Assembly (NCBI GenBank): GCA_945638575.1
Contig: CALZDP010000003.1
Location: 41,429-105,428, forward strand
Source: an uncultured Clostridia bacterium
GTDB lineage: Bacteria; Bacillota; Clostridia; Christensenellales; Borkfalkiaceae
Reading direction: 5' to 3'
Length of the DNA: 64,000 bases
The notes under the pieces were generated by a model. That model did not search any database. It was not told the DNA's origin and saw nothing but the letters and a program-made list of their open reading frames with translations. A program made the position numbers and the translations under genes. Shown piece after piece: positions 1 to 64,000 of the stretch (position 1 is the first letter of the stretch; each line of letters begins with the position of its first letter).

Positions 1-846
1 AAGTCCGAGTTCCACGCCCATATCCAAAATACAGCCGGCTTGTGAAATACCTTTGCCGTAAATTACGTCGAATTCCGCAGTCTTAAACGGAGGGGCAAGT
101 TTATTTTTTACGATTTTTGCTTTCGTTCTGTTACCGATAATACCTGTCGCGTCTTTTAAAGCGTCTGCCTTTCTTACGTCGATACGAACGCTTGCGTAGA
201 ACTTAAGCGCCTTACCGCCGGTAGTGGTTTCGGGGTTACCGAACATAACGCCGATTTTTTCACGAAGTTGGTTAATAAAAATCAAGCAAGTATTGGTTTT
301 GTTTATAACGGGGGTAAGTTTGCGCAATGCTTTGGACATAAGTCTTGCCTGCATACCGACTGCGCTGTCGTCCATCTCGCCTTCGATTTCCGCCTTGGGC
401 GTAAGCGCCGCAACCGAGTCTATAACGATAAGGTCGATTGCAGAACTTTCCACAAGCATTTCCGCAATATTTAAAGCCTGTTCACCGCAGTCCGGCTGAG
501 AAATGTAAAGTTTGTCAAGGTCAACGCCCAACTTTTGAGCGTAAATAGGATCGAGCGCGTGTTCGGCGTCTATAAAGGCCGCAATACCGCCGGCTTTTTG
601 GGCTTCGGCAATGGCGTGAAGCGCAAGCGTAGTTTTACCGGAGGATTCCGGACCGTAAATTTCAACCACTCTGCCGCGCGGAAGTCCGCCGATACCGAGT
701 GCAACGTCAAGCGCGATACATCCGGTGGAAATAGTATCTATCCCCTGTGCGGCAACGTTTTGATCGAGTGTCATAATAGCACCCTTGCCATATTCTTTTT
801 CGATTTCGTGAACCACTTTCTCAAGTGCTTTCAATTTGTCTTCCAT
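1..846 (-). CDS. recA: Recombinase RecA (3' end truncated by window edge)
   Basis: Reverse translation from ATG at 846 gives [27 protein letters not shown]...[20 protein letters not shown]...; Walker A GPESSGKT; RecA family. Not in ORF track because it is open-ended. Confidence 0.97.
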
Positions 847-937
847 GATTCCTCCGTATATAAAAGATTTATTTTTTACAGTGTAATTATTTTGCGACTG
901 TTTTAGACAATAAAAAATCACAAACCATCTAAAAAAA

Positions 938-2002
938 TCACAAACTATCTAAGTTTTCGACCGTCTTAATCGCCAAAAAAATGGCGGTGTTGGCGGCTTT
1001 TTCTATATTTTCGTTACGTTTACCCGAAAAACGGTATTTGTAAACTTGAATTTTTTGTTCTGTGCCGATGCCGATATAACATAAACCGTCGTCTGCGGAC
1101 GGATGCGCGTCGGAACCTGCGTAACCGGTAATCGAGATTGCCAAAGTACAGTTTTTTTGACTTAAAAGCCCTTTTGCCATTTCGTAAGCGACTTCTTCGG
1201 AAACCACCGTGTGCGCCATAACCGTACTGTGATTTACGTTTAAACGCCTTTCCTTTGCTAAGGTGTCGTAAGTTACCAAAGACTCGTAAAACACGTCGCT
1301 TGCGCCGTCTACGGAAACGATTTTAGCGGCGATTTTACCGCCGGTCATGGATTCAGCCGTACACACTTTTTGCTTTCTTAATTTTACCACGTCGTAAAAG
1401 CGTCGCGCCAAACTAACGTCGTCTTCGGCATAAATATGGTTTTTAAGGGATTTTATAACCCCCCTTACCGCCTTGTCCACCTGTTTTTTCGGCGCGGTAT
1501 CGTCGTACACAAGACTTACTTTTAAGTCGCCGAAAGTTTCGCAGACGTTAAAATACACGCAAGGGATTTCTTCTGTGATTTTAGCGGTAACTTCTTCGAC
1601 GTCTTCCGTTTTAACGCCGTAAAGTTTAAAGGTAAGTTTTTCAAAAGAAACTTTAAATCTGTTTTCCAAAGCCCTTTCAAAATTTTCGCGGTAGCCTTCC
1701 TTATAGTCGTAAGGAACGACCGAAACCACCTTTTTATCGCCGTAAAAGCCTTCTTTATCGGGTACTAAGTTAAGTTTAGTAAGTACCGACGGCAAATAAA
1801 AACCCGAGCTGTCGCTTTTAAGCACAAACATTAGGTCGTATTCGTCGGAAAGCGCCCCTATAAGCCCGTTATCGTCATCTTTTGATAAAATTACGACCTT
1901 GTCTACGTAAACGGTATAATCGTTTAAAAAGTCTATAAAACCCCTTTCGTAGTCGTAATCATTATCCGTTCTTTTCCTAAACGAAAGAACAACGGTTTTC
2001 AT
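938..2002 (-). CDS. cinA: CinA-like protein with C-terminal NMN amidohydrolase domain (TAESMTGG) and divergent N-terminal domain
   Basis: C-terminal [23 protein letters not shown]...SITGYAGS; located between recA and pgsA as in many Firmicutes. Confidence 0.85.
1849..1874 (+). repeat. CTATARG element (inside cinA)
   Basis: AAGCGCCCCTATAAGCCCGTTATCG. Confidence 0.6.
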
Positions 2003-2616
2003 TTTCCGGCCTCCAAATCACCGCCGTAAACAGCCATGTAATGAATACCCGATACCACAGTCATTATTACCGCTAAGCCGAAAAGGGCAAAACCGATATA
2101 TAAAATTACGCTGTGCCAAACTGCGGATAAATTGGTAAACTGCGAACTTATCGTTCCGTTTGTACCGAGTTCGCCTGCCAAAAGGAAGAAAATTATGGAT
2201 ACGTCCTGTAAAATGGTTTTTACTTTACCGAGTTTGTCGGCAGCCATTACAACGCCTTTCGCCGCCGTAACCATTCTTAAACAGGAAACTAAAATTTCTC
2301 TTGCCAAAATAAGGGAAACGCAGACGCCGCCTACGAAAGTCGGCAGTACGCCGCCCGTTAAAAGTCCGCCGTCGAGAAGCAGAATAAGCGTAGTCAACAC
2401 CAAAACTTTATCGGCGCTGGAATCCAAAAATTTACCGAGGTCGGTAATTAAGTTATACTTTCTTGCGATGTGCCCGTCCAGAAAGTCGGTAAACGCCGCC
2501 AAACCAAATAGCGCGCAGGAAACAATATAGTGGAAGGGAAAGTTTACGTAAAAAGTAATCATTATTACGGGAATAAGAAGTAGCCTTATCACCGATAGTT
2601 TGTTAGGTAAGTTCAT
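1999..2616 (-). CDS. pgsA: CDP-diacylglycerol--glycerol-3-phosphate 3-phosphatidyltransferase
   Basis: MNLPNKLSVIRLLLIP; CDP-alcohol phosphatidyltransferase motif DFLDGHIARKYNLITDLGKFLDSSADK. Confidence 0.95.
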   Translation of the reverse strand: MNLPNKLSVIRLLLIPVIMITFYVNFPFHYIVSCALFGLAAFTDFLDGHIARKYNLITDLGKFLDSSADKVLVLTTLILLLDGGLLTGGVLPTFVGGVCVSLILAREILVSCLRMVTAAKGVVMAADKLGKVKTILQDVSIIFFLLAGELGTNGTISSQFTNLSAVWHSVILYIGFALFGLAVIMTVVSGIHYMAVYGGDLEAGK

Positions 2617-3922
2617 ACAATATTTCTCCTACAAGGTCCAAACCGCGTCTTTTGATAATTTTAACTTTATATTTTTTGCCTTGTTCAATCAAATTATCCC
2701 ATTTTAATATGACTTTTCCGTCTATATCGGGGGCGGAAAACCACGCCCTTCCGCAAAAGGCGGAAAAACCTTGGTCTAAGCCGTCCGATATCACGTTAAG
2801 TTCACGGCCTATAAAACCGTCCAAAATTTCTTTCATTATTTCGTTTTGGACTTTGTAAAGGTATTTGACTCTTTTTTTCTTTTCACGCGAAGGAAGTTGC
2901 CCGTCAAGATTATATGCCGGCGTGTCCTTTTCTCTGGAATAGGCAAAAAAGCCGGCATTGAAAAGTTTTGCTTTTTTTAAAAAGTCCGCTAAAACTTCGA
3001 CGTCATCTTGCGTTTCACCGGGGAAACCGGCAATAAAAGTGGAACGTATCGCAATACTCGGAACAGCGCTTTTAAGCCTGTTTATAAGCGCAAGGTTATC
3101 TTTATAACTACCCTTTCTGCCCATCCTTTTAAGTACGGCGTCCGAAGCGTGCTGCAGGGGAATGTCTATGTATTTTAAAAGTTTATCGTTATTTTTAAAC
3201 TCATCGATAAGTTCGTCGGTAACAAGTTCGGGATAGCAGTATAAAAGGCGGATTTTTTTAATGTTTTCAAGTTCGGACAGTTTGCGGATAAGTTGGCAAA
3301 TCATAGGCTTGCCGTAAAGGTCCATACCGTATTTTGCGGTGTCTTGCGCTACCAAAATAAGTTCTTCCGTGTCCGAAAGCGATTTTGCCTCATCTAACAA
3401 GTACTCTATTTTTTCCGACTTAAAGGCTCCGCGAATCTTTGGTATAAGGCAGTAAGTGCAGTGATTATTACAGCCGTCCGCTATCTTTAAATAAGCGTAA
3501 TGGTCGGGCGTTGTCAAATATCTTCGGCACTTTAAAACTTCGCCTTTGCCGACGTAACTTACGCGTAAACCTGCGTATAGGTCGGTTATCAGCCTTTTTA
3601 GAAGGCTTCCGTCGAAAGTTCCCAAAAAGCCGTCGACCTCCGGAAGCGCCTCAAAAATTTCATCGATAAACTTTTGAGGCAAACAACCGGTCATGATAAT
3701 TTTTTCGAGATTTCTTTCTTTATACGGAAGATAAGAAAACACCGTTTCGATGGATTCTTTTCTTGCGGACTCTAAAAAAGCGCAGGTATTGATTATTAAA
3801 ATCTGTGTTTTTTCGATGTCGTTGGTAATTTCGTAATCGTCAGATAAAAAGCCCAAAAGCCTTTCGCTGTCCGCTCGGTTTTTATCACACCCGAGCGAAA
3901 TTATTCCGACTTTCTTTTTCAT
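2603..3922 (-). CDS. rimO: Ribosomal protein S12 methylthiotransferase RimO (start at internal ATG preferred)
   Basis: MKKKVGIISLGCDKNRADSE, radical SAM CNNHCTYCLIPKIRG; AAAAGGAT RBS upstream of 3922; ORF extends to 3952. Confidence 0.95.
   Translation of the reverse strand: MKKKVGIISLGCDKNRADSERLLGFLSDDYEITNDIEKTQILIINTCAFLESARKESIETVFSYLPYKERNLEKIIMTGCLPQKFIDEIFEALPEVDGFLGTFDGSLLKRLITDLYAGLRVSYVGKGEVLKCRRYLTTPDHYAYLKIADGCNNHCTYCLIPKIRGAFKSEKIEYLLDEAKSLSDTEELILVAQDTAKYGMDLYGKPMICQLIRKLSELENIKKIRLLYCYPELVTDELIDEFKNNDKLLKYIDIPLQHASDAVLKRMGRKGSYKDNLALINRLKSAVPSIAIRSTFIAGFPGETQDDVEVLADFLKKAKLFNAGFFAYSREKDTPAYNLDGQLPSREKKKRVKYLYKVQNEIMKEILDGFIGRELNVISDGLDQGFSAFCGRAWFSAPDIDGKVILKWDNLIEQGKKYKVKIIKRRGLDLVGEILYELT
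3567..3590 (+). repeat. CTATARG element (inside rimO)
   Basis: AACCTGCGTATAGGTCGGTTATC. Confidence 0.5.
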
Positions 3923-4015
3923 GGTAAATCCTTTTTGGCAAATTTTCGCCAAGCAAGTTTTATTTGGTAGTAACTTCGTTTGTTGCGACTGTATTCGGGT
4001 GCGGCGACATTCGGG

Positions 4016-7000
4016 TTATTTTGTAATATCCTCGTTAAACGGTTCGCCGAAAACCTGTTCGTAAGTAGGTTTGTCAATGCGGATTTCACGCTGTTTGTTG
4101 TCGGTAACGCAGGAAATAAATCCCTGACTTTCCATCCAATCGATTATGCGCGCCGCTTTATTGTAACCTATGCCGAGTTTGGTTTGCAACATTGATTTTG
4201 AAGTGGTTTTTTGTGTAATTACAGCCCTTACCGCCCGACGGTAGATTACCGGCATATCGGCAGGGTTACCTGTTTCGCCGAGGTCCATGGACATCTGCTC
4301 GTGATCGCGGTCGCCGCTTTGCGTTTGACCGAAGGTTTTAGCCATCTTTTGCACGTACTCAAACATCTTCTTGTCGTAATAGCAAGTGTTGTTTTGAATA
4401 ATATATGAAACAACATTGACTATTTCTTCATCGCTAAGGTACGCGCCTTGAGCCCTTTCCATAGGTCCGCCGATTTTGTAAAGCAAATCGCCCTTGCCGA
4501 GCAATTTTTCCGCGCCGGCTTCGCCCAAAACTACCTGAGAGTTGGTGTAATCCGCCGTTTGGAAACAAATACGCGCAGGGAAGTTGTTTTTAATAGTGCC
4601 GTCGATTACGTCGGTAGTAGGTCTTTGCGTGGCAAAGATGAGAGATATGCCTGCCGCCCTTGCAAGTTGAGCAAGCCTTTGAATACTTGCTTCGATATCC
4701 TTTTTGGCAAGTTCGTTTTGAGACATTAGGTCGGCGAACTCGTCAATCAAAACTATAATGTAAGGAAGTTTTTTGGTTACCCTTTTATCTATCGCCTGAT
4801 TATAAGCGGATATCTTTTTAACCCTCGCGTTGGAAAACAAAGTGTATCTTCTGTCCATTTCCGTAACGATGCTTCTTAAAAGCGCCGCCGCCTCATCCGC
4901 CTTAGTTATAATCTTGTTAAACATAAGATGGGGTACGCCTTGGAAATTAACGAATTCAAGTTGTTTGGGGTCGACTATTACTATTCTTAAATCCTGCGGA
5001 GAATAGGTATAAAGAAGGGTTACCAACATGGAATTTAAAAATACCGATTTACCTGTACCCGTTGCGCCTGCCACCAAAAGGTGGGGCATTTCGGTAAGGT
5101 CTTTAAAAATAGGTTCGCCCATAACGTTTTTACCGATGGGGATAAAAATGTCGCCCGGTACGATTTTTCTAAACTGCGGTGAAGCAATCATTTCTTTAAG
5201 CGCTACGTTTGTACGAACGCCGTTAGGCACTTCTATACCCACCCTTGAAGTTCCGGGTATCGGGGCGATTATTCGGATTTCACCCTTGGCGTGCAACCAA
5301 ACGGCTATATCCGCTTGGTTTTGGCTGAAACTTTTTACCGAAGTATCGATGGGCATGCTGTACTCGAAACGGGTGGTCGACATACCGAAAACTATATCTT
5401 CCAAAGTGATTTTTACACCGCGCTTTTCAAAGTTTGCCTGCACAAGTTCGGCAAGCCCCCTTAACCGCTCTCTTTCTTTAAACACCTTGTTTTGGTCGAC
5501 TACCACGCTGTTTAAAAGGTCCAAATTGGGCTTTACGTAACGGTAATTTATAGGCATTTCCTCAATGGAATAATAGCCTTCGTTAGGATCAAATTCATTT
5601 GTTGAAGGCGCTTCGTAAGAGAAATCGGCTGCGTTTGTATCCGAGCCGTAAGGCGCGCTTGGCTCTTGGTATTCGAAAGTCGCTGTAGTCGAAGGTGCGG
5701 TTCTTGCGCTTCTTTCACCGTTACCGACAAAAGTCTTATTATCTGTAACGCTTCTGTCCGTAACGCTTCTCGTTGCACGTCCGCCGAAGCCGACCGACCT
5801 TTCATCGTTATCGGCAATATCGTCGTTTGCAATATCATCGGCTTTGTTGAAATCGGGTACGTTAGATTTGGTTAATTCCCTTTCGGAGTCAAAAACGCGC
5901 TCTTTATGGCTAAATCCGCCGCGTTCTGCATTAGAAAAGTCATCTTTACTGCCGGCAAAAATATCATCGGCTTCCGACGAACGGATTGAATCTTCCGCTG
6001 TCTGTTGTTTGCCTCGGCTTACGCCCAACCTGTCCTCTATATCCCTATTAAAACCGCCCGATCTATCGGCGCTTTGACTTCCGCCCCTTGCGAAACTTCT
6101 TTCAACGCCTTGACTGACGCTTCCGCCAAAACCGTTTCCGCTAATGCCGTTTCCGCCCCTTTGTGAGGAAGCCCTGCCGAAATTTCTTTCAAGGTCGGTG
6201 TCCGCAGAGCCTCTTTCGGAAAAACTATCGGAACCCGACGGAGATTCGCGCCTGTCGAAAAGTCCGCCCCGAGGATCGCGCGCGCTTCTTGCGCCTGTTT
6301 GGGCTTCTCCGCCCGAATGGTTACCGGTCGGGAAGGTGTAAACTGCACCGCTCAAAGCGAAATTATCGAAATCGGGAGCGTTTTCATGACGATCGTCCAC
6401 CTTTTGCGAAGGGTTAGTCGCCTTAGTCGGAGACTGACCTATGTCTTCCGGACGGAGAGGAGGAGGCGTCATAATGTATTCGGCTTCTTTACTCAAATTC
6501 TTTTTGTAACTGTCGCTGTAACTACTGTTGGCGCTAACCTTTCCGCCTTGATTTCTTGTGCCGAAGTTACCTGCCATAATATCTATTTGGCGACCTTCGC
6601 GCGCGTAATCGCGTTTGGTTTTCATTTTGAACTCTTCGTTCATAACGTAAAAAGGCAAACCGCTTGATTCGGAAGAAGAATCCTCGTCGGAAGAAACTTC
6701 CGCTTCGTCTACGTCTTTAGTATCCTTTTTGCCAACTTTTGCGGGTTTTTTAACATTTTTAAACAGTTTGACTATTTGTTTTCTGAATGCCGCGCAAAGC
6801 AAAATCACTATCGACAAAGAGAATAAAACGTAACAGCCTGCGCTTCCGATAATCGAACCAAGGGGATTGATTATAAGCATCGAGCAAGCGCCCAATAGAG
6901 TACAGTCGGTAAAATCGGCAGAGCCTTTGCCGTAACATAAGGAAAAATTTTGTTTGAAACTTAAAGCCCTGTCGTAGGATAATGCCGTTTGTACTATTGC

Positions 7001-7384
7001 CATTACCAAAAAGGCACATATCAAAAGGTAAGTAACTATTCTTCTTGCGTCGTCCGAAAGGACTGAACGGTCAAACAACAACCTTAGTCCCAAAAGGACG
7101 ATTAAGCCTATGACGGCAAATGAAAAATAGCCGAAAAGCCCAAGGAAAAACCCACGAACGGATGCGCCGATCGTGTAAAAAATAACGTCACCGGTTATTA
7201 AACACAGTAAAGACAGCAAGGAAAACAGAAGTAATCCCATGCCTATGCTTACTTTTGCAAAACCGCCTTTTTCATTTTTATTGCTTTTTACGCCCTTGCT
7301 CAACTTTCCGAACCCCACGCAACAATATATTTTGTTAGTATAAAGTATAACATAGTTTAATAAAAAATTAAAGCATTTTGGCAA
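4016..7384 (-). CDS. ftsK: DNA translocase FtsK/SpoIIIE; start codon uncertain, probably internal (about 7300)
   Basis: N-terminal TM segments, long low-complexity linker, motor PHLLVAGATGTGKSVFLNSMLVTLLY, C-terminal gamma winged helix TTSKSMLQTKLGIGYNKAARIIDWMESQG. Confidence 0.95.
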   Translation of the reverse strand: MPKCFNFLLNYVILYTNKIYCCVGFGKLSKGVKSNKNEKGGFAKVSIGMGLLLFSLLSLLCLITGDVIFYTIGASVRGFFLGLFGYFSFAVIGLIVLLGLRLLFDRSVLSDDARRIVTYLLICAFLVMAIVQTALSYDRALSFKQNFSLCYGKGSADFTDCTLLGACSMLIINPLGSIIGSAGCYVLFSLSIVILLCAAFRKQIVKLFKNVKKPAKVGKKDTKDVDEAEVSSDEDSSSESSGLPFYVMNEEFKMKTKRDYAREGRQIDIMAGNFGTRNQGGKVSANSSYSDSYKKNLSKEAEYIMTPPPLRPEDIGQSPTKATNPSQKVDDRHENAPDFDNFALSGAVYTFPTGNHSGGEAQTGARSARDPRGGLFDRRESPSGSDSFSERGSADTDLERNFGRASSQRGGNGISGNGFGGSVSQGVERSFARGGSQSADRSGGFNRDIEDRLGVSRGKQQTAEDSIRSSEADDIFAGSKDDFSNAERGGFSHKERVFDSERELTKSNVPDFNKADDIANDDIADNDERSVGFGGRATRSVTDRSVTDNKTFVGNGERSARTAPSTTATFEYQEPSAPYGSDTNAADFSYEAPSTNEFDPNEGYYSIEEMPINYRYVKPNLDLLNSVVVDQNKVFKERERLRGLAELVQANFEKRGVKITLEDIVFGMSTTRFEYSMPIDTSVKSFSQNQADIAVWLHAKGEIRIIAPIPGTSRVGIEVPNGVRTNVALKEMIASPQFRKIVPGDIFIPIGKNVMGEPIFKDLTEMPHLLVAGATGTGKSVFLNSMLVTLLYTYSPQDLRIVIVDPKQLEFVNFQGVPHLMFNKIITKADEAAALLRSIVTEMDRRYTLFSNARVKKISAYNQAIDKRVTKKLPYIIVLIDEFADLMSQNELAKKDIEASIQRLAQLARAAGISLIFATQRPTTDVIDGTIKNNFPARICFQTADYTNSQVVLGEAGAEKLLGKGDLLYKIGGPMERAQGAYLSDEEIVNVVSYIIQNNTCYYDKKMFEYVQKMAKTFGQTQSGDRDHEQMSMDLGETGNPADMPVIYRRAVRAVITQKTTSKSMLQTKLGIGYNKAARIIDWMESQGFISCVTDNKQREIRIDKPTYEQVFGEPFNEDITK

Positions 7385-7545
7385 TTATTTTTTCTTTGAC
7401 AAGGTGAATTTTTTGTGTGCAACCATTATTAGATAAAATTCGACTTTTCTCTTTTCCGCTTTTCCCCTTTTTGGCTTTTTATTACCTGCTTTTAATCCTT
7501 TGATAAAAACACGTCTTAAATAAGAAAATTTTTGCACGAAAAAAG

Positions 7546-7574
7546 GCAGACTTTTTTACAAAAGTCCGCCTATA
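7546..7574 (-). terminator. Rho-independent terminator of acpP
   Basis: Minus strand GGCGGACTTTTGTAAAAAAGTCTGCCTTTTTT just after the acpP stop. Confidence 0.7.
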
Positions 7575-7585
7575 AGTCCGTTAAA
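7557..7585 (+). repeat. CTATARG element (intergenic)
   Basis: AAAAGTCCGCCTATAAGTCCGTTAAACGG. Confidence 0.6.
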
Positions 7586-7597
7586 CGGTGATTTACA

Positions 7598-7819
7598 TTA
7601 GCCGTCAATAAGGTCGACAATGTCGCCGACAGTTACAAGGTTTTGCACTTTATCTTCATCGACGGTAACGCCGAATTCATCTTCCAGCGCCATGATAAGT
7701 TCCACGATATCAAGTGAGTCCGCACCTAAGTCGGCTATAACCTTGCTGTTTTTCGTAATAGTATTGCCGTCAATACCCAACTGTTCGGCAATTATTTCTT
7801 TAACCTTGTCAAAAGTCAT
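7598..7819 (-). CDS. acpP: Acyl carrier protein
   Basis: ADLGADSLDIVELIMALEDEFGV phosphopantetheine site. Confidence 0.97.
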   Translation of the reverse strand: MTFDKVKEIIAEQLGIDGNTITKNSKVIADLGADSLDIVELIMALEDEFGVTVDEDKVQNLVTVGDIVDLIDG

Positions 7820-7871
7820 AAGTAATACCTCCTAATAGATATTTTGATTGTAACAGATTTTTACCCTATTG

Positions 7872-10046
7872 TCAAGCGTTTTTCTTTTGTGAACGCATTG
7901 TAAGGGAAATACGGTTTCGTTTAACGTCAACCGACAGCACCGTAACGGTTACCACCTGACCGACTTTTAAAGCCTCGGAAGGATGTCTTATATAATTATC
8001 CGAGATTTCCGAAATATGCACCAAACCGTCCTGATGGACGCCGATATCGATAAATGCGCCGAAGTCCGTAACGTTACGAACGGTTCCCTTTATTTGCATA
8101 CCTGCAATAAGGTCTGCAATACTCATAATGTCTGAGCGGAGCATGGGCTTGGGAAGGGAATCACGCACGTCCCTGCCCGGTTTTAAAAGTTCGCTTAAAA
8201 TATCTTTCAAAGTAGGAACGCCCAATCCGCAAAGAGCGGCGGTTTTTTCCTCGCCGAACTGTTTGATTTTTTCGGAAAGTTCCGAAACTTTGCCAAGTTT
8301 AACGTCCTCGGGCGTATAGCCGAAAACTTCCAAAAGTTTGACGGTTGCTTTGTAACTTTCGGGGTGAACGCCGGTATTATCCAAAACGTTTTTGCCGTCC
8401 TGTATGCGCAAAAAACCTGCGCACTGTTCAAAAGCCTTTTCTCCAAGTTTAGGTACTTTTAAAAGTTCCTCTCTTGACGAAAACTTGCCGTTTTCCTCTC
8501 TGTATTTAACGATATTTTTTACTATTGCGCTGTTTAAGCCGGATACGTAAGACAAAAGCGAACTGCTTGCCGTGTTAAGATTAACGCCGACTTTGTTAAC
8601 GCAATCTTCCAAAACGCCCTTTAAAACTTCGTCAAGCCTTGCTTGAGGCATATCGTGTTGGTATTGACCTACGCCGATTGATTTTGGATCGATTTTGATA
8701 AGTTCCGCCAAAGGGTCTTGCAATCTTCTTGCGATAGATACAGCCGACCTTTCGGAAACGTCGTAATCGGGGAATTCTTCGGCGCCGAGTTTGGAAGCCG
8801 AGTATACCGAAGCGCCTGCTTCGCTTACCACGATATAACTTACTTTATGGTCGATAAGCGGATTTTTGATAAGGTCTGCGACAAAAATTTCCGATTCCTT
8901 TGAAGCAGTGCCGTTACCTATGGAGATGACGTCGACTTTGTACTTATTGATAAGTTTGATTAAAGCAGCGGTCGCTTCTTCCACCTTTGACTGCGGAGGA
9001 GTGGGGAAAACTACGGTTTTGTCCAACACCTTGCCCGTTTCGTCAACAACGGCGATTTTACAACCCGTTCTGTACGCGGGGTCGAAGCCCATTGTAACTA
9101 CGTCTTTTATAGGCGGTTGCATGAGTAACGGTTGAAGATTGACTTCAAACATCTTGATTGCCTGCTCGTCCGCAGAATCGGTTAAACTGTTTCTTATTTC
9201 ACGCTCGATGGACGGATAGATAAGTCTGTCATAACTGTCGCAAACGGCGGCTTTTACAAGTTCTGTGGAAATACTGTTCTCTTTTACGAAGGTGGCTTGA
9301 CAAACCCTATAAGCAAAATCCTTGTCAACGGCTACTTTAACGCGTAAAAAACCTTCTTTTTCACCTCGGTTAAGCGCCAAAACGCGGTGGCTTTTTATTT
9401 CGGAAACGGCTTCGTGATAATCGGCGTACATTTCGTAGACGGAAGCCCCTTCTTCTTCGGGTTTAAGAAGTTTAGAGGAAATTTCGCCGTTTCTCATAAA
9501 GATGCGGCGCAACTTTTTGCGAAGTTCCGCGTCGTCGGAAACCCTTTCGGCAATAATGTCCTGCGCGCCTTGTAAGGCTTCTTTTTCCGACTTGACTTCC
9601 TTTTCTTCGGAAAGGTAAGGCTTTGCCAAATCTTCCAAAGTTCCCGTTTTGATATCTTGCGCCTGCAAAATATCCGCCAAAGGTTCCAACCCCTTTGCGA
9701 TAGCAACGGTAGCGCGAGTTTTTTTCTTTTGTTTGTAAGGTCTGTAAATATCTTCGACTTCGGTAAGGGTTTCTGCTTTAAATAGGCTTTCGGCAATTTC
9801 TTCGGTAAGTTTGCCTTGCTCTTCGATTGCCGATTTAACGTCTTCTTTGCGTTTTTCAAGGTTTCTTAAATAAGTAAGTCTGTCGTTAAGTTCCCTTAAA
9901 ACCTGATCGTCGATATGTCCTGTAAGTTCCTTACGGTAACGCGCTATAAAAGGAATGGTGTTATCTGCGTCTAAAAGTTCGACTATGTTTTTTACGTGGT
10001 CCAAGCGCAGATTAAACTCGCTTGTGATTCTTTCAAGTATGTCCAT
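7872..10046 (-). CDS. tex: Tex-family RNA-binding transcription accessory protein
   Basis: VTMGFDPAYRTGCKIAVVD YqgF-like domain, HhH region VGVNLNTASSSLLSYVSGLN, C-terminal S1 domain. Confidence 0.95.
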   Translation of the reverse strand: MDILERITSEFNLRLDHVKNIVELLDADNTIPFIARYRKELTGHIDDQVLRELNDRLTYLRNLEKRKEDVKSAIEEQGKLTEEIAESLFKAETLTEVEDIYRPYKQKKKTRATVAIAKGLEPLADILQAQDIKTGTLEDLAKPYLSEEKEVKSEKEALQGAQDIIAERVSDDAELRKKLRRIFMRNGEISSKLLKPEEEGASVYEMYADYHEAVSEIKSHRVLALNRGEKEGFLRVKVAVDKDFAYRVCQATFVKENSISTELVKAAVCDSYDRLIYPSIEREIRNSLTDSADEQAIKMFEVNLQPLLMQPPIKDVVTMGFDPAYRTGCKIAVVDETGKVLDKTVVFPTPPQSKVEEATAALIKLINKYKVDVISIGNGTASKESEIFVADLIKNPLIDHKVSYIVVSEAGASVYSASKLGAEEFPDYDVSERSAVSIARRLQDPLAELIKIDPKSIGVGQYQHDMPQARLDEVLKGVLEDCVNKVGVNLNTASSSLLSYVSGLNSAIVKNIVKYREENGKFSSREELLKVPKLGEKAFEQCAGFLRIQDGKNVLDNTGVHPESYKATVKLLEVFGYTPEDVKLGKVSELSEKIKQFGEEKTAALCGLGVPTLKDILSELLKPGRDVRDSLPKPMLRSDIMSIADLIAGMQIKGTVRNVTDFGAFIDIGVHQDGLVHISEISDNYIRHPSEALKVGQVVTVTVLSVDVKRNRISLTMRSQKKNA

Positions 10047-10067
10047 TGTTTATCTCCAAAATATTAT

Positions 10068-10093
10068 AAAAGTTGGGCTATAAGCCGATTATC
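10068..10093 (+). repeat. CTATARG element (intergenic)
   Basis: AAAAGTTGGGCTATAAGCCGATTATC. Confidence 0.7.
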
Positions 10094-11894
10094 AAAGGTT
10101 TTTATCTTTAATTTGTTTTAAAATAACAACCGAATAAGGTTTAATTTCACATTCTGTTTTCGGTGTAAAATCCTTATTAAGAAGGTCTATAACAGGCTGT
10201 GAAAATTTAAGTTTTGCGCTAACCGATTTAACGGAAGCCGCAACGATTATACGCTCAAAGCCGTCAGTTCTATCGAAAACAAGAAGGTTTTTATCGTAAT
10301 ATAAAATGTTAAGTTCGCCTTCCGCAAACAAACCTTCGCTGTTTCTTACATAAGCCAAAGTTTTAATAAATTCAATAAAGTCTTCGTCCTCTTTACCCCA
10401 AGGATAGCACCGTCTGTTGTAAGGATCCAAGTCCCCCGTCATACCGGCTTCGTCGCCGTAATATATGCAAGGGCTTCCGTAAACGGTAAACAGCAACGCA
10501 TACGCCATTTTGGCAAAGCATTTGCCTTTTTTTAATTCTTCGTCGTTTAAGTAGACCTCTCTTAACCTATCTTTATCTGTAACGATAGTGCTTCTTCCGA
10601 GATTATTGATAATCCTTACCGTATCGTGGGTGGAAAGCAGGTTCATAAGGTTATCCAGCGCACATTTGGGATAATTGTTTTTTTGTGTTTCTAAAACGTG
10701 CACCAAATAATAAGTCGATCTGTGCAATAAAAAGTCGCAAATGCCGTCGCGCAGTTGATAATTCATAACCGAATCAAGTTCGTTTCCCAAAAAGTATTTA
10801 CGACGAACGCCGTAAGCAACTTTGTTGGTGGCGTCTTCCCAAACTTCGCCAATGACCGCCGCCCCGTACTTTTTGGCGACTTTACGGATTTTTGTCACAA
10901 AATCGTCGGTAAGTTCGTCCACGACGTCAAGCCTTACGCCTTTAAAACCCATCTTAAAATAGTGCGGAAGCACTTCTTCCAAAATAAAGTTTTGATAACT
11001 TAAAGAATCCTTTTTTATGGACGGAAGGCTTTTAAAGTTCCACCAAGAGGCGTAGCCGTCGGGATAATTATAAAAATCGTACCAGTCGTAATAGGGGGAA
11101 TTTTTGTCGTTGTACGCACCGTACGGAGGATAATTACCGCACCTGTTAAAATACTTGCTGTCTTCACCCGTGTGGTTGTACACCCCGTCAAAAATAAATG
11201 AAATACCTATTTTATTTGCGGCGGAAAGCAAAGTTTTAAGATCTTCTTCCGTTCCGAGTAAGGGGTCGACTTTAAGGTAATCGCCCGTGTCGTAACGATG
11301 CGAGGAGTATGCTTTTACTATGGGATTAAGATAGACAACGTTTACGCCTAAACTTTTAAGGTAATAAAGTTTTGAAGTAATGCCTTTAAAGTCGCCGCCG
11401 AAAAATTCGTTGTTTAAAACCTTTCCGTCTTGGTTGCGATAGGTAGGCGTTGCGCCCCAATCCCTGCAAAGAATTTTTCCTTTTTCTATCCTGCCGTTAC
11501 CCGCCCTGCAAAATCTGTCCGGAAATATTTGATAAATTATTGCCCCTTTTAAAAGGTCGGGCGTTTGGTAATCTTTTAAAGTTACCGTAAGTTGGTAATC
11601 CCCGTAACCTTCAGGCGGTTTTTTTGCCCATAGGTCGTTAGAAGAATAATACCTGCCTTCGTCGGTTTCAAAATGATAGAAGTATAAACCTTGCTCTAAT
11701 CTTTCAAGACGTACGAAAAAACAACCCTCTGACCCCTTCGTCATAGAGTAACGGTCGTATCCGTTACCGTCTTTGGAAATCATTAGATTAACCCAACTGT
11801 TGTCCGTGGTAACGGAAATATAACAATTTTCTTCTACGTCTATTGCACCTAATAAGGATTTATGTTCCTTAACGTTTGGATTAAATTTGAACAT
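10092..11894 (-). CDS. GH13 alpha-amylase family (neopullulanase/maltogenic amylase type)
   Basis: IYQIFPDRFCRAG, FDGVYNHTG, GVRLDVVDEL, VIGEVW, LLSTHDT motifs. Confidence 0.92.
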   Translation of the reverse strand: MFKFNPNVKEHKSLLGAIDVEENCYISVTTDNSWVNLMISKDGNGYDRYSMTKGSEGCFFVRLERLEQGLYFYHFETDEGRYYSSNDLWAKKPPEGYGDYQLTVTLKDYQTPDLLKGAIIYQIFPDRFCRAGNGRIEKGKILCRDWGATPTYRNQDGKVLNNEFFGGDFKGITSKLYYLKSLGVNVVYLNPIVKAYSSHRYDTGDYLKVDPLLGTEEDLKTLLSAANKIGISFIFDGVYNHTGEDSKYFNRCGNYPPYGAYNDKNSPYYDWYDFYNYPDGYASWWNFKSLPSIKKDSLSYQNFILEEVLPHYFKMGFKGVRLDVVDELTDDFVTKIRKVAKKYGAAVIGEVWEDATNKVAYGVRRKYFLGNELDSVMNYQLRDGICDFLLHRSTYYLVHVLETQKNNYPKCALDNLMNLLSTHDTVRIINNLGRSTIVTDKDRLREVYLNDEELKKGKCFAKMAYALLFTVYGSPCIYYGDEAGMTGDLDPYNRRCYPWGKEDEDFIEFIKTLAYVRNSEGLFAEGELNILYYDKNLLVFDRTDGFERIIVAASVKSVSAKLKFSQPVIDLLNKDFTPKTECEIKPYSVVILKQIKDKNL

Positions 11895-11970
11895 TTGTGA
11901 TATTGCGAAGATATGTCATCTTAGACGCACTTATCGGTTTTCCTAAATGCAAATCATTTTTAAAAATGCA

Positions 11971-11997
11971 AATAAGTGCGTCTATAGGTCGATTATC
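11971..11997 (+). repeat. CTATARG element (intergenic)
   Basis: AATAAGTGCGTCTATAGGTCGATTATC. Confidence 0.7.
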
Positions 11998-12011
11998 TTT
12001 AGTTTTTAGAT

Positions 12012-14462
12012 TTATTTTATCGTGCTTTTGGTAACATTTTTCAAGTCCCAAATATTGTCTGCGTACTCTTTAATGGCGCGGTCGGCAGAGAAGAAACCCG
12101 CCGAAGCGATGTTAAACAAAGACTTTCTGTTCCAAGCCGTTCTGTCAAGATAATCTTTGTCCATTTTCTCTTTGGTTTCCGCATAAGAAGCGAAATCCGC
12201 AAGACACATATACGGGTCGGCAACCGGCGAGCCGGTGGTTAAATACTGAGCAAAAGATTCAAAACTTATGCCGGAATACCCCTTTCTTAAAGCCTCTATA
12301 ATCCTGTAAATCTTGTGATTGTTGTGATAATAAGAGATAGCGTCGTAGCCGTCCGCCCACATTCTTTCCACTTCTTTGGCCTTTAAGCCGAAAATGTAAA
12401 TGTTGTCGTCGCCGACAAGTTGGCGCATTTCAACGTTTGCGCCGTCCAAAGTGCCGACGGTCAGGGCGCCGTTAATCATAAACTTCATATTACCGGTACC
12501 GCTTGCTTCCTTGCCGGCAAGAGATATCTGTTCGGAAATCTCGGTTGCGGGCATTAAACTTTCGGCTATGGTTACGGAATAGTCTTCCATATAAACCACT
12601 TTCAACTTTTCTCTGATACGGGGGTCGGGATTGTTGTTGATATCGTCCGCCAAGCAACAGATAAGTTTAATAATCTGTTTTGCCATGTAATATCCCGGCG
12701 CCGCCTTTGCCCCGAATATAAAGGTTTTGGGAAGCATTTCTTTATCGGGGTTAGCCTTTAATTCTTCATAAAGGTTTATGATGTACATAACGTTTAAAAG
12801 TTGACGTTTGTACTCGTGCATACGCTTAGCCTGAACGTCGAAAACGGAATTTGTATCTACGATAATACCGTTTCTTTCGGCAATCATTTTGGCAAGTTGC
12901 TGTTTTTTAATCTTTTTAATAGCCTCTAAACGACTTAAAACCTGCTTGTCGTCGGCAAAACCTTTAAACTTTTCAAGTTCTTCGGAATGATGAACGAAGC
13001 CGTCGCCGATACACTCTTTAATGAGTTCGGAAAGTTCCGGATTGCATTGGCAAAGCCATCTTCTGTGGGCGATACCGTTTGTTACGTTCGTAAACTTTTC
13101 GGGGGTATCGAGATAGAAATCTTTGAAAATGCTATCTTTAATGATATCGCTGTGCAAAGCCGATACGCCGTTTACCTTGTGTGAGCCGACTACCGAAAGG
13201 TTTGCCATTCTAACTTTGCCGTAAGACATAAGGGACATTCTTTCGATTTTAGCCCAATCGCCGGGGTATTTTTGCCAAAGTTCGTTGCAGTAACGGCGGT
13301 TGATTTCCTTTATAATGGAATAAATCCTCGGCAATCTTCTTTCGATAAGGTCTTCGTTCCAAACTTCCAAGGCTTCGGGAAGCACAGTGTGGTTGGTGTA
13401 AGCAACGGTTCTTACCGTAATGTCCCAAGCCTTTTCCCAAGGATATCCGTGTTCGTCGACAAGAAGTCGCATAAGTTCGGGCACAGAAAGGGCGGGGTGG
13501 GTATCGTTGAGATGTATTGAAACCTTTTCGGGAAGGTTATCGTAGGTACGATAACGTTTAAAGTGGTCGAAAAGTATGTTTTGCAAAGACGCCGAAACCA
13601 ATAAATATTGCTGTTTTAACCTTAAAGCCTTGCCTTCGAAGTGGTTATCGGAAGGATATAAAACCTTGGTTATAAGTTCGGCTTCGTTGTTTTCCTTCAT
13701 ACAGCGCATATAATCCCCTTGCGAGAATAAGTGCATATCGAAGGTTTTTGCGGAACGCGCCGCCCAAAGCCTTAAAACGGAAACCGCTTCGCTGTCTTTA
13801 CCGGAAATCATCATATCGTAAGGAACGGCTTCGATTTCGTCATAGTCAACGTGATTTACCCTCATACCGTTTGGGGTCCATTCTTCCTCTATTTTTCCGT
13901 CGAACTTAACTTTATAAGTCCTGTCCGAACGGCGGGTAAGCCAAACTTCACCGCCCGGCAACCATTCGTCGGGAAGTTCCATCTGCCAACCGTTGACTAT
14001 TTTTTGCTTAAATAAACCGTATTCGTAACGAATGGAAAAGCCGTAAGCAGGATAGTTTTGAGTGGCTAAGCCGTCCATATAGCAAGCGGCAAGCCTGCCT
14101 AAACCGCCGTTGCCGAGTCCTGCGTCGGGTTCCATTTCGTACAAATCGTCAAGGGTAACGTTAAAACTTTTAAGCGCGCCCTTTAATGATTCTTCGAGAT
14201 TCAGATTATAAACGTTATTTTTAAGCGATCTTCCAAGCAAAAACTCCATGCAAAGATAATAGACTTTTTTTGATTGATCTTTTTTAGTGGTTTCGTGGTA
14301 CTGTTGGCGTTTGTCAAGTAAAATATCCTTAACGGTTAATACCACCGCTTTATAAAGAATATCTTTGGTACATTCGTTTTCTTCCACGCCGAAAAATTTG
14401 GTAAGTTTGCCGTTTATCAACTCTTTCATCTGTTTGCTTGTTAAATTACCGTTCATATACAA
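12012..14462 (-). CDS. glgP: Glycogen/starch phosphorylase
   Basis: VYYLCMEFLLGRSLKNN, EPDAGLGNGGLGRLAACYMD, PLP site EASGTGNMKFMINGALTVGTLDGANVE. Confidence 0.97.
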   Translation of the reverse strand: MYMNGNLTSKQMKELINGKLTKFFGVEENECTKDILYKAVVLTVKDILLDKRQQYHETTKKDQSKKVYYLCMEFLLGRSLKNNVYNLNLEESLKGALKSFNVTLDDLYEMEPDAGLGNGGLGRLAACYMDGLATQNYPAYGFSIRYEYGLFKQKIVNGWQMELPDEWLPGGEVWLTRRSDRTYKVKFDGKIEEEWTPNGMRVNHVDYDEIEAVPYDMMISGKDSEAVSVLRLWAARSAKTFDMHLFSQGDYMRCMKENNEAELITKVLYPSDNHFEGKALRLKQQYLLVSASLQNILFDHFKRYRTYDNLPEKVSIHLNDTHPALSVPELMRLLVDEHGYPWEKAWDITVRTVAYTNHTVLPEALEVWNEDLIERRLPRIYSIIKEINRRYCNELWQKYPGDWAKIERMSLMSYGKVRMANLSVVGSHKVNGVSALHSDIIKDSIFKDFYLDTPEKFTNVTNGIAHRRWLCQCNPELSELIKECIGDGFVHHSEELEKFKGFADDKQVLSRLEAIKKIKKQQLAKMIAERNGIIVDTNSVFDVQAKRMHEYKRQLLNVMYIINLYEELKANPDKEMLPKTFIFGAKAAPGYYMAKQIIKLICCLADDINNNPDPRIREKLKVVYMEDYSVTIAESLMPATEISEQISLAGKEASGTGNMKFMINGALTVGTLDGANVEMRQLVGDDNIYIFGLKAKEVERMWADGYDAISYYHNNHKIYRIIEALRKGYSGISFESFAQYLTTGSPVADPYMCLADFASYAETKEKMDKDYLDRTAWNRKSLFNIASAGFFSADRAIKEYADNIWDLKNVTKSTIK

Positions 14463-14548
14463 CTCCTAATTGCTGAATTTACCTTATAAGCCGATTTTAC
14501 ACACGGCTTTTTTTGATTTTAAATAATATATTTTGACCGTTAAAAGAT

Positions 14549-16072
14549 TCAGTCGTTTTTAAGTTTTAGATAAAGTTTTTCATATTCCGAGGCGGATTTT
14601 TTCCACGAAAAGTCCGTCGTCATAGCCTCTTTTACTATTTTTGCAAAAGTTTCTTTGTCTTTATAGGTTTCGGCAGCCTCCTCGATAACGCGCAACATAC
14701 CTTCGGCGTTATAATCGTTGAAAGCAAAACCGTTACCGCTGACTTTGGTTTCGTTGTAAGGCGTAATGGTATCCCTTAAACCGCCCGTCCTTCTAACAAT
14801 GGGAACGGCGCCGTAGCGTGCCGCAATCATTTGGGAAAGACCGCAAGGTTCCGAACGCGAAGGCATCAAAAACAGATCCGCACCCGAATAAATTTTTGAG
14901 GACAAATCTTTGTTATAAGCAATTATCGCCTTCAATTTGCCCTTGTAAACTTCGGACATATAGGCAAAATAATTTTCGTATTCGACATCCCCTTTGCCAA
15001 GAATAACCACCTGCACGTCAAGACTAAGTATTCTTTCCAAAACCTGTCTTACAAGGTCGAGCCCTTTGTGAGGAACAAGGCGTGAAATCATAGCGATGAC
15101 CGGCACGTCCTTTTTAACGGGAAGGTTCAAAAGTTTTTGAAGTTCGGCTTTGCAAACCTCTTTGCCCGAAAGGTCGTCTGCGGTATAATTTTTAAAAATC
15201 GCGCCGTCGGTTTCCGGATTAAAGGCTTTTACGTCGATACCGTTGACGATACCGCAAAGTTTGTTTTTGGCGTCGTTTACGGCGTATTCAAGTCCGCAAG
15301 CGTATTCCGACGATAAAATTTCGTCGGCGTAAGAGGAACTTACCGTCGAAACGTAATCGGAAAACACCAATGCGCCTTTCATAAGGTTGAGTCCGCCGCT
15401 ATAGTCCAATGCCGGAATATATTTCGGATCTAACCCGAAAAGATCGGTAATGTCGTCGTGGGGGTATCTGCCTTGATATTCTATGTTGTGAATGGTGAAC
15501 AATGATTTTATTCCTTGATAAGCAGGTCTGTCCGCATAAACGGTCTTTAAATAAACGACCGCAAGCGCCGCCTGCCAATCGTGGCAGTGCATTATGTCGG
15601 GATAGTATTCCAAATGCGACATTGTTTCCAAAACCGCGCGCGAAAAGAATGCAAACCTTTCGCCGTCATCGTAATAACCGTAAAGATTTTCACGCTTGAA
15701 ATAGTATTCGTTGTCTAAAAAATAGAAAGTAACGTTTTTGCGTTTATAATAGAAAAGTCCGCAATACTGGTTACGCCAACCGACCGGAACGTTGAAGTTG
15801 GTTACGTAAGTTAAATGATTTTTAAAACCTTCTTCCATACCGCCGTAAAGGGGAAGTATAACCCTTACGTCAAGATCCTTTTCCGCAAGAGAAACCGGAA
15901 GCGAACCGAGTACGTCCGCCAATCCGCCCGTTTTGATAAACGGAGTTGCTTCCGACCCGACAAGCAGTACGGAAATTTTAGGCTCAACCGTAACCGTTAT
16001 CGGTTTGACACGGCTTTTGGTCTTAGCGGTTTTGGTGGTTTTTAAGTTGCTGCTTTTATTAACTTCGCTCAT
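14549..16072 (-). CDS. glgA: Glycogen synthase (ADP-glucose, GT5)
   Basis: KTGGLADVLGSLP, MHCHDWQAAL, MPSRSEPCGLSQMIAARYG. Confidence 0.96.
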   Translation of the reverse strand: MSEVNKSSNLKTTKTAKTKSRVKPITVTVEPKISVLLVGSEATPFIKTGGLADVLGSLPVSLAEKDLDVRVILPLYGGMEEGFKNHLTYVTNFNVPVGWRNQYCGLFYYKRKNVTFYFLDNEYYFKRENLYGYYDDGERFAFFSRAVLETMSHLEYYPDIMHCHDWQAALAVVYLKTVYADRPAYQGIKSLFTIHNIEYQGRYPHDDITDLFGLDPKYIPALDYSGGLNLMKGALVFSDYVSTVSSSYADEILSSEYACGLEYAVNDAKNKLCGIVNGIDVKAFNPETDGAIFKNYTADDLSGKEVCKAELQKLLNLPVKKDVPVIAMISRLVPHKGLDLVRQVLERILSLDVQVVILGKGDVEYENYFAYMSEVYKGKLKAIIAYNKDLSSKIYSGADLFLMPSRSEPCGLSQMIAARYGAVPIVRRTGGLRDTITPYNETKVSGNGFAFNDYNAEGMLRVIEEAAETYKDKETFAKIVKEAMTTDFSWKKSASEYEKLYLKLKND

Positions 16073-16092
16073 TCTTTTCTCCTTTTTAAGGG

Positions 16093-16120
16093 TAATAATC
16101 GACCTATAGGTCGGTTTTTA
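16093..16120 (-). repeat. CTATARG element (intergenic)
   Basis: TAATAATCGACCTATAGGTCGGTTTTTA; near-perfect palindrome. Confidence 0.7.
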
Positions 16121-16185
16121 GGCGTTTAGCCCAACTTTGCGACGCAATATTCAAGCACAAACTTAAATATCTGCGCCGTAATGTT

Positions 16186-17298
16186 TTAAACTGTTAAATC
16201 TTTCTTCAAATAGAAAGGAAGTTCGTCGCAGCCTGCCAAGACCTTTCTGTCCCTTATGACTACGTTTTTGTCGGTAATTACAGATGTTAAGTTGGCGTAA
16301 TCACCTACCGAAGTGTTCTTCATTAAAATGCAGTTTTTAACAACCGCCCCGCGCGATACTTTTACTCCGCGGAAAATTATGCTGTTGTAAACTTCGCCTT
16401 CTATTATGCAACCGTCGGAAATAAGCGAGTTATTAACCACTGCGTTAACTCCGTACTCGGTAGGCGCCGAGTCTTTGATTTTGGTGTAGACTTCGGCAAC
16501 GCCGAAAAGGCTGTCTCTGGTCTTTTTGTCAAGCAAAGCCAAGTTTACGTTGTAAAAACGCTGTAAGGAAGAAATCTCTTCAAAATAACCGGTGTGCTTA
16601 TAGCCGACAACCTTCATTGCGTTAAGATTTTTCGCAATGGTATCTTTAATAAAGTGCCTTTTGCCGTGTGCAATGGCGTCGCTTACCAATGAAACCAACA
16701 AATCTTTACGCAAAATACAAATGTTTCCGTAAATATTTACCTTTCCGCTTACCTTAGGGTCAACGGAAAGTTCTTTAACTACGCCGTTTGCGTCGACCTT
16801 TAAAATAACGTTGTTGGTACCGGATACATCCTTCATATCCTTTTGCGCATATAAAAGAGTAACCGCCGCCTGCGAATCGATATGATACTTTAACATCTTA
16901 TTGAAGTCGATGTTGTAAACCGAGTTGGTATCGGACATTACTATGTAAGTTTCGGTACAGCGGTTTATAAAACCGAGTACCGTTTTTAAGGCTTCAAGCC
17001 TTGTGGAATAAAGGGTGTCGGAATCCTTTTCGCCGAAAGGCGGTAACAATACGAATCCGCCGTTTTTTCTGGCTAAGTCCCATTCCTTTCCGCTGCCGAC
17101 GTGGTCGATTAAAGACCTATAGTTACGCTTTGTAACGCAACCGACGTGGGTTATGCCGGAGTTTACCATGCTTGACAAAGTAAAGTCTATAAGGCGGTAT
17201 CTTCCGGCAAATGGAATTGCGCCGATAGTTCTGTTCATGGTGAGTTCCGGAACGTTGTTATCGTGAATATTTGAAAATATAATACCTAATGCGTTCAT
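16186..17298 (-). CDS. glgD: Glucose-1-phosphate adenylyltransferase subunit GlgD
   Basis: MNALGIIFSNIHDNNVPELTMNRTIGAIPFAGRYRLIDFTLSSMVNSGI. Confidence 0.95.
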   Translation of the reverse strand: MNALGIIFSNIHDNNVPELTMNRTIGAIPFAGRYRLIDFTLSSMVNSGITHVGCVTKRNYRSLIDHVGSGKEWDLARKNGGFVLLPPFGEKDSDTLYSTRLEALKTVLGFINRCTETYIVMSDTNSVYNIDFNKMLKYHIDSQAAVTLLYAQKDMKDVSGTNNVILKVDANGVVKELSVDPKVSGKVNIYGNICILRKDLLVSLVSDAIAHGKRHFIKDTIAKNLNAMKVVGYKHTGYFEEISSLQRFYNVNLALLDKKTRDSLFGVAEVYTKIKDSAPTEYGVNAVVNNSLISDGCIIEGEVYNSIIFRGVKVSRGAVVKNCILMKNTSVGDYANLTSVITDKNVVIRDRKVLAGCDELPFYLKKDLTV

Positions 17299-17326
17299 TT
17301 CTTATCCCCCCTGTTGATTTTAGCGA

Positions 17327-18511
17327 TTAGTCTTTATCCTCGACTATTTCACCGGGTTCGACCACACCCTTATCGGGCAAAACGTAATCTCTGCCGATAA
17401 CGGAAATTTTACGCTTGGGTTGTGCGCCTCCGCCGACTTTACAGTTTTTGCCGACAACCACGCCCTCGTCTAAAATAGCGTTTTCGATAACGGAATTTTC
17501 GCCGATGACTACGCCTTTAAAAAGAACGCTGTTTTTAACCACTGCACCCTTTTTAACGGTTACGTGGTCGGATAAAACGGAATTTTCCACCTTGCCGTAA
17601 ATTTCACCGCCGAGGGAAACTATGCTGTTTCTGACAACGCCGGTTTCTCCGACGTAGTGAGGCGGAGCGATAGGGTTTCTCGAATGAATACGCCAATCGC
17701 TTTTAAGGTCGAATTTGGGGTTATCGCCCAAAAGGTCCATATTAGCGTCGAAAAGGGAATCTATGGTTCCCACGTCCTTCCAATAGCCTTCAAACTTGTA
17801 AGCGAACATTCTTTCACCTTGGTTAAGCATAGCGGGAAGAATATCTTTACCGAAGTCGTTTGAAGTGTCTTTTTTCAAAGCGTCCTCTTCAAGATATTTG
17901 TAAAGTTTTTCGGCGGTAAAGATATATATGCCCATCGAAGCAAGGTTGGATTTGGGATTTGCCGGCTTTTCTTCAAATTCGTAAATACTGCCGTCGGGGT
18001 TGGTATTTAAAATACCGAAACGCGAAGCCTCTTCGGTTGGGACTTCGATAGCCGCTATGGTACAGTCGGCGTTATTTTGTTTATGCGCCGAAAGCATTGC
18101 GGCATAGTTCATTTTGTAAATATGATCGCCCGAAAGTATAAGCACGTAATCGGGATTGTATTGCTTTATAAAGGCTATGTTTTGGTAAATGGCGTTGGCC
18201 GTTCCCAAAAACCAATCACTGCCCTTTTTGGCTTGATAGGGCGAAAGAATATGTACTCCGCCGAACGACCTGTCTAAGTCCCACGACTGGCCGTTACCGA
18301 TATAATCGTTTAAAAGCAGCGGTTGATATTGCGTAAGTACGCCGACCGTGTCTAAATCGGAGTTGACGCAGTTGGAAAGCGGAAAGTCTATAATTTTGTA
18401 CTTACCGCCGAAAGTAACGGCAGGTTTTGCCACTTTGCTTGTAAGGGCGTAAAGTCTGCTACCCTGTCCGCCGGCAAGAAGCATCGCCACACATTCTTTT
18501 TTAATTGCCAT
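17327..18511 (-). CDS. glgC: Glucose-1-phosphate adenylyltransferase GlgC
   Basis: [46 protein letters not shown]. Confidence 0.97.
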
Positions 18512-18585
18512 AATTCCCCCTGAATTTGTTTATCATATTTTTTATATCGCCTTGCGATTAAATTTTTGTTTTGAATATTTTTTAT

Positions 18586-18610
18586 AAAACAGGGCTATAA
18601 GCCCGTTATT
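18586..18610 (+). repeat. CTATARG element (intergenic)
   Basis: AAAACAGGGCTATAAGCCCGTTATT. Confidence 0.65.
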
Positions 18611-18618
18611 GGCTGTTT

Positions 18619-20592
18619 TTACTTTTCTTTAACAAGATACATAAAGGAAAGCGGTGCAAGATTTACCCTTATAGACTTATTTCTGCCGTGGGCGTGAATA
18701 GATTCCGCGGTAAACACCCAGTCGCCGAACTTGTTGTAACCGCCGTATCTTTCGTCGTCGGATAAAAAGGCAAGTTTGTATTTTGAACCGTTTACGCCGA
18801 TCCTGTAATCGTAATGGGAAACGCCCGAGAAGTTAATTACGCACAACAACACTTCACCGCTGTAACCCTTTCTTTCGTAGGCGACCACGTTGTTTTGGGC
18901 GTCGTCCGCAACCAACCATTCAAAACCGTCCCAACTGTTGTCAATGGAATACAATGCGTCGTGTTCCTTATAAAAACGGTTAAGGTCTTTAAAGAAAAGT
19001 TGCATCTTTTTGTGCGCGTCGTATTCGTCGACGAGGAAGTATTCCAAGCCTTTTTTGTAATCCCATTCCGCGAACTGACCGAATTCCTGTCCCATGAAGA
19101 TGAGTTTTTTGCCGGGGTGGGACATCATATACCCCATAAAAGCCCTTACTCCGCCGAATTTATCAACGTAGTTTCCGGGCATTTTGTTTATAAGCGAACC
19201 TTTGCCGTAAACTACTTCGTCGTGCGAGATAGGCAAAATGTAGTTTTCGGAATAGGCGTACATCATTGAAAAGGTCAATTCGTTGTGATGATAATATCTG
19301 TACATAGGGTCGGTCTTTACGTAACTTAAAACGTCGTTCATCCAACCCATGTTCCATTTGTGGGTAAATCCAAGTCCGCCCACGTCAATCGACCAGGTTA
19401 CCTTGGGGAAGGCTGTGGATTCTTCGGCAACGGTAATAGCGTAAGGATATGCGCTTCTTACCGCGGAATTGAATTTTTGGAAAAATGCAACCGCTTCTAA
19501 GTTTATATTGCCGCCGAAACTGTTTTTAGCCCATTCGCCGTCTTTTTTGCCGTAGTCAAGATATAACATTGCGGCAACGGCGTCCACCCTTAAACCGTCA
19601 ACGTGATACTTGTCGAACATAAACATTGCCGAGGAAACCAAAAAAGACTGAACTTCCGTCTTGCCGTAGTCGAAAATCCTCGTTCCCCATTCCTTGTGTT
19701 CACGGCGTAACGGGTTGGAATCTTCATACAGGCAGGTTCCGTCAAATTCGTATAATCCGTATCCGTCTTTGGGGAAATGCGCCGGTACCCAATCCAAAAT
19801 TACGGCTATTCCGTTTAGGTGAAAACTGTCGATAAGGTGCATAAAGTCCTTAGGGGTGCCCATTCTCGACGTAGGCGCAAAATATCCGGTTACCTGATAA
19901 CCCCAACTGGGTTCAAAAGGATATTCGGTGATAGGCATAAACTCCACGTGAGTGTAGCCCATTTCTTTTACGTAAGGCACTAACTCGTCCGCAAGTTGAA
20001 GATAGGATAGCGGAGAACCGTCGGGATTGCGCTTCCAACTTAAAAGGTTGACTTCAAAAATGTTGACGGGCGAATTATATACGTCCCTGTTTTTTCTTTC
20101 TTCCTCGTAATCGACGGACAACCATTCGTAACCGTCTAAGTCATAAATTTTGGAAGCCGTTTCCGGCGGAGTTTCGGTGTGGAAAGCAAAAGGGTCCGCT
20201 TTATAACTAAAACCTGCCCCAGAAGTAGGTGTTTTTAATGCGTATTTATATATGTCGTACTGCTTTAAACCTTCGACAAAACATTCCCAAATGCCGGCGT
20301 TGTTTATGCGAACCATTTGGTTTGCGTTGGTATCCCAACCGTTAAAATCGCCGACAACGGAAACCTCTCGGCAGGCAGGCGCCCATACTCTGAAAACGAC
20401 GCCCTTTTTACCGTCCGATTCCGTAAAATGCGCACCTAAAAATTCGTAGGAACGGAAATTGGTACCTTCGTGAAAAAGATATACGGGAACGTCGTTGCCG
20501 TAATTGATTTGTTTTTTAGTAGGTCTTCCGACGCGCTTTTTAGTTGCGTCTGCGACCGATAATCTGGATTTTGTTGCAGTAACCTTTGACAT
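18619..20592 (-). CDS. glgB: 1,4-alpha-glucan branching enzyme (CBM48 + GH13)
   Basis: VVGDFNGWDTNANQM, GYTHVEFMPITEYPFEPSWGYQVTGYFAPTSRMGTP, GLRVDAVAAMLYLDY. Confidence 0.97.
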   Translation of the reverse strand: MSKVTATKSRLSVADATKKRVGRPTKKQINYGNDVPVYLFHEGTNFRSYEFLGAHFTESDGKKGVVFRVWAPACREVSVVGDFNGWDTNANQMVRINNAGIWECFVEGLKQYDIYKYALKTPTSGAGFSYKADPFAFHTETPPETASKIYDLDGYEWLSVDYEEERKNRDVYNSPVNIFEVNLLSWKRNPDGSPLSYLQLADELVPYVKEMGYTHVEFMPITEYPFEPSWGYQVTGYFAPTSRMGTPKDFMHLIDSFHLNGIAVILDWVPAHFPKDGYGLYEFDGTCLYEDSNPLRREHKEWGTRIFDYGKTEVQSFLVSSAMFMFDKYHVDGLRVDAVAAMLYLDYGKKDGEWAKNSFGGNINLEAVAFFQKFNSAVRSAYPYAITVAEESTAFPKVTWSIDVGGLGFTHKWNMGWMNDVLSYVKTDPMYRYYHHNELTFSMMYAYSENYILPISHDEVVYGKGSLINKMPGNYVDKFGGVRAFMGYMMSHPGKKLIFMGQEFGQFAEWDYKKGLEYFLVDEYDAHKKMQLFFKDLNRFYKEHDALYSIDNSWDGFEWLVADDAQNNVVAYERKGYSGEVLLCVINFSGVSHYDYRIGVNGSKYKLAFLSDDERYGGYNKFGDWVFTAESIHAHGRNKSIRVNLAPLSFMYLVKEK

Positions 20593-20705
20593 AATTTACC
20601 TACCGAATAGTTTTTTGCACCTTTATTTTACCACATTTTAGGATTTTTGCAATATAAATACGGGCATAAATAAGCATTTTATGATAATTTGATTATATTA
20701 AGTGA

Positions 20706-20750
20706 GTTTAAATAAAGATATTAGGAAGTTTAGATAAAGATATCGGAGCA
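20706..20750. repeat. Short imperfect tandem repeat (2 x ~22 bp)
   Basis: GTTTAAATAAAGATATTAGGAA / GTTTAGATAAAGATATCGGAGC. Confidence 0.6.
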
Positions 20751-20877
20751 CAACCCCTCTGTCGGCAAAGCCGAATCTCCCCTTGCTAAATAGGCAACAT
20801 AGGAGTATGGTTCGGTACTTGGTAGTATTCTACCTAAGTTTTGTGTGTCGGCAGCCAATTTTTAGTCGTTAAAAAAG

Positions 20878-20896
20878 CACGGAAAATTTCCGTGCA
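20878..20896 (-). terminator. Rho-independent terminator downstream of the SDR gene
   Basis: GCACGGAAATTTTCCGTGC followed by TTTTTT on the minus strand. Confidence 0.75.
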
Positions 20897-20899
20897 TTT

Positions 20900-21613
20900 T
20901 TAACACTGCATACCGCCGTCCACCGGTATTATTGCGCCTGTCAGATAGGTGTTTTTCACTAAAAAGCAAACGGCGTTCGCTACGTCCTCGGTTGTGCCGA
21001 TACGCTTTAAAGGAAGTTCTTTGCAAAAACTTTCCCGTTCTTCTTTTGTAATATGGGCGTTCATGTCGGTATCGATAAACCCCGGTGCAACTGCGTTAAC
21101 CCGAATATTGGCGTCGGCTACCTCTTTAGAAAGCGCCTTTGTAAAAGCGTTTATCCCCCCTTTGGTTGCGGAATAAACGGCCTCGCACGAACCGCCCTTT
21201 TCGCCGTAAACGGAAGAAATGTTAACGATTATTCCGCTGCGGTTTGCTATCATATTTTCAAGCACCGCTTTGCTTACAAGTATTGTTCCCATAAGGTTTA
21301 CGTTTACAACCCGTAAGGCTTCCTCGTAACTTACGTCAAGCAGTACCTTTTGTTTTAAGGCTATTCCGGCGCAGTTTACCAAAAGATCTATTTTGCCAAA
21401 CTTTTCTATTATAAAAGAAACCATTTTATTAACTTCTTCTTCCTTTGATACGTCGGCTTTTACGGAACAAAAATCAAACTCTTCACACGCTTTTTTTGCG
21501 GCAACGTCGTCCGAAAAGTAGTTGATAACGGGCTTATAGCCCAACTTTTTTAATTTTTTGGCAATTTCTAATCCGATGCCTTTATTACCGCCGGTAACAA
21601 GCGCGATTTTCAT
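20900..21613 (-). CDS. SDR-family 3-oxoacyl-ACP reductase-like
   Basis: ALVTGGNKGIGLEIAKKL, NISSVYGEKGGSCEAVYSATKGG, C-terminal LTGAIIPVDGGMQC. Confidence 0.9.
   Translation of the reverse strand: MKIALVTGGNKGIGLEIAKKLKKLGYKPVINYFSDDVAAKKACEEFDFCSVKADVSKEEEVNKMVSFIIEKFGKIDLLVNCAGIALKQKVLLDVSYEEALRVVNVNLMGTILVSKAVLENMIANRSGIIVNISSVYGEKGGSCEAVYSATKGGINAFTKALSKEVADANIRVNAVAPGFIDTDMNAHITKEERESFCKELPLKRIGTTEDVANAVCFLVKNTYLTGAIIPVDGGMQC
21524..21550 (-). repeat. CTATARG element (inside SDR gene)
   Basis: GATAACGGGCTTATAGCCCAACTTTTT. Confidence 0.65.
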
Positions 21614-21632
21614 TTTAAACTCCTTTTAACAC

Positions 21633-21662
21633 TAAAAAAAGGGCATAAAGCCCCCTTTTTAT
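21633..21662 (-). terminator. Terminator downstream of efp
   Basis: Minus strand AAAAAGGGGGCTTTATGCCCTTTTTTT. Confidence 0.65.
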
Positions 21663-21689
21663 TCTGAATAAATTTTGGTTAAACTTTGA

Positions 21690-22250
21690 TTATTTTTTAA
21701 CCCTTTCCATGTATTCGCCCGTTCTGGTGTCAACCCTTATGGTATCGCCTTCATTAACGAACATAGGCACCTGAATGGTTACGCCGGTTTCCAAAGTCGC
21801 ATTTTTGGTAGCGTTGGTAGCGGTGTTGCCTGCAACGCCGGGGTCGGACTGGGTAATTAAAAGTTCAACGAAGTTTTCACATTCAACCGAGAAAGCCGCG
21901 CCTTTATAGAATTTAACCGTAACGGGGTCGTTTTCCTTTATCCACTTTAACGAATCTTCAACTTGGTCGTAATTAAGCGGAATCATGTTGAATTCTTCGT
22001 CCATAAAGTAATAAAGTTCGCCGTCGTTGTAAGAATAAGTCATCTTCTTAGTTTCGATTACGGCATTTTCAAACTTTTCGGTGGGGTTAAAGGTAAGTTG
22101 TAAAACTCTGCCGTCTACGATGTTTTTAAGGGTTGTTCTTACGAAAGCAGCGCCTTTGCCGGGTTTAACGTGCAAAAAGTCAACTACAACGTAAATTTTA
22201 CCTTCGTATTCGATAGTTACGCCTTTTCTTAAATCACCTGCTGATACCAT
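21690..22250 (-). CDS. efp: Elongation factor P
   Basis: [44 protein letters not shown]. Confidence 0.98.
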
Positions 22251-22303
22251 ATAATGTTCTCCTAATGTTTTAATCTTTTACTTAAATTTGTTATATTTTT
22301 ACC

Positions 22304-22329
22304 GATAACCGACCTATAGACCGATTTTT
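22304..22329 (-). repeat. CTATARG element (intergenic)
   Basis: GATAACCGACCTATAGACCGATTTTT. Confidence 0.7.
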
Positions 22330-22378
22330 GACTTATATGCCGATTAGGTTTTAATTTTTATTTTGTTTAATTTACTTC

Positions 22379-23407
22379 TTATTTTATCGTAATAAGTTTT
22401 TTGGGGAAGGTCATAAACGATTTGACTTTGCCATCTTCGATTGTAACGCTGTCCTCTATCCTTATGCCGAACTTCCCGTTAAAATATACGCCCGGTTCAA
22501 TGGAAAACACCATTTTGGACCTCAAAACGCCCTGTCCCTTAGGGGAAAGCGCAGGAGCCTCATGAATGTAAACGCCGATACCGTGTCCCAAAGAATGGGT
22601 AAAATATTCCGCCATGCCGTATTCCTTTAAAACATTTCTGGCGTACCCGTCGGCAACCGAACATTCGGTACCTTCGATAATATTTTCGGCGGCAGTCATA
22701 TGCGCTTTATAGACGGCTTCGTAAGCATTTTTAAATTCTTCCGTAGGTTTACCGTAATAAAACGTCCTTGTCATGTCCGAACAAAAGCCCTTATAAATAC
22801 ATCCGAAATCTATAAGTACGGGCATACCCTTTTTCAGCACCGTTTCACCCGTAACGTGATGGGGTACGGCTGAATTTTCGCCGAAAGCGACTATTGTTTC
22901 AAAAGAAGTTCCCGAAGCGCCGAGCATCTTCATGCGATACTCTAACTCCGCCGCAAGTTCCCTTTCCTTTATGCCTTCACGGATAAGGGGCATAATCTTT
23001 TTAAGAGACTTTTCGGCAATAGCGCAGGCCTTTGCAATCTTTTTAAGGTCGTCGGAAGATTTTACCGTCATAGCCTCTTTAAGTTCGCAAGATATATCTT
23101 TAAGGCTGTAACCCATTTCCGTAAAAGTGTTGTAATCGGAAATGCCTGTTTTTGTAAAATCTATGCCGAGGGTGGTAGAACCTGTTTCCTCCATAATGGC
23201 TTTCAACGGAAGATAGCCCGAACCTAAAATGACCTTTACGCCCTTTTTGGTAAGTAATTTTTGCGCCGCATGGAAGTAGCGGTTATCTATTACGAAATAG
23301 GTAAAATTTTCGCCTAAAACAAGATATCCGTCCGTACTTTGATAGCCCGTGTAATATAGACGTTGTTTTTCGTCGGTAATCAAATAAGCTTCGTTTTTGT
23401 TAATCAT
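22379..23407 (-). CDS. M24 family Xaa-Pro aminopeptidase (ORF extends to 23497; start near MINKNEAYLIT)
   Basis: LIDFGCIYKGFCSDMTRTFYYG, HSLGHGIGVYIHEAP, FSIEPGVYF. Confidence 0.92.
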   Translation of the reverse strand: MINKNEAYLITDEKQRLYYTGYQSTDGYLVLGENFTYFVIDNRYFHAAQKLLTKKGVKVILGSGYLPLKAIMEETGSTTLGIDFTKTGISDYNTFTEMGYSLKDISCELKEAMTVKSSDDLKKIAKACAIAEKSLKKIMPLIREGIKERELAAELEYRMKMLGASGTSFETIVAFGENSAVPHHVTGETVLKKGMPVLIDFGCIYKGFCSDMTRTFYYGKPTEEFKNAYEAVYKAHMTAAENIIEGTECSVADGYARNVLKEYGMAEYFTHSLGHGIGVYIHEAPALSPKGQGVLRSKMVFSIEPGVYFNGKFGIRIEDSVTIEDGKVKSFMTFPKKLITIK

Positions 23408-23801
23408 AGTTATATACCTAATAAATATTACCACATTACTGCCGATAAAGTCAATATCTAAAAGGATTTTTTTTATTTTTTTGTTCCATTTTTGCAAGGT
23501 TTTATCATTTTTAGGCGGAAATTTACCTCTTTTTGACTTATAAGTCCGTCATAAACAGGCTTTTTGCTTTAAAAAACTAAATAGTAACCTTACCTCGCCG
23601 ATTATTATCCCGTTTATTTTAGCGGTAAAATACTTTAAAAAATTTTCCCTCTTAAAAGTAGTAATGCAATTTTGCTATTCTGCTATTTGTGCGCGGTAAG
23701 CGATTTTAACCCCTTTACAAAACAAAAAGGCATCTTTAAATAACAGCGGCGATCAGTACGCTTAAATGGTAAATAAAACCTAAAAATACCTTTAAAATTA
23801 T

Positions 23802-23814
23802 CGAACATTTGTTT
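23802..23814 (+). promoter_or_regulatory. LexA/SOS-box-like site 1
   Basis: CGAACATTTGTTT resembles the Gram-positive LexA box (CGAACnnnnGTTCG-like); overlaps the -35. Confidence 0.8.
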
Positions 23815-23842
23815 GACAATATACCGCCGTAAAGGGTATAAT
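23813..23842 (+). promoter_or_regulatory. Sigma-A promoter for the rSAM/DUF4130 operon
   Basis: TTGACA - 18 bp - TATAAT. Confidence 0.8.
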
Positions 23843-23847
23843 ATTAT

Positions 23848-23860
23848 CGAACATTTGTTT
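23848..23860 (+). promoter_or_regulatory. LexA/SOS-box-like site 2
   Basis: Second identical CGAACATTTGTTT, just downstream of the -10. Confidence 0.8.
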
Positions 23861-23874
23861 TAAGCGGAGTAACA

Positions 23875-25125
23875 ATGATTGACAAAGAAAGACTGAAAAT
23901 TTTAACCGAAAGCGCAAAATACGACGTGTCTTGTTCTTCATCGGGGTCGGCGCGCAAAAACAACGGCGGTGTGGGAAACGCAAGTTACGGCGGAATCTGC
24001 CATTCCTTTACACAGGACGGGCGGTGCATATCCCTTTTGAAAATTCTTATGTCCAACAAATGCTCTTACGACTGTCTGTACTGCGTAAACAGGTATTCAA
24101 ACGATATTCCGAGAGCCTCTGCAACGCCGGACGAAATTTGCGAACTTACCATGGAATTTTACAAGCGCAACTATATAGAAGGCTTGTTTTTATCGTCGGC
24201 GGTGGAAGGTTCGCCCGACAGGACTATGGAACTTATGTTGGAAACGGTTATCAAACTAAGAAAGGTTTACGGCTTTTACGGATATATCCACCTAAAGGGC
24301 ATCCCCGGTGCGGATAAAATTTTACTTGACCGCGCAGGAAGTTACGTTGACAGAATGAGTTATAATATAGAACTGCCTTCCGAAAAAAGCCTTAAACTTT
24401 TAGCGCCACAAAAAAGCAAAAAATCCATTTTAGTGCCTATGGCGAACACGGCGGAAGAATACATTATCGCAAGAAAGGAAAAAAATCACCGCTTTTTGCC
24501 TGCGGGACAAACCACCCAAATGATAATAGGCGCTTCGCCCGAAACGGACGGACAGATAATTAGGCTTACCGAAGGGCTTTATGATAAATTTCAGTTAAAA
24601 CGGGTATACTATTCTTCGTACGTGCCGACAAACAGTAAAACCGCCCTGCTTCCGCAAGATCCCGTAGGGCTTTTAAGAGAGCACAGGCTTTATCAAGCCG
24701 ATTGGCTTTTGCGTTTTTACGGTTTTAAAGCGGAAGAACTTATCGATAAAGATGAAAATTTGGACCCGACCGTTGACCCTAAATGCAGTTGGGCGCTGAA
24801 AAACATTCACCTTTTCCCCGTAGAAGTCAACACCGCTTCGCCCGAAATGCTTTTGCGCGTTCCTGGGATAGGTTTTAAAAGCGCAAGCAAAATAGTCGCG
24901 GCAAGAAGGTACGCCAAACTTGATTTTTGCGACCTAATTAAAATGCGAGTGGCTTTAAAGCGCGCCGTTCACTTTATCACCTGCGACGGAAAATTCGGCG
25001 GACAGGAAAAACCTACGGCGATAAAAAACCTTATTGCGCTATCCGAAAGGGCGGATACTTTTGAACAGATGAGCATGTTTTCAAACGGAGAAATTTCCTT
25101 TTCCGTTTTGGGTGGAGAGTTATGA
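23875..25125 (+). CDS. Putative DNA modification/repair radical SAM protein (rSAM-link-UDG type)
   Basis: CSYDCLYCVNR (CxxxCxxC) near the N-terminus, C-terminal HhH VNTASPEMLLRVPGIGFKSASKIVAARR; paired with a DUF4130 gene. Confidence 0.88.
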   Translation: MIDKERLKILTESAKYDVSCSSSGSARKNNGGVGNASYGGICHSFTQDGRCISLLKILMSNKCSYDCLYCVNRYSNDIPRASATPDEICELTMEFYKRNYIEGLFLSSAVEGSPDRTMELMLETVIKLRKVYGFYGYIHLKGIPGADKILLDRAGSYVDRMSYNIELPSEKSLKLLAPQKSKKSILVPMANTAEEYIIARKEKNHRFLPAGQTTQMIIGASPETDGQIIRLTEGLYDKFQLKRVYYSSYVPTNSKTALLPQDPVGLLREHRLYQADWLLRFYGFKAEELIDKDENLDPTVDPKCSWALKNIHLFPVEVNTASPEMLLRVPGIGFKSASKIVAARRYAKLDFCDLIKMRVALKRAVHFITCDGKFGGQEKPTAIKNLIALSERADTFEQMSMFSNGEISFSVLGGEL

Positions 25126-25940
25126 TTGCCTATAAAATCAGCAAAGAAAAGGACGCGATTTTTTGCGCTTTATTTGAAAGTTTTACTTTAAAAGAAAGAC
25201 CTATCGCAGTATTTTCGGGCGCCTTTCAACCTTCCTTCGATTGTCAGGTTAAAACAATAAATTACATCAAAAATAACGCCGAAAGAGTGAAGAAAGGTAT
25301 AATAAAATGTGGGGGTATAAGCCTGTTATCGACGCTTTTTTATGTAATGCGGTCTTCTGACGACCTTATGGAAAGCATAGTCTTTTCGGTTGCCCATAAA
25401 TGCCTGTCTGCAAGAAAAAACTTAACCGATAATTACAGCGATCCCGATATGCTGGCGTTTTACGAGTTGAAAACAAAAATCTCGCACGAGGTCCATATTA
25501 TGACCGGTTTTGTAAGATTTGAAAAAACCTTAAGCGGAGTATGGTATTCCCATATAACGCCCGATAACGACATAGTTGACCTTATCGCACCGCATTTTAA
25601 AAAAAGGTTACCAAACGAAAAATTTATACTGCACGATACAAAACGTAACATTTTAACCGCTTACGACGGTAAAAACCTTATTACCCTTAAAAGCGATAAG
25701 CCCGTAACCGTCTATCTTGACAAGGACGAAATAGAATTTCAAAATCTGTGGCAGACCTATTTCGACTATGCGCCCGTATTTGAGCGAAAAAACTTACGCC
25801 AACAGGCAAATTTCCTGCCCCATAGATACCGCCGTAATATGAGCGAGTTTTTAGGCACACTTGAAAGCGAAATCGCTTGCGCACCGCAAGTTTCAGACTT
25901 AAACGGTTTATATAAACCAGACGTTACGGACGACGACTGA
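25122..25940 (+). CDS. DUF4130 / TIGR03915-type probable DNA metabolism protein, partner of the radical SAM gene
   Basis: Overlaps the upstream stop (TTATGA); MTGFVRFEKTLSGVWYSHITPDNDIVDLIAPHFKKRLPNEKFILHDTKR is typical of the family. Confidence 0.85.
   Translation: MIAYKISKEKDAIFCALFESFTLKERPIAVFSGAFQPSFDCQVKTINYIKNNAERVKKGIIKCGGISLLSTLFYVMRSSDDLMESIVFSVAHKCLSARKNLTDNYSDPDMLAFYELKTKISHEVHIMTGFVRFEKTLSGVWYSHITPDNDIVDLIAPHFKKRLPNEKFILHDTKRNILTAYDGKNLITLKSDKPVTVYLDKDEIEFQNLWQTYFDYAPVFERKNLRQQANFLPHRYRRNMSEFLGTLESEIACAPQVSDLNGLYKPDVTDDD
25304..25330 (+). repeat. CTATARG element (inside DUF4130 gene, degenerate)
   Basis: AAAATGTGGGGGTATAAGCCTGTTATC. Confidence 0.45.
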
Positions 25941-25945
25941 TAAGC

Positions 25946-25972
25946 AAATAACGGGCTATAAGCCCGTTATTT
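25946..25972 (+). repeat. CTATARG element (intergenic, palindromic)
   Basis: AAATAACGGGCTATAAGCCCGTTATTT. Confidence 0.7.
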
Positions 25973-25992
25973 GTGATTTTGCATATTTTATT

Positions 25993-26817
25993 TTAGATAA
26001 ACGATTCGCGTTTTGCATAAAAAAGATACTGCTGAATAATGCCTGAATTTTCCTTAAAAAGGTCTAAAAAGTACCTGCTTATTTTTGTGCGGTCGGTTAA
26101 CTTTCCGTCAAAATCTTCACGGTAAATTTTTTCTATCCAAGTATCGACGGGGAAACTGTCTCCGCGCCCGAACCCGAAAAGGGTTACGCAGTTAGCCACT
26201 TTATCGCCAACCCCTTTTATTTTAAGAAGTTGCTTTCGTAAATCTTCGGTGGAAAGGGTGGAAAGGTAATCTAAATCCAACTGCTTATCGACGATTTTTT
26301 GTGCGGTTTCCTTTATGTATTCCGCCCTATAACCAAGCCCTGCTCCCCTTAAAAGGGAAATATCCGCCTCCGCAAAAGCCTGCGCCGAAGGAAATGCGTA
26401 ATAGGTTTGATTTTCAAACGTGAAAGGCGCGCCTAAAGAGGCGCAAAGTTTTTCTATAGTAGACTTAATGCGCGGTATGTTGTTGTTTTGAGAAACTATA
26501 AAAGAAAATAAAGCCTCTTCCCTATCCTGACGTAAAATGCGAATACCCGAATATTTTTCGGCAACGTCCAAAACCTTTTTGATGTTGCAGTTTTGAATAG
26601 TTTTAAGAATGCTTCCGTAATCCTTTTCAAGGTCAAAATAGCCCTTAAAATAATCTTCGTCGTCGCTTTTAACATAGGCTTTGCCGTCAAAGTTAAAAAC
26701 TTTTGCAATCTTGTCTTTGGAAATCACCAAATAGCAGTCGTCCTTTTGAAAAAATCTAAAGACCTGACCGCAGTTTAAGGTATCGTGAAAATTTAAAAAT
26801 TTTTCTACAGTAATCAT
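25993..26817 (-). CDS. OGG1-like 8-oxoguanine DNA glycosylase (HhH-GPD)
   Basis: CGQVFRFF N-terminal region; KIKGVGDKVANCVTLFGFGRGDSFPVDTWIEKI HhH-GPD with catalytic Asp. Confidence 0.9.
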   Translation of the reverse strand: MITVEKFLNFHDTLNCGQVFRFFQKDDCYLVISKDKIAKVFNFDGKAYVKSDDEDYFKGYFDLEKDYGSILKTIQNCNIKKVLDVAEKYSGIRILRQDREEALFSFIVSQNNNIPRIKSTIEKLCASLGAPFTFENQTYYAFPSAQAFAEADISLLRGAGLGYRAEYIKETAQKIVDKQLDLDYLSTLSTEDLRKQLLKIKGVGDKVANCVTLFGFGRGDSFPVDTWIEKIYREDFDGKLTDRTKISRYFLDLFKENSGIIQQYLFYAKRESFI

Positions 26818-26840
26818 AATTTTAAAATAAAATCGGGTAT

Positions 26841-26868
26841 AAAAAACGCCGATAAAACTATCGGCGAA
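26841..26868 (-). terminator. Rho-independent terminator of rplU-rpmA
   Basis: Minus strand CGCCGATAGTTTTATCGGCGTTTTTT. Confidence 0.85.
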
Positions 26869-26874
26869 TTTAAG

Positions 26875-27153
26875 TTAATTTTCTTTAACTTCGATACTAA
26901 CTTGTTTTTTGTCTTTGCCCAATCTTTCAAATCTTACAACGCCGTCGGATAAAGCAAATAAGGTATCGTCTTTACCGATGCCAACGTTTTTGCCGGGGTG
27001 GAATTTAGTACCCCTTTGACGAACGAGAATATTGCCGGCAAGAACAAACTGACCGTCCGAACGTTTAATACCTAAACGTTGCGCAGCACTGTCACGACCG
27101 TTCTTTGAGGAGCCGACACCCTTTTTATGAGCAAATAATCTGAATAAAAACAT
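26875..27153 (-). CDS. rpmA: 50S ribosomal protein L27 with Firmicutes-type N-terminal extension
   Basis: [43 protein letters not shown] upstream of 27153 (ORF track start at 27309 is too long). Confidence 0.96.
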
Positions 27154-27175
27154 ATTATTGTCCTCCATATTTAAA

Positions 27176-27484
27176 TTAGTCAGCTGAAATAGACTCAATC
27201 TTAACAGCCGTGTAAGGTTGTCTATGACCTTGTTTCTTTCTTTCCTGCTTTTTGGATTTGTATTTGAACACGATAATTTTTCTGAACTTATCCTGTTTAA
27301 GCACTTCACCCGTTGCCTTGAAAGAAGTAGCGTCGCTACCTACCTTGATGCCGTTTTCGTCGGAAACCAATAAAACGTTGAACGAAACCTTGTCGCCTAC
27401 GTTAGCATTAAGTTTTTCAAACTTAACGACGTCACCTTCCGAAACACGATACTGCTTGCTACCGTTTTCGATAATTGCGTACAT
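27176..27484 (-). CDS. rplU: 50S ribosomal protein L21
   Basis: [45 protein letters not shown] track start is upstream. Confidence 0.97.
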
Positions 27485-27494
27485 TGTTAAATAC

Positions 27495-27600
27495 CTCCCT
27501 GTCCAATCTCGCCGAGATAAATACATCAAAGGATATATCGGGCGCTGCGTAAAAGCGCAGTCTTAAAAAAGCCCGCCTCGTGCGGTTCCTAACTAATTTA
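27495..27600 (-). ncRNA. Probable L21 leader (ribosomal protein autoregulatory leader)
   Basis: Minus strand TTTTTTAAGACTGCGCTTTTACGCAGCGCCCG hairpin upstream of rplU, position and motif as in the Firmicutes L21 leader. Confidence 0.5.
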
Positions 27601-27677
27601 TCATAAATAATTATCAATGTCAAACATTTTTACATAAAAATCGCCATTTTGGACATTTTATCTTTGAGGTGATAATT

Positions 27678-28118
27678 ATGACAGATCCAAAACTAAACAA
27701 AGAAGAAGCAAATAATATTTTCCAAAACGCAAACATCGCGCTTCAGTCTATTTCCAACGTAATGCCGGAATGTTCTTCAAAAAAGATGCAAGAAGAATTG
27801 CAGGAAGAATACGAAGGCTATCAAAAGTTCATCGGTGAACTTACCAAGTTTATGCATGAAAAGGGTTACGAACAAAAGGACGTAAACGTAATGAAAAAGG
27901 CTATGCTTTATACTTCGGTAAAAATGAACACTTTGACGGACGACTCTATGTCGCACGTTGCGGAAATGATGATTAAAGGCACCGTTATGGGAATAACCGA
28001 ATTAAAGCAACTTATTTCACGCGGGCAGGATAAAGTAGACCAAGAAATTTTAGATTACGCTTCACGCTTACTAAAACTTGAAGAGGACTACGAAAGGCGC
28101 TTAAAAACCCTTTTATAA
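27678..28118 (+). CDS. Hypothetical helical protein (149 aa ORF, start 27669 or 27678)
   Basis: RBS-like TTGAGGTGATAATT before the start; no family recognised. Confidence 0.7.
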   Translation: MTDPKLNKEEANNIFQNANIALQSISNVMPECSSKKMQEELQEEYEGYQKFIGELTKFMHEKGYEQKDVNVMKKAMLYTSVKMNTLTDDSMSHVAEMMIKGTVMGITELKQLISRGQDKVDQEILDYASRLLKLEEDYERRLKTLL

Positions 28119-28157
28119 GGCGCAAATTCACAGTCTTAAATTCACGTTATAAAATGT

Positions 28158-28185
28158 AAAAAGTCCGTGTATAGGCCGTTTATCG
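28158..28185 (+). repeat. CTATARG element (intergenic)
   Basis: AAAAAGTCCGTGTATAGGCCGTTTATCG. Confidence 0.6.
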
Positions 28186-28197
28186 CCCTATTTTGTA

Positions 28198-28228
28198 AAA
28201 AGCCGTCGGTTATGCCGACGGCTTTTTG
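28198..28228. terminator. Bidirectional Rho-independent terminator
   Basis: AAAAGCCGTCGGTTATGCCGACGGCTTTTT. Confidence 0.85.
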
Positions 28229-28251
28229 GTTTTGTTTGAATTTTATGCCGA

Positions 28252-30414
28252 CTAAGCAGGCGTAGAAGACTTTAATTGCTGTAAAGCCTCGATAATAGTG
28301 CCGACTTTGGCGTCGCCCAAAAGTTCGCAAAGGGCAAGTTTTTTGGCTTCTTTAGTAGCGGTAGGATCGCTGTAAACCTTTAAAAGGTTAATAAGTTCCT
28401 GCGCGGTAATGTCGAATACATTACCGTCGTTAGCGGTATAGGTAAACAACACTTTATCTTGCGTATCGGGGGTAGAAGTTTCGCCCTTCATACTCATATA
28501 ATCGTCCAAAACCATGCCTATATTTTGACCGTACGCCGTCAAGACGAGGCTGATTGCCGTTGTCGGATTTTGCTTAACGGCGTCAAGATTATCGCGTACC
28601 CCTTTAAACAGTAAAGTATCTAAAATGTCGTAACCGAATTGTTGATTAAGAGAATCAAAGTCCACGCCGACAAACAGTACAGTTTTCAAATAATTTAAAA
28701 TTTGGGTTTGAGAATCCAAATAGAAGTCGCATAAAGCGCCTAAGTAATTGACGGTTGACCCCCCTTGCCCGTCGGTTATGGTGTTATTCTTTATATATTG
28801 GTCTATAAGCGCAACGTAAGTAGATAGATCAACGCTTAAAAGTGCGGAAATTTTTGTTTTAAGTTCGGCGTAAGTAAGATTTGCCATAACTGCGCTTGCG
28901 CTGTCAAGGTCTTGCGCAAATTCCGCTTCCAAAATTCTGAAAAACTCTGTTACATCCAAAGTCATATTACCGTCGGGATCTTCGGTAAAGGATCTTTGTA
29001 AAACGCCGACCAAAGCGCCGACGGTCAAGGCATTATATATAACCGCGCCGTCCAAATCCTGTTTATAACCTGTTAAAAGATAGGTTACAAACCCGTAAGT
29101 ATTGAATCCGCTTACAGCCCCGTTTTCGTCGGTAATGACGTTTTGCGTGATACCGTCAACCATTCCGCCGACCGTAAGACTGCCTACAAGCGCGACGTCT
29201 TTAATCTTTTGATAAGCGTCGCCGAAAGCCTTTTGCAAGAATTCCTTAACGGTAACGGCTTTGTTTGCTATTTCGGCAATGTCGCCGACGGTAGTGTCCA
29301 AAACCGCTTTATATTGCGCGTAAAAGGCTTCGTACTTGGTCTGCGTGGCTTCGTCTGCAGGAAGAGCGGCTTTGATAATTTTGTTTAAAGTAAGAGTGCT
29401 TGTATATTCGAGAAGGTAATCTTTAAGGGTTCCTTCTGCGGCGGCGTTTAGTATGCCGTAAACGGTCATGGTATGGATTTCACGAAGATATCCCGCGTCT
29501 CCTTCGCTTACCCCGAAAACATCGCCAAGGCTGACGCCCTTATAAAGTTCGGCGACCGTTTTTAAGGCTTCTTGCGCGGTGGCAGAGGAAGAAATAGCGT
29601 CTATATCGGAAATCTTCACGTTAAGGGTTGCCGCCACAAACTTGTTGGATTTTACGGTATCGGGTAAAAAAGTGCCGGCTAAGGAAGAAAGGGAAACTTC
29701 GCCAAAGTTTTTAACTATGATCGCCTTTCGTTCTTCCTGCGTACCGCTGTATAAGGTTTTGGCTTCGTTTAAAGTGGTGTAAGCAATACCGCTTAACAGG
29801 GGCGAACTTGAAAATACCGCCTTTAACAGCCAGTTTCTGTCCATATTGACAAGCGGTTCGCTGTAATCAAAGAATATGTACGCCAAAGTCTTTTCGCCGT
29901 AAAGGCTATAGTCTATCGTTAACTTTTCGCTGCCGTCTATTTTACAATTCAAAATGCCGTTTAAGCAGGAATTTACTTCCACAACGTTTTCGGCGTACAC
30001 CCTGTACCAGTTGCCGTCGTTACCGCGGTAAACGTTTATGCCCATGGCGTTAAGATTTATGCCGGCAGGCAAACTTCCTTCTATGGCAGTTAACGCTTTA
30101 TTTACAACTTCGGTGTAAACATCGCCTATCAAAAAGCCTTGCAGACTTGCAGACGCTTGATTTTGATTAACCCAGTCTTTTGCATATGTATCCGAAACCT
30201 TTTCGGAAAGCGACGCTAAAGTGTAAGCGGTCCTGTCTTGAGGGTCGGTCGGCTCAAGCACCGGCGGTTCGGGCTCCGGCTTAACTATATTGGTTCCCGT
30301 GTTGCTGCTGCCGGTATCGTCAGGCTTGGTATCCGTACAGGCGGAAAATACAAAAGTAAAAGCCATCGAAACGATAAGCATTATCGAAACGAGCAAATAA
30401 CCTAATCTTTTCAT
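28252..30414 (-). CDS. Large lineage-specific lipoprotein, unknown function
   Basis: Signal peptide with lipobox FVFSAC; Gly/Pro-rich spacer; remainder unrecognised. Confidence 0.8.
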   Translation of the reverse strand: MKRLGYLLVSIMLIVSMAFTFVFSACTDTKPDDTGSSNTGTNIVKPEPEPPVLEPTDPQDRTAYTLASLSEKVSDTYAKDWVNQNQASASLQGFLIGDVYTEVVNKALTAIEGSLPAGINLNAMGINVYRGNDGNWYRVYAENVVEVNSCLNGILNCKIDGSEKLTIDYSLYGEKTLAYIFFDYSEPLVNMDRNWLLKAVFSSSPLLSGIAYTTLNEAKTLYSGTQEERKAIIVKNFGEVSLSSLAGTFLPDTVKSNKFVAATLNVKISDIDAISSSATAQEALKTVAELYKGVSLGDVFGVSEGDAGYLREIHTMTVYGILNAAAEGTLKDYLLEYTSTLTLNKIIKAALPADEATQTKYEAFYAQYKAVLDTTVGDIAEIANKAVTVKEFLQKAFGDAYQKIKDVALVGSLTVGGMVDGITQNVITDENGAVSGFNTYGFVTYLLTGYKQDLDGAVIYNALTVGALVGVLQRSFTEDPDGNMTLDVTEFFRILEAEFAQDLDSASAVMANLTYAELKTKISALLSVDLSTYVALIDQYIKNNTITDGQGGSTVNYLGALCDFYLDSQTQILNYLKTVLFVGVDFDSLNQQFGYDILDTLLFKGVRDNLDAVKQNPTTAISLVLTAYGQNIGMVLDDYMSMKGETSTPDTQDKVLFTYTANDGNVFDITAQELINLLKVYSDPTATKEAKKLALCELLGDAKVGTIIEALQQLKSSTPA

Positions 30415-30890
30415 AAAAAACCTCCGTAATTTTTGTAAAAATCTCTCTTGAACGAGGCGCCGAAACGGGAATACTTCCTTTTTGCGCCGTTAGGGGGCTG
30501 TCGTACTTATTGTGAATATATTATATCACTTAACCCCGAAATTGTCAACAACAAAACTGCTTTTGCCTTTGACAAGTTATGGATGTGTTTGACTTTTACC
30601 GCCGTCGGCTATTTTGGCGGTAAATATTTTATTACACAATTTGTTAAGTAATCGGTACACACATTATACTATGCGATAAGGATTTTCGTTTGACTTTTTT
30701 TGCGGTAAATTGGATATTTCACCGCATTTTCATTTTCGGTAATTTTTAAGCGAGGTTTATACTTGTTGATTTTGCCTTTTTCATTGAATAAACGACGTCT
30801 TGCGCGGTCGTTATCGCCTGTTAAAAGTCGGGTTTGATATCCTCGGTTAGCGCAAATATATTGTTCTATTTTATTTATCAAAAATGCGAT

Positions 30891-30916
30891 ACCCCGAGCG
30901 GAATTCCGCTCGGGGT
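30891..30916. terminator. 26-bp perfect palindrome downstream of the Cys-repeat protein
   Basis: ACCCCGAGCGGAATTCCGCTCGGGGT; weak T-run on the minus strand. Confidence 0.5.
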
Positions 30917-30952
30917 GCAAATTAAATTGTCATAAACAGATTTTTAAGCAGC

Positions 30953-33900
30953 TTATGCCGCGACGTAAACCACTTCAATAGAGGTGATTCTTACCTGACC
31001 GTTAGTTGCAGTGCCTGTATTTCCGACGCTAAACGCAATACTTGTTCCGTCAACAGTTACTGTAGTACCCGTTGCGACATTTACACTGTCTTTTGTTAAA
31101 ACGCCGGTTTTATATGAAGTATAATTGATTTTTACGGAAACAATCTTATAACCTTGTTTCGCACTGATTGTTATTGTCGGACTCTCGGTTTGATAAACAC
31201 GAATTGCAGAATCTGATGTATAATACTTGCCGGAATTGCTGCCGCCTTTTATTTTAACGCTGATATTACTGTCAAGGTCAAAATTCTTATGTTGCGTTCG
31301 ATTTGACCAATTGTAATTACTAATAGTAACACTTACGGTTTGATCTTTCGGTTCTTCCGAGCCGATAGCCAATACTTTTACGGTAAACGTTTTTGTGTCG
31401 GTTGTTTCACCGCATTCAATGGTTGCGGTAAGCGTTACGGTTTGTACTTCGGCGGTCTGCGTTACGGTTGCTTGACCGTCTGCAATCGCTATTGCCGTAT
31501 TATCGGAAGCCCAAGTAATAGTAACGTCTTCAAACTTTGAAGTAGGAAGTTCTAATTTATCGGTAACTTCTTCGGGAACAGTTAACTCATCTTTAGTTTG
31601 CGACACCTTGATTGATTCGGGAACGCCTTTATTTTCCACTAATCCGGAGCCAACTGCTTCAATTGTGCTTCTGAAAGTAGTTTTAGCGGAAACTAATACT
31701 ACGTGCATACCAACTTCAACGCCTAAGGTGTTAAACTCTTTAAGGTTATTGAAACTGCTGCCGGAATATTCCATCTTTTGAGCGCAAAGACCGTAAACAT
31801 ATACGATTGTTGTGCCATCGGTGATGTAGAAGTTGCCGTATGTGGTGTTAATTATTTCGGTAACAACGCCTTCGATTGTATAGAAGTTTTCGTTGCTGTC
31901 CTCTAATGCGATAAAGTCAGCCAAAGTTTTGTATTCGTAAAGGTATTCACCGCAAACGTCGCACTTGTAATCATTATTTTCATACTTATGTCCGGCAGGG
32001 ATAGGTAGTTGTTGTTGCTTATGGCAACTTGTACATTCACAAAGTTTAACACCATCGGTGGTGCAAGTTGCTTCGGTGGTAACCGTACCTTCGTTCCAAA
32101 CGTGTTTTGTTTCGTCAACGGGGATAGTATAAGTTGCTTTATCTTCTTCGGCAATTTCTTGCGTACCTGCCTCGTCGGTAAACCACTTGTGGCAGACCGA
32201 ACATTCATAATGCGCTTTAATGCCGGTTGCACCGCAAGTTGCCTCAACTTCAACAAGTTGTAAACTGTGTCCGGTTGCAGGAATGGTTTCTGTCTTCGTT
32301 TCGCCACATACTGTGCACTTATAAGACGTAGAACCTTCTTCAGTACAAGTAGGTTCGGTAGCGGTTACAACTTCCCAAGTGTGTGAAGCCGGCGTAGTAA
32401 CGGTCATTTCAACAGTGTTAAAACGAGCCTGTTTAGTCAATGAAGATATAACAAAACTATTTTGAGGGTTGTTTAATACAACCGTTATTACTTTGCCATT
32501 GGTCGTTACTGTACAATCTTTGATATCGCCTGAATTAAGCAAGTAGCCAGTTTCGCATGTAAACACGATTTTAGTTATTTTTGCGTTTGTATCGTTTAGA
32601 GCAATCGTAATTTTAGAACCAACATAGCAACGAATAGGGACAGCATCGTTTACGTTAGTATTGCTTGACGCTTTATCGTTAATAAACGTTGCATCTTCAT
32701 TTTTTGAGTTCCAAACCTGTTTATCATTCGTACGCGATAAACGATTTTTAACATCGGTAAAGTCAAATGATACAGTATTTTCTTTAGGCTTTGCTAATGC
32801 TGCTATTTGTTTGTAAGTTGTATAATCACAACGGGTACACGTGTCATAGGCTTCATAACCGGTTTCTGTGCAAGTTGCGGGCTTTCCGTCGTGGTGCACT
32901 AAATCGTGTCCGATTGCTTCGGTTTCATTAGCCGTATAAGTATGATTGCAGTTTTTACAAGTGTAAGTTGTGTAACCTTTTTCTGTACAAGTAGGTGCGG
33001 TTACTACGGTTGTATAATCGTGTCCGGTTGCTTCGATTTCACGAGTTTCAACATGTTCTTCGTTATGCTTGCAAACACGTTTTTCCAAGCCTTTTTCGGT
33101 ACAAGTGGCTTCTGTTACCACAGCCCATTCGCCCCAATCGTGGTTATTTTCGTTAATGGCGAGAATAACGGACGATTTATCGGTAATTTCGTTTTCGCCC
33201 CTGACGTCGGCAAAATAATTACCGCATTCACTGCATACGTAATAGGTTATGTTGCCTTGCGTGGTACAAGTAGGCTTGACAGCGTCAACCTTTGTTAAGA
33301 CGTGCTGTTTGATGGGGATAATCACGCTTTCTTTGGCGATTTCGTTTTCACCATTTTCATCGCTGAAATACTTTCCGCAAACGGGACATTCATAATAGGC
33401 AATATGACCGGCAACTTTGTCGGTAGCAGGTACTTCCTCAACAAAGTTTAAGGTATGGCCGGTTGCTTTTAAGATTACGGCGGATTTATCGGTAATTTCG
33501 GTTTTGCCTTCGCTGTCGGCGAAGTATTTATCACATTCTTCGCATACGTAATAGGTTATGTTGCCCTGCTCGGTACAAGTAGGCGCAACTGCCGCAATAT
33601 TTTTTAATGCGTGCCCTTTAGCAGGGATAACGACTGCGTTTTTGTCGGTAATTTCGGTTTCACCCTTTTCATCACTGAAATATTTTCCGCATTCAATACA
33701 TTCATAGTATGCTTTGTTGCCGTCTTCGGTGCAGGTGCAAGATTGGGCTTCAACAAAGTTTAAGGTATGCGGTTTTGTGGTTATAACGCTTTCTTTGGTA
33801 ATTTCGTTTATACCCTTTTCATCGCTATAGAACCTTCCGCAGTCGGGACATTCATAATAACCGATATGTCCGTTTTCAGTGCAGGTCGCTTTTACTTCGC

Positions 33901-34114
33901 TGACAAAAACCACCTTATGGGTAGGGTCAACAAAGTCTTCACGGTAACTTTCACCGCAGGAAGAACAAACGTATTCGGTGTAACCTTGGTTACAGCCAGG
34001 TTCAACTACGGTTTTGACATAATGATGTGCGTTTTGGACTCAAGCAGACAAACCAAACGATAAGCACACCATTGCAAAAATGGCTAAAGTTGCTGTTAAC
34101 AGTTTTCTTTTCAT
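30953..34114 (-). pseudogene. Secreted Cys-repeat (zinc-ribbon-like) surface protein; full reading frame from ATG 34114 is interrupted by TGA at 34040-34042
   Basis: GGAGG RBS + MKRKLLTATLAIFAMVCLSFGLSA-TGA-VQNAHHYVKTVVEPGCNQGYTEYVCSSCGESY..., in frame with track ORF 30953..33913 of repeated TCTExGxxxYxCxxCxxxF units. Truncation versus recoding unresolved. Confidence 0.75.
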
Positions 34115-34326
34115 TTTTGTCCTCCAAAAATTTTTGTCGCTTGCGATTTTTCTTAAAATGAAACCGAAAAACTCACTTACGCTATAAGCATAATACTTTT
34201 TGGTTGCGTTGTCAATAGTTGTCGGCGCGCAGTATATGTATTTATAAATAATATTTTTATAAAATTTTGTAATAGTTGCAATAAAGTTATGGTAATTGTA
34301 ACTACCGCACCGGTCGCAACAACTTT

Positions 34327-34418
34327 CGCAATCACAATGACTGCCGTAATGACGGCTTTAAGGAATGTTTTAAAGACTGCGAAAGCAAATGATTTGGCTA
34401 TGACAAATTGTGATTGCG
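34327..34418. other. Candidate structured element: 12-bp perfect inverted repeat enclosing two hairpins
   Basis: CGCAATCACAAT ... ATTGTGATTGCG arms; internal GCCGT-AATG-ACGGC and CTTTAA...TTAAAG stems. Confidence 0.5.
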
Positions 34419-34632
34419 CTTAAAAAAAAGTTATCGGCATAATTTTTGCGGTAAAAAGGTTTTTTGGGATTTTGGGAAACCACGCCCTGTAACGGTTGCG
34501 TTTTTATAGGGTTTTATAACCGAACGAGCGCGTAATCGTAACAAACGCAGTCAAAACATTTTGCGCCTTTTAATCGATATTCGCACACATACAAAGGGGG
34601 GTAAAAATGTAAAACGGCATATAAAAAACCAA

Positions 34633-34660
34633 CGATAACCGACCTATAGGCGCACTTTTT
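34633..34660 (-). repeat. CTATARG element (intergenic)
   Basis: CGATAACCGACCTATAGGCGCACTTTTT. Confidence 0.7.
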
Positions 34661-34705
34661 AATGTTAATCGCCGAAGTAATCACTTTAAAATTACGCCGA
34701 CAAAT

Positions 34706-34733
34706 AAAAAAACCGACGGCAAAACCGACGGTA
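34706..34733 (-). terminator. Probable terminator of rnpB
   Basis: Minus strand ACCGTCGGTTTTGCCGTCGGTTTTTTT (one T-T mismatch in the stem). Confidence 0.6.
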
Positions 34734-34742
34734 AAAAAGTAA

Positions 34743-35080
34743 CAAGCCGACCTATAAGCCGAGTTCTGTCTGGTGCGACTATCTATCTAGTTCCGCCGTT
34801 ACCGACGGACTCAAGCGACGTTTGGCGAAGATACCGCGGCGAGCAACCGCATTTCGGTATCTTCCTATCTTGCTTCGAATGGGGTTTACACTGACGCCGT
34901 ACGTTACCGTACAGCCGGTGAGCTTTTACCTCCCCTTTTCACCCTTGCCGAATTTTCGGCGGTTATTTTCTGTTGCACTTTCCCTGAAGTCACCTTCGGC
35001 GGACGTTATCCGTCATTCTGCTCTGTGAAGCTCGGACTTTCCTCGTTGAACTGAATCACCGCAGTCGCACAGTCGACTTG
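34743..35080 (-). ncRNA. rnpB: RNase P RNA
   Basis: Minus strand GAGGAAAGTCCGAGCTTCACAGAGCAG ... GGGTGAAAAGG ... GTAAACCCC ... ACAGAACTCGGCTTATAG; terminal CAAGTCGAC / GTCGGCTTG pair forms P1. Confidence 0.95.
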
Positions 35081-35129
35081 TTACACGGTTATTATAACAC
35101 TTAAAAAATCATTTGTAAAATATTTTATT

Positions 35130-36248
35130 TCACTTTTTTAAAGCAACCCCTTTAAAGGACAGAATATCCGAATCAAACTCGTACGCATTGCCCTTTTTTG
35201 ACAGACTTTTTTTAAAGGCTTCTTGCAATAAGTCGGTCAATAGGTCGGTTAAGCCGCTTATTTTGTCATAAAACAGGTAATACGCCATGCTTCCCGGAAC
35301 GGTATTTATTTCGTTTAAATACACAGTTTCCTCTTTAACGATGTAATCCATTCTCACCACGGAAGAAAAACCGAACTCGTCGTAAACTTTTTCGGTAATG
35401 TCTTTTACTTCGTTGCGAATTTTATCTGAAACTTTTGCTGGAAACTCTCTTTTTTTACACCCCGTTTTATTGCCGGAATATTTGTCCTCGAAGGTCAAAA
35501 ACCGATGTGAAGATATAGGTTTTTCAAGTTCGCTTACCAAAATTTTTCCGTTGCTTCGATAAGCGGCGCAGTTAACCTCGGTAAAATCTTGAATGTATTT
35601 TTCGGCAATAGCCTTTTCGTCGAACCTTAAAGCATAGGTAAGCGATTTTTTCAGTTCTTCATAGCCGTTTGCGACCGTTATCCCTATCGAGGACCCCGTG
35701 TCTGCAGGCTTTACTATCACGGGAAACCCTAAAGCCTCTTTAACCTCATACACGGTCTTTTCAATGTCTTTGTAAAAGTCCACTCGTAAAACCGTTTTAT
35801 AGTCAACTACCTTTACGCCGAAGTTTTTTAAGATGATTTTAGTAAGCGTTTTATCCATTGCCATCTTTGCGGTAAAGGTATCCGTCGTTACGCAAGGAAT
35901 GTTGCAAAGTTCAAAAAGTGCCCCTATAAGCCCGTTTTCGCCATTTCCGCCATGCATACAGTTTATTGCGCCGGCAACCGCATATAACGGTTTATTGCCT
36001 TTATATGCGTACAAAACGTTTTCCCCTGCGGATAGAGTTACCCTTGTAAGTTTCTTTTCGGAATACTCTTTATAAAAGCCGAGATTGAATAATTTTTTGT
36101 CTGTAAACCATTCTCCCCTTTTATTGACATAAACGGGCACAGGCTGAAATTTACTTTTGTCAAGGCTGTTTAGGGTTAAACAGCCCGTAATAATCGATAC
36201 GTCGTGCTCGGGTGAAACCCCGCCGAAAATTACAATAATCTTTTTCAA
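35130..36248 (-). CDS. ddl: D-alanine--D-alanine ligase
   Basis: IIVIFGGVSPEHDVSIITG, PVIVKPADTGSSIGI, EINTVPG. Confidence 0.96.
   Translation of the reverse strand: MKKIIVIFGGVSPEHDVSIITGCLTLNSLDKSKFQPVPVYVNKRGEWFTDKKLFNLGFYKEYSEKKLTRVTLSAGENVLYAYKGNKPLYAVAGAINCMHGGNGENGLIGALFELCNIPCVTTDTFTAKMAMDKTLTKIILKNFGVKVVDYKTVLRVDFYKDIEKTVYEVKEALGFPVIVKPADTGSSIGITVANGYEELKKSLTYALRFDEKAIAEKYIQDFTEVNCAAYRSNGKILVSELEKPISSHRFLTFEDKYSGNKTGCKKREFPAKVSDKIRNEVKDITEKVYDEFGFSSVVRMDYIVKEETVYLNEINTVPGSMAYYLFYDKISGLTDLLTDLLQEAFKKSLSKKGNAYEFDSDILSFKGVALKK
35227..35250 (+). repeat. CTATARG element (inside ddl)
   Basis: AATAAGTCGGTCAATAGGTCGGTTAA. Confidence 0.55.
35913..35940 (+). repeat. CTATARG element (inside ddl)
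   Basis: AAAAAGTGCCCCTATAAGCCCGTTTTCG. Confidence 0.6.
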
Positions 36249-36367
36249 AAAAAATACCTGAAAACTAATTCCTCTTTAGCGCATTTTTGCTTTTTCGGAA
36301 GTGTTTTCAGATATTTTTCATGTGTTTTAATCGCTTTAACCGAAAATCGGTTTAACCATAGCGCTGT

Positions 36368-38062
36368 TTAATTAAATTTGTCGGGCAAATCGTTTTCAAA
36401 CAGCACTACGTCGCCCTCTTTGGATATACTTTGCAAAAACTTTATACCTTCGTTTAAGTTCGGCAAAATTTTAATATTTTCGTAAGGGAATTCCGAATCC
36501 AAAAGTCCGTCCCTTATTTTGTAAGCGTTTGGACCGCCTATAATTATAGCGAAGTCAACCACTTTTGCGATTCTTCTGCCGAAACGGAAGTTTTCTAAAT
36601 CTTCAAACCTGCCGAGTTCCACCAAACCGGGGGTAATGATTATTTTTCTTCCGTTAAAACCGGAAAAAACTTCTAACGCCGCAACAGTTCCGTCCACATT
36701 GGAATTGTAACTGTCGTCGATAATGGTCATTCCCATGTCGTTTTTCATAACTTCAAGTCGATGACGAATGGGCTTTATAAGGGAAATACCTTCTGCGATT
36801 TCTTCGGGCGTAAGACCTAATTCATACGCAAGCCTTACCGCCGCCATGATGTTGGAAACGTTATGCTTACCAATAAGCACTGTAGTTGCTTTTATCGTTT
36901 TGTCCTTAAAACAAATGGTAAACTTGCTTCCGTCTGCCCCCGTTACGATATCTTTACAGTAAACGCTGTCCGCGCGCTCGCTTTTAACGCCGGCGGTCAA
37001 AACCTTTATTCGCTTTTCGGCTTTTGCTCTTTCGCTTAACTTGTATGTGTTTTCGTTATCGGTTGCAAACACTACCGCACCGCCCTCTTTTACGCCGAGC
37101 GCAAGTTCATATTTGGTGTTCATAACCGCCTCAACGCTGCCGAAGGTTTCTAAGTGCTGGTTGCTTACCCCCGTAATTATACCGTAATCCGGCTTTACGA
37201 TGTCCGTAAGTTCCTTAATTTCGCCTGTGCGCCTTGCACCCATTTCCGCAATAAAAACGTCCTGCGTGCCGTCGTAACGGGTAACGCTTTTACATATTCC
37301 CATAGGCGTGTTGTATGATGCAGGCGTTGATAAAACGTTATATTTTACCGATAAAATGGTTCGCAAAATTTCTTTAACCGAAGTCTTGCCGTAACTTCCC
37401 GTAAGCCCGATTTTTATAAGCCCGTCGGCGTCGCTCAAAGTTTTTTTGCACCTTATAATATACTTTTTGTTATGGGCGTTTTCAAACGGCTTATTTAAAA
37501 AGTTGGAAAATTCCACCATAATCGGTATCATTGCAGGAGTTACGCACAACATTCCGAACCTTACGTCCAAAAAGTAATAGTTCTCTATAAGCAAATATCC
37601 GAGCATTTGCATTACGATAAGCACGAGCAATGTAAACAGGTAATAGGTTACGACAAAGGTTGCAAGCAACCTTACCGCGCGCCCCGTCAGAACAAGCAGG
37701 GACTTGTTTTTTCGTTTAAAATCAAAATGAATGTATATAACCGCAAAAAAGGCGTAAAAAACAAAGCCGAAATAAGAGTTCCACTGCATTTTGGTATAGG
37801 AAAACCCTACGCTGAACAACAAATACGCCATGCTTGAAAGCATTACCATCATCCATAGTCTTGTGATGTATATGTTGTCGAAGCGGTAAGTCCATTTGTC
37901 GTAAGCGCTTCTTACGTAACCGCAACTTTGCATTATCTGCATGAACTTTCTTGCGATAATCGCCGCAAAAACCGTGTTTATTAACGCGGCTATACAAGCA
38001 AATATGAAAAACTCCGTACTGAAAATTTCGGAAAATTTAGTTACTCCGTCGTAATTTATCAT
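36368..38062 (-). CDS. MurF-type Mur ligase with N-terminal polytopic membrane domain
   Basis: About 190-aa multi-TM N-terminus, then LIKIGLTGSYGKTSVKEIL and IDDSYNSNVDGTVAALEV. Confidence 0.88.
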   Translation of the reverse strand: MINYDGVTKFSEIFSTEFFIFACIAALINTVFAAIIARKFMQIMQSCGYVRSAYDKWTYRFDNIYITRLWMMVMLSSMAYLLFSVGFSYTKMQWNSYFGFVFYAFFAVIYIHFDFKRKNKSLLVLTGRAVRLLATFVVTYYLFTLLVLIVMQMLGYLLIENYYFLDVRFGMLCVTPAMIPIMVEFSNFLNKPFENAHNKKYIIRCKKTLSDADGLIKIGLTGSYGKTSVKEILRTILSVKYNVLSTPASYNTPMGICKSVTRYDGTQDVFIAEMGARRTGEIKELTDIVKPDYGIITGVSNQHLETFGSVEAVMNTKYELALGVKEGGAVVFATDNENTYKLSERAKAEKRIKVLTAGVKSERADSVYCKDIVTGADGSKFTICFKDKTIKATTVLIGKHNVSNIMAAVRLAYELGLTPEEIAEGISLIKPIRHRLEVMKNDMGMTIIDDSYNSNVDGTVAALEVFSGFNGRKIIITPGLVELGRFEDLENFRFGRRIAKVVDFAIIIGGPNAYKIRDGLLDSEFPYENIKILPNLNEGIKFLQSISKEGDVVLFENDLPDKFN

Positions 38063-38796
38063 ATCAAAAAATCCTTTACGATAATATTGAAAGAACGATA
38101 ATCGTCAATAAAAGCAAAATGTCCGCCGTTTAAGGTTACAAGCGCACTGTTTTTTATCCCCTTGTTTAGCCTTTTTGCCATATACATAGGGGTTTCTTTA
38201 TCATTTTTGCCTTCTACGATAAGCGTGGGCGCGGTTATATATTTTAACTTGTAGTCAAGATGCTCGTTTACGATTTTTATAAAACTCAATCTGTTGTTTT
38301 CGGGCATGCTTTCTATACCGCTTTTGTTGAATTTTGCACTGAATTTTTTAGCGCGGTCTTTACCGAAAATGGCTTTAATCGACTTATAGCCCCACTTTTT
38401 TGCGTAGTAGCCTATGCTTCTTTTGGGTTTTAGCCCTGCGGCGCCCGTTAAAACGATTTTGCTAAAATCGTAAGGTGAAATCTTTAAAACTATTCTTGCC
38501 CCGAAAGAATGTGCTATAACCGAAAATTTATTACCCTTTTCACATTCGCCCGTTTCTTTTATAAAGGAAAGAACCGAATTTGCGTAATCTTCGAGCGAAT
38601 AAGGATAGTTTAGCGGAGTCTTAAATCCCGGTAAATCCGGACAGTATACCTTGAAAAATTGAGAAAAGTATTCAAGTTGATAATAAAAACTTTCTTTTGA
38701 CGAACCGTAACCGTGTAAAAATAACAACGGCGCGCCGTCTCCGCCGACGAAAGTTTCCATACCGTTAATATTAGTGATTATAAAAGGTCCTCGCAA
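38059..38796 (-). CDS. Alpha/beta hydrolase
   Basis: LLFLHGYGSSKESF; nucleophile region VIAHSFGARIVL; His in LNGGHFAFID. Confidence 0.9.
   Translation of the reverse strand: MRGPFIITNINGMETFVGGDGAPLLFLHGYGSSKESFYYQLEYFSQFFKVYCPDLPGFKTPLNYPYSLEDYANSVLSFIKETGECEKGNKFSVIAHSFGARIVLKISPYDFSKIVLTGAAGLKPKRSIGYYAKKWGYKSIKAIFGKDRAKKFSAKFNKSGIESMPENNRLSFIKIVNEHLDYKLKYITAPTLIVEGKNDKETPMYMAKRLNKGIKNSALVTLNGGHFAFIDDYRSFNIIVKDFLI
38374..38400 (-). repeat. CTATARG element (inside alpha/beta hydrolase gene)
   Basis: TTAATCGACTTATAGCCCCACTTTTTT. Confidence 0.65.
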
Positions 38797-39215
38797 TCAA
38801 ACGACATTAAAATAGCGTCCTCGTCGCCGTAATAACCCTTTCTTACGCCGTCGCATTTAAAACCGCATTTAGCGTAAAGGCATTTTGCAGGCGTGTTGGA
38901 AGCCCTTACTTCCAAAAAAATCTTTTCCGCAGAAAGGCTTTTACTTAAGTTCTTCGCCCTGTCTATAAGAAGAGTCCCGTAACCAAGGTTTCTACACCTT
39001 TTATCAACCGCGATATTTATAATTTCAAACAAATATTTTGTGGCGATAACCGACATATAGGCAGAGATTTCGCCCTTTTCTTCTATAACGAAACTTTTAT
39101 AAACGGGGTTTAAAAACAAATCGGAAAACATACCTTCCGTCCACGGATCTTTAAAACTTTCCCGTTCGATTTTCATTACCTTGTCAAGGTCGAAGAAAGT
39201 CATTTCACGAATCAT
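38778..39215 (-). CDS. rimI: Ribosomal protein S18 alanine N-acetyltransferase
   Basis: GNAT fold; RCRNLGYGTLLIDRA; next to tsaB/tsaE. Confidence 0.9.
   Translation of the reverse strand: MIREMTFFDLDKVMKIERESFKDPWTEGMFSDLFLNPVYKSFVIEEKGEISAYMSVIATKYLFEIINIAVDKRCRNLGYGTLLIDRAKNLSKSLSAEKIFLEVRASNTPAKCLYAKCGFKCDGVRKGYYGDEDAILMSFDCEDLL
39043..39068 (-). repeat. CTATARG element (inside rimI)
   Basis: GCGATAACCGACATATAGGCAGAGAT. Confidence 0.5.
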
Positions 39216-39820
39216 TTTCTGCCTTCTTCCGCTTGAGATAAGCGAAGATAGAAAGGATGAAGATCGTCGACGTTTTCCGTTATGCGTGAAGTATTGCCTT
39301 CAACGGCGTTAATAAGTCCGCCGATTAAATCGGGAACTTTGTCGCAAAACCCCTCTATAAGCCCGTTAGCGACTATTTTATACTCTTTTTGAAGGTCAAT
39401 AAGTTCTTCTTTCGAGATAAACTTCGGTTGGATGGTTACCATGTCGCCATTGAAACCTTGAGCGTAAAAATGGTCGTGCTTAGCATCTATTACGGCAAGT
39501 CGTTTGCCATTTTCAGTATATGCGATAGCCTCTAAGGTTGTTACGGGAAGCACAGGTTTATTGTAAGCGTCCGCAAAGCCTTTAACGGTCGCCACGCCGA
39601 TTCTTATTCCCGTAAAAGAGCCGGGACCTACCGTAGAGCAAAAAAAGTCTGCGTCTTTTAAATCAAGATTGCAGTTTTTTGCCGTTTCTTCGATAGCCGG
39701 CATTAGGGAAACGGAGTGTTTAACCCCTGCCATTTCCGAATAATAGGTCTTATAAACTTCACCGTTACGGCAAATAACGCTTAAATAATCACCGCTGGTG
39801 TCTATCGCAAGGTATTTCAT
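39212..39820 (-). CDS. tsaB: tRNA t6A biosynthesis protein TsaB
   Basis: YLAIDTSGDYLSV, GPGSFTGIRIGVATVKGFA. Confidence 0.95.
   Translation of the reverse strand: MKYLAIDTSGDYLSVICRNGEVYKTYYSEMAGVKHSVSLMPAIEETAKNCNLDLKDADFFCSTVGPGSFTGIRIGVATVKGFADAYNKPVLPVTTLEAIAYTENGKRLAVIDAKHDHFYAQGFNGDMVTIQPKFISKEELIDLQKEYKIVANGLIEGFCDKVPDLIGGLINAVEGNTSRITENVDDLHPFYLRLSQAEEGRK
39346..39370 (+). repeat. CTATARG element (inside tsaB)
   Basis: AAAACCCCTCTATAAGCCCGTTAGC. Confidence 0.5.
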
Positions 39821-40221
39821 AAAGTAATAATCCTTTTTTGGTTTTCCACCGTAATTTTTACGATTTTACAGTTTTTAGGCAACACCGATTTGATGTTTTC
39901 AGCCCACTCTATAAGACAGATTCCGCCTGCTTCAAAGTAGTCGGTAAGCCCGAGCGCAAGGGCTTGTTCACCGCTCGATAACCTGTAACAGTCGTAATGA
40001 TACAGCACGCCGTCGTAATCGTTCATATATGCGTAAGTGGGGCTTACCACGCTTTGCGTTATTCCAAGCCCGTCGGCAACCCCTTTTGCGAATACCGTTT
40101 TACCTGCGCCCATTTCGCCTTCCAACAATACGACGTCGTTTTTATTAAGTGTTTTTGCGTACGAAGAAGCGATTTTAAAAGTTTCTTCGGGACTGTTTGA
40201 CAGATAAACCATTTTAGTCAC
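39817..40221 (-). CDS. tsaE: tRNA t6A biosynthesis ATPase TsaE
   Basis: LLEGEMGAGKTVFAKGVADGLG; VVSPTYAYMNDY. Confidence 0.95.
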   Translation of the reverse strand: MTKMVYLSNSPEETFKIASSYAKTLNKNDVVLLEGEMGAGKTVFAKGVADGLGITQSVVSPTYAYMNDYDGVLYHYDCYRLSSGEQALALGLTDYFEAGGICLIEWAENIKSVLPKNCKIVKITVENQKRIITL

Positions 40222-40819
40222 CTATTTTGTTAATAAGTTTGGTTAACGATTTATAAAGTAAGAACGTTATGACAGACGCCAGCAAGCACCTTAACAGGTT
40301 GAAGGGTATGACCGCACCGAATGTGTAATAGGTGTAAAAGTTATTTTCGGTAACGTTAAAGGACGGGGGGCAAAGGGAAGCAATTTTATCAAGCGTGAAT
40401 CCCATAACTTTAAGATAAAGCGGTATCATAATATACAGGTTGCAAACGGTTGCCACTAAAATAGAACAGACCGAACCTATAATCAAAGAGATTACCGCGC
40501 CTTTTTTGGTCCTATTGTATTTATAGAAAAGGGAAGAAGCAATTACGAACGTAAGCCCGTTCAGCAGGTCGGATAATTCCCCTACGCACATGGTGTGCGA
40601 AAAAGGCAGTTTTAACAAAATTTTTACCAAAACGATAATTCCGCCGGCGATAGGCCCCATAGAAAATCCGCCGATAAGCGCAGGCACGTCGGATAAATTT
40701 AGCGCCAAAAAGGAAGGAAACATAAACGCAAGGGGGATATTGATTAAATACAATACGTATGATAGCGCCGTCATAATGGCGATTTTTGCAATTTTTCTTG
40801 CCGTAAAATAATTTTTCAT
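40214..40819 (-). CDS. ECF transporter S component (RibU-like)
   Basis: AIMTALSYVLYLINIPLAFMFPSFLALNLSDVPALIGGFSMGPIAG. Confidence 0.85.
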   Translation of the reverse strand: MKNYFTARKIAKIAIMTALSYVLYLINIPLAFMFPSFLALNLSDVPALIGGFSMGPIAGGIIVLVKILLKLPFSHTMCVGELSDLLNGLTFVIASSLFYKYNRTKKGAVISLIIGSVCSILVATVCNLYIMIPLYLKVMGFTLDKIASLCPPSFNVTENNFYTYYTFGAVIPFNLLRCLLASVITFLLYKSLTKLINKIGD

Positions 40820-40987
40820 ATTTTGTCCTTAGATTATAATGTTAACATATAAAAGTAAAAGCAACTTAATTCTATTATAAAATGAAAACGTTGTCAAGTA
40901 TATATAAAGTCGTAACCGTCTGTATTTGGCGATTACGACAAAATAAAACAATTTGTTTTTTTGAACGGCATATTTTGCAAAAGCGCG

Positions 40988-41013
40988 AATAACCGACCTA
41001 TTGCCCGACTTTT
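40988..41013 (-). repeat. CTATARG element (intergenic)
   Basis: AATAACCGACCTATTGCCCGACTTTT. Confidence 0.65.
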
Positions 41014-41040
41014 GTCGTTTTTTATTGCGCCGATACGGGG

Positions 41041-41763
41041 TTAACCGTCCACCGCTGCCTTTAAAACTTCGCCCACTTTATCGTGTATAACCAAGTTTGC
41101 CCTATTATCGTAAGAGGTACTGTCTTTGTTTATCAAAACCAAATTTTTGCCCCTGAAATAATCTATAAGCCCTGCCGCCGGATATACGGTTAAAGAGGTC
41201 CCGGCAACTATTAAGGTTTCGCAATTATGAATGGCATTTATTCCGCCATAGTAAGCGTCTTCGGGCAAGCACTCGCCGTACAGGACAACGTCCGGCTTGA
41301 TTATACCGCCGCAGTCGCATTTGGGGACTCCGCGGCTGTTCAAAATTTTATCCGCGCCGTAAAACTTACCGCATTTTTGACAATGATTTTTAAGAACGGT
41401 ACCGTGAAGTTCATAAACGGTTTTACAGCCTGCAAGTTGGTGTAATCCGTCAATGTTTTGCGTAACTATCCCTTTAAGTTTGCCCATGTCCTCAAGTTTT
41501 TTTAAACTGCAGTGGGCAAAGTTTGGCTTAGCGGATAGGCAAATCATTTTTTCACGGTAAAAGTCGTAAAACTCTTCCGTCTTTGACATAAAAAAGTCGT
41601 GGGATAGTATTTCTTCCGGCGGATATTTAAACTTCATATGATAAAGCCCGTCCACGCTTCTGAAATCGGGTATCCCGCTTTCGGTGGAAACACCGGCTCC
41701 GCCGAAAAAAACTATATTGTTCGACTGCTCGATTATTTGTTTTAAAAGTTCAAGTTCGCTCAT
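41041..41763 (-). CDS. Sir2-family NAD-dependent protein deacylase
   Basis: FFGGAGVSTESGIPDFRS, TQNIDGLHQLAG, paired Cys zinc site. Confidence 0.96.
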   Translation of the reverse strand: MSELELLKQIIEQSNNIVFFGGAGVSTESGIPDFRSVDGLYHMKFKYPPEEILSHDFFMSKTEEFYDFYREKMICLSAKPNFAHCSLKKLEDMGKLKGIVTQNIDGLHQLAGCKTVYELHGTVLKNHCQKCGKFYGADKILNSRGVPKCDCGGIIKPDVVLYGECLPEDAYYGGINAIHNCETLIVAGTSLTVYPAAGLIDYFRGKNLVLINKDSTSYDNRANLVIHDKVGEVLKAAVDG

Positions 41764-41801
41764 AAATTGCCCCTTTAAAGATAAATTGTCGCCTTAATCT
41801 A

Positions 41802-42566
41802 TTATTGGTCGTCCTCGATTAAACTTCCCACTTGCGCACGCTTTGACGCAGGCTTATCGAATCTGTGCGCATACGCAAGCGGAGAAAGGGAAAATCTTTT
41901 TTTAAACAGTCTGGAAAAATACAAAGGATCGGCGTAGCCGCACAAAGAAGCCACCCTTTTTACGGTGTAATTCATTCTGTCCGCACCCGAAAGCAATGCG
42001 CGCGCCTTATTCATCCTTTTATAAGTCAAATATTCCTTCGGGGTATATCCCGTTCTGCTTTTAAAAAGTTTTTTAAGGTAATTTTGACTGTAAGAAATGT
42101 TTTTCAAATATTGATCGAGTTTAAAATCCGCATTGCCTATATTTTCGTTTATCGTCTTTTTGATTTCCTCGGTAACGCCCGTACTTTCGCCAGCGACATC
42201 TTCACCGATGTAACCGGCAATAAGCGTACCAAGACCTTCCATAACCGTACCGCCGACGTCAAAACATCTTAAAGCCTCTTTAAGGCAAAAAAGCAAAGGT
42301 TTGGTTTCGCCGTCCGTCATCAGATCGGTTGAAGTCTTAAAGGATCCCCCTTTAACTTCCATATAGTAAAATTCCGTATTGTCGGCGGTTTTGCAAATCG
42401 AAGATCCGTTTAACGATAAAAACTGACCGCCGTGTAAAACCCTTTCGGAGTTTCCGAAACCGACCTGCAATTCACCGCAAAAACAGTAAATAATCGACTT
42501 ATAGCCCCACTTATTTGAAAAAGTTTCATCTTTGGAAAAAACTTTTACCAGCGTAATTTCATTCAT
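41802..42566 (-). CDS. AraC-family transcriptional regulator
   Basis: C-terminal HTH: YSQNYLKKLFKSRTGYTPKEYLTYKRMNKARALL...SLCGYADPLYFSRLFKKRFSLSP. Confidence 0.93.
   Translation of the reverse strand: MNEITLVKVFSKDETFSNKWGYKSIIYCFCGELQVGFGNSERVLHGGQFLSLNGSSICKTADNTEFYYMEVKGGSFKTSTDLMTDGETKPLLFCLKEALRCFDVGGTVMEGLGTLIAGYIGEDVAGESTGVTEEIKKTINENIGNADFKLDQYLKNISYSQNYLKKLFKSRTGYTPKEYLTYKRMNKARALLSGADRMNYTVKRVASLCGYADPLYFSRLFKKRFSLSPLAYAHRFDKPASKRAQVGSLIEDDQ
42489..42515 (-). repeat. CTATARG element (inside AraC gene)
   Basis: AATAATCGACTTATAGCCCCACTTATT. Confidence 0.65.
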
Positions 42567-42570
42567 ACCG

Positions 42571-43380
42571 TTACCCTAAATTTAAAAGTTTATATATAAG
42601 TTCGGCAACGCCGTCGTCGTCGCAACTGCCGGTTACAAGGTCGCATTTATCTTTTAAGTCCTTGGCGGCGTTACCCATCGCTACCGACAAACCTGCGCCT
42701 TCAAGCATAGGAAGATCGTTATATCCGTCGCCGACGGCTACCGTTTCGGACATATCCGCGCCTAATTCTTCAGCCACTTTTTGAAGCGCCGTCTTTTTGG
42801 AACATTGGGCGTTAACGAACTCTAAAAAATCCGCGCGTGAAATATAGCAAGCACACTTTCCCTGCAAAATCTCTTTCATTTCCTTGCAAAACTTTGGCGT
42901 GGATACGGGATCGTCATACCACAAAACTTTGGTAACCGTATCGTTGCAAACGTTTTTTAAATCGCCGACGAATATTGGCTCTACATTAGAAACGGTCTTG
43001 TAAAAGTCCACCTTTTTACTTGGCTTTTCGGCGTAAAGTTTGCCGTCGTTCCACATAATCATGACGGAATCTCTTTTATGCCCTTCGTCTACTATTGTTT
43101 CCGCAACCCTTTTGGGAAGATTGAGCGCGTAAGCGATTTTACCGCCGTTAACTATCATTGCGCCGTTATAAAGTATAAATGCGCCGTCCGTTAATCCGCA
43201 GGCTTTGGCAACCGACAAAACGCCTTGATAAGGTCTGCCGGTGGAAAGCACCACTTTAAGCCCGTTATCTTCCGCAAGCCTGACAGCCGCCTTAGTAACA
43301 GCGGTTAGTTTGCCTTCGCTGTTTAGTAAAGTGCCGTCCATGTCGCACGCCAAAATCTTATACTTCATAAACCCGTCCAC
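42571..43380 (-). CDS. Cof-type HAD-IIB hydrolase
   Basis: LACDMDGTLLNSEG; VAVGDGYNDLPMLEGAGLSVAMGNA. Confidence 0.94.
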   Translation of the reverse strand: MDGFMKYKILACDMDGTLLNSEGKLTAVTKAAVRLAEDNGLKVVLSTGRPYQGVLSVAKACGLTDGAFILYNGAMIVNGGKIAYALNLPKRVAETIVDEGHKRDSVMIMWNDGKLYAEKPSKKVDFYKTVSNVEPIFVGDLKNVCNDTVTKVLWYDDPVSTPKFCKEMKEILQGKCACYISRADFLEFVNAQCSKKTALQKVAEELGADMSETVAVGDGYNDLPMLEGAGLSVAMGNAAKDLKDKCDLVTGSCDDDGVAELIYKLLNLG

Positions 43381-43447
43381 ACATAAAATATTTAATCGAT
43401 TTTATTATATCGCAAATTTAACAAATAACAAAGTAAATTCCGCAAAA

Positions 43448-43487
43448 AAAAATCCTTTGGGGTATTTTACCGCAAAGGATTTTTTAT
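43448..43487 (-). terminator. Terminator of spoIVA
   Basis: AAAATCCTTTG...CAAAGGATTTT hairpin with T-runs. Confidence 0.75.
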
Positions 43488-43516
43488 CGGTTAATTAAAT
43501 ATCTGTTAAATTTTCC

Positions 43517-44965
43517 TTAAATAAGCACGCAAATCATGCCGGATTTTTTCTCGTTTACGGCTTTGGTAACAACCCGTTTTAACTTTACCCTTAAATTATC
43601 GGGAAAATGCTCGCACTTTTTTTGCAATTCTTCGGAAAGAATATCGGATAAAGGTCTGCCGAAAACGGTGGCGTCATAGCCATCCTTTTCCATAAGGGTA
43701 AGGAAGTTTTCGCACTGCTCTTTACTGCCGAAAACAGGGTCGACCTCTTGATTTATGTCGGCGCGTATAATGTGTAAACTTTTACTGTCCACACGCATCC
43801 TTACGCAATATTGCCCTGCCTTTTTTACAACCTGCGGTTCGCCGACGTTACAGTCTGTAAACTCCGAATGTACAATGCCGTATCCGTTTGCTTCAGCCTC
43901 GCTTAACGCGTCTTTAAGTTTGTAATAGTTACGCTTTGCCTCGGTTAAATCCTTAACATAATTCATAAGCGCAGTTTCGTCCGCTACTTCTTCGCCGGAA
44001 GCCTCGGATAGCGCTTTGAAAAACACGCCGTCCATCGCCTTACATTCAAGGCTGACCGTTCCCGTCGCCATGTCTACGGAAGCCTCGGATATAGGCTCAA
44101 ATATATCCGAACCGTCAAACATGGTTTCAAGTACGGCCGAGTCCTTCATTTTACTCACCTTTTTAACGGCGTCTTTTACCTTTGAAAGGGTGTATGAAAG
44201 TATCTTGCCGTCTATGGGAAGGGCTTGCATCCATTTCGGAATATCAAGGTCGACGCTTCTAAGCGGAAACTCTTCCAAAAGTTTGGATAAAATCCTTTCA
44301 AGCCCCTCTTTATTTATCTTGCTTAGGTCTGCGGGGATTACCGCCACGCCGTATTTATTTTGCAATTCGGCGCACTCGTTTTTTACCTTTTCGTCATCCG
44401 GTTTAGAACTGTTAAAAACCACGATAAACGGCTTATTGAGGGACTTTAGTTGATTTACGACCTCTTTTTCGACACTTTCGTAATCACTGCGTTTAAGGTC
44501 TGTAAAACTTCCGTCCGCGGTAACCAAAACCCCTATTGTCGAATGGTCGGTTATAACCTTTTTAGTGCCGTATTCGGCTGCCTTCGAAAAGGGCATCGGC
44601 GATGCCTGCCACGGCGTGGAAACAAGCCTTGTTTCACCGTTTTCTTCACCGCCGAGCGCGCCTTCAACCATATAGCCCACGCAATCGATAAGCCTTACTT
44701 TTGCCGTCATGTTGCCTACGTTTATTTGAACCGCCGACGACGGCACGAACTTCGGCTCGGTCGTCATAACCGTTTTTCCGGAAGCCGACTGAGGCATTTC
44801 GTCCACCGCTACGCTTTTTTTCTTTTCCGCCATATTGGGAAGCACGATTTCTTCCATAAATTTGGTAATAAAAGTGGACTTACCCGTCCTTACGGGTCCC
44901 ACTACGCCGATGTAAATATCCCCGTCCGTACGGCGGGCAATATCACCGTAAATATCGTAATCCAT
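43517..44965 (-). CDS. spoIVA: Stage IV sporulation protein A
   Basis: MDYDIYGDIARRTDGDIYIGVVGPVRTGKSTFITKFMEEIVLPNM. Confidence 0.97.
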   Translation of the reverse strand: MDYDIYGDIARRTDGDIYIGVVGPVRTGKSTFITKFMEEIVLPNMAEKKKSVAVDEMPQSASGKTVMTTEPKFVPSSAVQINVGNMTAKVRLIDCVGYMVEGALGGEENGETRLVSTPWQASPMPFSKAAEYGTKKVITDHSTIGVLVTADGSFTDLKRSDYESVEKEVVNQLKSLNKPFIVVFNSSKPDDEKVKNECAELQNKYGVAVIPADLSKINKEGLERILSKLLEEFPLRSVDLDIPKWMQALPIDGKILSYTLSKVKDAVKKVSKMKDSAVLETMFDGSDIFEPISEASVDMATGTVSLECKAMDGVFFKALSEASGEEVADETALMNYVKDLTEAKRNYYKLKDALSEAEANGYGIVHSEFTDCNVGEPQVVKKAGQYCVRMRVDSKSLHIIRADINQEVDPVFGSKEQCENFLTLMEKDGYDATVFGRPLSDILSEELQKKCEHFPDNLRVKLKRVVTKAVNEKKSGMICVLI

Positions 44966-45143
44966 ATTTCCTCCGATTTTTTCGATTCCTACGTTACTTT
45001 ATGCGGAAAGGTTTTTGATTATGATAGTCTTTAACGGATAGCGATATTTTTTCGCAAAGGCTTGCGGTTAAAGTAATAATATAGACAAAAAATCCCTCAA
45101 ACGGTTGACGGAGGAAATTATTAGTGATAAAATTTACTTAAAT

Positions 45144-45235
45144 ATTAGGGGTGCCGTAACGGCTGAGATTATACCCGTTGAACCTGACAAGATAATGCTT
45201 GACTGGGATATAAGGTATTTTTTTCGCGCCCCCGT
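45144..45235 (+). ncRNA. TPP riboswitch (THI element)
   Basis: TTAGGGGTGCCGTAACGGCTGAGATTATACCCGTTGAACCTGACAAGATAATGCTTGACTGGGA; upstream of thiT-like gene. Confidence 0.93.
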
Positions 45236-45251
45236 TAGGAGGTTTTTTTTT

Positions 45252-46367
45252 ATGTCGCTTAATCTGAACTTATTAAGTTCCGCCAAATGGTATCTTTTTA
45301 AATTCGACACACCGTTTGACGTCGTAAAAACCGTTGCTTTATGGCTTACGGTTGCACTTGTAATCGCCTTTTTAATCTTATTTTTTACCCTAAAAACAGA
45401 TAAACGCAAAAAATTTACTAAAGCGGCAACTGTTTTTGCGGTAATTTACGCCTGCGTTTTGTCAATTACCTTTTTAACCTTTACTTTTTGGGAAAACCAA
45501 AAAGAAGGTTACACGATACTTCTTCTGCTTATCCCCCTTGCAGTGCTAATTTTATCGTTAGCGGCGCTTATAGTAACCTTGCTTTACGGCAACAAAAAAG
45601 CAAAAATCGTTACGGGTATCATCGCCGCATTAGCCTTTATCGCAACGATTATTTGCATGGGCGTGCATTTTGCAAGCGGCGCCGGCGCGGATATGAACGG
45701 AATAAACAGCGAAAGCGTAAATTCCATTGCCCTGTACATTTGCGCCGTTTTGGTTACCGCCGCGCTTATCGCAGTTGCTTTTATATTCGACAAAGGATAT
45801 AAAGGGTTCGACACGAAATCGGTAACCTATGCAGGCGTTTGCATTGCCATGAGTTTTGCTCTTTCATATTTAAGAATAGTCAAACTTCCCCAAAACGGTT
45901 CCATAACCGTTGCGTCAATGTTACCGCTGATGTTGTATTCATATATCTTCGGAACAAAAAAAGGAGTCTTTGCAGGCGGTATTTACGGACTTTTGCAAGC
46001 GTTACAGGACCCGTTTATCATTCATCCGGCACAGTTTTTACTCGACTATCCGTTGGCTTTCGCCTGTATCGGTCTTGCGGGAATTTTTGCCTGCAACGCT
46101 AAACTTGAAAAACTACCGCAACTTCAGTTCGCCTTAGGCGCCGTCGTTGCGGGAATCGGAAGATTTTTAATGCATTTTTTAGCAGGCGCTTTTGCCTTTT
46201 CCGCCTTTGCCGGAGACCAAAACCCCTTTGTATACAGTTTTGTATATCAATTAGGCTACGTATTCCCCGACGTTGCTATCGTGATCGTCATGGGAGTTTT
46301 GGCGTTTTCAAGCAAATCGTTTACTAAGTTTGTAAGAAGCCGTATGGTCCCCGTTACCGTAAAATAA
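45252..46367 (+). CDS. thiT: Energy-coupled thiamine transporter ThiT-like with N-terminal membrane extension
   Basis: AGGAGG RBS then MSLNLNLL; C-terminal half AMSFALSYLRIVKLPQNGSITVASMLPLMLYSYIFGTKKGVFAGGIYGLLQALQDPFIIHPAQFLLDYPLAF. Confidence 0.9.
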   Translation: MSLNLNLLSSAKWYLFKFDTPFDVVKTVALWLTVALVIAFLILFFTLKTDKRKKFTKAATVFAVIYACVLSITFLTFTFWENQKEGYTILLLLIPLAVLILSLAALIVTLLYGNKKAKIVTGIIAALAFIATIICMGVHFASGAGADMNGINSESVNSIALYICAVLVTAALIAVAFIFDKGYKGFDTKSVTYAGVCIAMSFALSYLRIVKLPQNGSITVASMLPLMLYSYIFGTKKGVFAGGIYGLLQALQDPFIIHPAQFLLDYPLAFACIGLAGIFACNAKLEKLPQLQFALGAVVAGIGRFLMHFLAGAFAFSAFAGDQNPFVYSFVYQLGYVFPDVAIVIVMGVLAFSSKSFTKFVRSRMVPVTVK

Positions 46368-46407
46368 CGGCGGTAAAATAATTTTTAACGATATTGAATG
46401 TAATTTT

Positions 46408-46440
46408 AAAGGGTACGGACAAATTCCGTACCCTTTTTTA
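46408..46440. terminator. Terminator between thiT and xre
   Basis: AAGGGTACGGACAAATTCCGTACCCTTTTTT. Confidence 0.8.
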
Positions 46441-46446
46441 TATCGT

Positions 46447-46647
46447 TTAATCGCACAACCCCAAAAGATAGTCTACACTCTCGTTAAAATAAACGGAAAG
46501 CGTAATCAATGCGGAAGCAGTCGGCTCCGTTTTACAAAGTTCCCACTTTGCTATTGCCGACTGGCTAATTCCCGTTTCTTTGGAAAGTTCCATTTGACTC
46601 AGCCCACGGCTTGATCTTAATTCTTTTAATCTTTCACTAAACTTCAT
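46447..46647 (-). CDS. Small XRE/Cro-family HTH regulator
   Basis: RLKELRSSRGLSQMELSKETGISQSAIAKWELCKTEPTASALITLSVYFNESVDYLLG. Confidence 0.93.
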   Translation of the reverse strand: MKFSERLKELRSSRGLSQMELSKETGISQSAIAKWELCKTEPTASALITLSVYFNESVDYLLGLCD

Positions 46648-46698
46648 GACTTTTTTGACCTATTTGTAATATTATAACAATTTCAAGTAAAAAAAGAC

Positions 46699-46727
46699 TT
46701 GACAGGTCTTATAAGACTTAATATAAT
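46699..46727 (+). promoter_or_regulatory. Strong promoter overlapping a palindromic operator (GTCTTATAAGAC, 46706-46717)
   Basis: TTGACA - 17 bp - TATAAT; AAGAC/GTCTT half sites across the spacer. Confidence 0.8.
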
Positions 46728-46779
46728 GAAATAATTGAGTATGTTTATTTACTCAAAATTAACAAGGGAGAAGAAAAAA

Positions 46780-47193
46780 ATGCAACAACTAAAAACCAAC
46801 AGAGGCTTATTCATGTATTGCCTGCTATCAGTAATTACTTTCGGTATTTACCCACTGTATTACCTACATCGACTTTCGGTTGAACTCAACCTTGCCTGCT
46901 CAGATGACGGTAAAAAAACATCCGGTCTTATAGTTTATTTGCTTCTGACTCTCGTTACATTCGGTATCTATGCAATCATTTATTGGTGCTTAGCGGTAAA
47001 CAGAATGCATGATTTCTGTCTGAAAAACAACGTTACTCCTCGTCTTAGCGTGGCATCTTACCTTTTATGGAGTATAGTCGGCAGTTTATTGTTCGGCCTT
47101 GGACCTTTAATCGCTATGTATAAGTTTATCCATATGCATAACGATGTAAACGGAATTTACAATGCAAAGGTTCTGAACGCAACTGCTAAATAA
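46780..47193 (+). CDS. DUF4234-type membrane protein
   Basis: MQQLKTNRGLFMYCLLSVITFGIYPLYYLHRLSVELN...LTLVTFGIYAIIYW; AAGGGAGAAG RBS. Confidence 0.85.
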   Translation: MQQLKTNRGLFMYCLLSVITFGIYPLYYLHRLSVELNLACSDDGKKTSGLIVYLLLTLVTFGIYAIIYWCLAVNRMHDFCLKNNVTPRLSVASYLLWSIVGSLLFGLGPLIAMYKFIHMHNDVNGIYNAKVLNATAK

Positions 47194-47225
47194 TCTTTAT
47201 TATAAAGATCAAACAGAAAAAATCG

Positions 47226-47271
47226 AAAATACATCTCGAAGTCTAACAAACTCGTGAGATGTATTTTTTAA
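47226..47271 (+). terminator. Terminator of the DUF4234 gene
   Basis: AAAATACATCTC...GAGATGTATTTTTT. Confidence 0.8.
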
Positions 47272-47328
47272 TATAACAAAAAGTTGATGTTAGTATTTTT
47301 TTATGTAATGTTGCAGTAAAAATAAAAG

Positions 47329-47354
47329 CGGTCGGGGATAAAACACCCCGACCG
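47329..47354. terminator. GC-rich hairpin between converging genes
   Basis: CGGTCGGGG-ATAAAACA-CCCCGACCG. Confidence 0.6.
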
Positions 47355-47378
47355 ATTTTAAATATGTAAAGAATTGTC

Positions 47379-47406
47379 GAATAACCGGCTTATAGCCCGA
47401 CTTTTA
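47379..47406 (-). repeat. CTATARG element (intergenic)
   Basis: GAATAACCGGCTTATAGCCCGACTTTT. Confidence 0.7.
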
Positions 47407-47456
47407 AAAGTAACCGACTTTTTATCCGATTAAAAAACAATACAATCAAAACTTGA

Positions 47457-47909
47457 TTATTTAAAGTTTTTTGTTTCGTCCAAAAACTTATCCAAGTTTT
47501 TATCTGTACATAAATCCATAAGTTCACATATGTAATCTATAAGTTCCGAACGGTCGGCACGCAAAAGATTCTTTTTAAAAGTTCTCTTTTTTATTTCCCT
47601 GTTGTCGTCGGCGGACGGTTTTAAATACTCGTCATAATACCGTTTGGCTTCTGCCGGAAACAACTTAAAATACAGCGCGACGACGTGTTTGCAAACTACG
47701 CGCCTGTTGAAGGCTTGCTTACAGTTACAGGATGATTTTACATTTTTGTTAAGGTCTAAATTTACGCTGAAAACCTCGCCTTTTTCATCCACTATCTTGC
47801 CTTCGTAAACCCGTTTGGAAACCTCGTTAACTTCCTTTACGCATCCGCATTTAAAGCAATAATAACCTTCGTATTTTGCCTTTTGACTCGCATTAGCCAA
47901 AACTTCCAT
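47457..47909 (-). CDS. Small SWIM zinc-finger-like protein
   Basis: SSCNCKQAFNRRVVCKHVVALYF (CxCxnCxH), preceded by a CxxCGC pair. Confidence 0.7.
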   Translation of the reverse strand: MEVLANASQKAKYEGYYCFKCGCVKEVNEVSKRVYEGKIVDEKGEVFSVNLDLNKNVKSSCNCKQAFNRRVVCKHVVALYFKLFPAEAKRYYDEYLKPSADDNREIKKRTFKKNLLRADRSELIDYICELMDLCTDKNLDKFLDETKNFK

Positions 47910-47939
47910 TTTCCCCTCGTTTAAACTTTTAATTTTTAG

Positions 47940-47967
47940 CCGTTAATCGACCTATAGACCGATTTTA
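47940..47967 (-). repeat. CTATARG element (intergenic)
   Basis: CCGTTAATCGACCTATAGACCGATTTT. Confidence 0.7.
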
Positions 47968-47993
47968 AATAAAAAATTCCGTTAGCGTTATAG

Positions 47994-48044
47994 AAAATTC
48001 GGTTTACGGCGGTTATAAACCGCTTACGCCATAAACCGAATTTT
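47994..48044 (-). terminator. Large branched hairpin downstream of cotH-like gene
   Basis: AAAATTCGGTTTA...TAAACCGAATTTT enclosing GCGGTTATAAACCGC. Confidence 0.65.
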
Positions 48045-48053
48045 ACAAGCCCT

Positions 48054-49568
48054 TTAACTATATGACAAGAAGGTTGCCTTCTTTTTTGTAATGTAGTCTT
48101 TAAAGGACATATTCCCGTCGATTCCGCCGGACTTGTTTTCAAAGGCTATGCACAAATTTTTAACAAGCGGAAACTGCGGCACAACGTCGTTTTGATAGTT
48201 TGATTTTGCTAAGTTGAAAACTTTATCAAAATACGTTGGATCGCACCATTCGGAATTAAAAATATCACGAATGTTTTGTGTGAATTGCTCATTGTAATCT
48301 TTAATCACTTTTCCGTTTTCTCTGCCGAGAGTATAGCGAACAAGCGGATTTTGTTGAGATTCGTTTGCGCCTTGCGCCCAGTTTGAATTGTGTTTGACGG
48401 CTGTCATGGCGTTACCTGTCGGATCCCAATCCTTAGTTATGCCGAGGCATCTGTCCCAATCGTACGGAATAAAATACGCCTTACCGCTTTTTTTGCCGAA
48501 ATAAATGTAATAGTTGTTGTAATTGTTACGGAAATCATCGGGATTGCCAAGCACGTATGCAACCGCTTCTTCCATTAAAAAAGATTGCATATCTACATAA
48601 TTTGCAAGAGTATTTTTATTGACGCCGTTGCCGTTTAAAAAGTTTAACAGATTTTTAAGACTTGAGTGGTCGCTCTTCTTTTTGTTGGTTTTTAAATCGT
48701 ACGACGGAAAATAACACTTATCTTCATCTTCTATACCGATCTTTTTCATATCGGACGGTATTGTAAGATCGCCCTTGCCCATCGCCGTGTAACCGACTTT
48801 GTATAAATCGCCGCCGAGTTCTTCATCCGCCATTCTTCTTTCAAAAAAAATATCGTCTACAACTTCCAACACTTCAAACACACCGAGAGATTTTGGCTGT
48901 TCGTTGTCGATTTTCAGGCTGACTTTGCCAAGATTGACTTTGAGCGCCATCACGCCGAATGCGTCAAACATTTTGTAAGCGTAAAGTTGCTTGATGTGTG
49001 TGGCGTCATAGTTTTTGTTCCACTTAAGATCGAGTTTTTGCATATCGAGAAAACGGCGCTCTTTTCTGTCCGCTTTCGACTGGTCAAGTTCATAAGCGGA
49101 TCCGTCATAATAATCGTCGTTAAAAGTTTCGGCAAAGTTGAGTTTGTAATGGATAAGTCCGTCGATTTCACCCTTGTCATTCAAAAAATCGCGCAAAGAG
49201 GTGTTGCCCTTCATCTTTAAACCCACTTGTGTGAAACTGTACTTTTTATCGCCGAAACTAATATCCACATTACACATACGGTTGAGCGGAGATTTACTGC
49301 CCATGTTTTGGTAATGGTGGTAATCTTCGTTTAATTTTCTAAGTTCTTCGCTAGACATATTTATAACGATTTCCACCTTGGTGTTAAGGTCGAAAAACTC
49401 TTCGTACTCGCTGTCTAAAACGGGTGGCTTATCATCGTTGCCGCCGCTTCCGCCGTTACTGCCTGTTCCGCCGTTACTGCCTGATCCGCCGTTGCCCACT
49501 ATGCCGTTACAGGCGCTAAACGCCAAAATCAAAATAACCGATAATAAAATGCCAATTATTTTTTTCAT
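48054..49568 (-). CDS. CotH-family kinase-like lipoprotein
   Basis: Lipobox LAFSAC, Gly/Ser linker, VNLGKVSLKIDNEQPKSLGVFEVLEVVDDIFFERR, YFIPYDWDRCLG. Confidence 0.9.
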   Translation of the reverse strand: MKKIIGILLSVILILAFSACNGIVGNGGSGSNGGTGSNGGSGGNDDKPPVLDSEYEEFFDLNTKVEIVINMSSEELRKLNEDYHHYQNMGSKSPLNRMCNVDISFGDKKYSFTQVGLKMKGNTSLRDFLNDKGEIDGLIHYKLNFAETFNDDYYDGSAYELDQSKADRKERRFLDMQKLDLKWNKNYDATHIKQLYAYKMFDAFGVMALKVNLGKVSLKIDNEQPKSLGVFEVLEVVDDIFFERRMADEELGGDLYKVGYTAMGKGDLTIPSDMKKIGIEDEDKCYFPSYDLKTNKKKSDHSSLKNLLNFLNGNGVNKNTLANYVDMQSFLMEEAVAYVLGNPDDFRNNYNNYYIYFGKKSGKAYFIPYDWDRCLGITKDWDPTGNAMTAVKHNSNWAQGANESQQNPLVRYTLGRENGKVIKDYNEQFTQNIRDIFNSEWCDPTYFDKVFNLAKSNYQNDVVPQFPLVKNLCIAFENKSGGIDGNMSFKDYITKKKATFLSYS

Positions 49569-49972
49569 ATTTTCCCTCCGAATGGTTACAAATATAAGGC
49601 TAAACGGTTGTTTAACCTAAATAGTTGCGATATTTTTTTGCGGTTTCGCTACTTAAAGTATTTTTTATTTTAGCACTATTAAGAAAAATTTTCAATAACT
49701 ATGTACAAGTAATTTGCAAATAGCGTTGAATATTTCCGTTTTAGACAATGTTTTGGCGGTTTAGACCGAAGTTGCGCCGATAGGTTTGCGATTTTTAGTC
49801 TTACAAACGCAATGTACTACTTATGCCTTTTTGCGCGCTAAGAATATCACAAATTACGCCTAAATGCAAAAAGGCGCTTTAATAACGTTGTATCAAAAAA
49901 AATGCCCGATTATTTTTTGCTTAATTTTTCAAAAAATAAACTTACAAAAAACCGATATTTATTACAAAATAT

Positions 49973-50001
49973 GCCGTTAATCGACCTATAGGCGGACTTT
50001 T
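49973..50001 (-). repeat. CTATARG element (intergenic)
   Basis: GCCGTTAATCGACCTATAGGCGGACTTTT. Confidence 0.7.
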
Positions 50002-50022
50002 GTGTTTATTTGCATAAAAATA

Positions 50023-50057
50023 GGGCGGCGTAAGTTTGCTTACGCCGCCCCTTTTTA
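50023..50057. terminator. Strong terminator at the end of the glycan operon
   Basis: GGGCGGCGTAAGTTTGCTTACGCCGCCCCTTTTT. Confidence 0.8.
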
Positions 50058-50166
50058 GTTATAAGTAATTACTTGCTTGGTTGTACATATTTATATAGAT
50101 AAATATTTGCCCAAAAGCAGCAAGCCTTTACTTGTTTACAAGCGTTTAATGGTTGCGCTGTTTTAA

Positions 50167-53097
50167 TTATGCCGTTTTTGTTACGAGTAGATAGTCAATG
50201 GTAAACCAATCGCCGTCGTTTAAAGCATAGAAGTCGATTTCAAACCATTCGCCTGCGGTAATCTGTACGGTTATTGCGTTAGCGCTGGGAACAAAATTAT
50301 CCCATCCAAAAGAACCCGAAAGGGTTGTTTTTTGTTCTTCACCGCCGTTAATTTTATAGGCAACATTTCTGTCCCCCGTGTAACCGTATGCAAGTTGAAT
50401 GTTATAAGTGCCTGTTTCGGTTACTTTGAACCTAAACTTACAGCCGTCGCCCATTTGGTTGATTTCGCCCAAACCGTAGCCAAACGAGCATGTGCCCGTT
50501 CCCCAATTAATGGGACGTTGATTGCCGTTAGCCCAATGCCAACCTGCACATTCAGCCTCGAGTTTATATGTCGTTGCGGACTTATCGGTATTAACGTCGA
50601 AACCTTTGCCTGTGCCTTTAACGCAAACATAGTCTATTTGCGCCCAACCGCCGTTTACCGAGTCTTTTAAAAGATAAAATTCGTTCCAACCGGCAACGAA
50701 GGTCATTTGAACGGTTGCGGTAGCGCTTTTACGGCTATCGCCGAACCAACCTGTGTTCTCGGTATATATCGCTTCGGTTTGTCTTACGCCGTTTACGTAA
50801 ACACCCATATAGGAATCGGGTGAACCTGTCGAATATACGATATCGACGTTGCGTTTGCCTGCTTCGTATGCAAAATAACGGAAATATAAACCTTGACCGC
50901 AATCGTCAATGCCTAAAGCGTAAGCGCCGCCGTGTGCTTTTTCGTCAATGGAAATGTGTTTTTGGGTAAGCGTTGCGTCTTCGGCTTCCAAAATAACGTC
51001 GCCGTCGATAACGAGAACTTTTACGTTAAGCGTTTGGGTCTCGGACAAAGTAGCGCCGCATTTAGCGGTTACTTTGACGGTGTAATCGCCTGCAGGTACT
51101 TGATCGGTTAGGTTATAACTGTTTGTCGTTACGGTTATGCTTTTAACCATTTCGGTATCGGCGTAAACTTCAATAAGGTACTGTTTTGCGTTTGCGACTT
51201 CGTCAAAGGTTAAAAGGTTTACATTGGAAATTGCAAGATTTGCAGGTTTTTCAAGAGAAGCGATAATCGGCTCGGAATATCCGCAAGCACATACGCGAAT
51301 ATTCTGTTCTTCATCTTCCACAAAACTGTGCGCTTCAAAGTCCTTTTTTTCGGTAGTATGCTCGCAGGTTGCGGCATAATAATGTCCGGTAGGATCGGTA
51401 TTGGTTAATTCCGTTGCGAACGTATGTCCTTTGGCTTCGCCGTATTCAAAAGTATTTTGGCTAACTTCTCCGCAATATTTGCAGGAATAGTAATACTTTG
51501 CAGGTTCGGTACAAGTAGCCTCGCTTGCAAGATATTTTTCATCTGTATTTTGATCTGTAAAGTCGTGCAAATGATCGACCTTGGTAATAAGCAAATAGTC
51601 TGTGCACCACCAATTATTACTGTCTTGCGCGGTTAAAGCCGAATAATCGACTGTGTACCATTCGCCTGCGGTAAGTTCCAAACCTATTCCGTTTTGGTCA
51701 AGCGTAACGATATTCCAAGCGCCGGAAGCACCGCTTAATTGATGCGTAAATTCTTCGCCGCCGTTTACGCTTACGGAAGTATTAACGGTAACGCCGTTAG
51801 GTCCGCTGTAAGCAAGTTTAAGGATATATGCGCCCGTTTCGGCAACTTTAAACCTGAACTCAACGCCGTCGCCTGCAGAAGAAATGTTTCCCAAACCGAA
51901 GCCGTGTGAGAACTTGTCCCCTTCGCCCGTCCAATTTGCCGGACGTTCTCCGCCGTTAGCCCAATGCCACTTGGCGGATTCCGCTTCGAGTTTGTAAGTT
52001 TCGGAACTCATATCGAAGTCATTGGTGTAAGATTTGCCCGTTCCTTTAACGCGAATATAATCTATTTGCGCAAAACCGCCGTATGAAGGAGTGTCTGCGC
52101 CCGTTCCGTCTTTCATCAGGGTGATTTCATTCCAGCCTGCCGCAAGGGTAAGAGTAACCGTGGTTGAAGCGGATTTTTCGCTGTCGCCGAACCAACCTGT
52201 TCTTTCGGTAAATACCGCAACGGCTTGTTTAACGCCGTTTACGTAAACGCCCATAAAGGGGTTAATGTCATCGGTCGAATATACTATATCGACGTTGCGT
52301 TCGCCTGCTTCGTAAGCATAGTAACGGAAGTATAAGCCTTGACCGCAATCGTTAATGTCCATAACGTACGCTCCGCCGTGTGCTTTTTCGTCTATCGAAA
52401 CATTCTTTTCGTTAAGCGCCGCGTCTTCGGCTTCCAAAACAACGTCGCCGTCGTATGCGTCGATACGGGTAGATAATTCGGCGGTTTCGGAAACCATTCC
52501 GTCGCAACGGGCGGTAACTTTTATGGTGTAAGTACCGAAAGGTACATGGTTTTCTTTAAGATTTAAGGCAGCCTCCGCAGTAACGAAAGATAAAGTTTCT
52601 TTGCCCTCTTGAGCAAATTCTACCACGTAATCGGAAGCGCCGTTAACTTGGTCGAAAGTAAGCAAAAAGTCGCCGTATGTAAGATTGCTTGGAGCGTTGA
52701 GTTTCAAAAATTTTGAGTAACCGCAAGCACAACTTTCATAACTGCCGTCTTCCGACACAACGAAATTATGTTCGGCGTAGTCTTTTCTTTCTTCGGTATG
52801 TTCGCAAGTGGCGGGATACCAATGTCCGATTTCATCGTAAATAAGTACGGTATCGAAGGTATGACCTGTCGCCGCGACGGTAATATCTTCGATTTTTTTC
52901 TTATCCGCGTCGAAGTCCTTGCCGCAGGTATTGCAATGGTAATGCCCTACTGCGCCGTCGGTGGTACAAGTTGCAGGGACCTCTGCAATCCATTCACCGT
53001 ATTCGTGTACGTGTTCGGTATCGAGACCGCACGCCGTGAGCGTCATAAGCGCCGTAATTAACGCTATAACGACAAGTGCAATAATCTTATTTTTCAT
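50167..53097 (-). CDS. Lipoprotein with two repeats of [Cys-rich repeat + Fn3-like + two CBM35/CBM6-like modules]
   Basis: Lipobox LTAC; duplicated GDVxLEAEDAxLxxKxxSIDEKAHGGAY...GQGLYFRYxAYEAGxRNVDIVYST and YKLEAExAxWHWANGxxRPxNW blocks. Confidence 0.8.
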   Translation of the reverse strand: MKNKIIALVVIALITALMTLTACGLDTEHVHEYGEWIAEVPATCTTDGAVGHYHCNTCGKDFDADKKKIEDITVAATGHTFDTVLIYDEIGHWYPATCEHTEERKDYAEHNFVVSEDGSYESCACGYSKFLKLNAPSNLTYGDFLLTFDQVNGASDYVVEFAQEGKETLSFVTAEAALNLKENHVPFGTYTIKVTARCDGMVSETAELSTRIDAYDGDVVLEAEDAALNEKNVSIDEKAHGGAYVMDINDCGQGLYFRYYAYEAGERNVDIVYSTDDINPFMGVYVNGVKQAVAVFTERTGWFGDSEKSASTTVTLTLAAGWNEITLMKDGTGADTPSYGGFAQIDYIRVKGTGKSYTNDFDMSSETYKLEAESAKWHWANGGERPANWTGEGDKFSHGFGLGNISSAGDGVEFRFKVAETGAYILKLAYSGPNGVTVNTSVSVNGGEEFTHQLSGASGAWNIVTLDQNGIGLELTAGEWYTVDYSALTAQDSNNWWCTDYLLITKVDHLHDFTDQNTDEKYLASEATCTEPAKYYYSCKYCGEVSQNTFEYGEAKGHTFATELTNTDPTGHYYAATCEHTTEKKDFEAHSFVEDEEQNIRVCACGYSEPIIASLEKPANLAISNVNLLTFDEVANAKQYLIEVYADTEMVKSITVTTNSYNLTDQVPAGDYTVKVTAKCGATLSETQTLNVKVLVIDGDVILEAEDATLTQKHISIDEKAHGGAYALGIDDCGQGLYFRYFAYEAGKRNVDIVYSTGSPDSYMGVYVNGVRQTEAIYTENTGWFGDSRKSATATVQMTFVAGWNEFYLLKDSVNGGWAQIDYVCVKGTGKGFDVNTDKSATTYKLEAECAGWHWANGNQRPINWGTGTCSFGYGLGEINQMGDGCKFRFKVTETGTYNIQLAYGYTGDRNVAYKINGGEEQKTTLSGSFGWDNFVPSANAITVQITAGEWFEIDFYALNDGDWFTIDYLLVTKTA

Positions 53098-53118
53098 ACT
53101 CTCCTCCTTGAGAATTTG

Positions 53119-54570
53119 TTACAAAATTGATTTAGTGTTGGTTTTATCGAACAAGTGAAATTTGTTCAGGTCAAACACAAAGTTGAAATCGGTACCGTCC
53201 GCAATGCGGCGTGTAACCTTGCATTTTGCTATAAGGTCGACGTCGCAGAAAGGCACGTGTACGTGGTATTCGCTGCCGAGAAGTTCTGCCACCGAAACGC
53301 TTTCGCTTATCGGAGCGGAAGGCTTGACGGAGGACGGAAGTTCATAATTTTCATAAACGTCCTCGGGTCTGATACCAAATACCGTTTCATGCTCTTTTGA
53401 AAGGCATTTTTTGTATTTTTCAAGCAAACTTTTAAGTTCTTCGAGCCTGTCGTTTGGGGTTTTGATTTTTACATACTCCGTCTTACCGCGAATTTTGTTT
53501 ATAAGCGATTTAAAGGTAAACTTTTCCCTGTGGTGGGTAAGAAGAAGGTTCATATCGGGCTTTTCGTATTCTCTGCTTTCTATGCGCTTTTCAACGTCGG
53601 CGATACAGTTTAAGTAAAACCGGTCATGACGGGCGATTTGCTCATTGGTAAGAACTATCTTTTTGCCGTCGGGAAAAATAAGTTCGCCCTTATTATAAGT
53701 GCAATTTATCATATTCATCGCAGGGGCGCCTATAAACGTAGCGACAAACATATTGGCAGGATGCGCATAAACCTCTTCGGGCGTGCCTATCTGCTGAACG
53801 TAACCGTTTTTCATAACGACAATACGGCTTGCCATGGTCATGGCTTCCGTTTGGTCGTGTGTTACGTAAATGGTAGTTGCGTTTATGCGCTTGTGAAGTT
53901 TAATGATTTCACTGCGCATAGACACGCGAAGTTTGGCGTCAAGGTTGCTTAAAGGCTCGTCCATCAAAAAGACTTTTGCATCGCGAACTATTGCCCTGCC
54001 CAGCGCCACACGTTGCATCTGTCCGCCGGAAAGTTCTTTGGGGTAACGGTCGAGATATTCGGTTATTTGCAAAATGTCTGCGGCACGCCTGACGCGCTCG
54101 TCGATGTCCTGCTTTTCAAACTTTCTCGTTTGCAAACCGAAAGCCATGTTTTCGTACACGGTAAGGTGGGGATACAGCGCATAGTTTTGAAAAACCATGG
54201 CGACGTCGCGCTCTTTTGCAGTCTTTTCGTTGCAGTACGCGCCGTCTATAAACAAGTCGCCCGTCGTAATGTTTTCAAGCCCTGCTATCATGCGAAGGGT
54301 TGTTGACTTACCGCAACCCGACGGGCCGACAAAAACTATAAGTTCGTGTTCTTGAATATCCAAATTAAAATCAAACACGGCTTGAACGTAATTGTCATAC
54401 ACCTTGTTTATATTGCGCAAGGAAATATACGCGCCTTCGGGCGCGACTTTGGGCGCTTTACGGCCTTCTTCTTCGCTTGCAATCATTTTTTCGTACTGCA
54501 CTTTTATTTCTTCGCGCTGACGTTTAATCTCTTCCGCCTGCGTGCGTTTTTGTGCATTCTTATTACTCAT
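53119..54570 (-). CDS. Carbohydrate ABC transporter ATPase (MsmX/UgpC family) with N-terminal and C-terminal insertions
   Basis: VGPSGCGKSTTLRMIAGLE, LSGGQMQRVALGRAIVRDAKVFLMDEPLSNLDAKLR; 483 aa. Confidence 0.95.
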   Translation of the reverse strand: MSNKNAQKRTQAEEIKRQREEIKVQYEKMIASEEEGRKAPKVAPEGAYISLRNINKVYDNYVQAVFDFNLDIQEHELIVFVGPSGCGKSTTLRMIAGLENITTGDLFIDGAYCNEKTAKERDVAMVFQNYALYPHLTVYENMAFGLQTRKFEKQDIDERVRRAADILQITEYLDRYPKELSGGQMQRVALGRAIVRDAKVFLMDEPLSNLDAKLRVSMRSEIIKLHKRINATTIYVTHDQTEAMTMASRIVVMKNGYVQQIGTPEEVYAHPANMFVATFIGAPAMNMINCTYNKGELIFPDGKKIVLTNEQIARHDRFYLNCIADVEKRIESREYEKPDMNLLLTHHREKFTFKSLINKIRGKTEYVKIKTPNDRLEELKSLLEKYKKCLSKEHETVFGIRPEDVYENYELPSSVKPSAPISESVSVAELLGSEYHVHVPFCDVDLIAKCKVTRRIADGTDFNFVFDLNKFHLFDKTNTKSIL

Positions 54571-54617
54571 TTGATCCTCTTTTTAATATAAATGCGGTTT
54601 AGTCGGGCGAAAGCCGA

Positions 54618-56759
54618 TTACCTGAACATATATTGGGTTTTCCTTAAAACCTTAATGCAACCGATTGCTGCTTTACTACCCGTAAAGTCAATCATTATCG
54701 TATCGGAATCTTTGTCGAAAACATAGGGAATATCCAAATAAGCCTTGCCCGTTGTTGCGTTCTTGCTCGTATTAGACAGTAATACGCCACCAAACCGAAC
54801 ACCGTTACGGATAACGTTTGCGTTTAAGGTTGAGCCTGTGCTGTTACGGTATTCCACACGAATAACAACCTCTTCCCCGTCGCTTAAGCCGTCCGGTTTT
54901 TTGACGGTACGGGTGTATTTATCTTGATAGGCGCGCAAAGCGGAATCGGAAACTTGCGACAATTCCTTGTAATCGACTTCTTCAAGCATAAAGTCGTCAA
55001 AATAAAGCACTTCGCTTTTTGCGGACGACGGGTGGAAACTAAATCCCACTTCCATATTGTCATCCATCGCTTCAAACACAAAAGCCTTGTTGATTAACGA
55101 GGTAACGTTTGCAAAAGTCATTTCCGCGGTTGATTCTTTACTGCGTGCAAAAATTGATACCTGCGTACCGCCCGTTGTTTTTACATAGGTCGACAGTCTG
55201 TAATATTTGCCCTTTTTAAGTCCTGTAAATTTATGATAAACCTCGCCGTCTTTGAGATTTGTCATTTTAAAGCCCGCAAAGCCCGAATGGGTGTTAATGT
55301 TTTCGCCTTCGGTAATTACTTCAAGTTTGCCGTTCTTTGCCGTAAAGCCCTCTTGAGTGCGTTCTTCCGCGTCATAGTTTTTAAATAAGAAGGAGTGGTC
55401 TTTAATAAGCGAAGCGGTTGGAATCAGGTATTTATCCCCTTCCGCTTTACCGCCGTTTTTGACAAGTATCTTTTCAAAATTCTTTCTGTAAAGGTCGATA
55501 ATGTCGTCTATCTTTTGACGGGTGGGGTATTCTTCACTGCAAATACGCGCTTGAAATAAACCTTTTTTTCTGTCTTCTTCCGAATAGGTTGAACCGTCGT
55601 CGTTAAAGTACACGCCTTCGCCGTCGTAATATATGGTCGAATTTATGGCGTCGTACTCCTCGTTGCCCTGTTTAAAGCCCTTTATTATACCCATAACGCC
55701 TGTAACGATTGCCGCCGTACAGTCGCCGTCAAACCCTAAAATCGAAGCATATTTGCAGGAATCAAGGTAGGAATTTTTACCGTAAAGCCAACTTAACAGG
55801 GCAAATGCGCCGTTTATATTGGGATCGGTTTGAACGTTGTCTATACGATACAGTCCGCGGCGCTTGTTAACAATCTCTAACCCTGCCGAACGGTAGTCGT
55901 TAGGGTAATCGTTGTACGCCTTGACGGCGTAATCATACATTTGACGGGGATAGGAGCCTTCGGGAAGGGCCTCTTTAGCCTTTTCCATTACGACAAGAAT
56001 ATCATCTTCAAAGTATGCAAGCGAATACATTGCGGCATAAAACTTAGCCCACACCAACGAATCGAAATAGCCTACGTTTGATGCAAAAGTGTCAACAAGT
56101 TCGGTTGCCACATTGGGCATACCGGGCGCGTTCATACCGAGTGTTTCGTTTTCGATATAAGCCTCCGTACACCAGCCCCAGCGGTTACCGCTTTCGATAG
56201 TGCCCGTAAACGGCGGTAACATATCGTGCGCCGAAATAAGGTCTATAGCGCCTTGTCCGCCGCCCCAATCGCTTACCTTGTACTTTTTCCAAGCCTCTTT
56301 AACGGCGTAACCGGAAATGCCGAACTCGTCGATTATAAGTTGATTGAATATATCTATATGAAAGTCGTCGTCCGAATACACTTCGTTTTTGCCTGTATCG
56401 GGATTAACCCTTAATCTGTCATAACGCCAGGTATCGACGGGGGTGTAGTGTTCATAATTGCCGGCATAAGGACCGTTTAAAAAATCAAACCAAGATTCCG
56501 GCATGCCGATATAAGGGTCTTGACCGTACCAGACGAATTCGTAACCGCTTAAAAAGCCGGAAAACTGACCTAAAAGCCCTGCCAAAGTCTTGTTTAGGTA
56601 CTCTTCCTTTGAAATTTCTTTCATCGTTACGGTAGGATTAAAGACAGTGCCGCCACCGCCCGTTTGATCTTCTGTCGAATTATTGCAAGCGGTCAGCGCA
56701 AATACCGACAACAGCATTATCGCCGCAAACAAAGCCGTTATTTTTTTACTGTATTTCAC
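54618..56759 (-). CDS. Lipoprotein with ADP-ribosylglycohydrolase-like domain plus C-terminal beta domain
   Basis: Lipobox ALTAC; LAGLLGQFSGFLSG, DDDFHIDIF, AGMPNVATELVDTF-like, GFDGDCTAAIVTGVMGIIKG motifs. Confidence 0.65.
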   Translation of the reverse strand: MKYSKKITALFAAIMLLSVFALTACNNSTEDQTGGGGTVFNPTVTMKEISKEEYLNKTLAGLLGQFSGFLSGYEFVWYGQDPYIGMPESWFDFLNGPYAGNYEHYTPVDTWRYDRLRVNPDTGKNEVYSDDDFHIDIFNQLIIDEFGISGYAVKEAWKKYKVSDWGGGQGAIDLISAHDMLPPFTGTIESGNRWGWCTEAYIENETLGMNAPGMPNVATELVDTFASNVGYFDSLVWAKFYAAMYSLAYFEDDILVVMEKAKEALPEGSYPRQMYDYAVKAYNDYPNDYRSAGLEIVNKRRGLYRIDNVQTDPNINGAFALLSWLYGKNSYLDSCKYASILGFDGDCTAAIVTGVMGIIKGFKQGNEEYDAINSTIYYDGEGVYFNDDGSTYSEEDRKKGLFQARICSEEYPTRQKIDDIIDLYRKNFEKILVKNGGKAEGDKYLIPTASLIKDHSFLFKNYDAEERTQEGFTAKNGKLEVITEGENINTHSGFAGFKMTNLKDGEVYHKFTGLKKGKYYRLSTYVKTTGGTQVSIFARSKESTAEMTFANVTSLINKAFVFEAMDDNMEVGFSFHPSSAKSEVLYFDDFMLEEVDYKELSQVSDSALRAYQDKYTRTVKKPDGLSDGEEVVIRVEYRNSTGSTLNANVIRNGVRFGGVLLSNTSKNATTGKAYLDIPYVFDKDSDTIMIDFTGSKAAIGCIKVLRKTQYMFR

Positions 56760-58132
56760 TATAGTTTACCCTCCATACCGTCTACCATAGTTTCATGCAT
56801 AAAGTCGACAAATTCTTTCGCCGACATTTCGCCGTTTATCCAAAGCGCCATTTTTTGGTTGATACGTTGGTCTACGACGTTGTAGTAAGTGGAATAAGGT
56901 ACGTTCGCTTTGTAAGCGATTCCGCCCTTAACCGTTTCAACGCTGTCGGCAAGTTTTGTGCCTTTAATGGACTCGAAATAATTATCTATACAGTCGGTTC
57001 TTATGGGAATACCGCCTACCTGCTTACTGCTTAGCGCGGTTATGGCTTCCTTGCTCATAAGCGCTTTTAATGCGATTTTATCGGCTTCGGGATGACGGGA
57101 ATTACGCGACGCCCAAAATCTGTCGGTAAAAGTGGTTGTGTAAGAGGTGTATTTTTTGTCGGCAACGGGGATTGCCGCAATACCGATTTCAAAATCGCCC
57201 GTATACTTGCAAATATCGTGCATCTGCCAAACGCCGTCGATAAGCATTGCTATATTACCGCCGAGAAATCTTGCCGCGGCGTCCAAAGTCTGCGTATCGG
57301 AAGTCGATGGAGCCGATTTATCGATGACAAGCATTTGGGTAAACCAATCGTAAACGTCATAGAAAGGCTTTGTGTTTATTACGCAGTTGCCGTTAGAATC
57401 GAAAATATTTTCGCCGCCGCTGTTTTTTGCATACATACCTGCATAGGCAAGGAAAGGACCTGCGGATAAACCGAACTTTTTTTGGTCTTTTCCGAGAGCG
57501 GTATAATAATCGGTCATCTTTTTAGCGGTATCCTGTATCTCGGCAAAAGTGGAAGCGTTGTTCCAATCACTGCTTGGATATGCAATCTTATCGGAAGGAT
57601 TGGCTTTGTTGTATTGATCGAAAATGGTCTTGTTGTAGTACATTACCATATGTTGCGTGCCTGAGGGCAACCCGTAATATTTGCCATCATTTTCGGCAAC
57701 GCCCTCAAATGCGGTAGCGTCGTATTCACCGGTAGCAACCAACTCATCGCGAATATCGGTAAGGTCTGCAAGTTGACGTTTATCAACCATCATGGGAATA
57801 TGCGACTCCGCAATACGGCCTATCGTTCCGCCGATATTACCCAAAATGTTGGAAGTAACTTTGGTGTAATATTGATCCCAACTGTCGGTTTTGATAATTT
57901 CGGGCTCGATACGTACCTTTTCGCCGTTACGCTCCAGCACGAGATTAGCGGCTTCAATCATAGCAAGCCAACCGGGGTTTTCGTTGGTACTGTTCATTAT
58001 GGACATGGTAACGACTACGTTGCCGTCGTCGTCTACTTCGTTATCTTTGCAAGCGGTAAGACCGCACGCTAAGCCTACAGATATTGTCAAAGCAAGACAA
58101 AGCGATATAAACTTAGTTAAAAACTTTTTCAT
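56759..58132 (-). CDS. ABC transporter sugar-binding lipoprotein (family 1)
   Basis: Lipobox GLTAC; ADLTDIRDELVATGEYDATAFEGVAENDGKYYGLPSGTQHMVMYYNKTIFDQY; next to permeases. Confidence 0.92.
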   Translation of the reverse strand: MKKFLTKFISLCLALTISVGLACGLTACKDNEVDDDGNVVVTMSIMNSTNENPGWLAMIEAANLVLERNGEKVRIEPEIIKTDSWDQYYTKVTSNILGNIGGTIGRIAESHIPMMVDKRQLADLTDIRDELVATGEYDATAFEGVAENDGKYYGLPSGTQHMVMYYNKTIFDQYNKANPSDKIAYPSSDWNNASTFAEIQDTAKKMTDYYTALGKDQKKFGLSAGPFLAYAGMYAKNSGGENIFDSNGNCVINTKPFYDVYDWFTQMLVIDKSAPSTSDTQTLDAAARFLGGNIAMLIDGVWQMHDICKYTGDFEIGIAAIPVADKKYTSYTTTFTDRFWASRNSRHPEADKIALKALMSKEAITALSSKQVGGIPIRTDCIDNYFESIKGTKLADSVETVKGGIAYKANVPYSTYYNVVDQRINQKMALWINGEMSAKEFVDFMHETMVDGMEGKL

Positions 58133-58180
58133 TTTTCTCTTCCTTTAATATTTATTTGTTGACGTCGTATTAACGACCGA

Positions 58181-59038
58181 TTACTTCATACCCGTGGTTG
58201 CTATCCCCTGCACGAAATACTTTTGACAGGCAAGATAGACTATGGCTATCGGCACTATGCTAAGCGTAGACGCCGCCATTATTCTGCCCCAGTTGGCGCC
58301 TGTCATGTGGGTTTCTTTTAAACCTGCGATTAAAAGCGGTAACGTGGTAAGTTTTTCATCGCTTAGGTATATCAAATGCCCCATGTAATTGTTCCAACTG
58401 CCTATAAAGGTGAATAAACCGAGTGTAACAAGCGCAGGCTTAATAAGTCTTAGCACTATCTTAAAATATTTACCAAACCAACCGCATCCGTCGATTTCGG
58501 CGGCTTCTAAAAGTCCGTTGGGGATAGATACCATAAAGGAACGCAACATAAACACGCCGTACGTGTTAATCATAACCCCCGGAACTATCAGCGGTAAAAA
58601 TGAGTTTGTCCAGCCCACTTTTGCAAACATCATAAACAGCGGCAACATTGTTACCTGACCGGGTATCATAAGGGTTGCAATAAACAGCCCGTATATCGGT
58701 TTGGAACCTTTAAACCTTATCTTTGCAAAGGCAAATGCCGCAAGCGAAGATGTAAACAGAGTGCCTACGGTTTGCAAAGAGGCTATTATAAAGGAATTTA
58801 AGTAGGCGCGCCACAGTAAGCCGTCGCCGTATTCGAAAACCGCTTTGTAACTGTCCCACGTCAGGTCGGTTGTAAACAACTCCGCCGAGCCTTGATTTAT
58901 TAAGTCCGGATTACGAATAGAGTTAAAAATCATCCAATAGAAGGGAAAAATGCACAAAACCGCCGCTATCATAACGATGACGGATATTATCACCGTTTCA
59001 ATTATCTTGCGTTTGGTGCTGCGCTTGAGTTTTTTCAT
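58181..59038 (-). CDS. Carbohydrate ABC transporter permease (MalG type)
   Basis: LLEAAEIDGCGWFGKYFKIVLRLIKPALVTLGLFTFIGSWNNYMGHL (EAA loop). Confidence 0.95.
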   Translation of the reverse strand: MKKLKRSTKRKIIETVIISVIVMIAAVLCIFPFYWMIFNSIRNPDLINQGSAELFTTDLTWDSYKAVFEYGDGLLWRAYLNSFIIASLQTVGTLFTSSLAAFAFAKIRFKGSKPIYGLFIATLMIPGQVTMLPLFMMFAKVGWTNSFLPLIVPGVMINTYGVFMLRSFMVSIPNGLLEAAEIDGCGWFGKYFKIVLRLIKPALVTLGLFTFIGSWNNYMGHLIYLSDEKLTTLPLLIAGLKETHMTGANWGRIMAASTLSIVPIAIVYLACQKYFVQGIATTGMK

Positions 59039-59925
59039 TCAAACACCACCTTCTTTTTGATTTTAAACTGAATAACCGTTACAATGCCGACCAGTGCGAA
59101 AAGTACCCAACTTGCAACCGCCGCCCTTCCCATATCGAATTCACGGAAAGCGTAGAAGTAAATATACATCGACAGCGTGTAAGTAGAATAGTCGGGGCCT
59201 CCTGCCGTCATTATAAAGACTTCGTTAAACATATTGAATATGTCTATAAAAAGCATTACGGTAACAAAGAACATAACCGACGACAGCATAGGTACGGTTA
59301 TTTTTGTTATTTTGCGCCACACGGACGCTCCGTCAATATCGGCGGCCTCGTAAAGTTCGGTGGGGATATTTTTCAGTCCTGCGTCAAAAATGATGTAATA
59401 GTAACCCACTTTAAGCCAAATACTGACAACCGAAACGGCTATTCTTGCCCATACCGTGTCTTGCAGCCAGTTTGGCAGGTTTTTTATGCCGAATACCGCA
59501 AGCACCGAATTGAGTATACCGCCGTCCGCCTGATATATAAACATCCATACCATAGCGATAGCGACGGTGGAAGTTACCATCGGCAAAAAGAACGCCGCGC
59601 GGTAAAACTTCATAAGGGGCAGTTTGCGGTTTGTAAGTATTGCAAGGGTAAGCGACGATAACAAAGTCAGCGGTACCACTATTGCAATATATATAAAAGT
59701 ATTGCCTATGGACTTCCAAAATATTGTGTCGTTAAAGACTGCCGTAAAGTTTCTCCACCCGACAAATTCGGGCATATCTATCATATTCCAATCGGAAAAG
59801 CAAAGCACTAACGAAAACACTAACGGGAAAGCGACAAACAGTATAAAGCCGACAAGTTGGGGGGTAATAAATATCCACCCGAGCGCATTGTCGTATCTTT
59901 CTTTTTTTGTCATTCTTCGTCTCAT
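59035..59925 (-). CDS. Carbohydrate ABC transporter permease (MalF type)
   Basis: LYEAADIDGASVWRKITKITVPMLSSVMFFVTVMLFIDIFNMF (EAA loop). Confidence 0.95.
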   Translation of the reverse strand: MRRRMTKKERYDNALGWIFITPQLVGFILFVAFPLVFSLVLCFSDWNMIDMPEFVGWRNFTAVFNDTIFWKSIGNTFIYIAIVVPLTLLSSLTLAILTNRKLPLMKFYRAAFFLPMVTSTVAIAMVWMFIYQADGGILNSVLAVFGIKNLPNWLQDTVWARIAVSVVSIWLKVGYYYIIFDAGLKNIPTELYEAADIDGASVWRKITKITVPMLSSVMFFVTVMLFIDIFNMFNEVFIMTAGGPDYSTYTLSMYIYFYAFREFDMGRAAVASWVLFALVGIVTVIQFKIKKKVVFE

Positions 59926-61547
59926 CCGAACTTGCCCTCCGCATACTTTTCAGCCCTTTTTAACACCTTTTTAACTTCATCGAACGCCTTGTCAAGGGTG
60001 TCTTCCACAAGAGATATCGTAGGAATAATCCCCTCTCGAAGGGGAGTTATTCTGTCATCGTTTGTACCTTGTTCGTGAACCCCCGTGGACCCGCGCGAAA
60101 GGTCGCCTATGCAAAGATGGGCAAACTCACGCGAAAACCTTGTAAACAGTTTTTCGGACGCCCTGTCGTGGTAGTGCAGTCTTCCGTCGGTATGCCCCGA
60201 TTGGAATAGCGGCATTGCTTTAGAAAGTCCGTCATAGTATCCTTCGCCGCTTACCAAAAAATCGGGTTTTATGGTGCGTAAACGATTGCAAAACCGCACT
60301 ACCCCTTGGTATATATCCGCGTCCTTGTCATTTACATAACAGGCGGAAATATCAAGAAATGCTCCGTCGAAGCCGAATTTATCCGTAGCGCTTTTTATTT
60401 GCTCAAACAGATAATCGCTCCAACCCTTTTTTGCTATGTTAAGGTTTGCAAATCCACCGAAATCATAGTGGTGGGCGCCTTCCCAGTCGACCGAGCCGTT
60501 TCTGAATCTGCCGCCGCTTACCGTAACGAACTCGTTATCCTCGGCAAGGGCGTCTATTGCGGGAATGACTCGATTGGCCATGTTCATGCCGTACATTGCC
60601 ATGACCTTACAACCAAGGGCGTGCATACCGTCCACAGCGGATTTAAGGGCGGTTTCTCCGCCCATACGCTCGTCGGCAGTGTAATTACCGTATTTATAAT
60701 AATATCTTCCTTCCCAGCCGGCAAGATACACTATAACCTTGCGCCCGTCTATATGTTCGCACAACCTAACCATATCGCGCAACGCGCTTTCATAGGTGTG
60801 AAACATATAGCCGGTAAATGTTTGCATGTGCATTGTAACAACAAGCCCGATATCTTTTAACCAGGACGGCGCAATGGTGCAGTCGGCGAATTCTTCCAAG
60901 CCAAAAGTTTGCTTTATGTAGTCGGAATGTATTGTGTATATCTCGTCGGCGCTGTCCGTAACGCCTATTTCGATACGCGGCGCGTTAAAACTTTCTGAAA
61001 TATCAACACCGCGCGCGTCTTCGACAACGTCTACACGCATTCCGCCGTCAGTCTTTTTGATAAAAAAGCGCTTTTCGCTTACCGTTTTATCCGTACAGCG
61101 TATATACAAAAACCTTCCGTCATTAAGTTTAAAGACAAGCAGCGGAGTGCTTAGGCTGCGCCACCCTTCGGGGTATTTTAGGCATAAGCCGTAATTTGTA
61201 ACCTCTTTGTCTCCGTCGACAAGGCTTATAAGAGTACCGACGGGTAAATTGTCAAAGCGCAGTTTTATACCGCGGATAGGTTTTGTCAGGCGCGCCGAAA
61301 GGTCGAACGCCTTACCTTGGGGAATATCCGAAAGGCTGACCGTAACTTCCCCTTCTTCGCTCTCGTCGTTGCCCCAAACAAGATTACGCGAAAGGTATTT
61401 TCCGCCGTAACGCTCAAACGAGCCTTTTGAAGGAGTATAAACGTTTTCAAGGGTGAAAACCTCGGTAGATACGATAAAGTTCAGGTCTTTACCGACGACG
61501 GTAATGCTGTCATTATTTAATTTGTAGCTTAGATCCTGTGCTTGCAT
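59922..61547 (-). CDS. Putative cytoplasmic glycoside-hydrolase-like protein (beta domain + TIM barrel)
   Basis: No signal peptide; FGFDGAFLDISACY and KPDFLVSGEGYYDG resemble GH barrel strands; in sugar ABC operon. Confidence 0.55.
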   Translation of the reverse strand: MQAQDLSYKLNNDSITVVGKDLNFIVSTEVFTLENVYTPSKGSFERYGGKYLSRNLVWGNDESEEGEVTVSLSDIPQGKAFDLSARLTKPIRGIKLRFDNLPVGTLISLVDGDKEVTNYGLCLKYPEGWRSLSTPLLVFKLNDGRFLYIRCTDKTVSEKRFFIKKTDGGMRVDVVEDARGVDISESFNAPRIEIGVTDSADEIYTIHSDYIKQTFGLEEFADCTIAPSWLKDIGLVVTMHMQTFTGYMFHTYESALRDMVRLCEHIDGRKVIVYLAGWEGRYYYKYGNYTADERMGGETALKSAVDGMHALGCKVMAMYGMNMANRVIPAIDALAEDNEFVTVSGGRFRNGSVDWEGAHHYDFGGFANLNIAKKGWSDYLFEQIKSATDKFGFDGAFLDISACYVNDKDADIYQGVVRFCNRLRTIKPDFLVSGEGYYDGLSKAMPLFQSGHTDGRLHYHDRASEKLFTRFSREFAHLCIGDLSRGSTGVHEQGTNDDRITPLREGIIPTISLVEDTLDKAFDEVKKVLKRAEKYAEGKFG

Positions 61548-61560
61548 AATCAGTATAATA

Positions 61561-62874
61561 TTATTCCGTTATTTCCTCGATAAAAGTAAGTTCTGCGTAG
61601 TCTATCAAAAGTTCGCCGCCTTCGGCTAAATCTTCCATAAGCACGCAATAGATAAAGTTTTTGCCTGCCTCTAAGGTGATTTCCACCCATTCTTCTGAAA
61701 GTACGGGTTTTTCCGCCGCCGTCGAGTAAGCCAATGCGTTCATCTTCTTTTGCTCATAGTCGTAAAAATCCGCTTCACGAAGGGGCGCGACTTGAGTTTG
61801 CGTAACTATAAACGTGGGGGCGATTGAAGCGGAACCTTCCGTTCCGTAACAAATGCGGATACGATACTTTGCCTTAACCGGCGAATTGAAGTGCCATTCA
61901 ACCCCTTCATACTTGCTTGTGATAGCGCCCATTAAAAAGCCGTTGGAAAAGGTGTAGGAACCGTGGTTTTGGATGCTTGGGTTTTTGCAACCCATAATGC
62001 CCGAACCCATTTTTTTGCGAGGCGAACCCATTTCCGCTTCCAAAATGTAACTTTCGGGGCGTACTCCGTAGGATAAAAGATCGTCCATGTTGTATTTTTC
62101 GCCGTTACCTTTAAGTACGAAGTAATCAAGTTCCGCAAAACTACCGTAATTGTCCGTTTCATCACCGTTTTTCATAACGCTTATCGTGTTCCAACCTTTT
62201 AATAAGGTTATTTTAACAGTTGCCGGCGCGGCGTCGTAAACACCCGTTCCGCCCCAACCGGTTTTTTCGGTAAAATCAAACTTGGCGGAAAAACTACCGT
62301 TTACCCAAACGTCGTTGTGCGCAGGCGCCATATCGGTAGTGTAATATGCGGTAAAGTCATAAGTTCCCGCAACGGGGCAAAGGTAGTTGATGTACACGCC
62401 CTGTCCGGCGTCGTCTATACCGCCTACGTATGCGCCTTTGTGCGCAAGCGAATTGTTGCGGAAACATCCGTCGCGCGTGCCTGTTCCGAAGTTTGCAAGG
62501 TAGTCCTCCGCTTCAAAAACCACTTCGCCAAAGGTTGAAAGTGCAACAAATGTATAGTCTAAGGCTTCCCCTTTAACTTCCCCTTTATATGCGCTTACCG
62601 TAACCGTAATAGTTCCGCCGAGACCGAGGCTTTCAACGTCGATTGCGGTATCCGCTATTCTGTCCTCGTACACAACATCTTCGCCGTGTTTGAAAATTAC
62701 GTCGTAACCTTCGGCGTTTTCAACCGCGTCGTAGGACAAAATACCATCTTCAAAGGCGATGTTGGTCGGCTTGTCGAGTTTAACAGAGTCATCGCCACTG
62801 CAGCCGCACGCCAATAACGCCGTGGTTATAACAGCCGCGCATAATATCAATGTAAAAATCTTTTTAATCATCAT
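61561..62874 (-). CDS. Lipoprotein with Fn3-like and two CBM35/CBM6-like modules (track ORF starts 62931)
   Basis: MIKKIFTLILCAAVITTALLACGC; VFEAEDYLANFG...GAYVGGIDDAGQGVYINYLCPVAGTYDFTAYYTTD; AAAAGGAG RBS at about 62884. Confidence 0.8.
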   Translation of the reverse strand: MMIKKIFTLILCAAVITTALLACGCSGDDSVKLDKPTNIAFEDGILSYDAVENAEGYDVIFKHGEDVVYEDRIADTAIDVESLGLGGTITVTVSAYKGEVKGEALDYTFVALSTFGEVVFEAEDYLANFGTGTRDGCFRNNSLAHKGAYVGGIDDAGQGVYINYLCPVAGTYDFTAYYTTDMAPAHNDVWVNGSFSAKFDFTEKTGWGGTGVYDAAPATVKITLLKGWNTISVMKNGDETDNYGSFAELDYFVLKGNGEKYNMDDLLSYGVRPESYILEAEMGSPRKKMGSGIMGCKNPSIQNHGSYTFSNGFLMGAITSKYEGVEWHFNSPVKAKYRIRICYGTEGSASIAPTFIVTQTQVAPLREADFYDYEQKKMNALAYSTAAEKPVLSEEWVEITLEAGKNFIYCVLMEDLAEGGELLIDYAELTFIEEITE

Positions 62875-62952
62875 TGTTCTCCTTTTTTGCTTTATCAATT
62901 TAAGAATACATTTCGCAAAGTAAAATTTCAATGCACAAAATCATTTTTTATA

Positions 62953-62981
62953 TTGAAAAAATCACAATCCTGTGCTATAAT
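62953..62981 (+). promoter_or_regulatory. Promoter for the AraC gene
   Basis: TTGAAA - 17 bp - TATAAT. Confidence 0.7.
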
Positions 62982-63153
62982 AAACGTAATTTGGCAATCA
63001 AGCCCCGATTATTGCCTTTTATTTACGACAAAAAACTGCCAATATCGGGTTTAGTTTGCAAAAAAAACTGCACGCTTGACAATAAAAAACAGGCTAAACT
63101 TTAACTACATTGATAATTTCAATGTTCATCGCCATAAGTTTAAGGAGATAAAA

Positions 63154-63933
63154 ATGGATAATTTGAGTTTTGAACGTATGCCGCAATACTGCTTTTCCGC
63201 AAACCGCCAGTTTGAGCCCGGCGAATGTCATATGCACCGTCTGTACAAACTTAGCGTTCTTTTGCTTATCCGTAAAGGAGTGCTTCGTTTTACCGAAGAC
63301 GGCGTGCCCGTTGAAGTCGGCGAAGGAGAATATTATATTCAAAAAGCGGGGCTTATGCAGGAAGGCCCGATACCGAGCGACTCCCCTAACTATTACTTTA
63401 TCCACTTTAAAGGACATTACTGTAAGGCGGGCGCTCTTCCTATCCGCGGAAAGTTCGATATAGACAAAATCCAACCCATAATCGAAAAACTTGATAGGCT
63501 CGGCAGGGCGGCGGAACGCATCGAATACGAATGTTTGTTTTATACCCTTCTTTGCGCCCTTAAAAAACAGTTACCGCAAAAAACGGTTACCGAGCGTCTG
63601 CGCACACATATACTTGAAAATTTTGCGCGCGATATATCCCTTGACGAACTCAGCCGAGTGGCGCTTCTTTCCAAAAACCAAACCATAAACGTTTTTAAAG
63701 ACACTTACGGCGTTACTCCGCACAAATATTTGGTCAATTTCAGACTGCAAAAAGCCAGCGAACTTGTCCTTGCAACAAATATGTCGATTAACGAAATTTG
63801 TTTTGCCGTAGGCTTTTCGGAATATTCCGGCTTTTATAAAGCCTTTTTAAAAAAATACGGCGCCTCTCCGCAAGACTACCGCAACAACCGCACAAGCGAC
63901 AACCTACCCAACGCCACTTATTACATTCCGTAA
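63154..63933 (+). CDS. AraC-family regulator with N-terminal cupin-like domain (track ORF starts 63076)
   Basis: AAGGAG RBS + MDNLSFERMPQYCFS; HTH ISLDELSRVALLSKNQTINVFKDTYGVTPHKYLVNFRLQKASELVLATNMSINEICFAVGFSEYSGFYKAFLKKYGASPQDYR. Confidence 0.93.
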   Translation: MDNLSFERMPQYCFSANRQFEPGECHMHRLYKLSVLLLIRKGVLRFTEDGVPVEVGEGEYYIQKAGLMQEGPIPSDSPNYYFIHFKGHYCKAGALPIRGKFDIDKIQPIIEKLDRLGRAAERIEYECLFYTLLCALKKQLPQKTVTERLRTHILENFARDISLDELSRVALLSKNQTINVFKDTYGVTPHKYLVNFRLQKASELVLATNMSINEICFAVGFSEYSGFYKAFLKKYGASPQDYRNNRTSDNLPNATYYIP

Positions 63934-64000
63934 CAAAAATTTTTGTAAAATGTTTTTGCATACCGCATAGTTTTTTTGATTTAAAACCGCACAGTTTTTT

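Follow-up and report, generated by a model that had tools for sequence, protein, structure and literature searches.

Paired LexA-like boxes at the predicted SOS promoter of a radical SAM–DUF4130 gene pair in an uncultured Clostridia bacterium

The gene pair and its promoter

The window, the whole 64,000-nucleotide stretch analysed here, contains two adjacent genes encoding a radical SAM protein and a DUF4130 protein, preceded by a promoter that carries two predicted LexA boxes. The features of the locus are as follows:

23793..23814, + strand: 22-nt direct repeat, copy 1, containing box 1 (copy 2 is 23839-23860)
23802..23815, + strand: LexA box 1 (predicted), CGAACATTTGTTTG, overlapping the -35 hexamer
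23813..23818, + strand: -35 hexamer TTGACA
23837..23842, + strand: -10 hexamer TATAAT, with an 18-bp spacer to the -35
23848..23860, + strand: LexA box 2 (predicted), CGAACATTTGTTT, over the expected transcription start
23875..25125, + strand: radical SAM protein with C-terminal helix-hairpin-helix (HhH), TIGR03916 rSAM_link_UDG, 416 aa (576 bits, cut-off 343.5)
25122..25940, + strand: DUF4130 / TIGR03915 putative DNA repair protein, 272 aa (TIGR03915 180 bits, cut-off 112; DUF4130 139 bits)

A preliminary description of this DNA had reported two identical 13-mers spaced by 46 bp, one overlapping TTGACA and the other closely trailing TATAAT. Both are present as described. On the + strand, the 13-mer CGAACATTTGTTT occupies 23802-23814 and recurs at 23848-23860, a start-to-start distance of 46 bp. 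The promoter is of the sigma-70 type, its -35 and -10 hexamers matching consensus at 12 of 12 bases. Box 1 starts 10 nt 5' of the -35, a register also seen in most orthologous promoters, and shares its final bases with that hexamer; box 2 starts five bases past the -10. As is expected of LexA operators, the boxes thus overlap the promoter. These are the only exact copies of CGAACATTTGTTT within the window; genome-wide, GAACATTTGTT occurs four times, and two of the occurrences are boxes 1 and 2. With up to two mismatches allowed, CGAACATTTGTTT shows no enrichment across the window (5 sites against 5.5 expected); what stands out is the exact pair and its placement. Each 13-mer forms the 3' part of one copy of the 22-nt direct repeat; the two copies, TAAAATTATCGAACATTTGTTT and TAATATTATCGAACATTTGTTT, are identical at 21 of 22 bases. 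Box 2 is without the palindrome's last G and has the lower score, 17.9 bits against 22.5 bits for box 1. The middle four bases of the boxes are ATTT in the window and AAAT in the upstream region of a related locus, L068, and are identical within each promoter. Boxes that are alike within a promoter and unlike between species hint at local copying or joint evolution of both operators.

The identification of the two genes as rSAM-link-UDG and DUF4130, also made in the preliminary description, holds, as both TIGR03916 and TIGR03915 score above cut-off. We take COG4277 to be the same radical SAM/HhH family as TIGR03916. In the radical SAM protein, the cysteines of the CxxxCxxC cluster motif (C63, C67 and C70) are invariant across 34 orthologues, and an HHH_3 domain lies at residues 316-345. 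A search of this protein against Pfam and NCBIfam at E 0.001 gave no spore photoproduct lyase (SplB) model, and its structural model resembles general radical SAM folds only. The partner protein matches DUF4130/TIGR03915 solely, with no UDG domain (COG1573/TIGR03914), and neither protein of the pair is matched in the phage and defence libraries. The model of the DUF4130 protein is confident (pLDDT 89). Against the PDB it returned nothing at E 0.001, and a search for sequence relatives of solved structure was also negative. Its best weak structural matches include several DHH-family phosphoesterases or relatives, at E 0.004 or worse and a TM-score of about 0.3, which is a lead only. An ATGA overlap joins the radical SAM gene to the DUF4130 gene and probably couples their translation; the same -4 offset is seen in 60 of the 73 relatives in which a next gene was called. 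By tblastn, DUF4130 is matched in 80 of 81 loci, the window being among the 81.

An OGG-like gene at 25993-26817 is convergent to the pair. The adjacency to an OGG-like glycosylase noted in the preliminary description is real in the window, but its inclusion in the system does not stand. Of the 81 loci, only two, those of the window and of its nearest relative, have the gene next to the pair, and no LexA box lies upstream of it. On these grounds a functional link with the pair was rejected, and the gene is not to be counted with the system.

LexA and its operator in this genome

The genome, 97% complete at 1.67 Mb in 65 contigs, was examined by patterns and targeted loci. It encodes a single LexA (TIGR00498, 199 bits against a cut-off of 111). 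In an alignment with solved LexA proteins, its VTA-G cleavage site, its serine and its lysine all fall in line with their counterparts. By this alignment, the protein is a canonical LexA of the self-cleaving type. Two weaker LexA-type domain hits, considered as candidates for a second paralogue, read as HrcA and signal peptidase.

It had been proposed to identify the LexA motif of this lineage from its lexA and uvr promoters, and the motif found is RAAC-N4-GTTY. The genome's own lexA promoter contains AGAACGAATGTTTGACA, and its box, GAACGAATGTTTGACA, covers the -35, in a register shared with box 1; the lexA operator as compared for regulon membership is GAACGAATGTTTG. Within the genus, every lexA promoter found has the box (5/5). 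Across the order, an exact RAAC-N4-GTTY is present in 21 of 29 lexA loci, with several of the others ending at a contig edge or showing a near match. Directly past the -10 of uvrB lies GAATATATGTTCG, one mismatch from the box.

The regulon is not of the textbook type, because no recognisable LexA box was found for recA (at the left edge of the window, positions 1-1000) or for the genes upstream of it, cinA, pgsA and rimO. It may be that recA lies outside the SOS regulon in this genome. Loose patterns show no genome-wide excess: CGAACN4GTTYG with one mismatch did not exceed its reversed-pattern control, and GAACN4GTTTG gave 24 sites against 24 in the control. Counts alone therefore cannot give the size of the regulon. 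The specificity of the box derives from position and conservation.

Conservation and arrangement of the boxes

The preliminary description had also suggested scanning the orthologous promoters, and the box is there at each taxonomic level. In the genus, one or more boxes are present in the promoter of each of the seven radical SAM genes. For the order, one genome per species was scanned and the best 80 loci were kept, 78 of which have enough upstream sequence. RAAC-N4-GTTY occurs within 160 bp of the start in 76 of these 78 loci, with 2.1 expected from dinucleotide shuffles, and two boxes occur in 20, with 0.02 expected; because the loci are related and not independent trials, these counts show conservation and the shuffles set the background only. 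As controls, windows inside the radical SAM gene had the pattern in 2 of 400 cases, and the regions upstream of other genes in the same order-level loci had it in 2 of 154. In the phylum sample, the box is present in 21 of 29 upstream regions with sequence (0.5 expected), so that an exact box is missing from about a quarter of the phylum-level orthologues; several of the others have near matches.

Promoters were called by a simple consensus in the 78 order-level loci and the window. By this count the box is at the -35 only in 35, past the -10 only in 24, at both in 19 and absent from one, and no promoter has boxes solely at some other position. The spacing of two-box promoters is variable, mostly 40 to 50 bp. 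Helical phasing is thus not conserved, and two separate blocking sites fit better than a fixed looped complex. Mapped onto a phylogeny of the radical SAM protein, the arrangement labels require 9 changes, and shuffled labels require 36. Two-box promoters cluster phylogenetically and make up 17 of the 26 in the window's clade. The nearest relative, L065, has the -35 box only, and a sister group of three has the downstream box only. Based on this pattern of labels on the tree, two operators may be ancestral in the window's clade, with either one then lost.

Discussion

The promoter at 23802-23860 is, very probably, a LexA-repressed SOS promoter with two operators, from which the gene pair would be induced by DNA damage. 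LexA-type control of the pair, as the preliminary description had claimed, is supported by two observations: the one LexA of the genome has this box at the promoter of its own gene, and the box is retained before orthologues. Neither of the outcomes named in that description as refuting the claim, a different LexA motif in this lineage or boxes missing before orthologues, was observed. Two LexA boxes in the window, together with a near-universal box before the pair in relatives, suggest that the pair is almost certainly damage-induced. In an undamaged cell, LexA dimers on box 1 at the -35 and on box 2 at the start point would exclude RNA polymerase. Upon DNA damage, a RecA-ssDNA filament would bring about LexA self-cleavage and the operators would be vacated, allowing a two-gene message to be made for the radical SAM/HhH protein, a putative DNA-repair enzyme, and for its DUF4130 partner. 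That repression would be tight is a reasonable guess from the two operators. Given the predicted SOS control and the HhH domain, the likeliest role of the pair is a DNA-lesion repair reaction.

Other explanations of the boxes were considered. They could be the operators of a different repressor, LexA-like or phage-type, with the same half-sites. GAAC/GTTC half-sites serve some mobile-element repressors too, and contig C28 has two such sites beside a relaxase/HTH region. However, the genome has one LexA-type protein, the remaining hits being HrcA and signal peptidase, and the same box stands in the same register in the lexA promoter itself and recurs genus- and order-wide, which makes a different repressor very improbable. 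The similarity could also be due to chance, or be a by-product of the TTGACA context and a local 22-nt duplication. Both copies do sit in the 22-nt repeat, and RAAC-N4-GTTY is not over-represented window-wide (10 found, 11.9 expected). Nevertheless, the comparative counts refute this explanation, to which we give practically no weight: the orthologous promoters have a box, and two boxes, far more often than the shuffles predict, other genes in the same loci rarely have the box, and 24 orthologous promoters have it away from the -35.

A closer question is whether both operators matter. LexA might control the pair through one box, with the second redundant or decaying. Single-box relatives are common, with either the -35 or the downstream box, the closest relative retains the -35 box alone, and box 2 is the lower-scoring copy without the last G. 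We regard this as a serious possibility, though we lean against it. The copies are identical over the core in the window and most of the window's clade is two-box, suggesting that both boxes are maintained. Beyond LexA control through two operators, a broader proposal can be offered tentatively, and we think it somewhat unlikely: the pair might be one of few core LexA targets in this uncultured clade, under an old two-operator promoter, with recA having left the regulon and a reduced SOS response centred on radical-SAM DNA repair.

The idea that the pair is under SOS control was predicted earlier, and our finding extends that prediction and does not originate it. LexA control of CAC3343-CAC3344 in Clostridium acetobutylicum, apparently the same pair as that of the window, was predicted in 2013 from footprinting and expression; the accessible part of that report deals with one species and one operon and does not describe a two-operator layout or clade-wide conservation (PMC3828012). 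What is added here is that the box is conserved clade-wide and that the operators come in three arrangements; neither point was found described in the literature reviewed.

Related systems share part of this organization. SOS regulation of a COG1573-COG4277 operon has been described in Bacteroidetes and, in earlier work, in Verrucomicrobia and Alphaproteobacteria (PMC8565304). As in the window, a partner supplies the repair domain and control is by LexA, although in the window this control is predicted. In contrast, the partner in that operon is a uracil-DNA glycosylase, whereas that of the window is DUF4130 alone without a UDG domain, and the LexA motifs of those phyla differ from the window's. 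DUF4130 has also been tied by gene neighbourhood to SplB-like radical SAM proteins and UDGs (PMC3765255). SplB, which is SOS-regulated in several groups (PMC3323433, PMC8565304), is likewise a radical SAM enzyme that repairs DNA and is controlled by LexA; for the window protein, repair and LexA control are both predicted. However, the window protein is of a different family, matching no SplB model and having a C-terminal HhH.

The boxes have the same half-sites, spacing and near-promoter position as the GAAC-N4-GTTY operators of clostridial and Bacillus LexA, and lexA is autoregulated in those systems, as its own box predicts here. LexA of C. difficile binds GAAC-N4-GTTT/C operators in vitro, and GAACAAATGTTTG is part of the recA operator employed in that work (PMC4234289). 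In the window, by contrast, recA has no visible box, and the accessible part of the C. difficile list does not include a pair of the window's type (PMC4234289).

A box before nearly all orthologues of the order, and before most of those sampled from the phylum, would tie this enzyme pair firmly to DNA damage. Such a tie would narrow the search for a substrate to damage-induced DNA lesions and offer simple inducing conditions.

Elsewhere in the genome, a perfect palindrome, GAACATATGTTC (L169, G000:C11:14330), is intergenic and lies about 175 bp 5' of a 146-aa ORF without an NCBIfam match; it is a possible further LexA target. The two sites on contig C28, GAACGAACGTTC and GAACAAATGTTC (L172 and L173, G000:C28:1969 and 2088), have a relaxase-like gene on one side and a small HTH gene on the other, suggesting that LexA, or a repressor sharing its half-sites, may be used by a mobile element.
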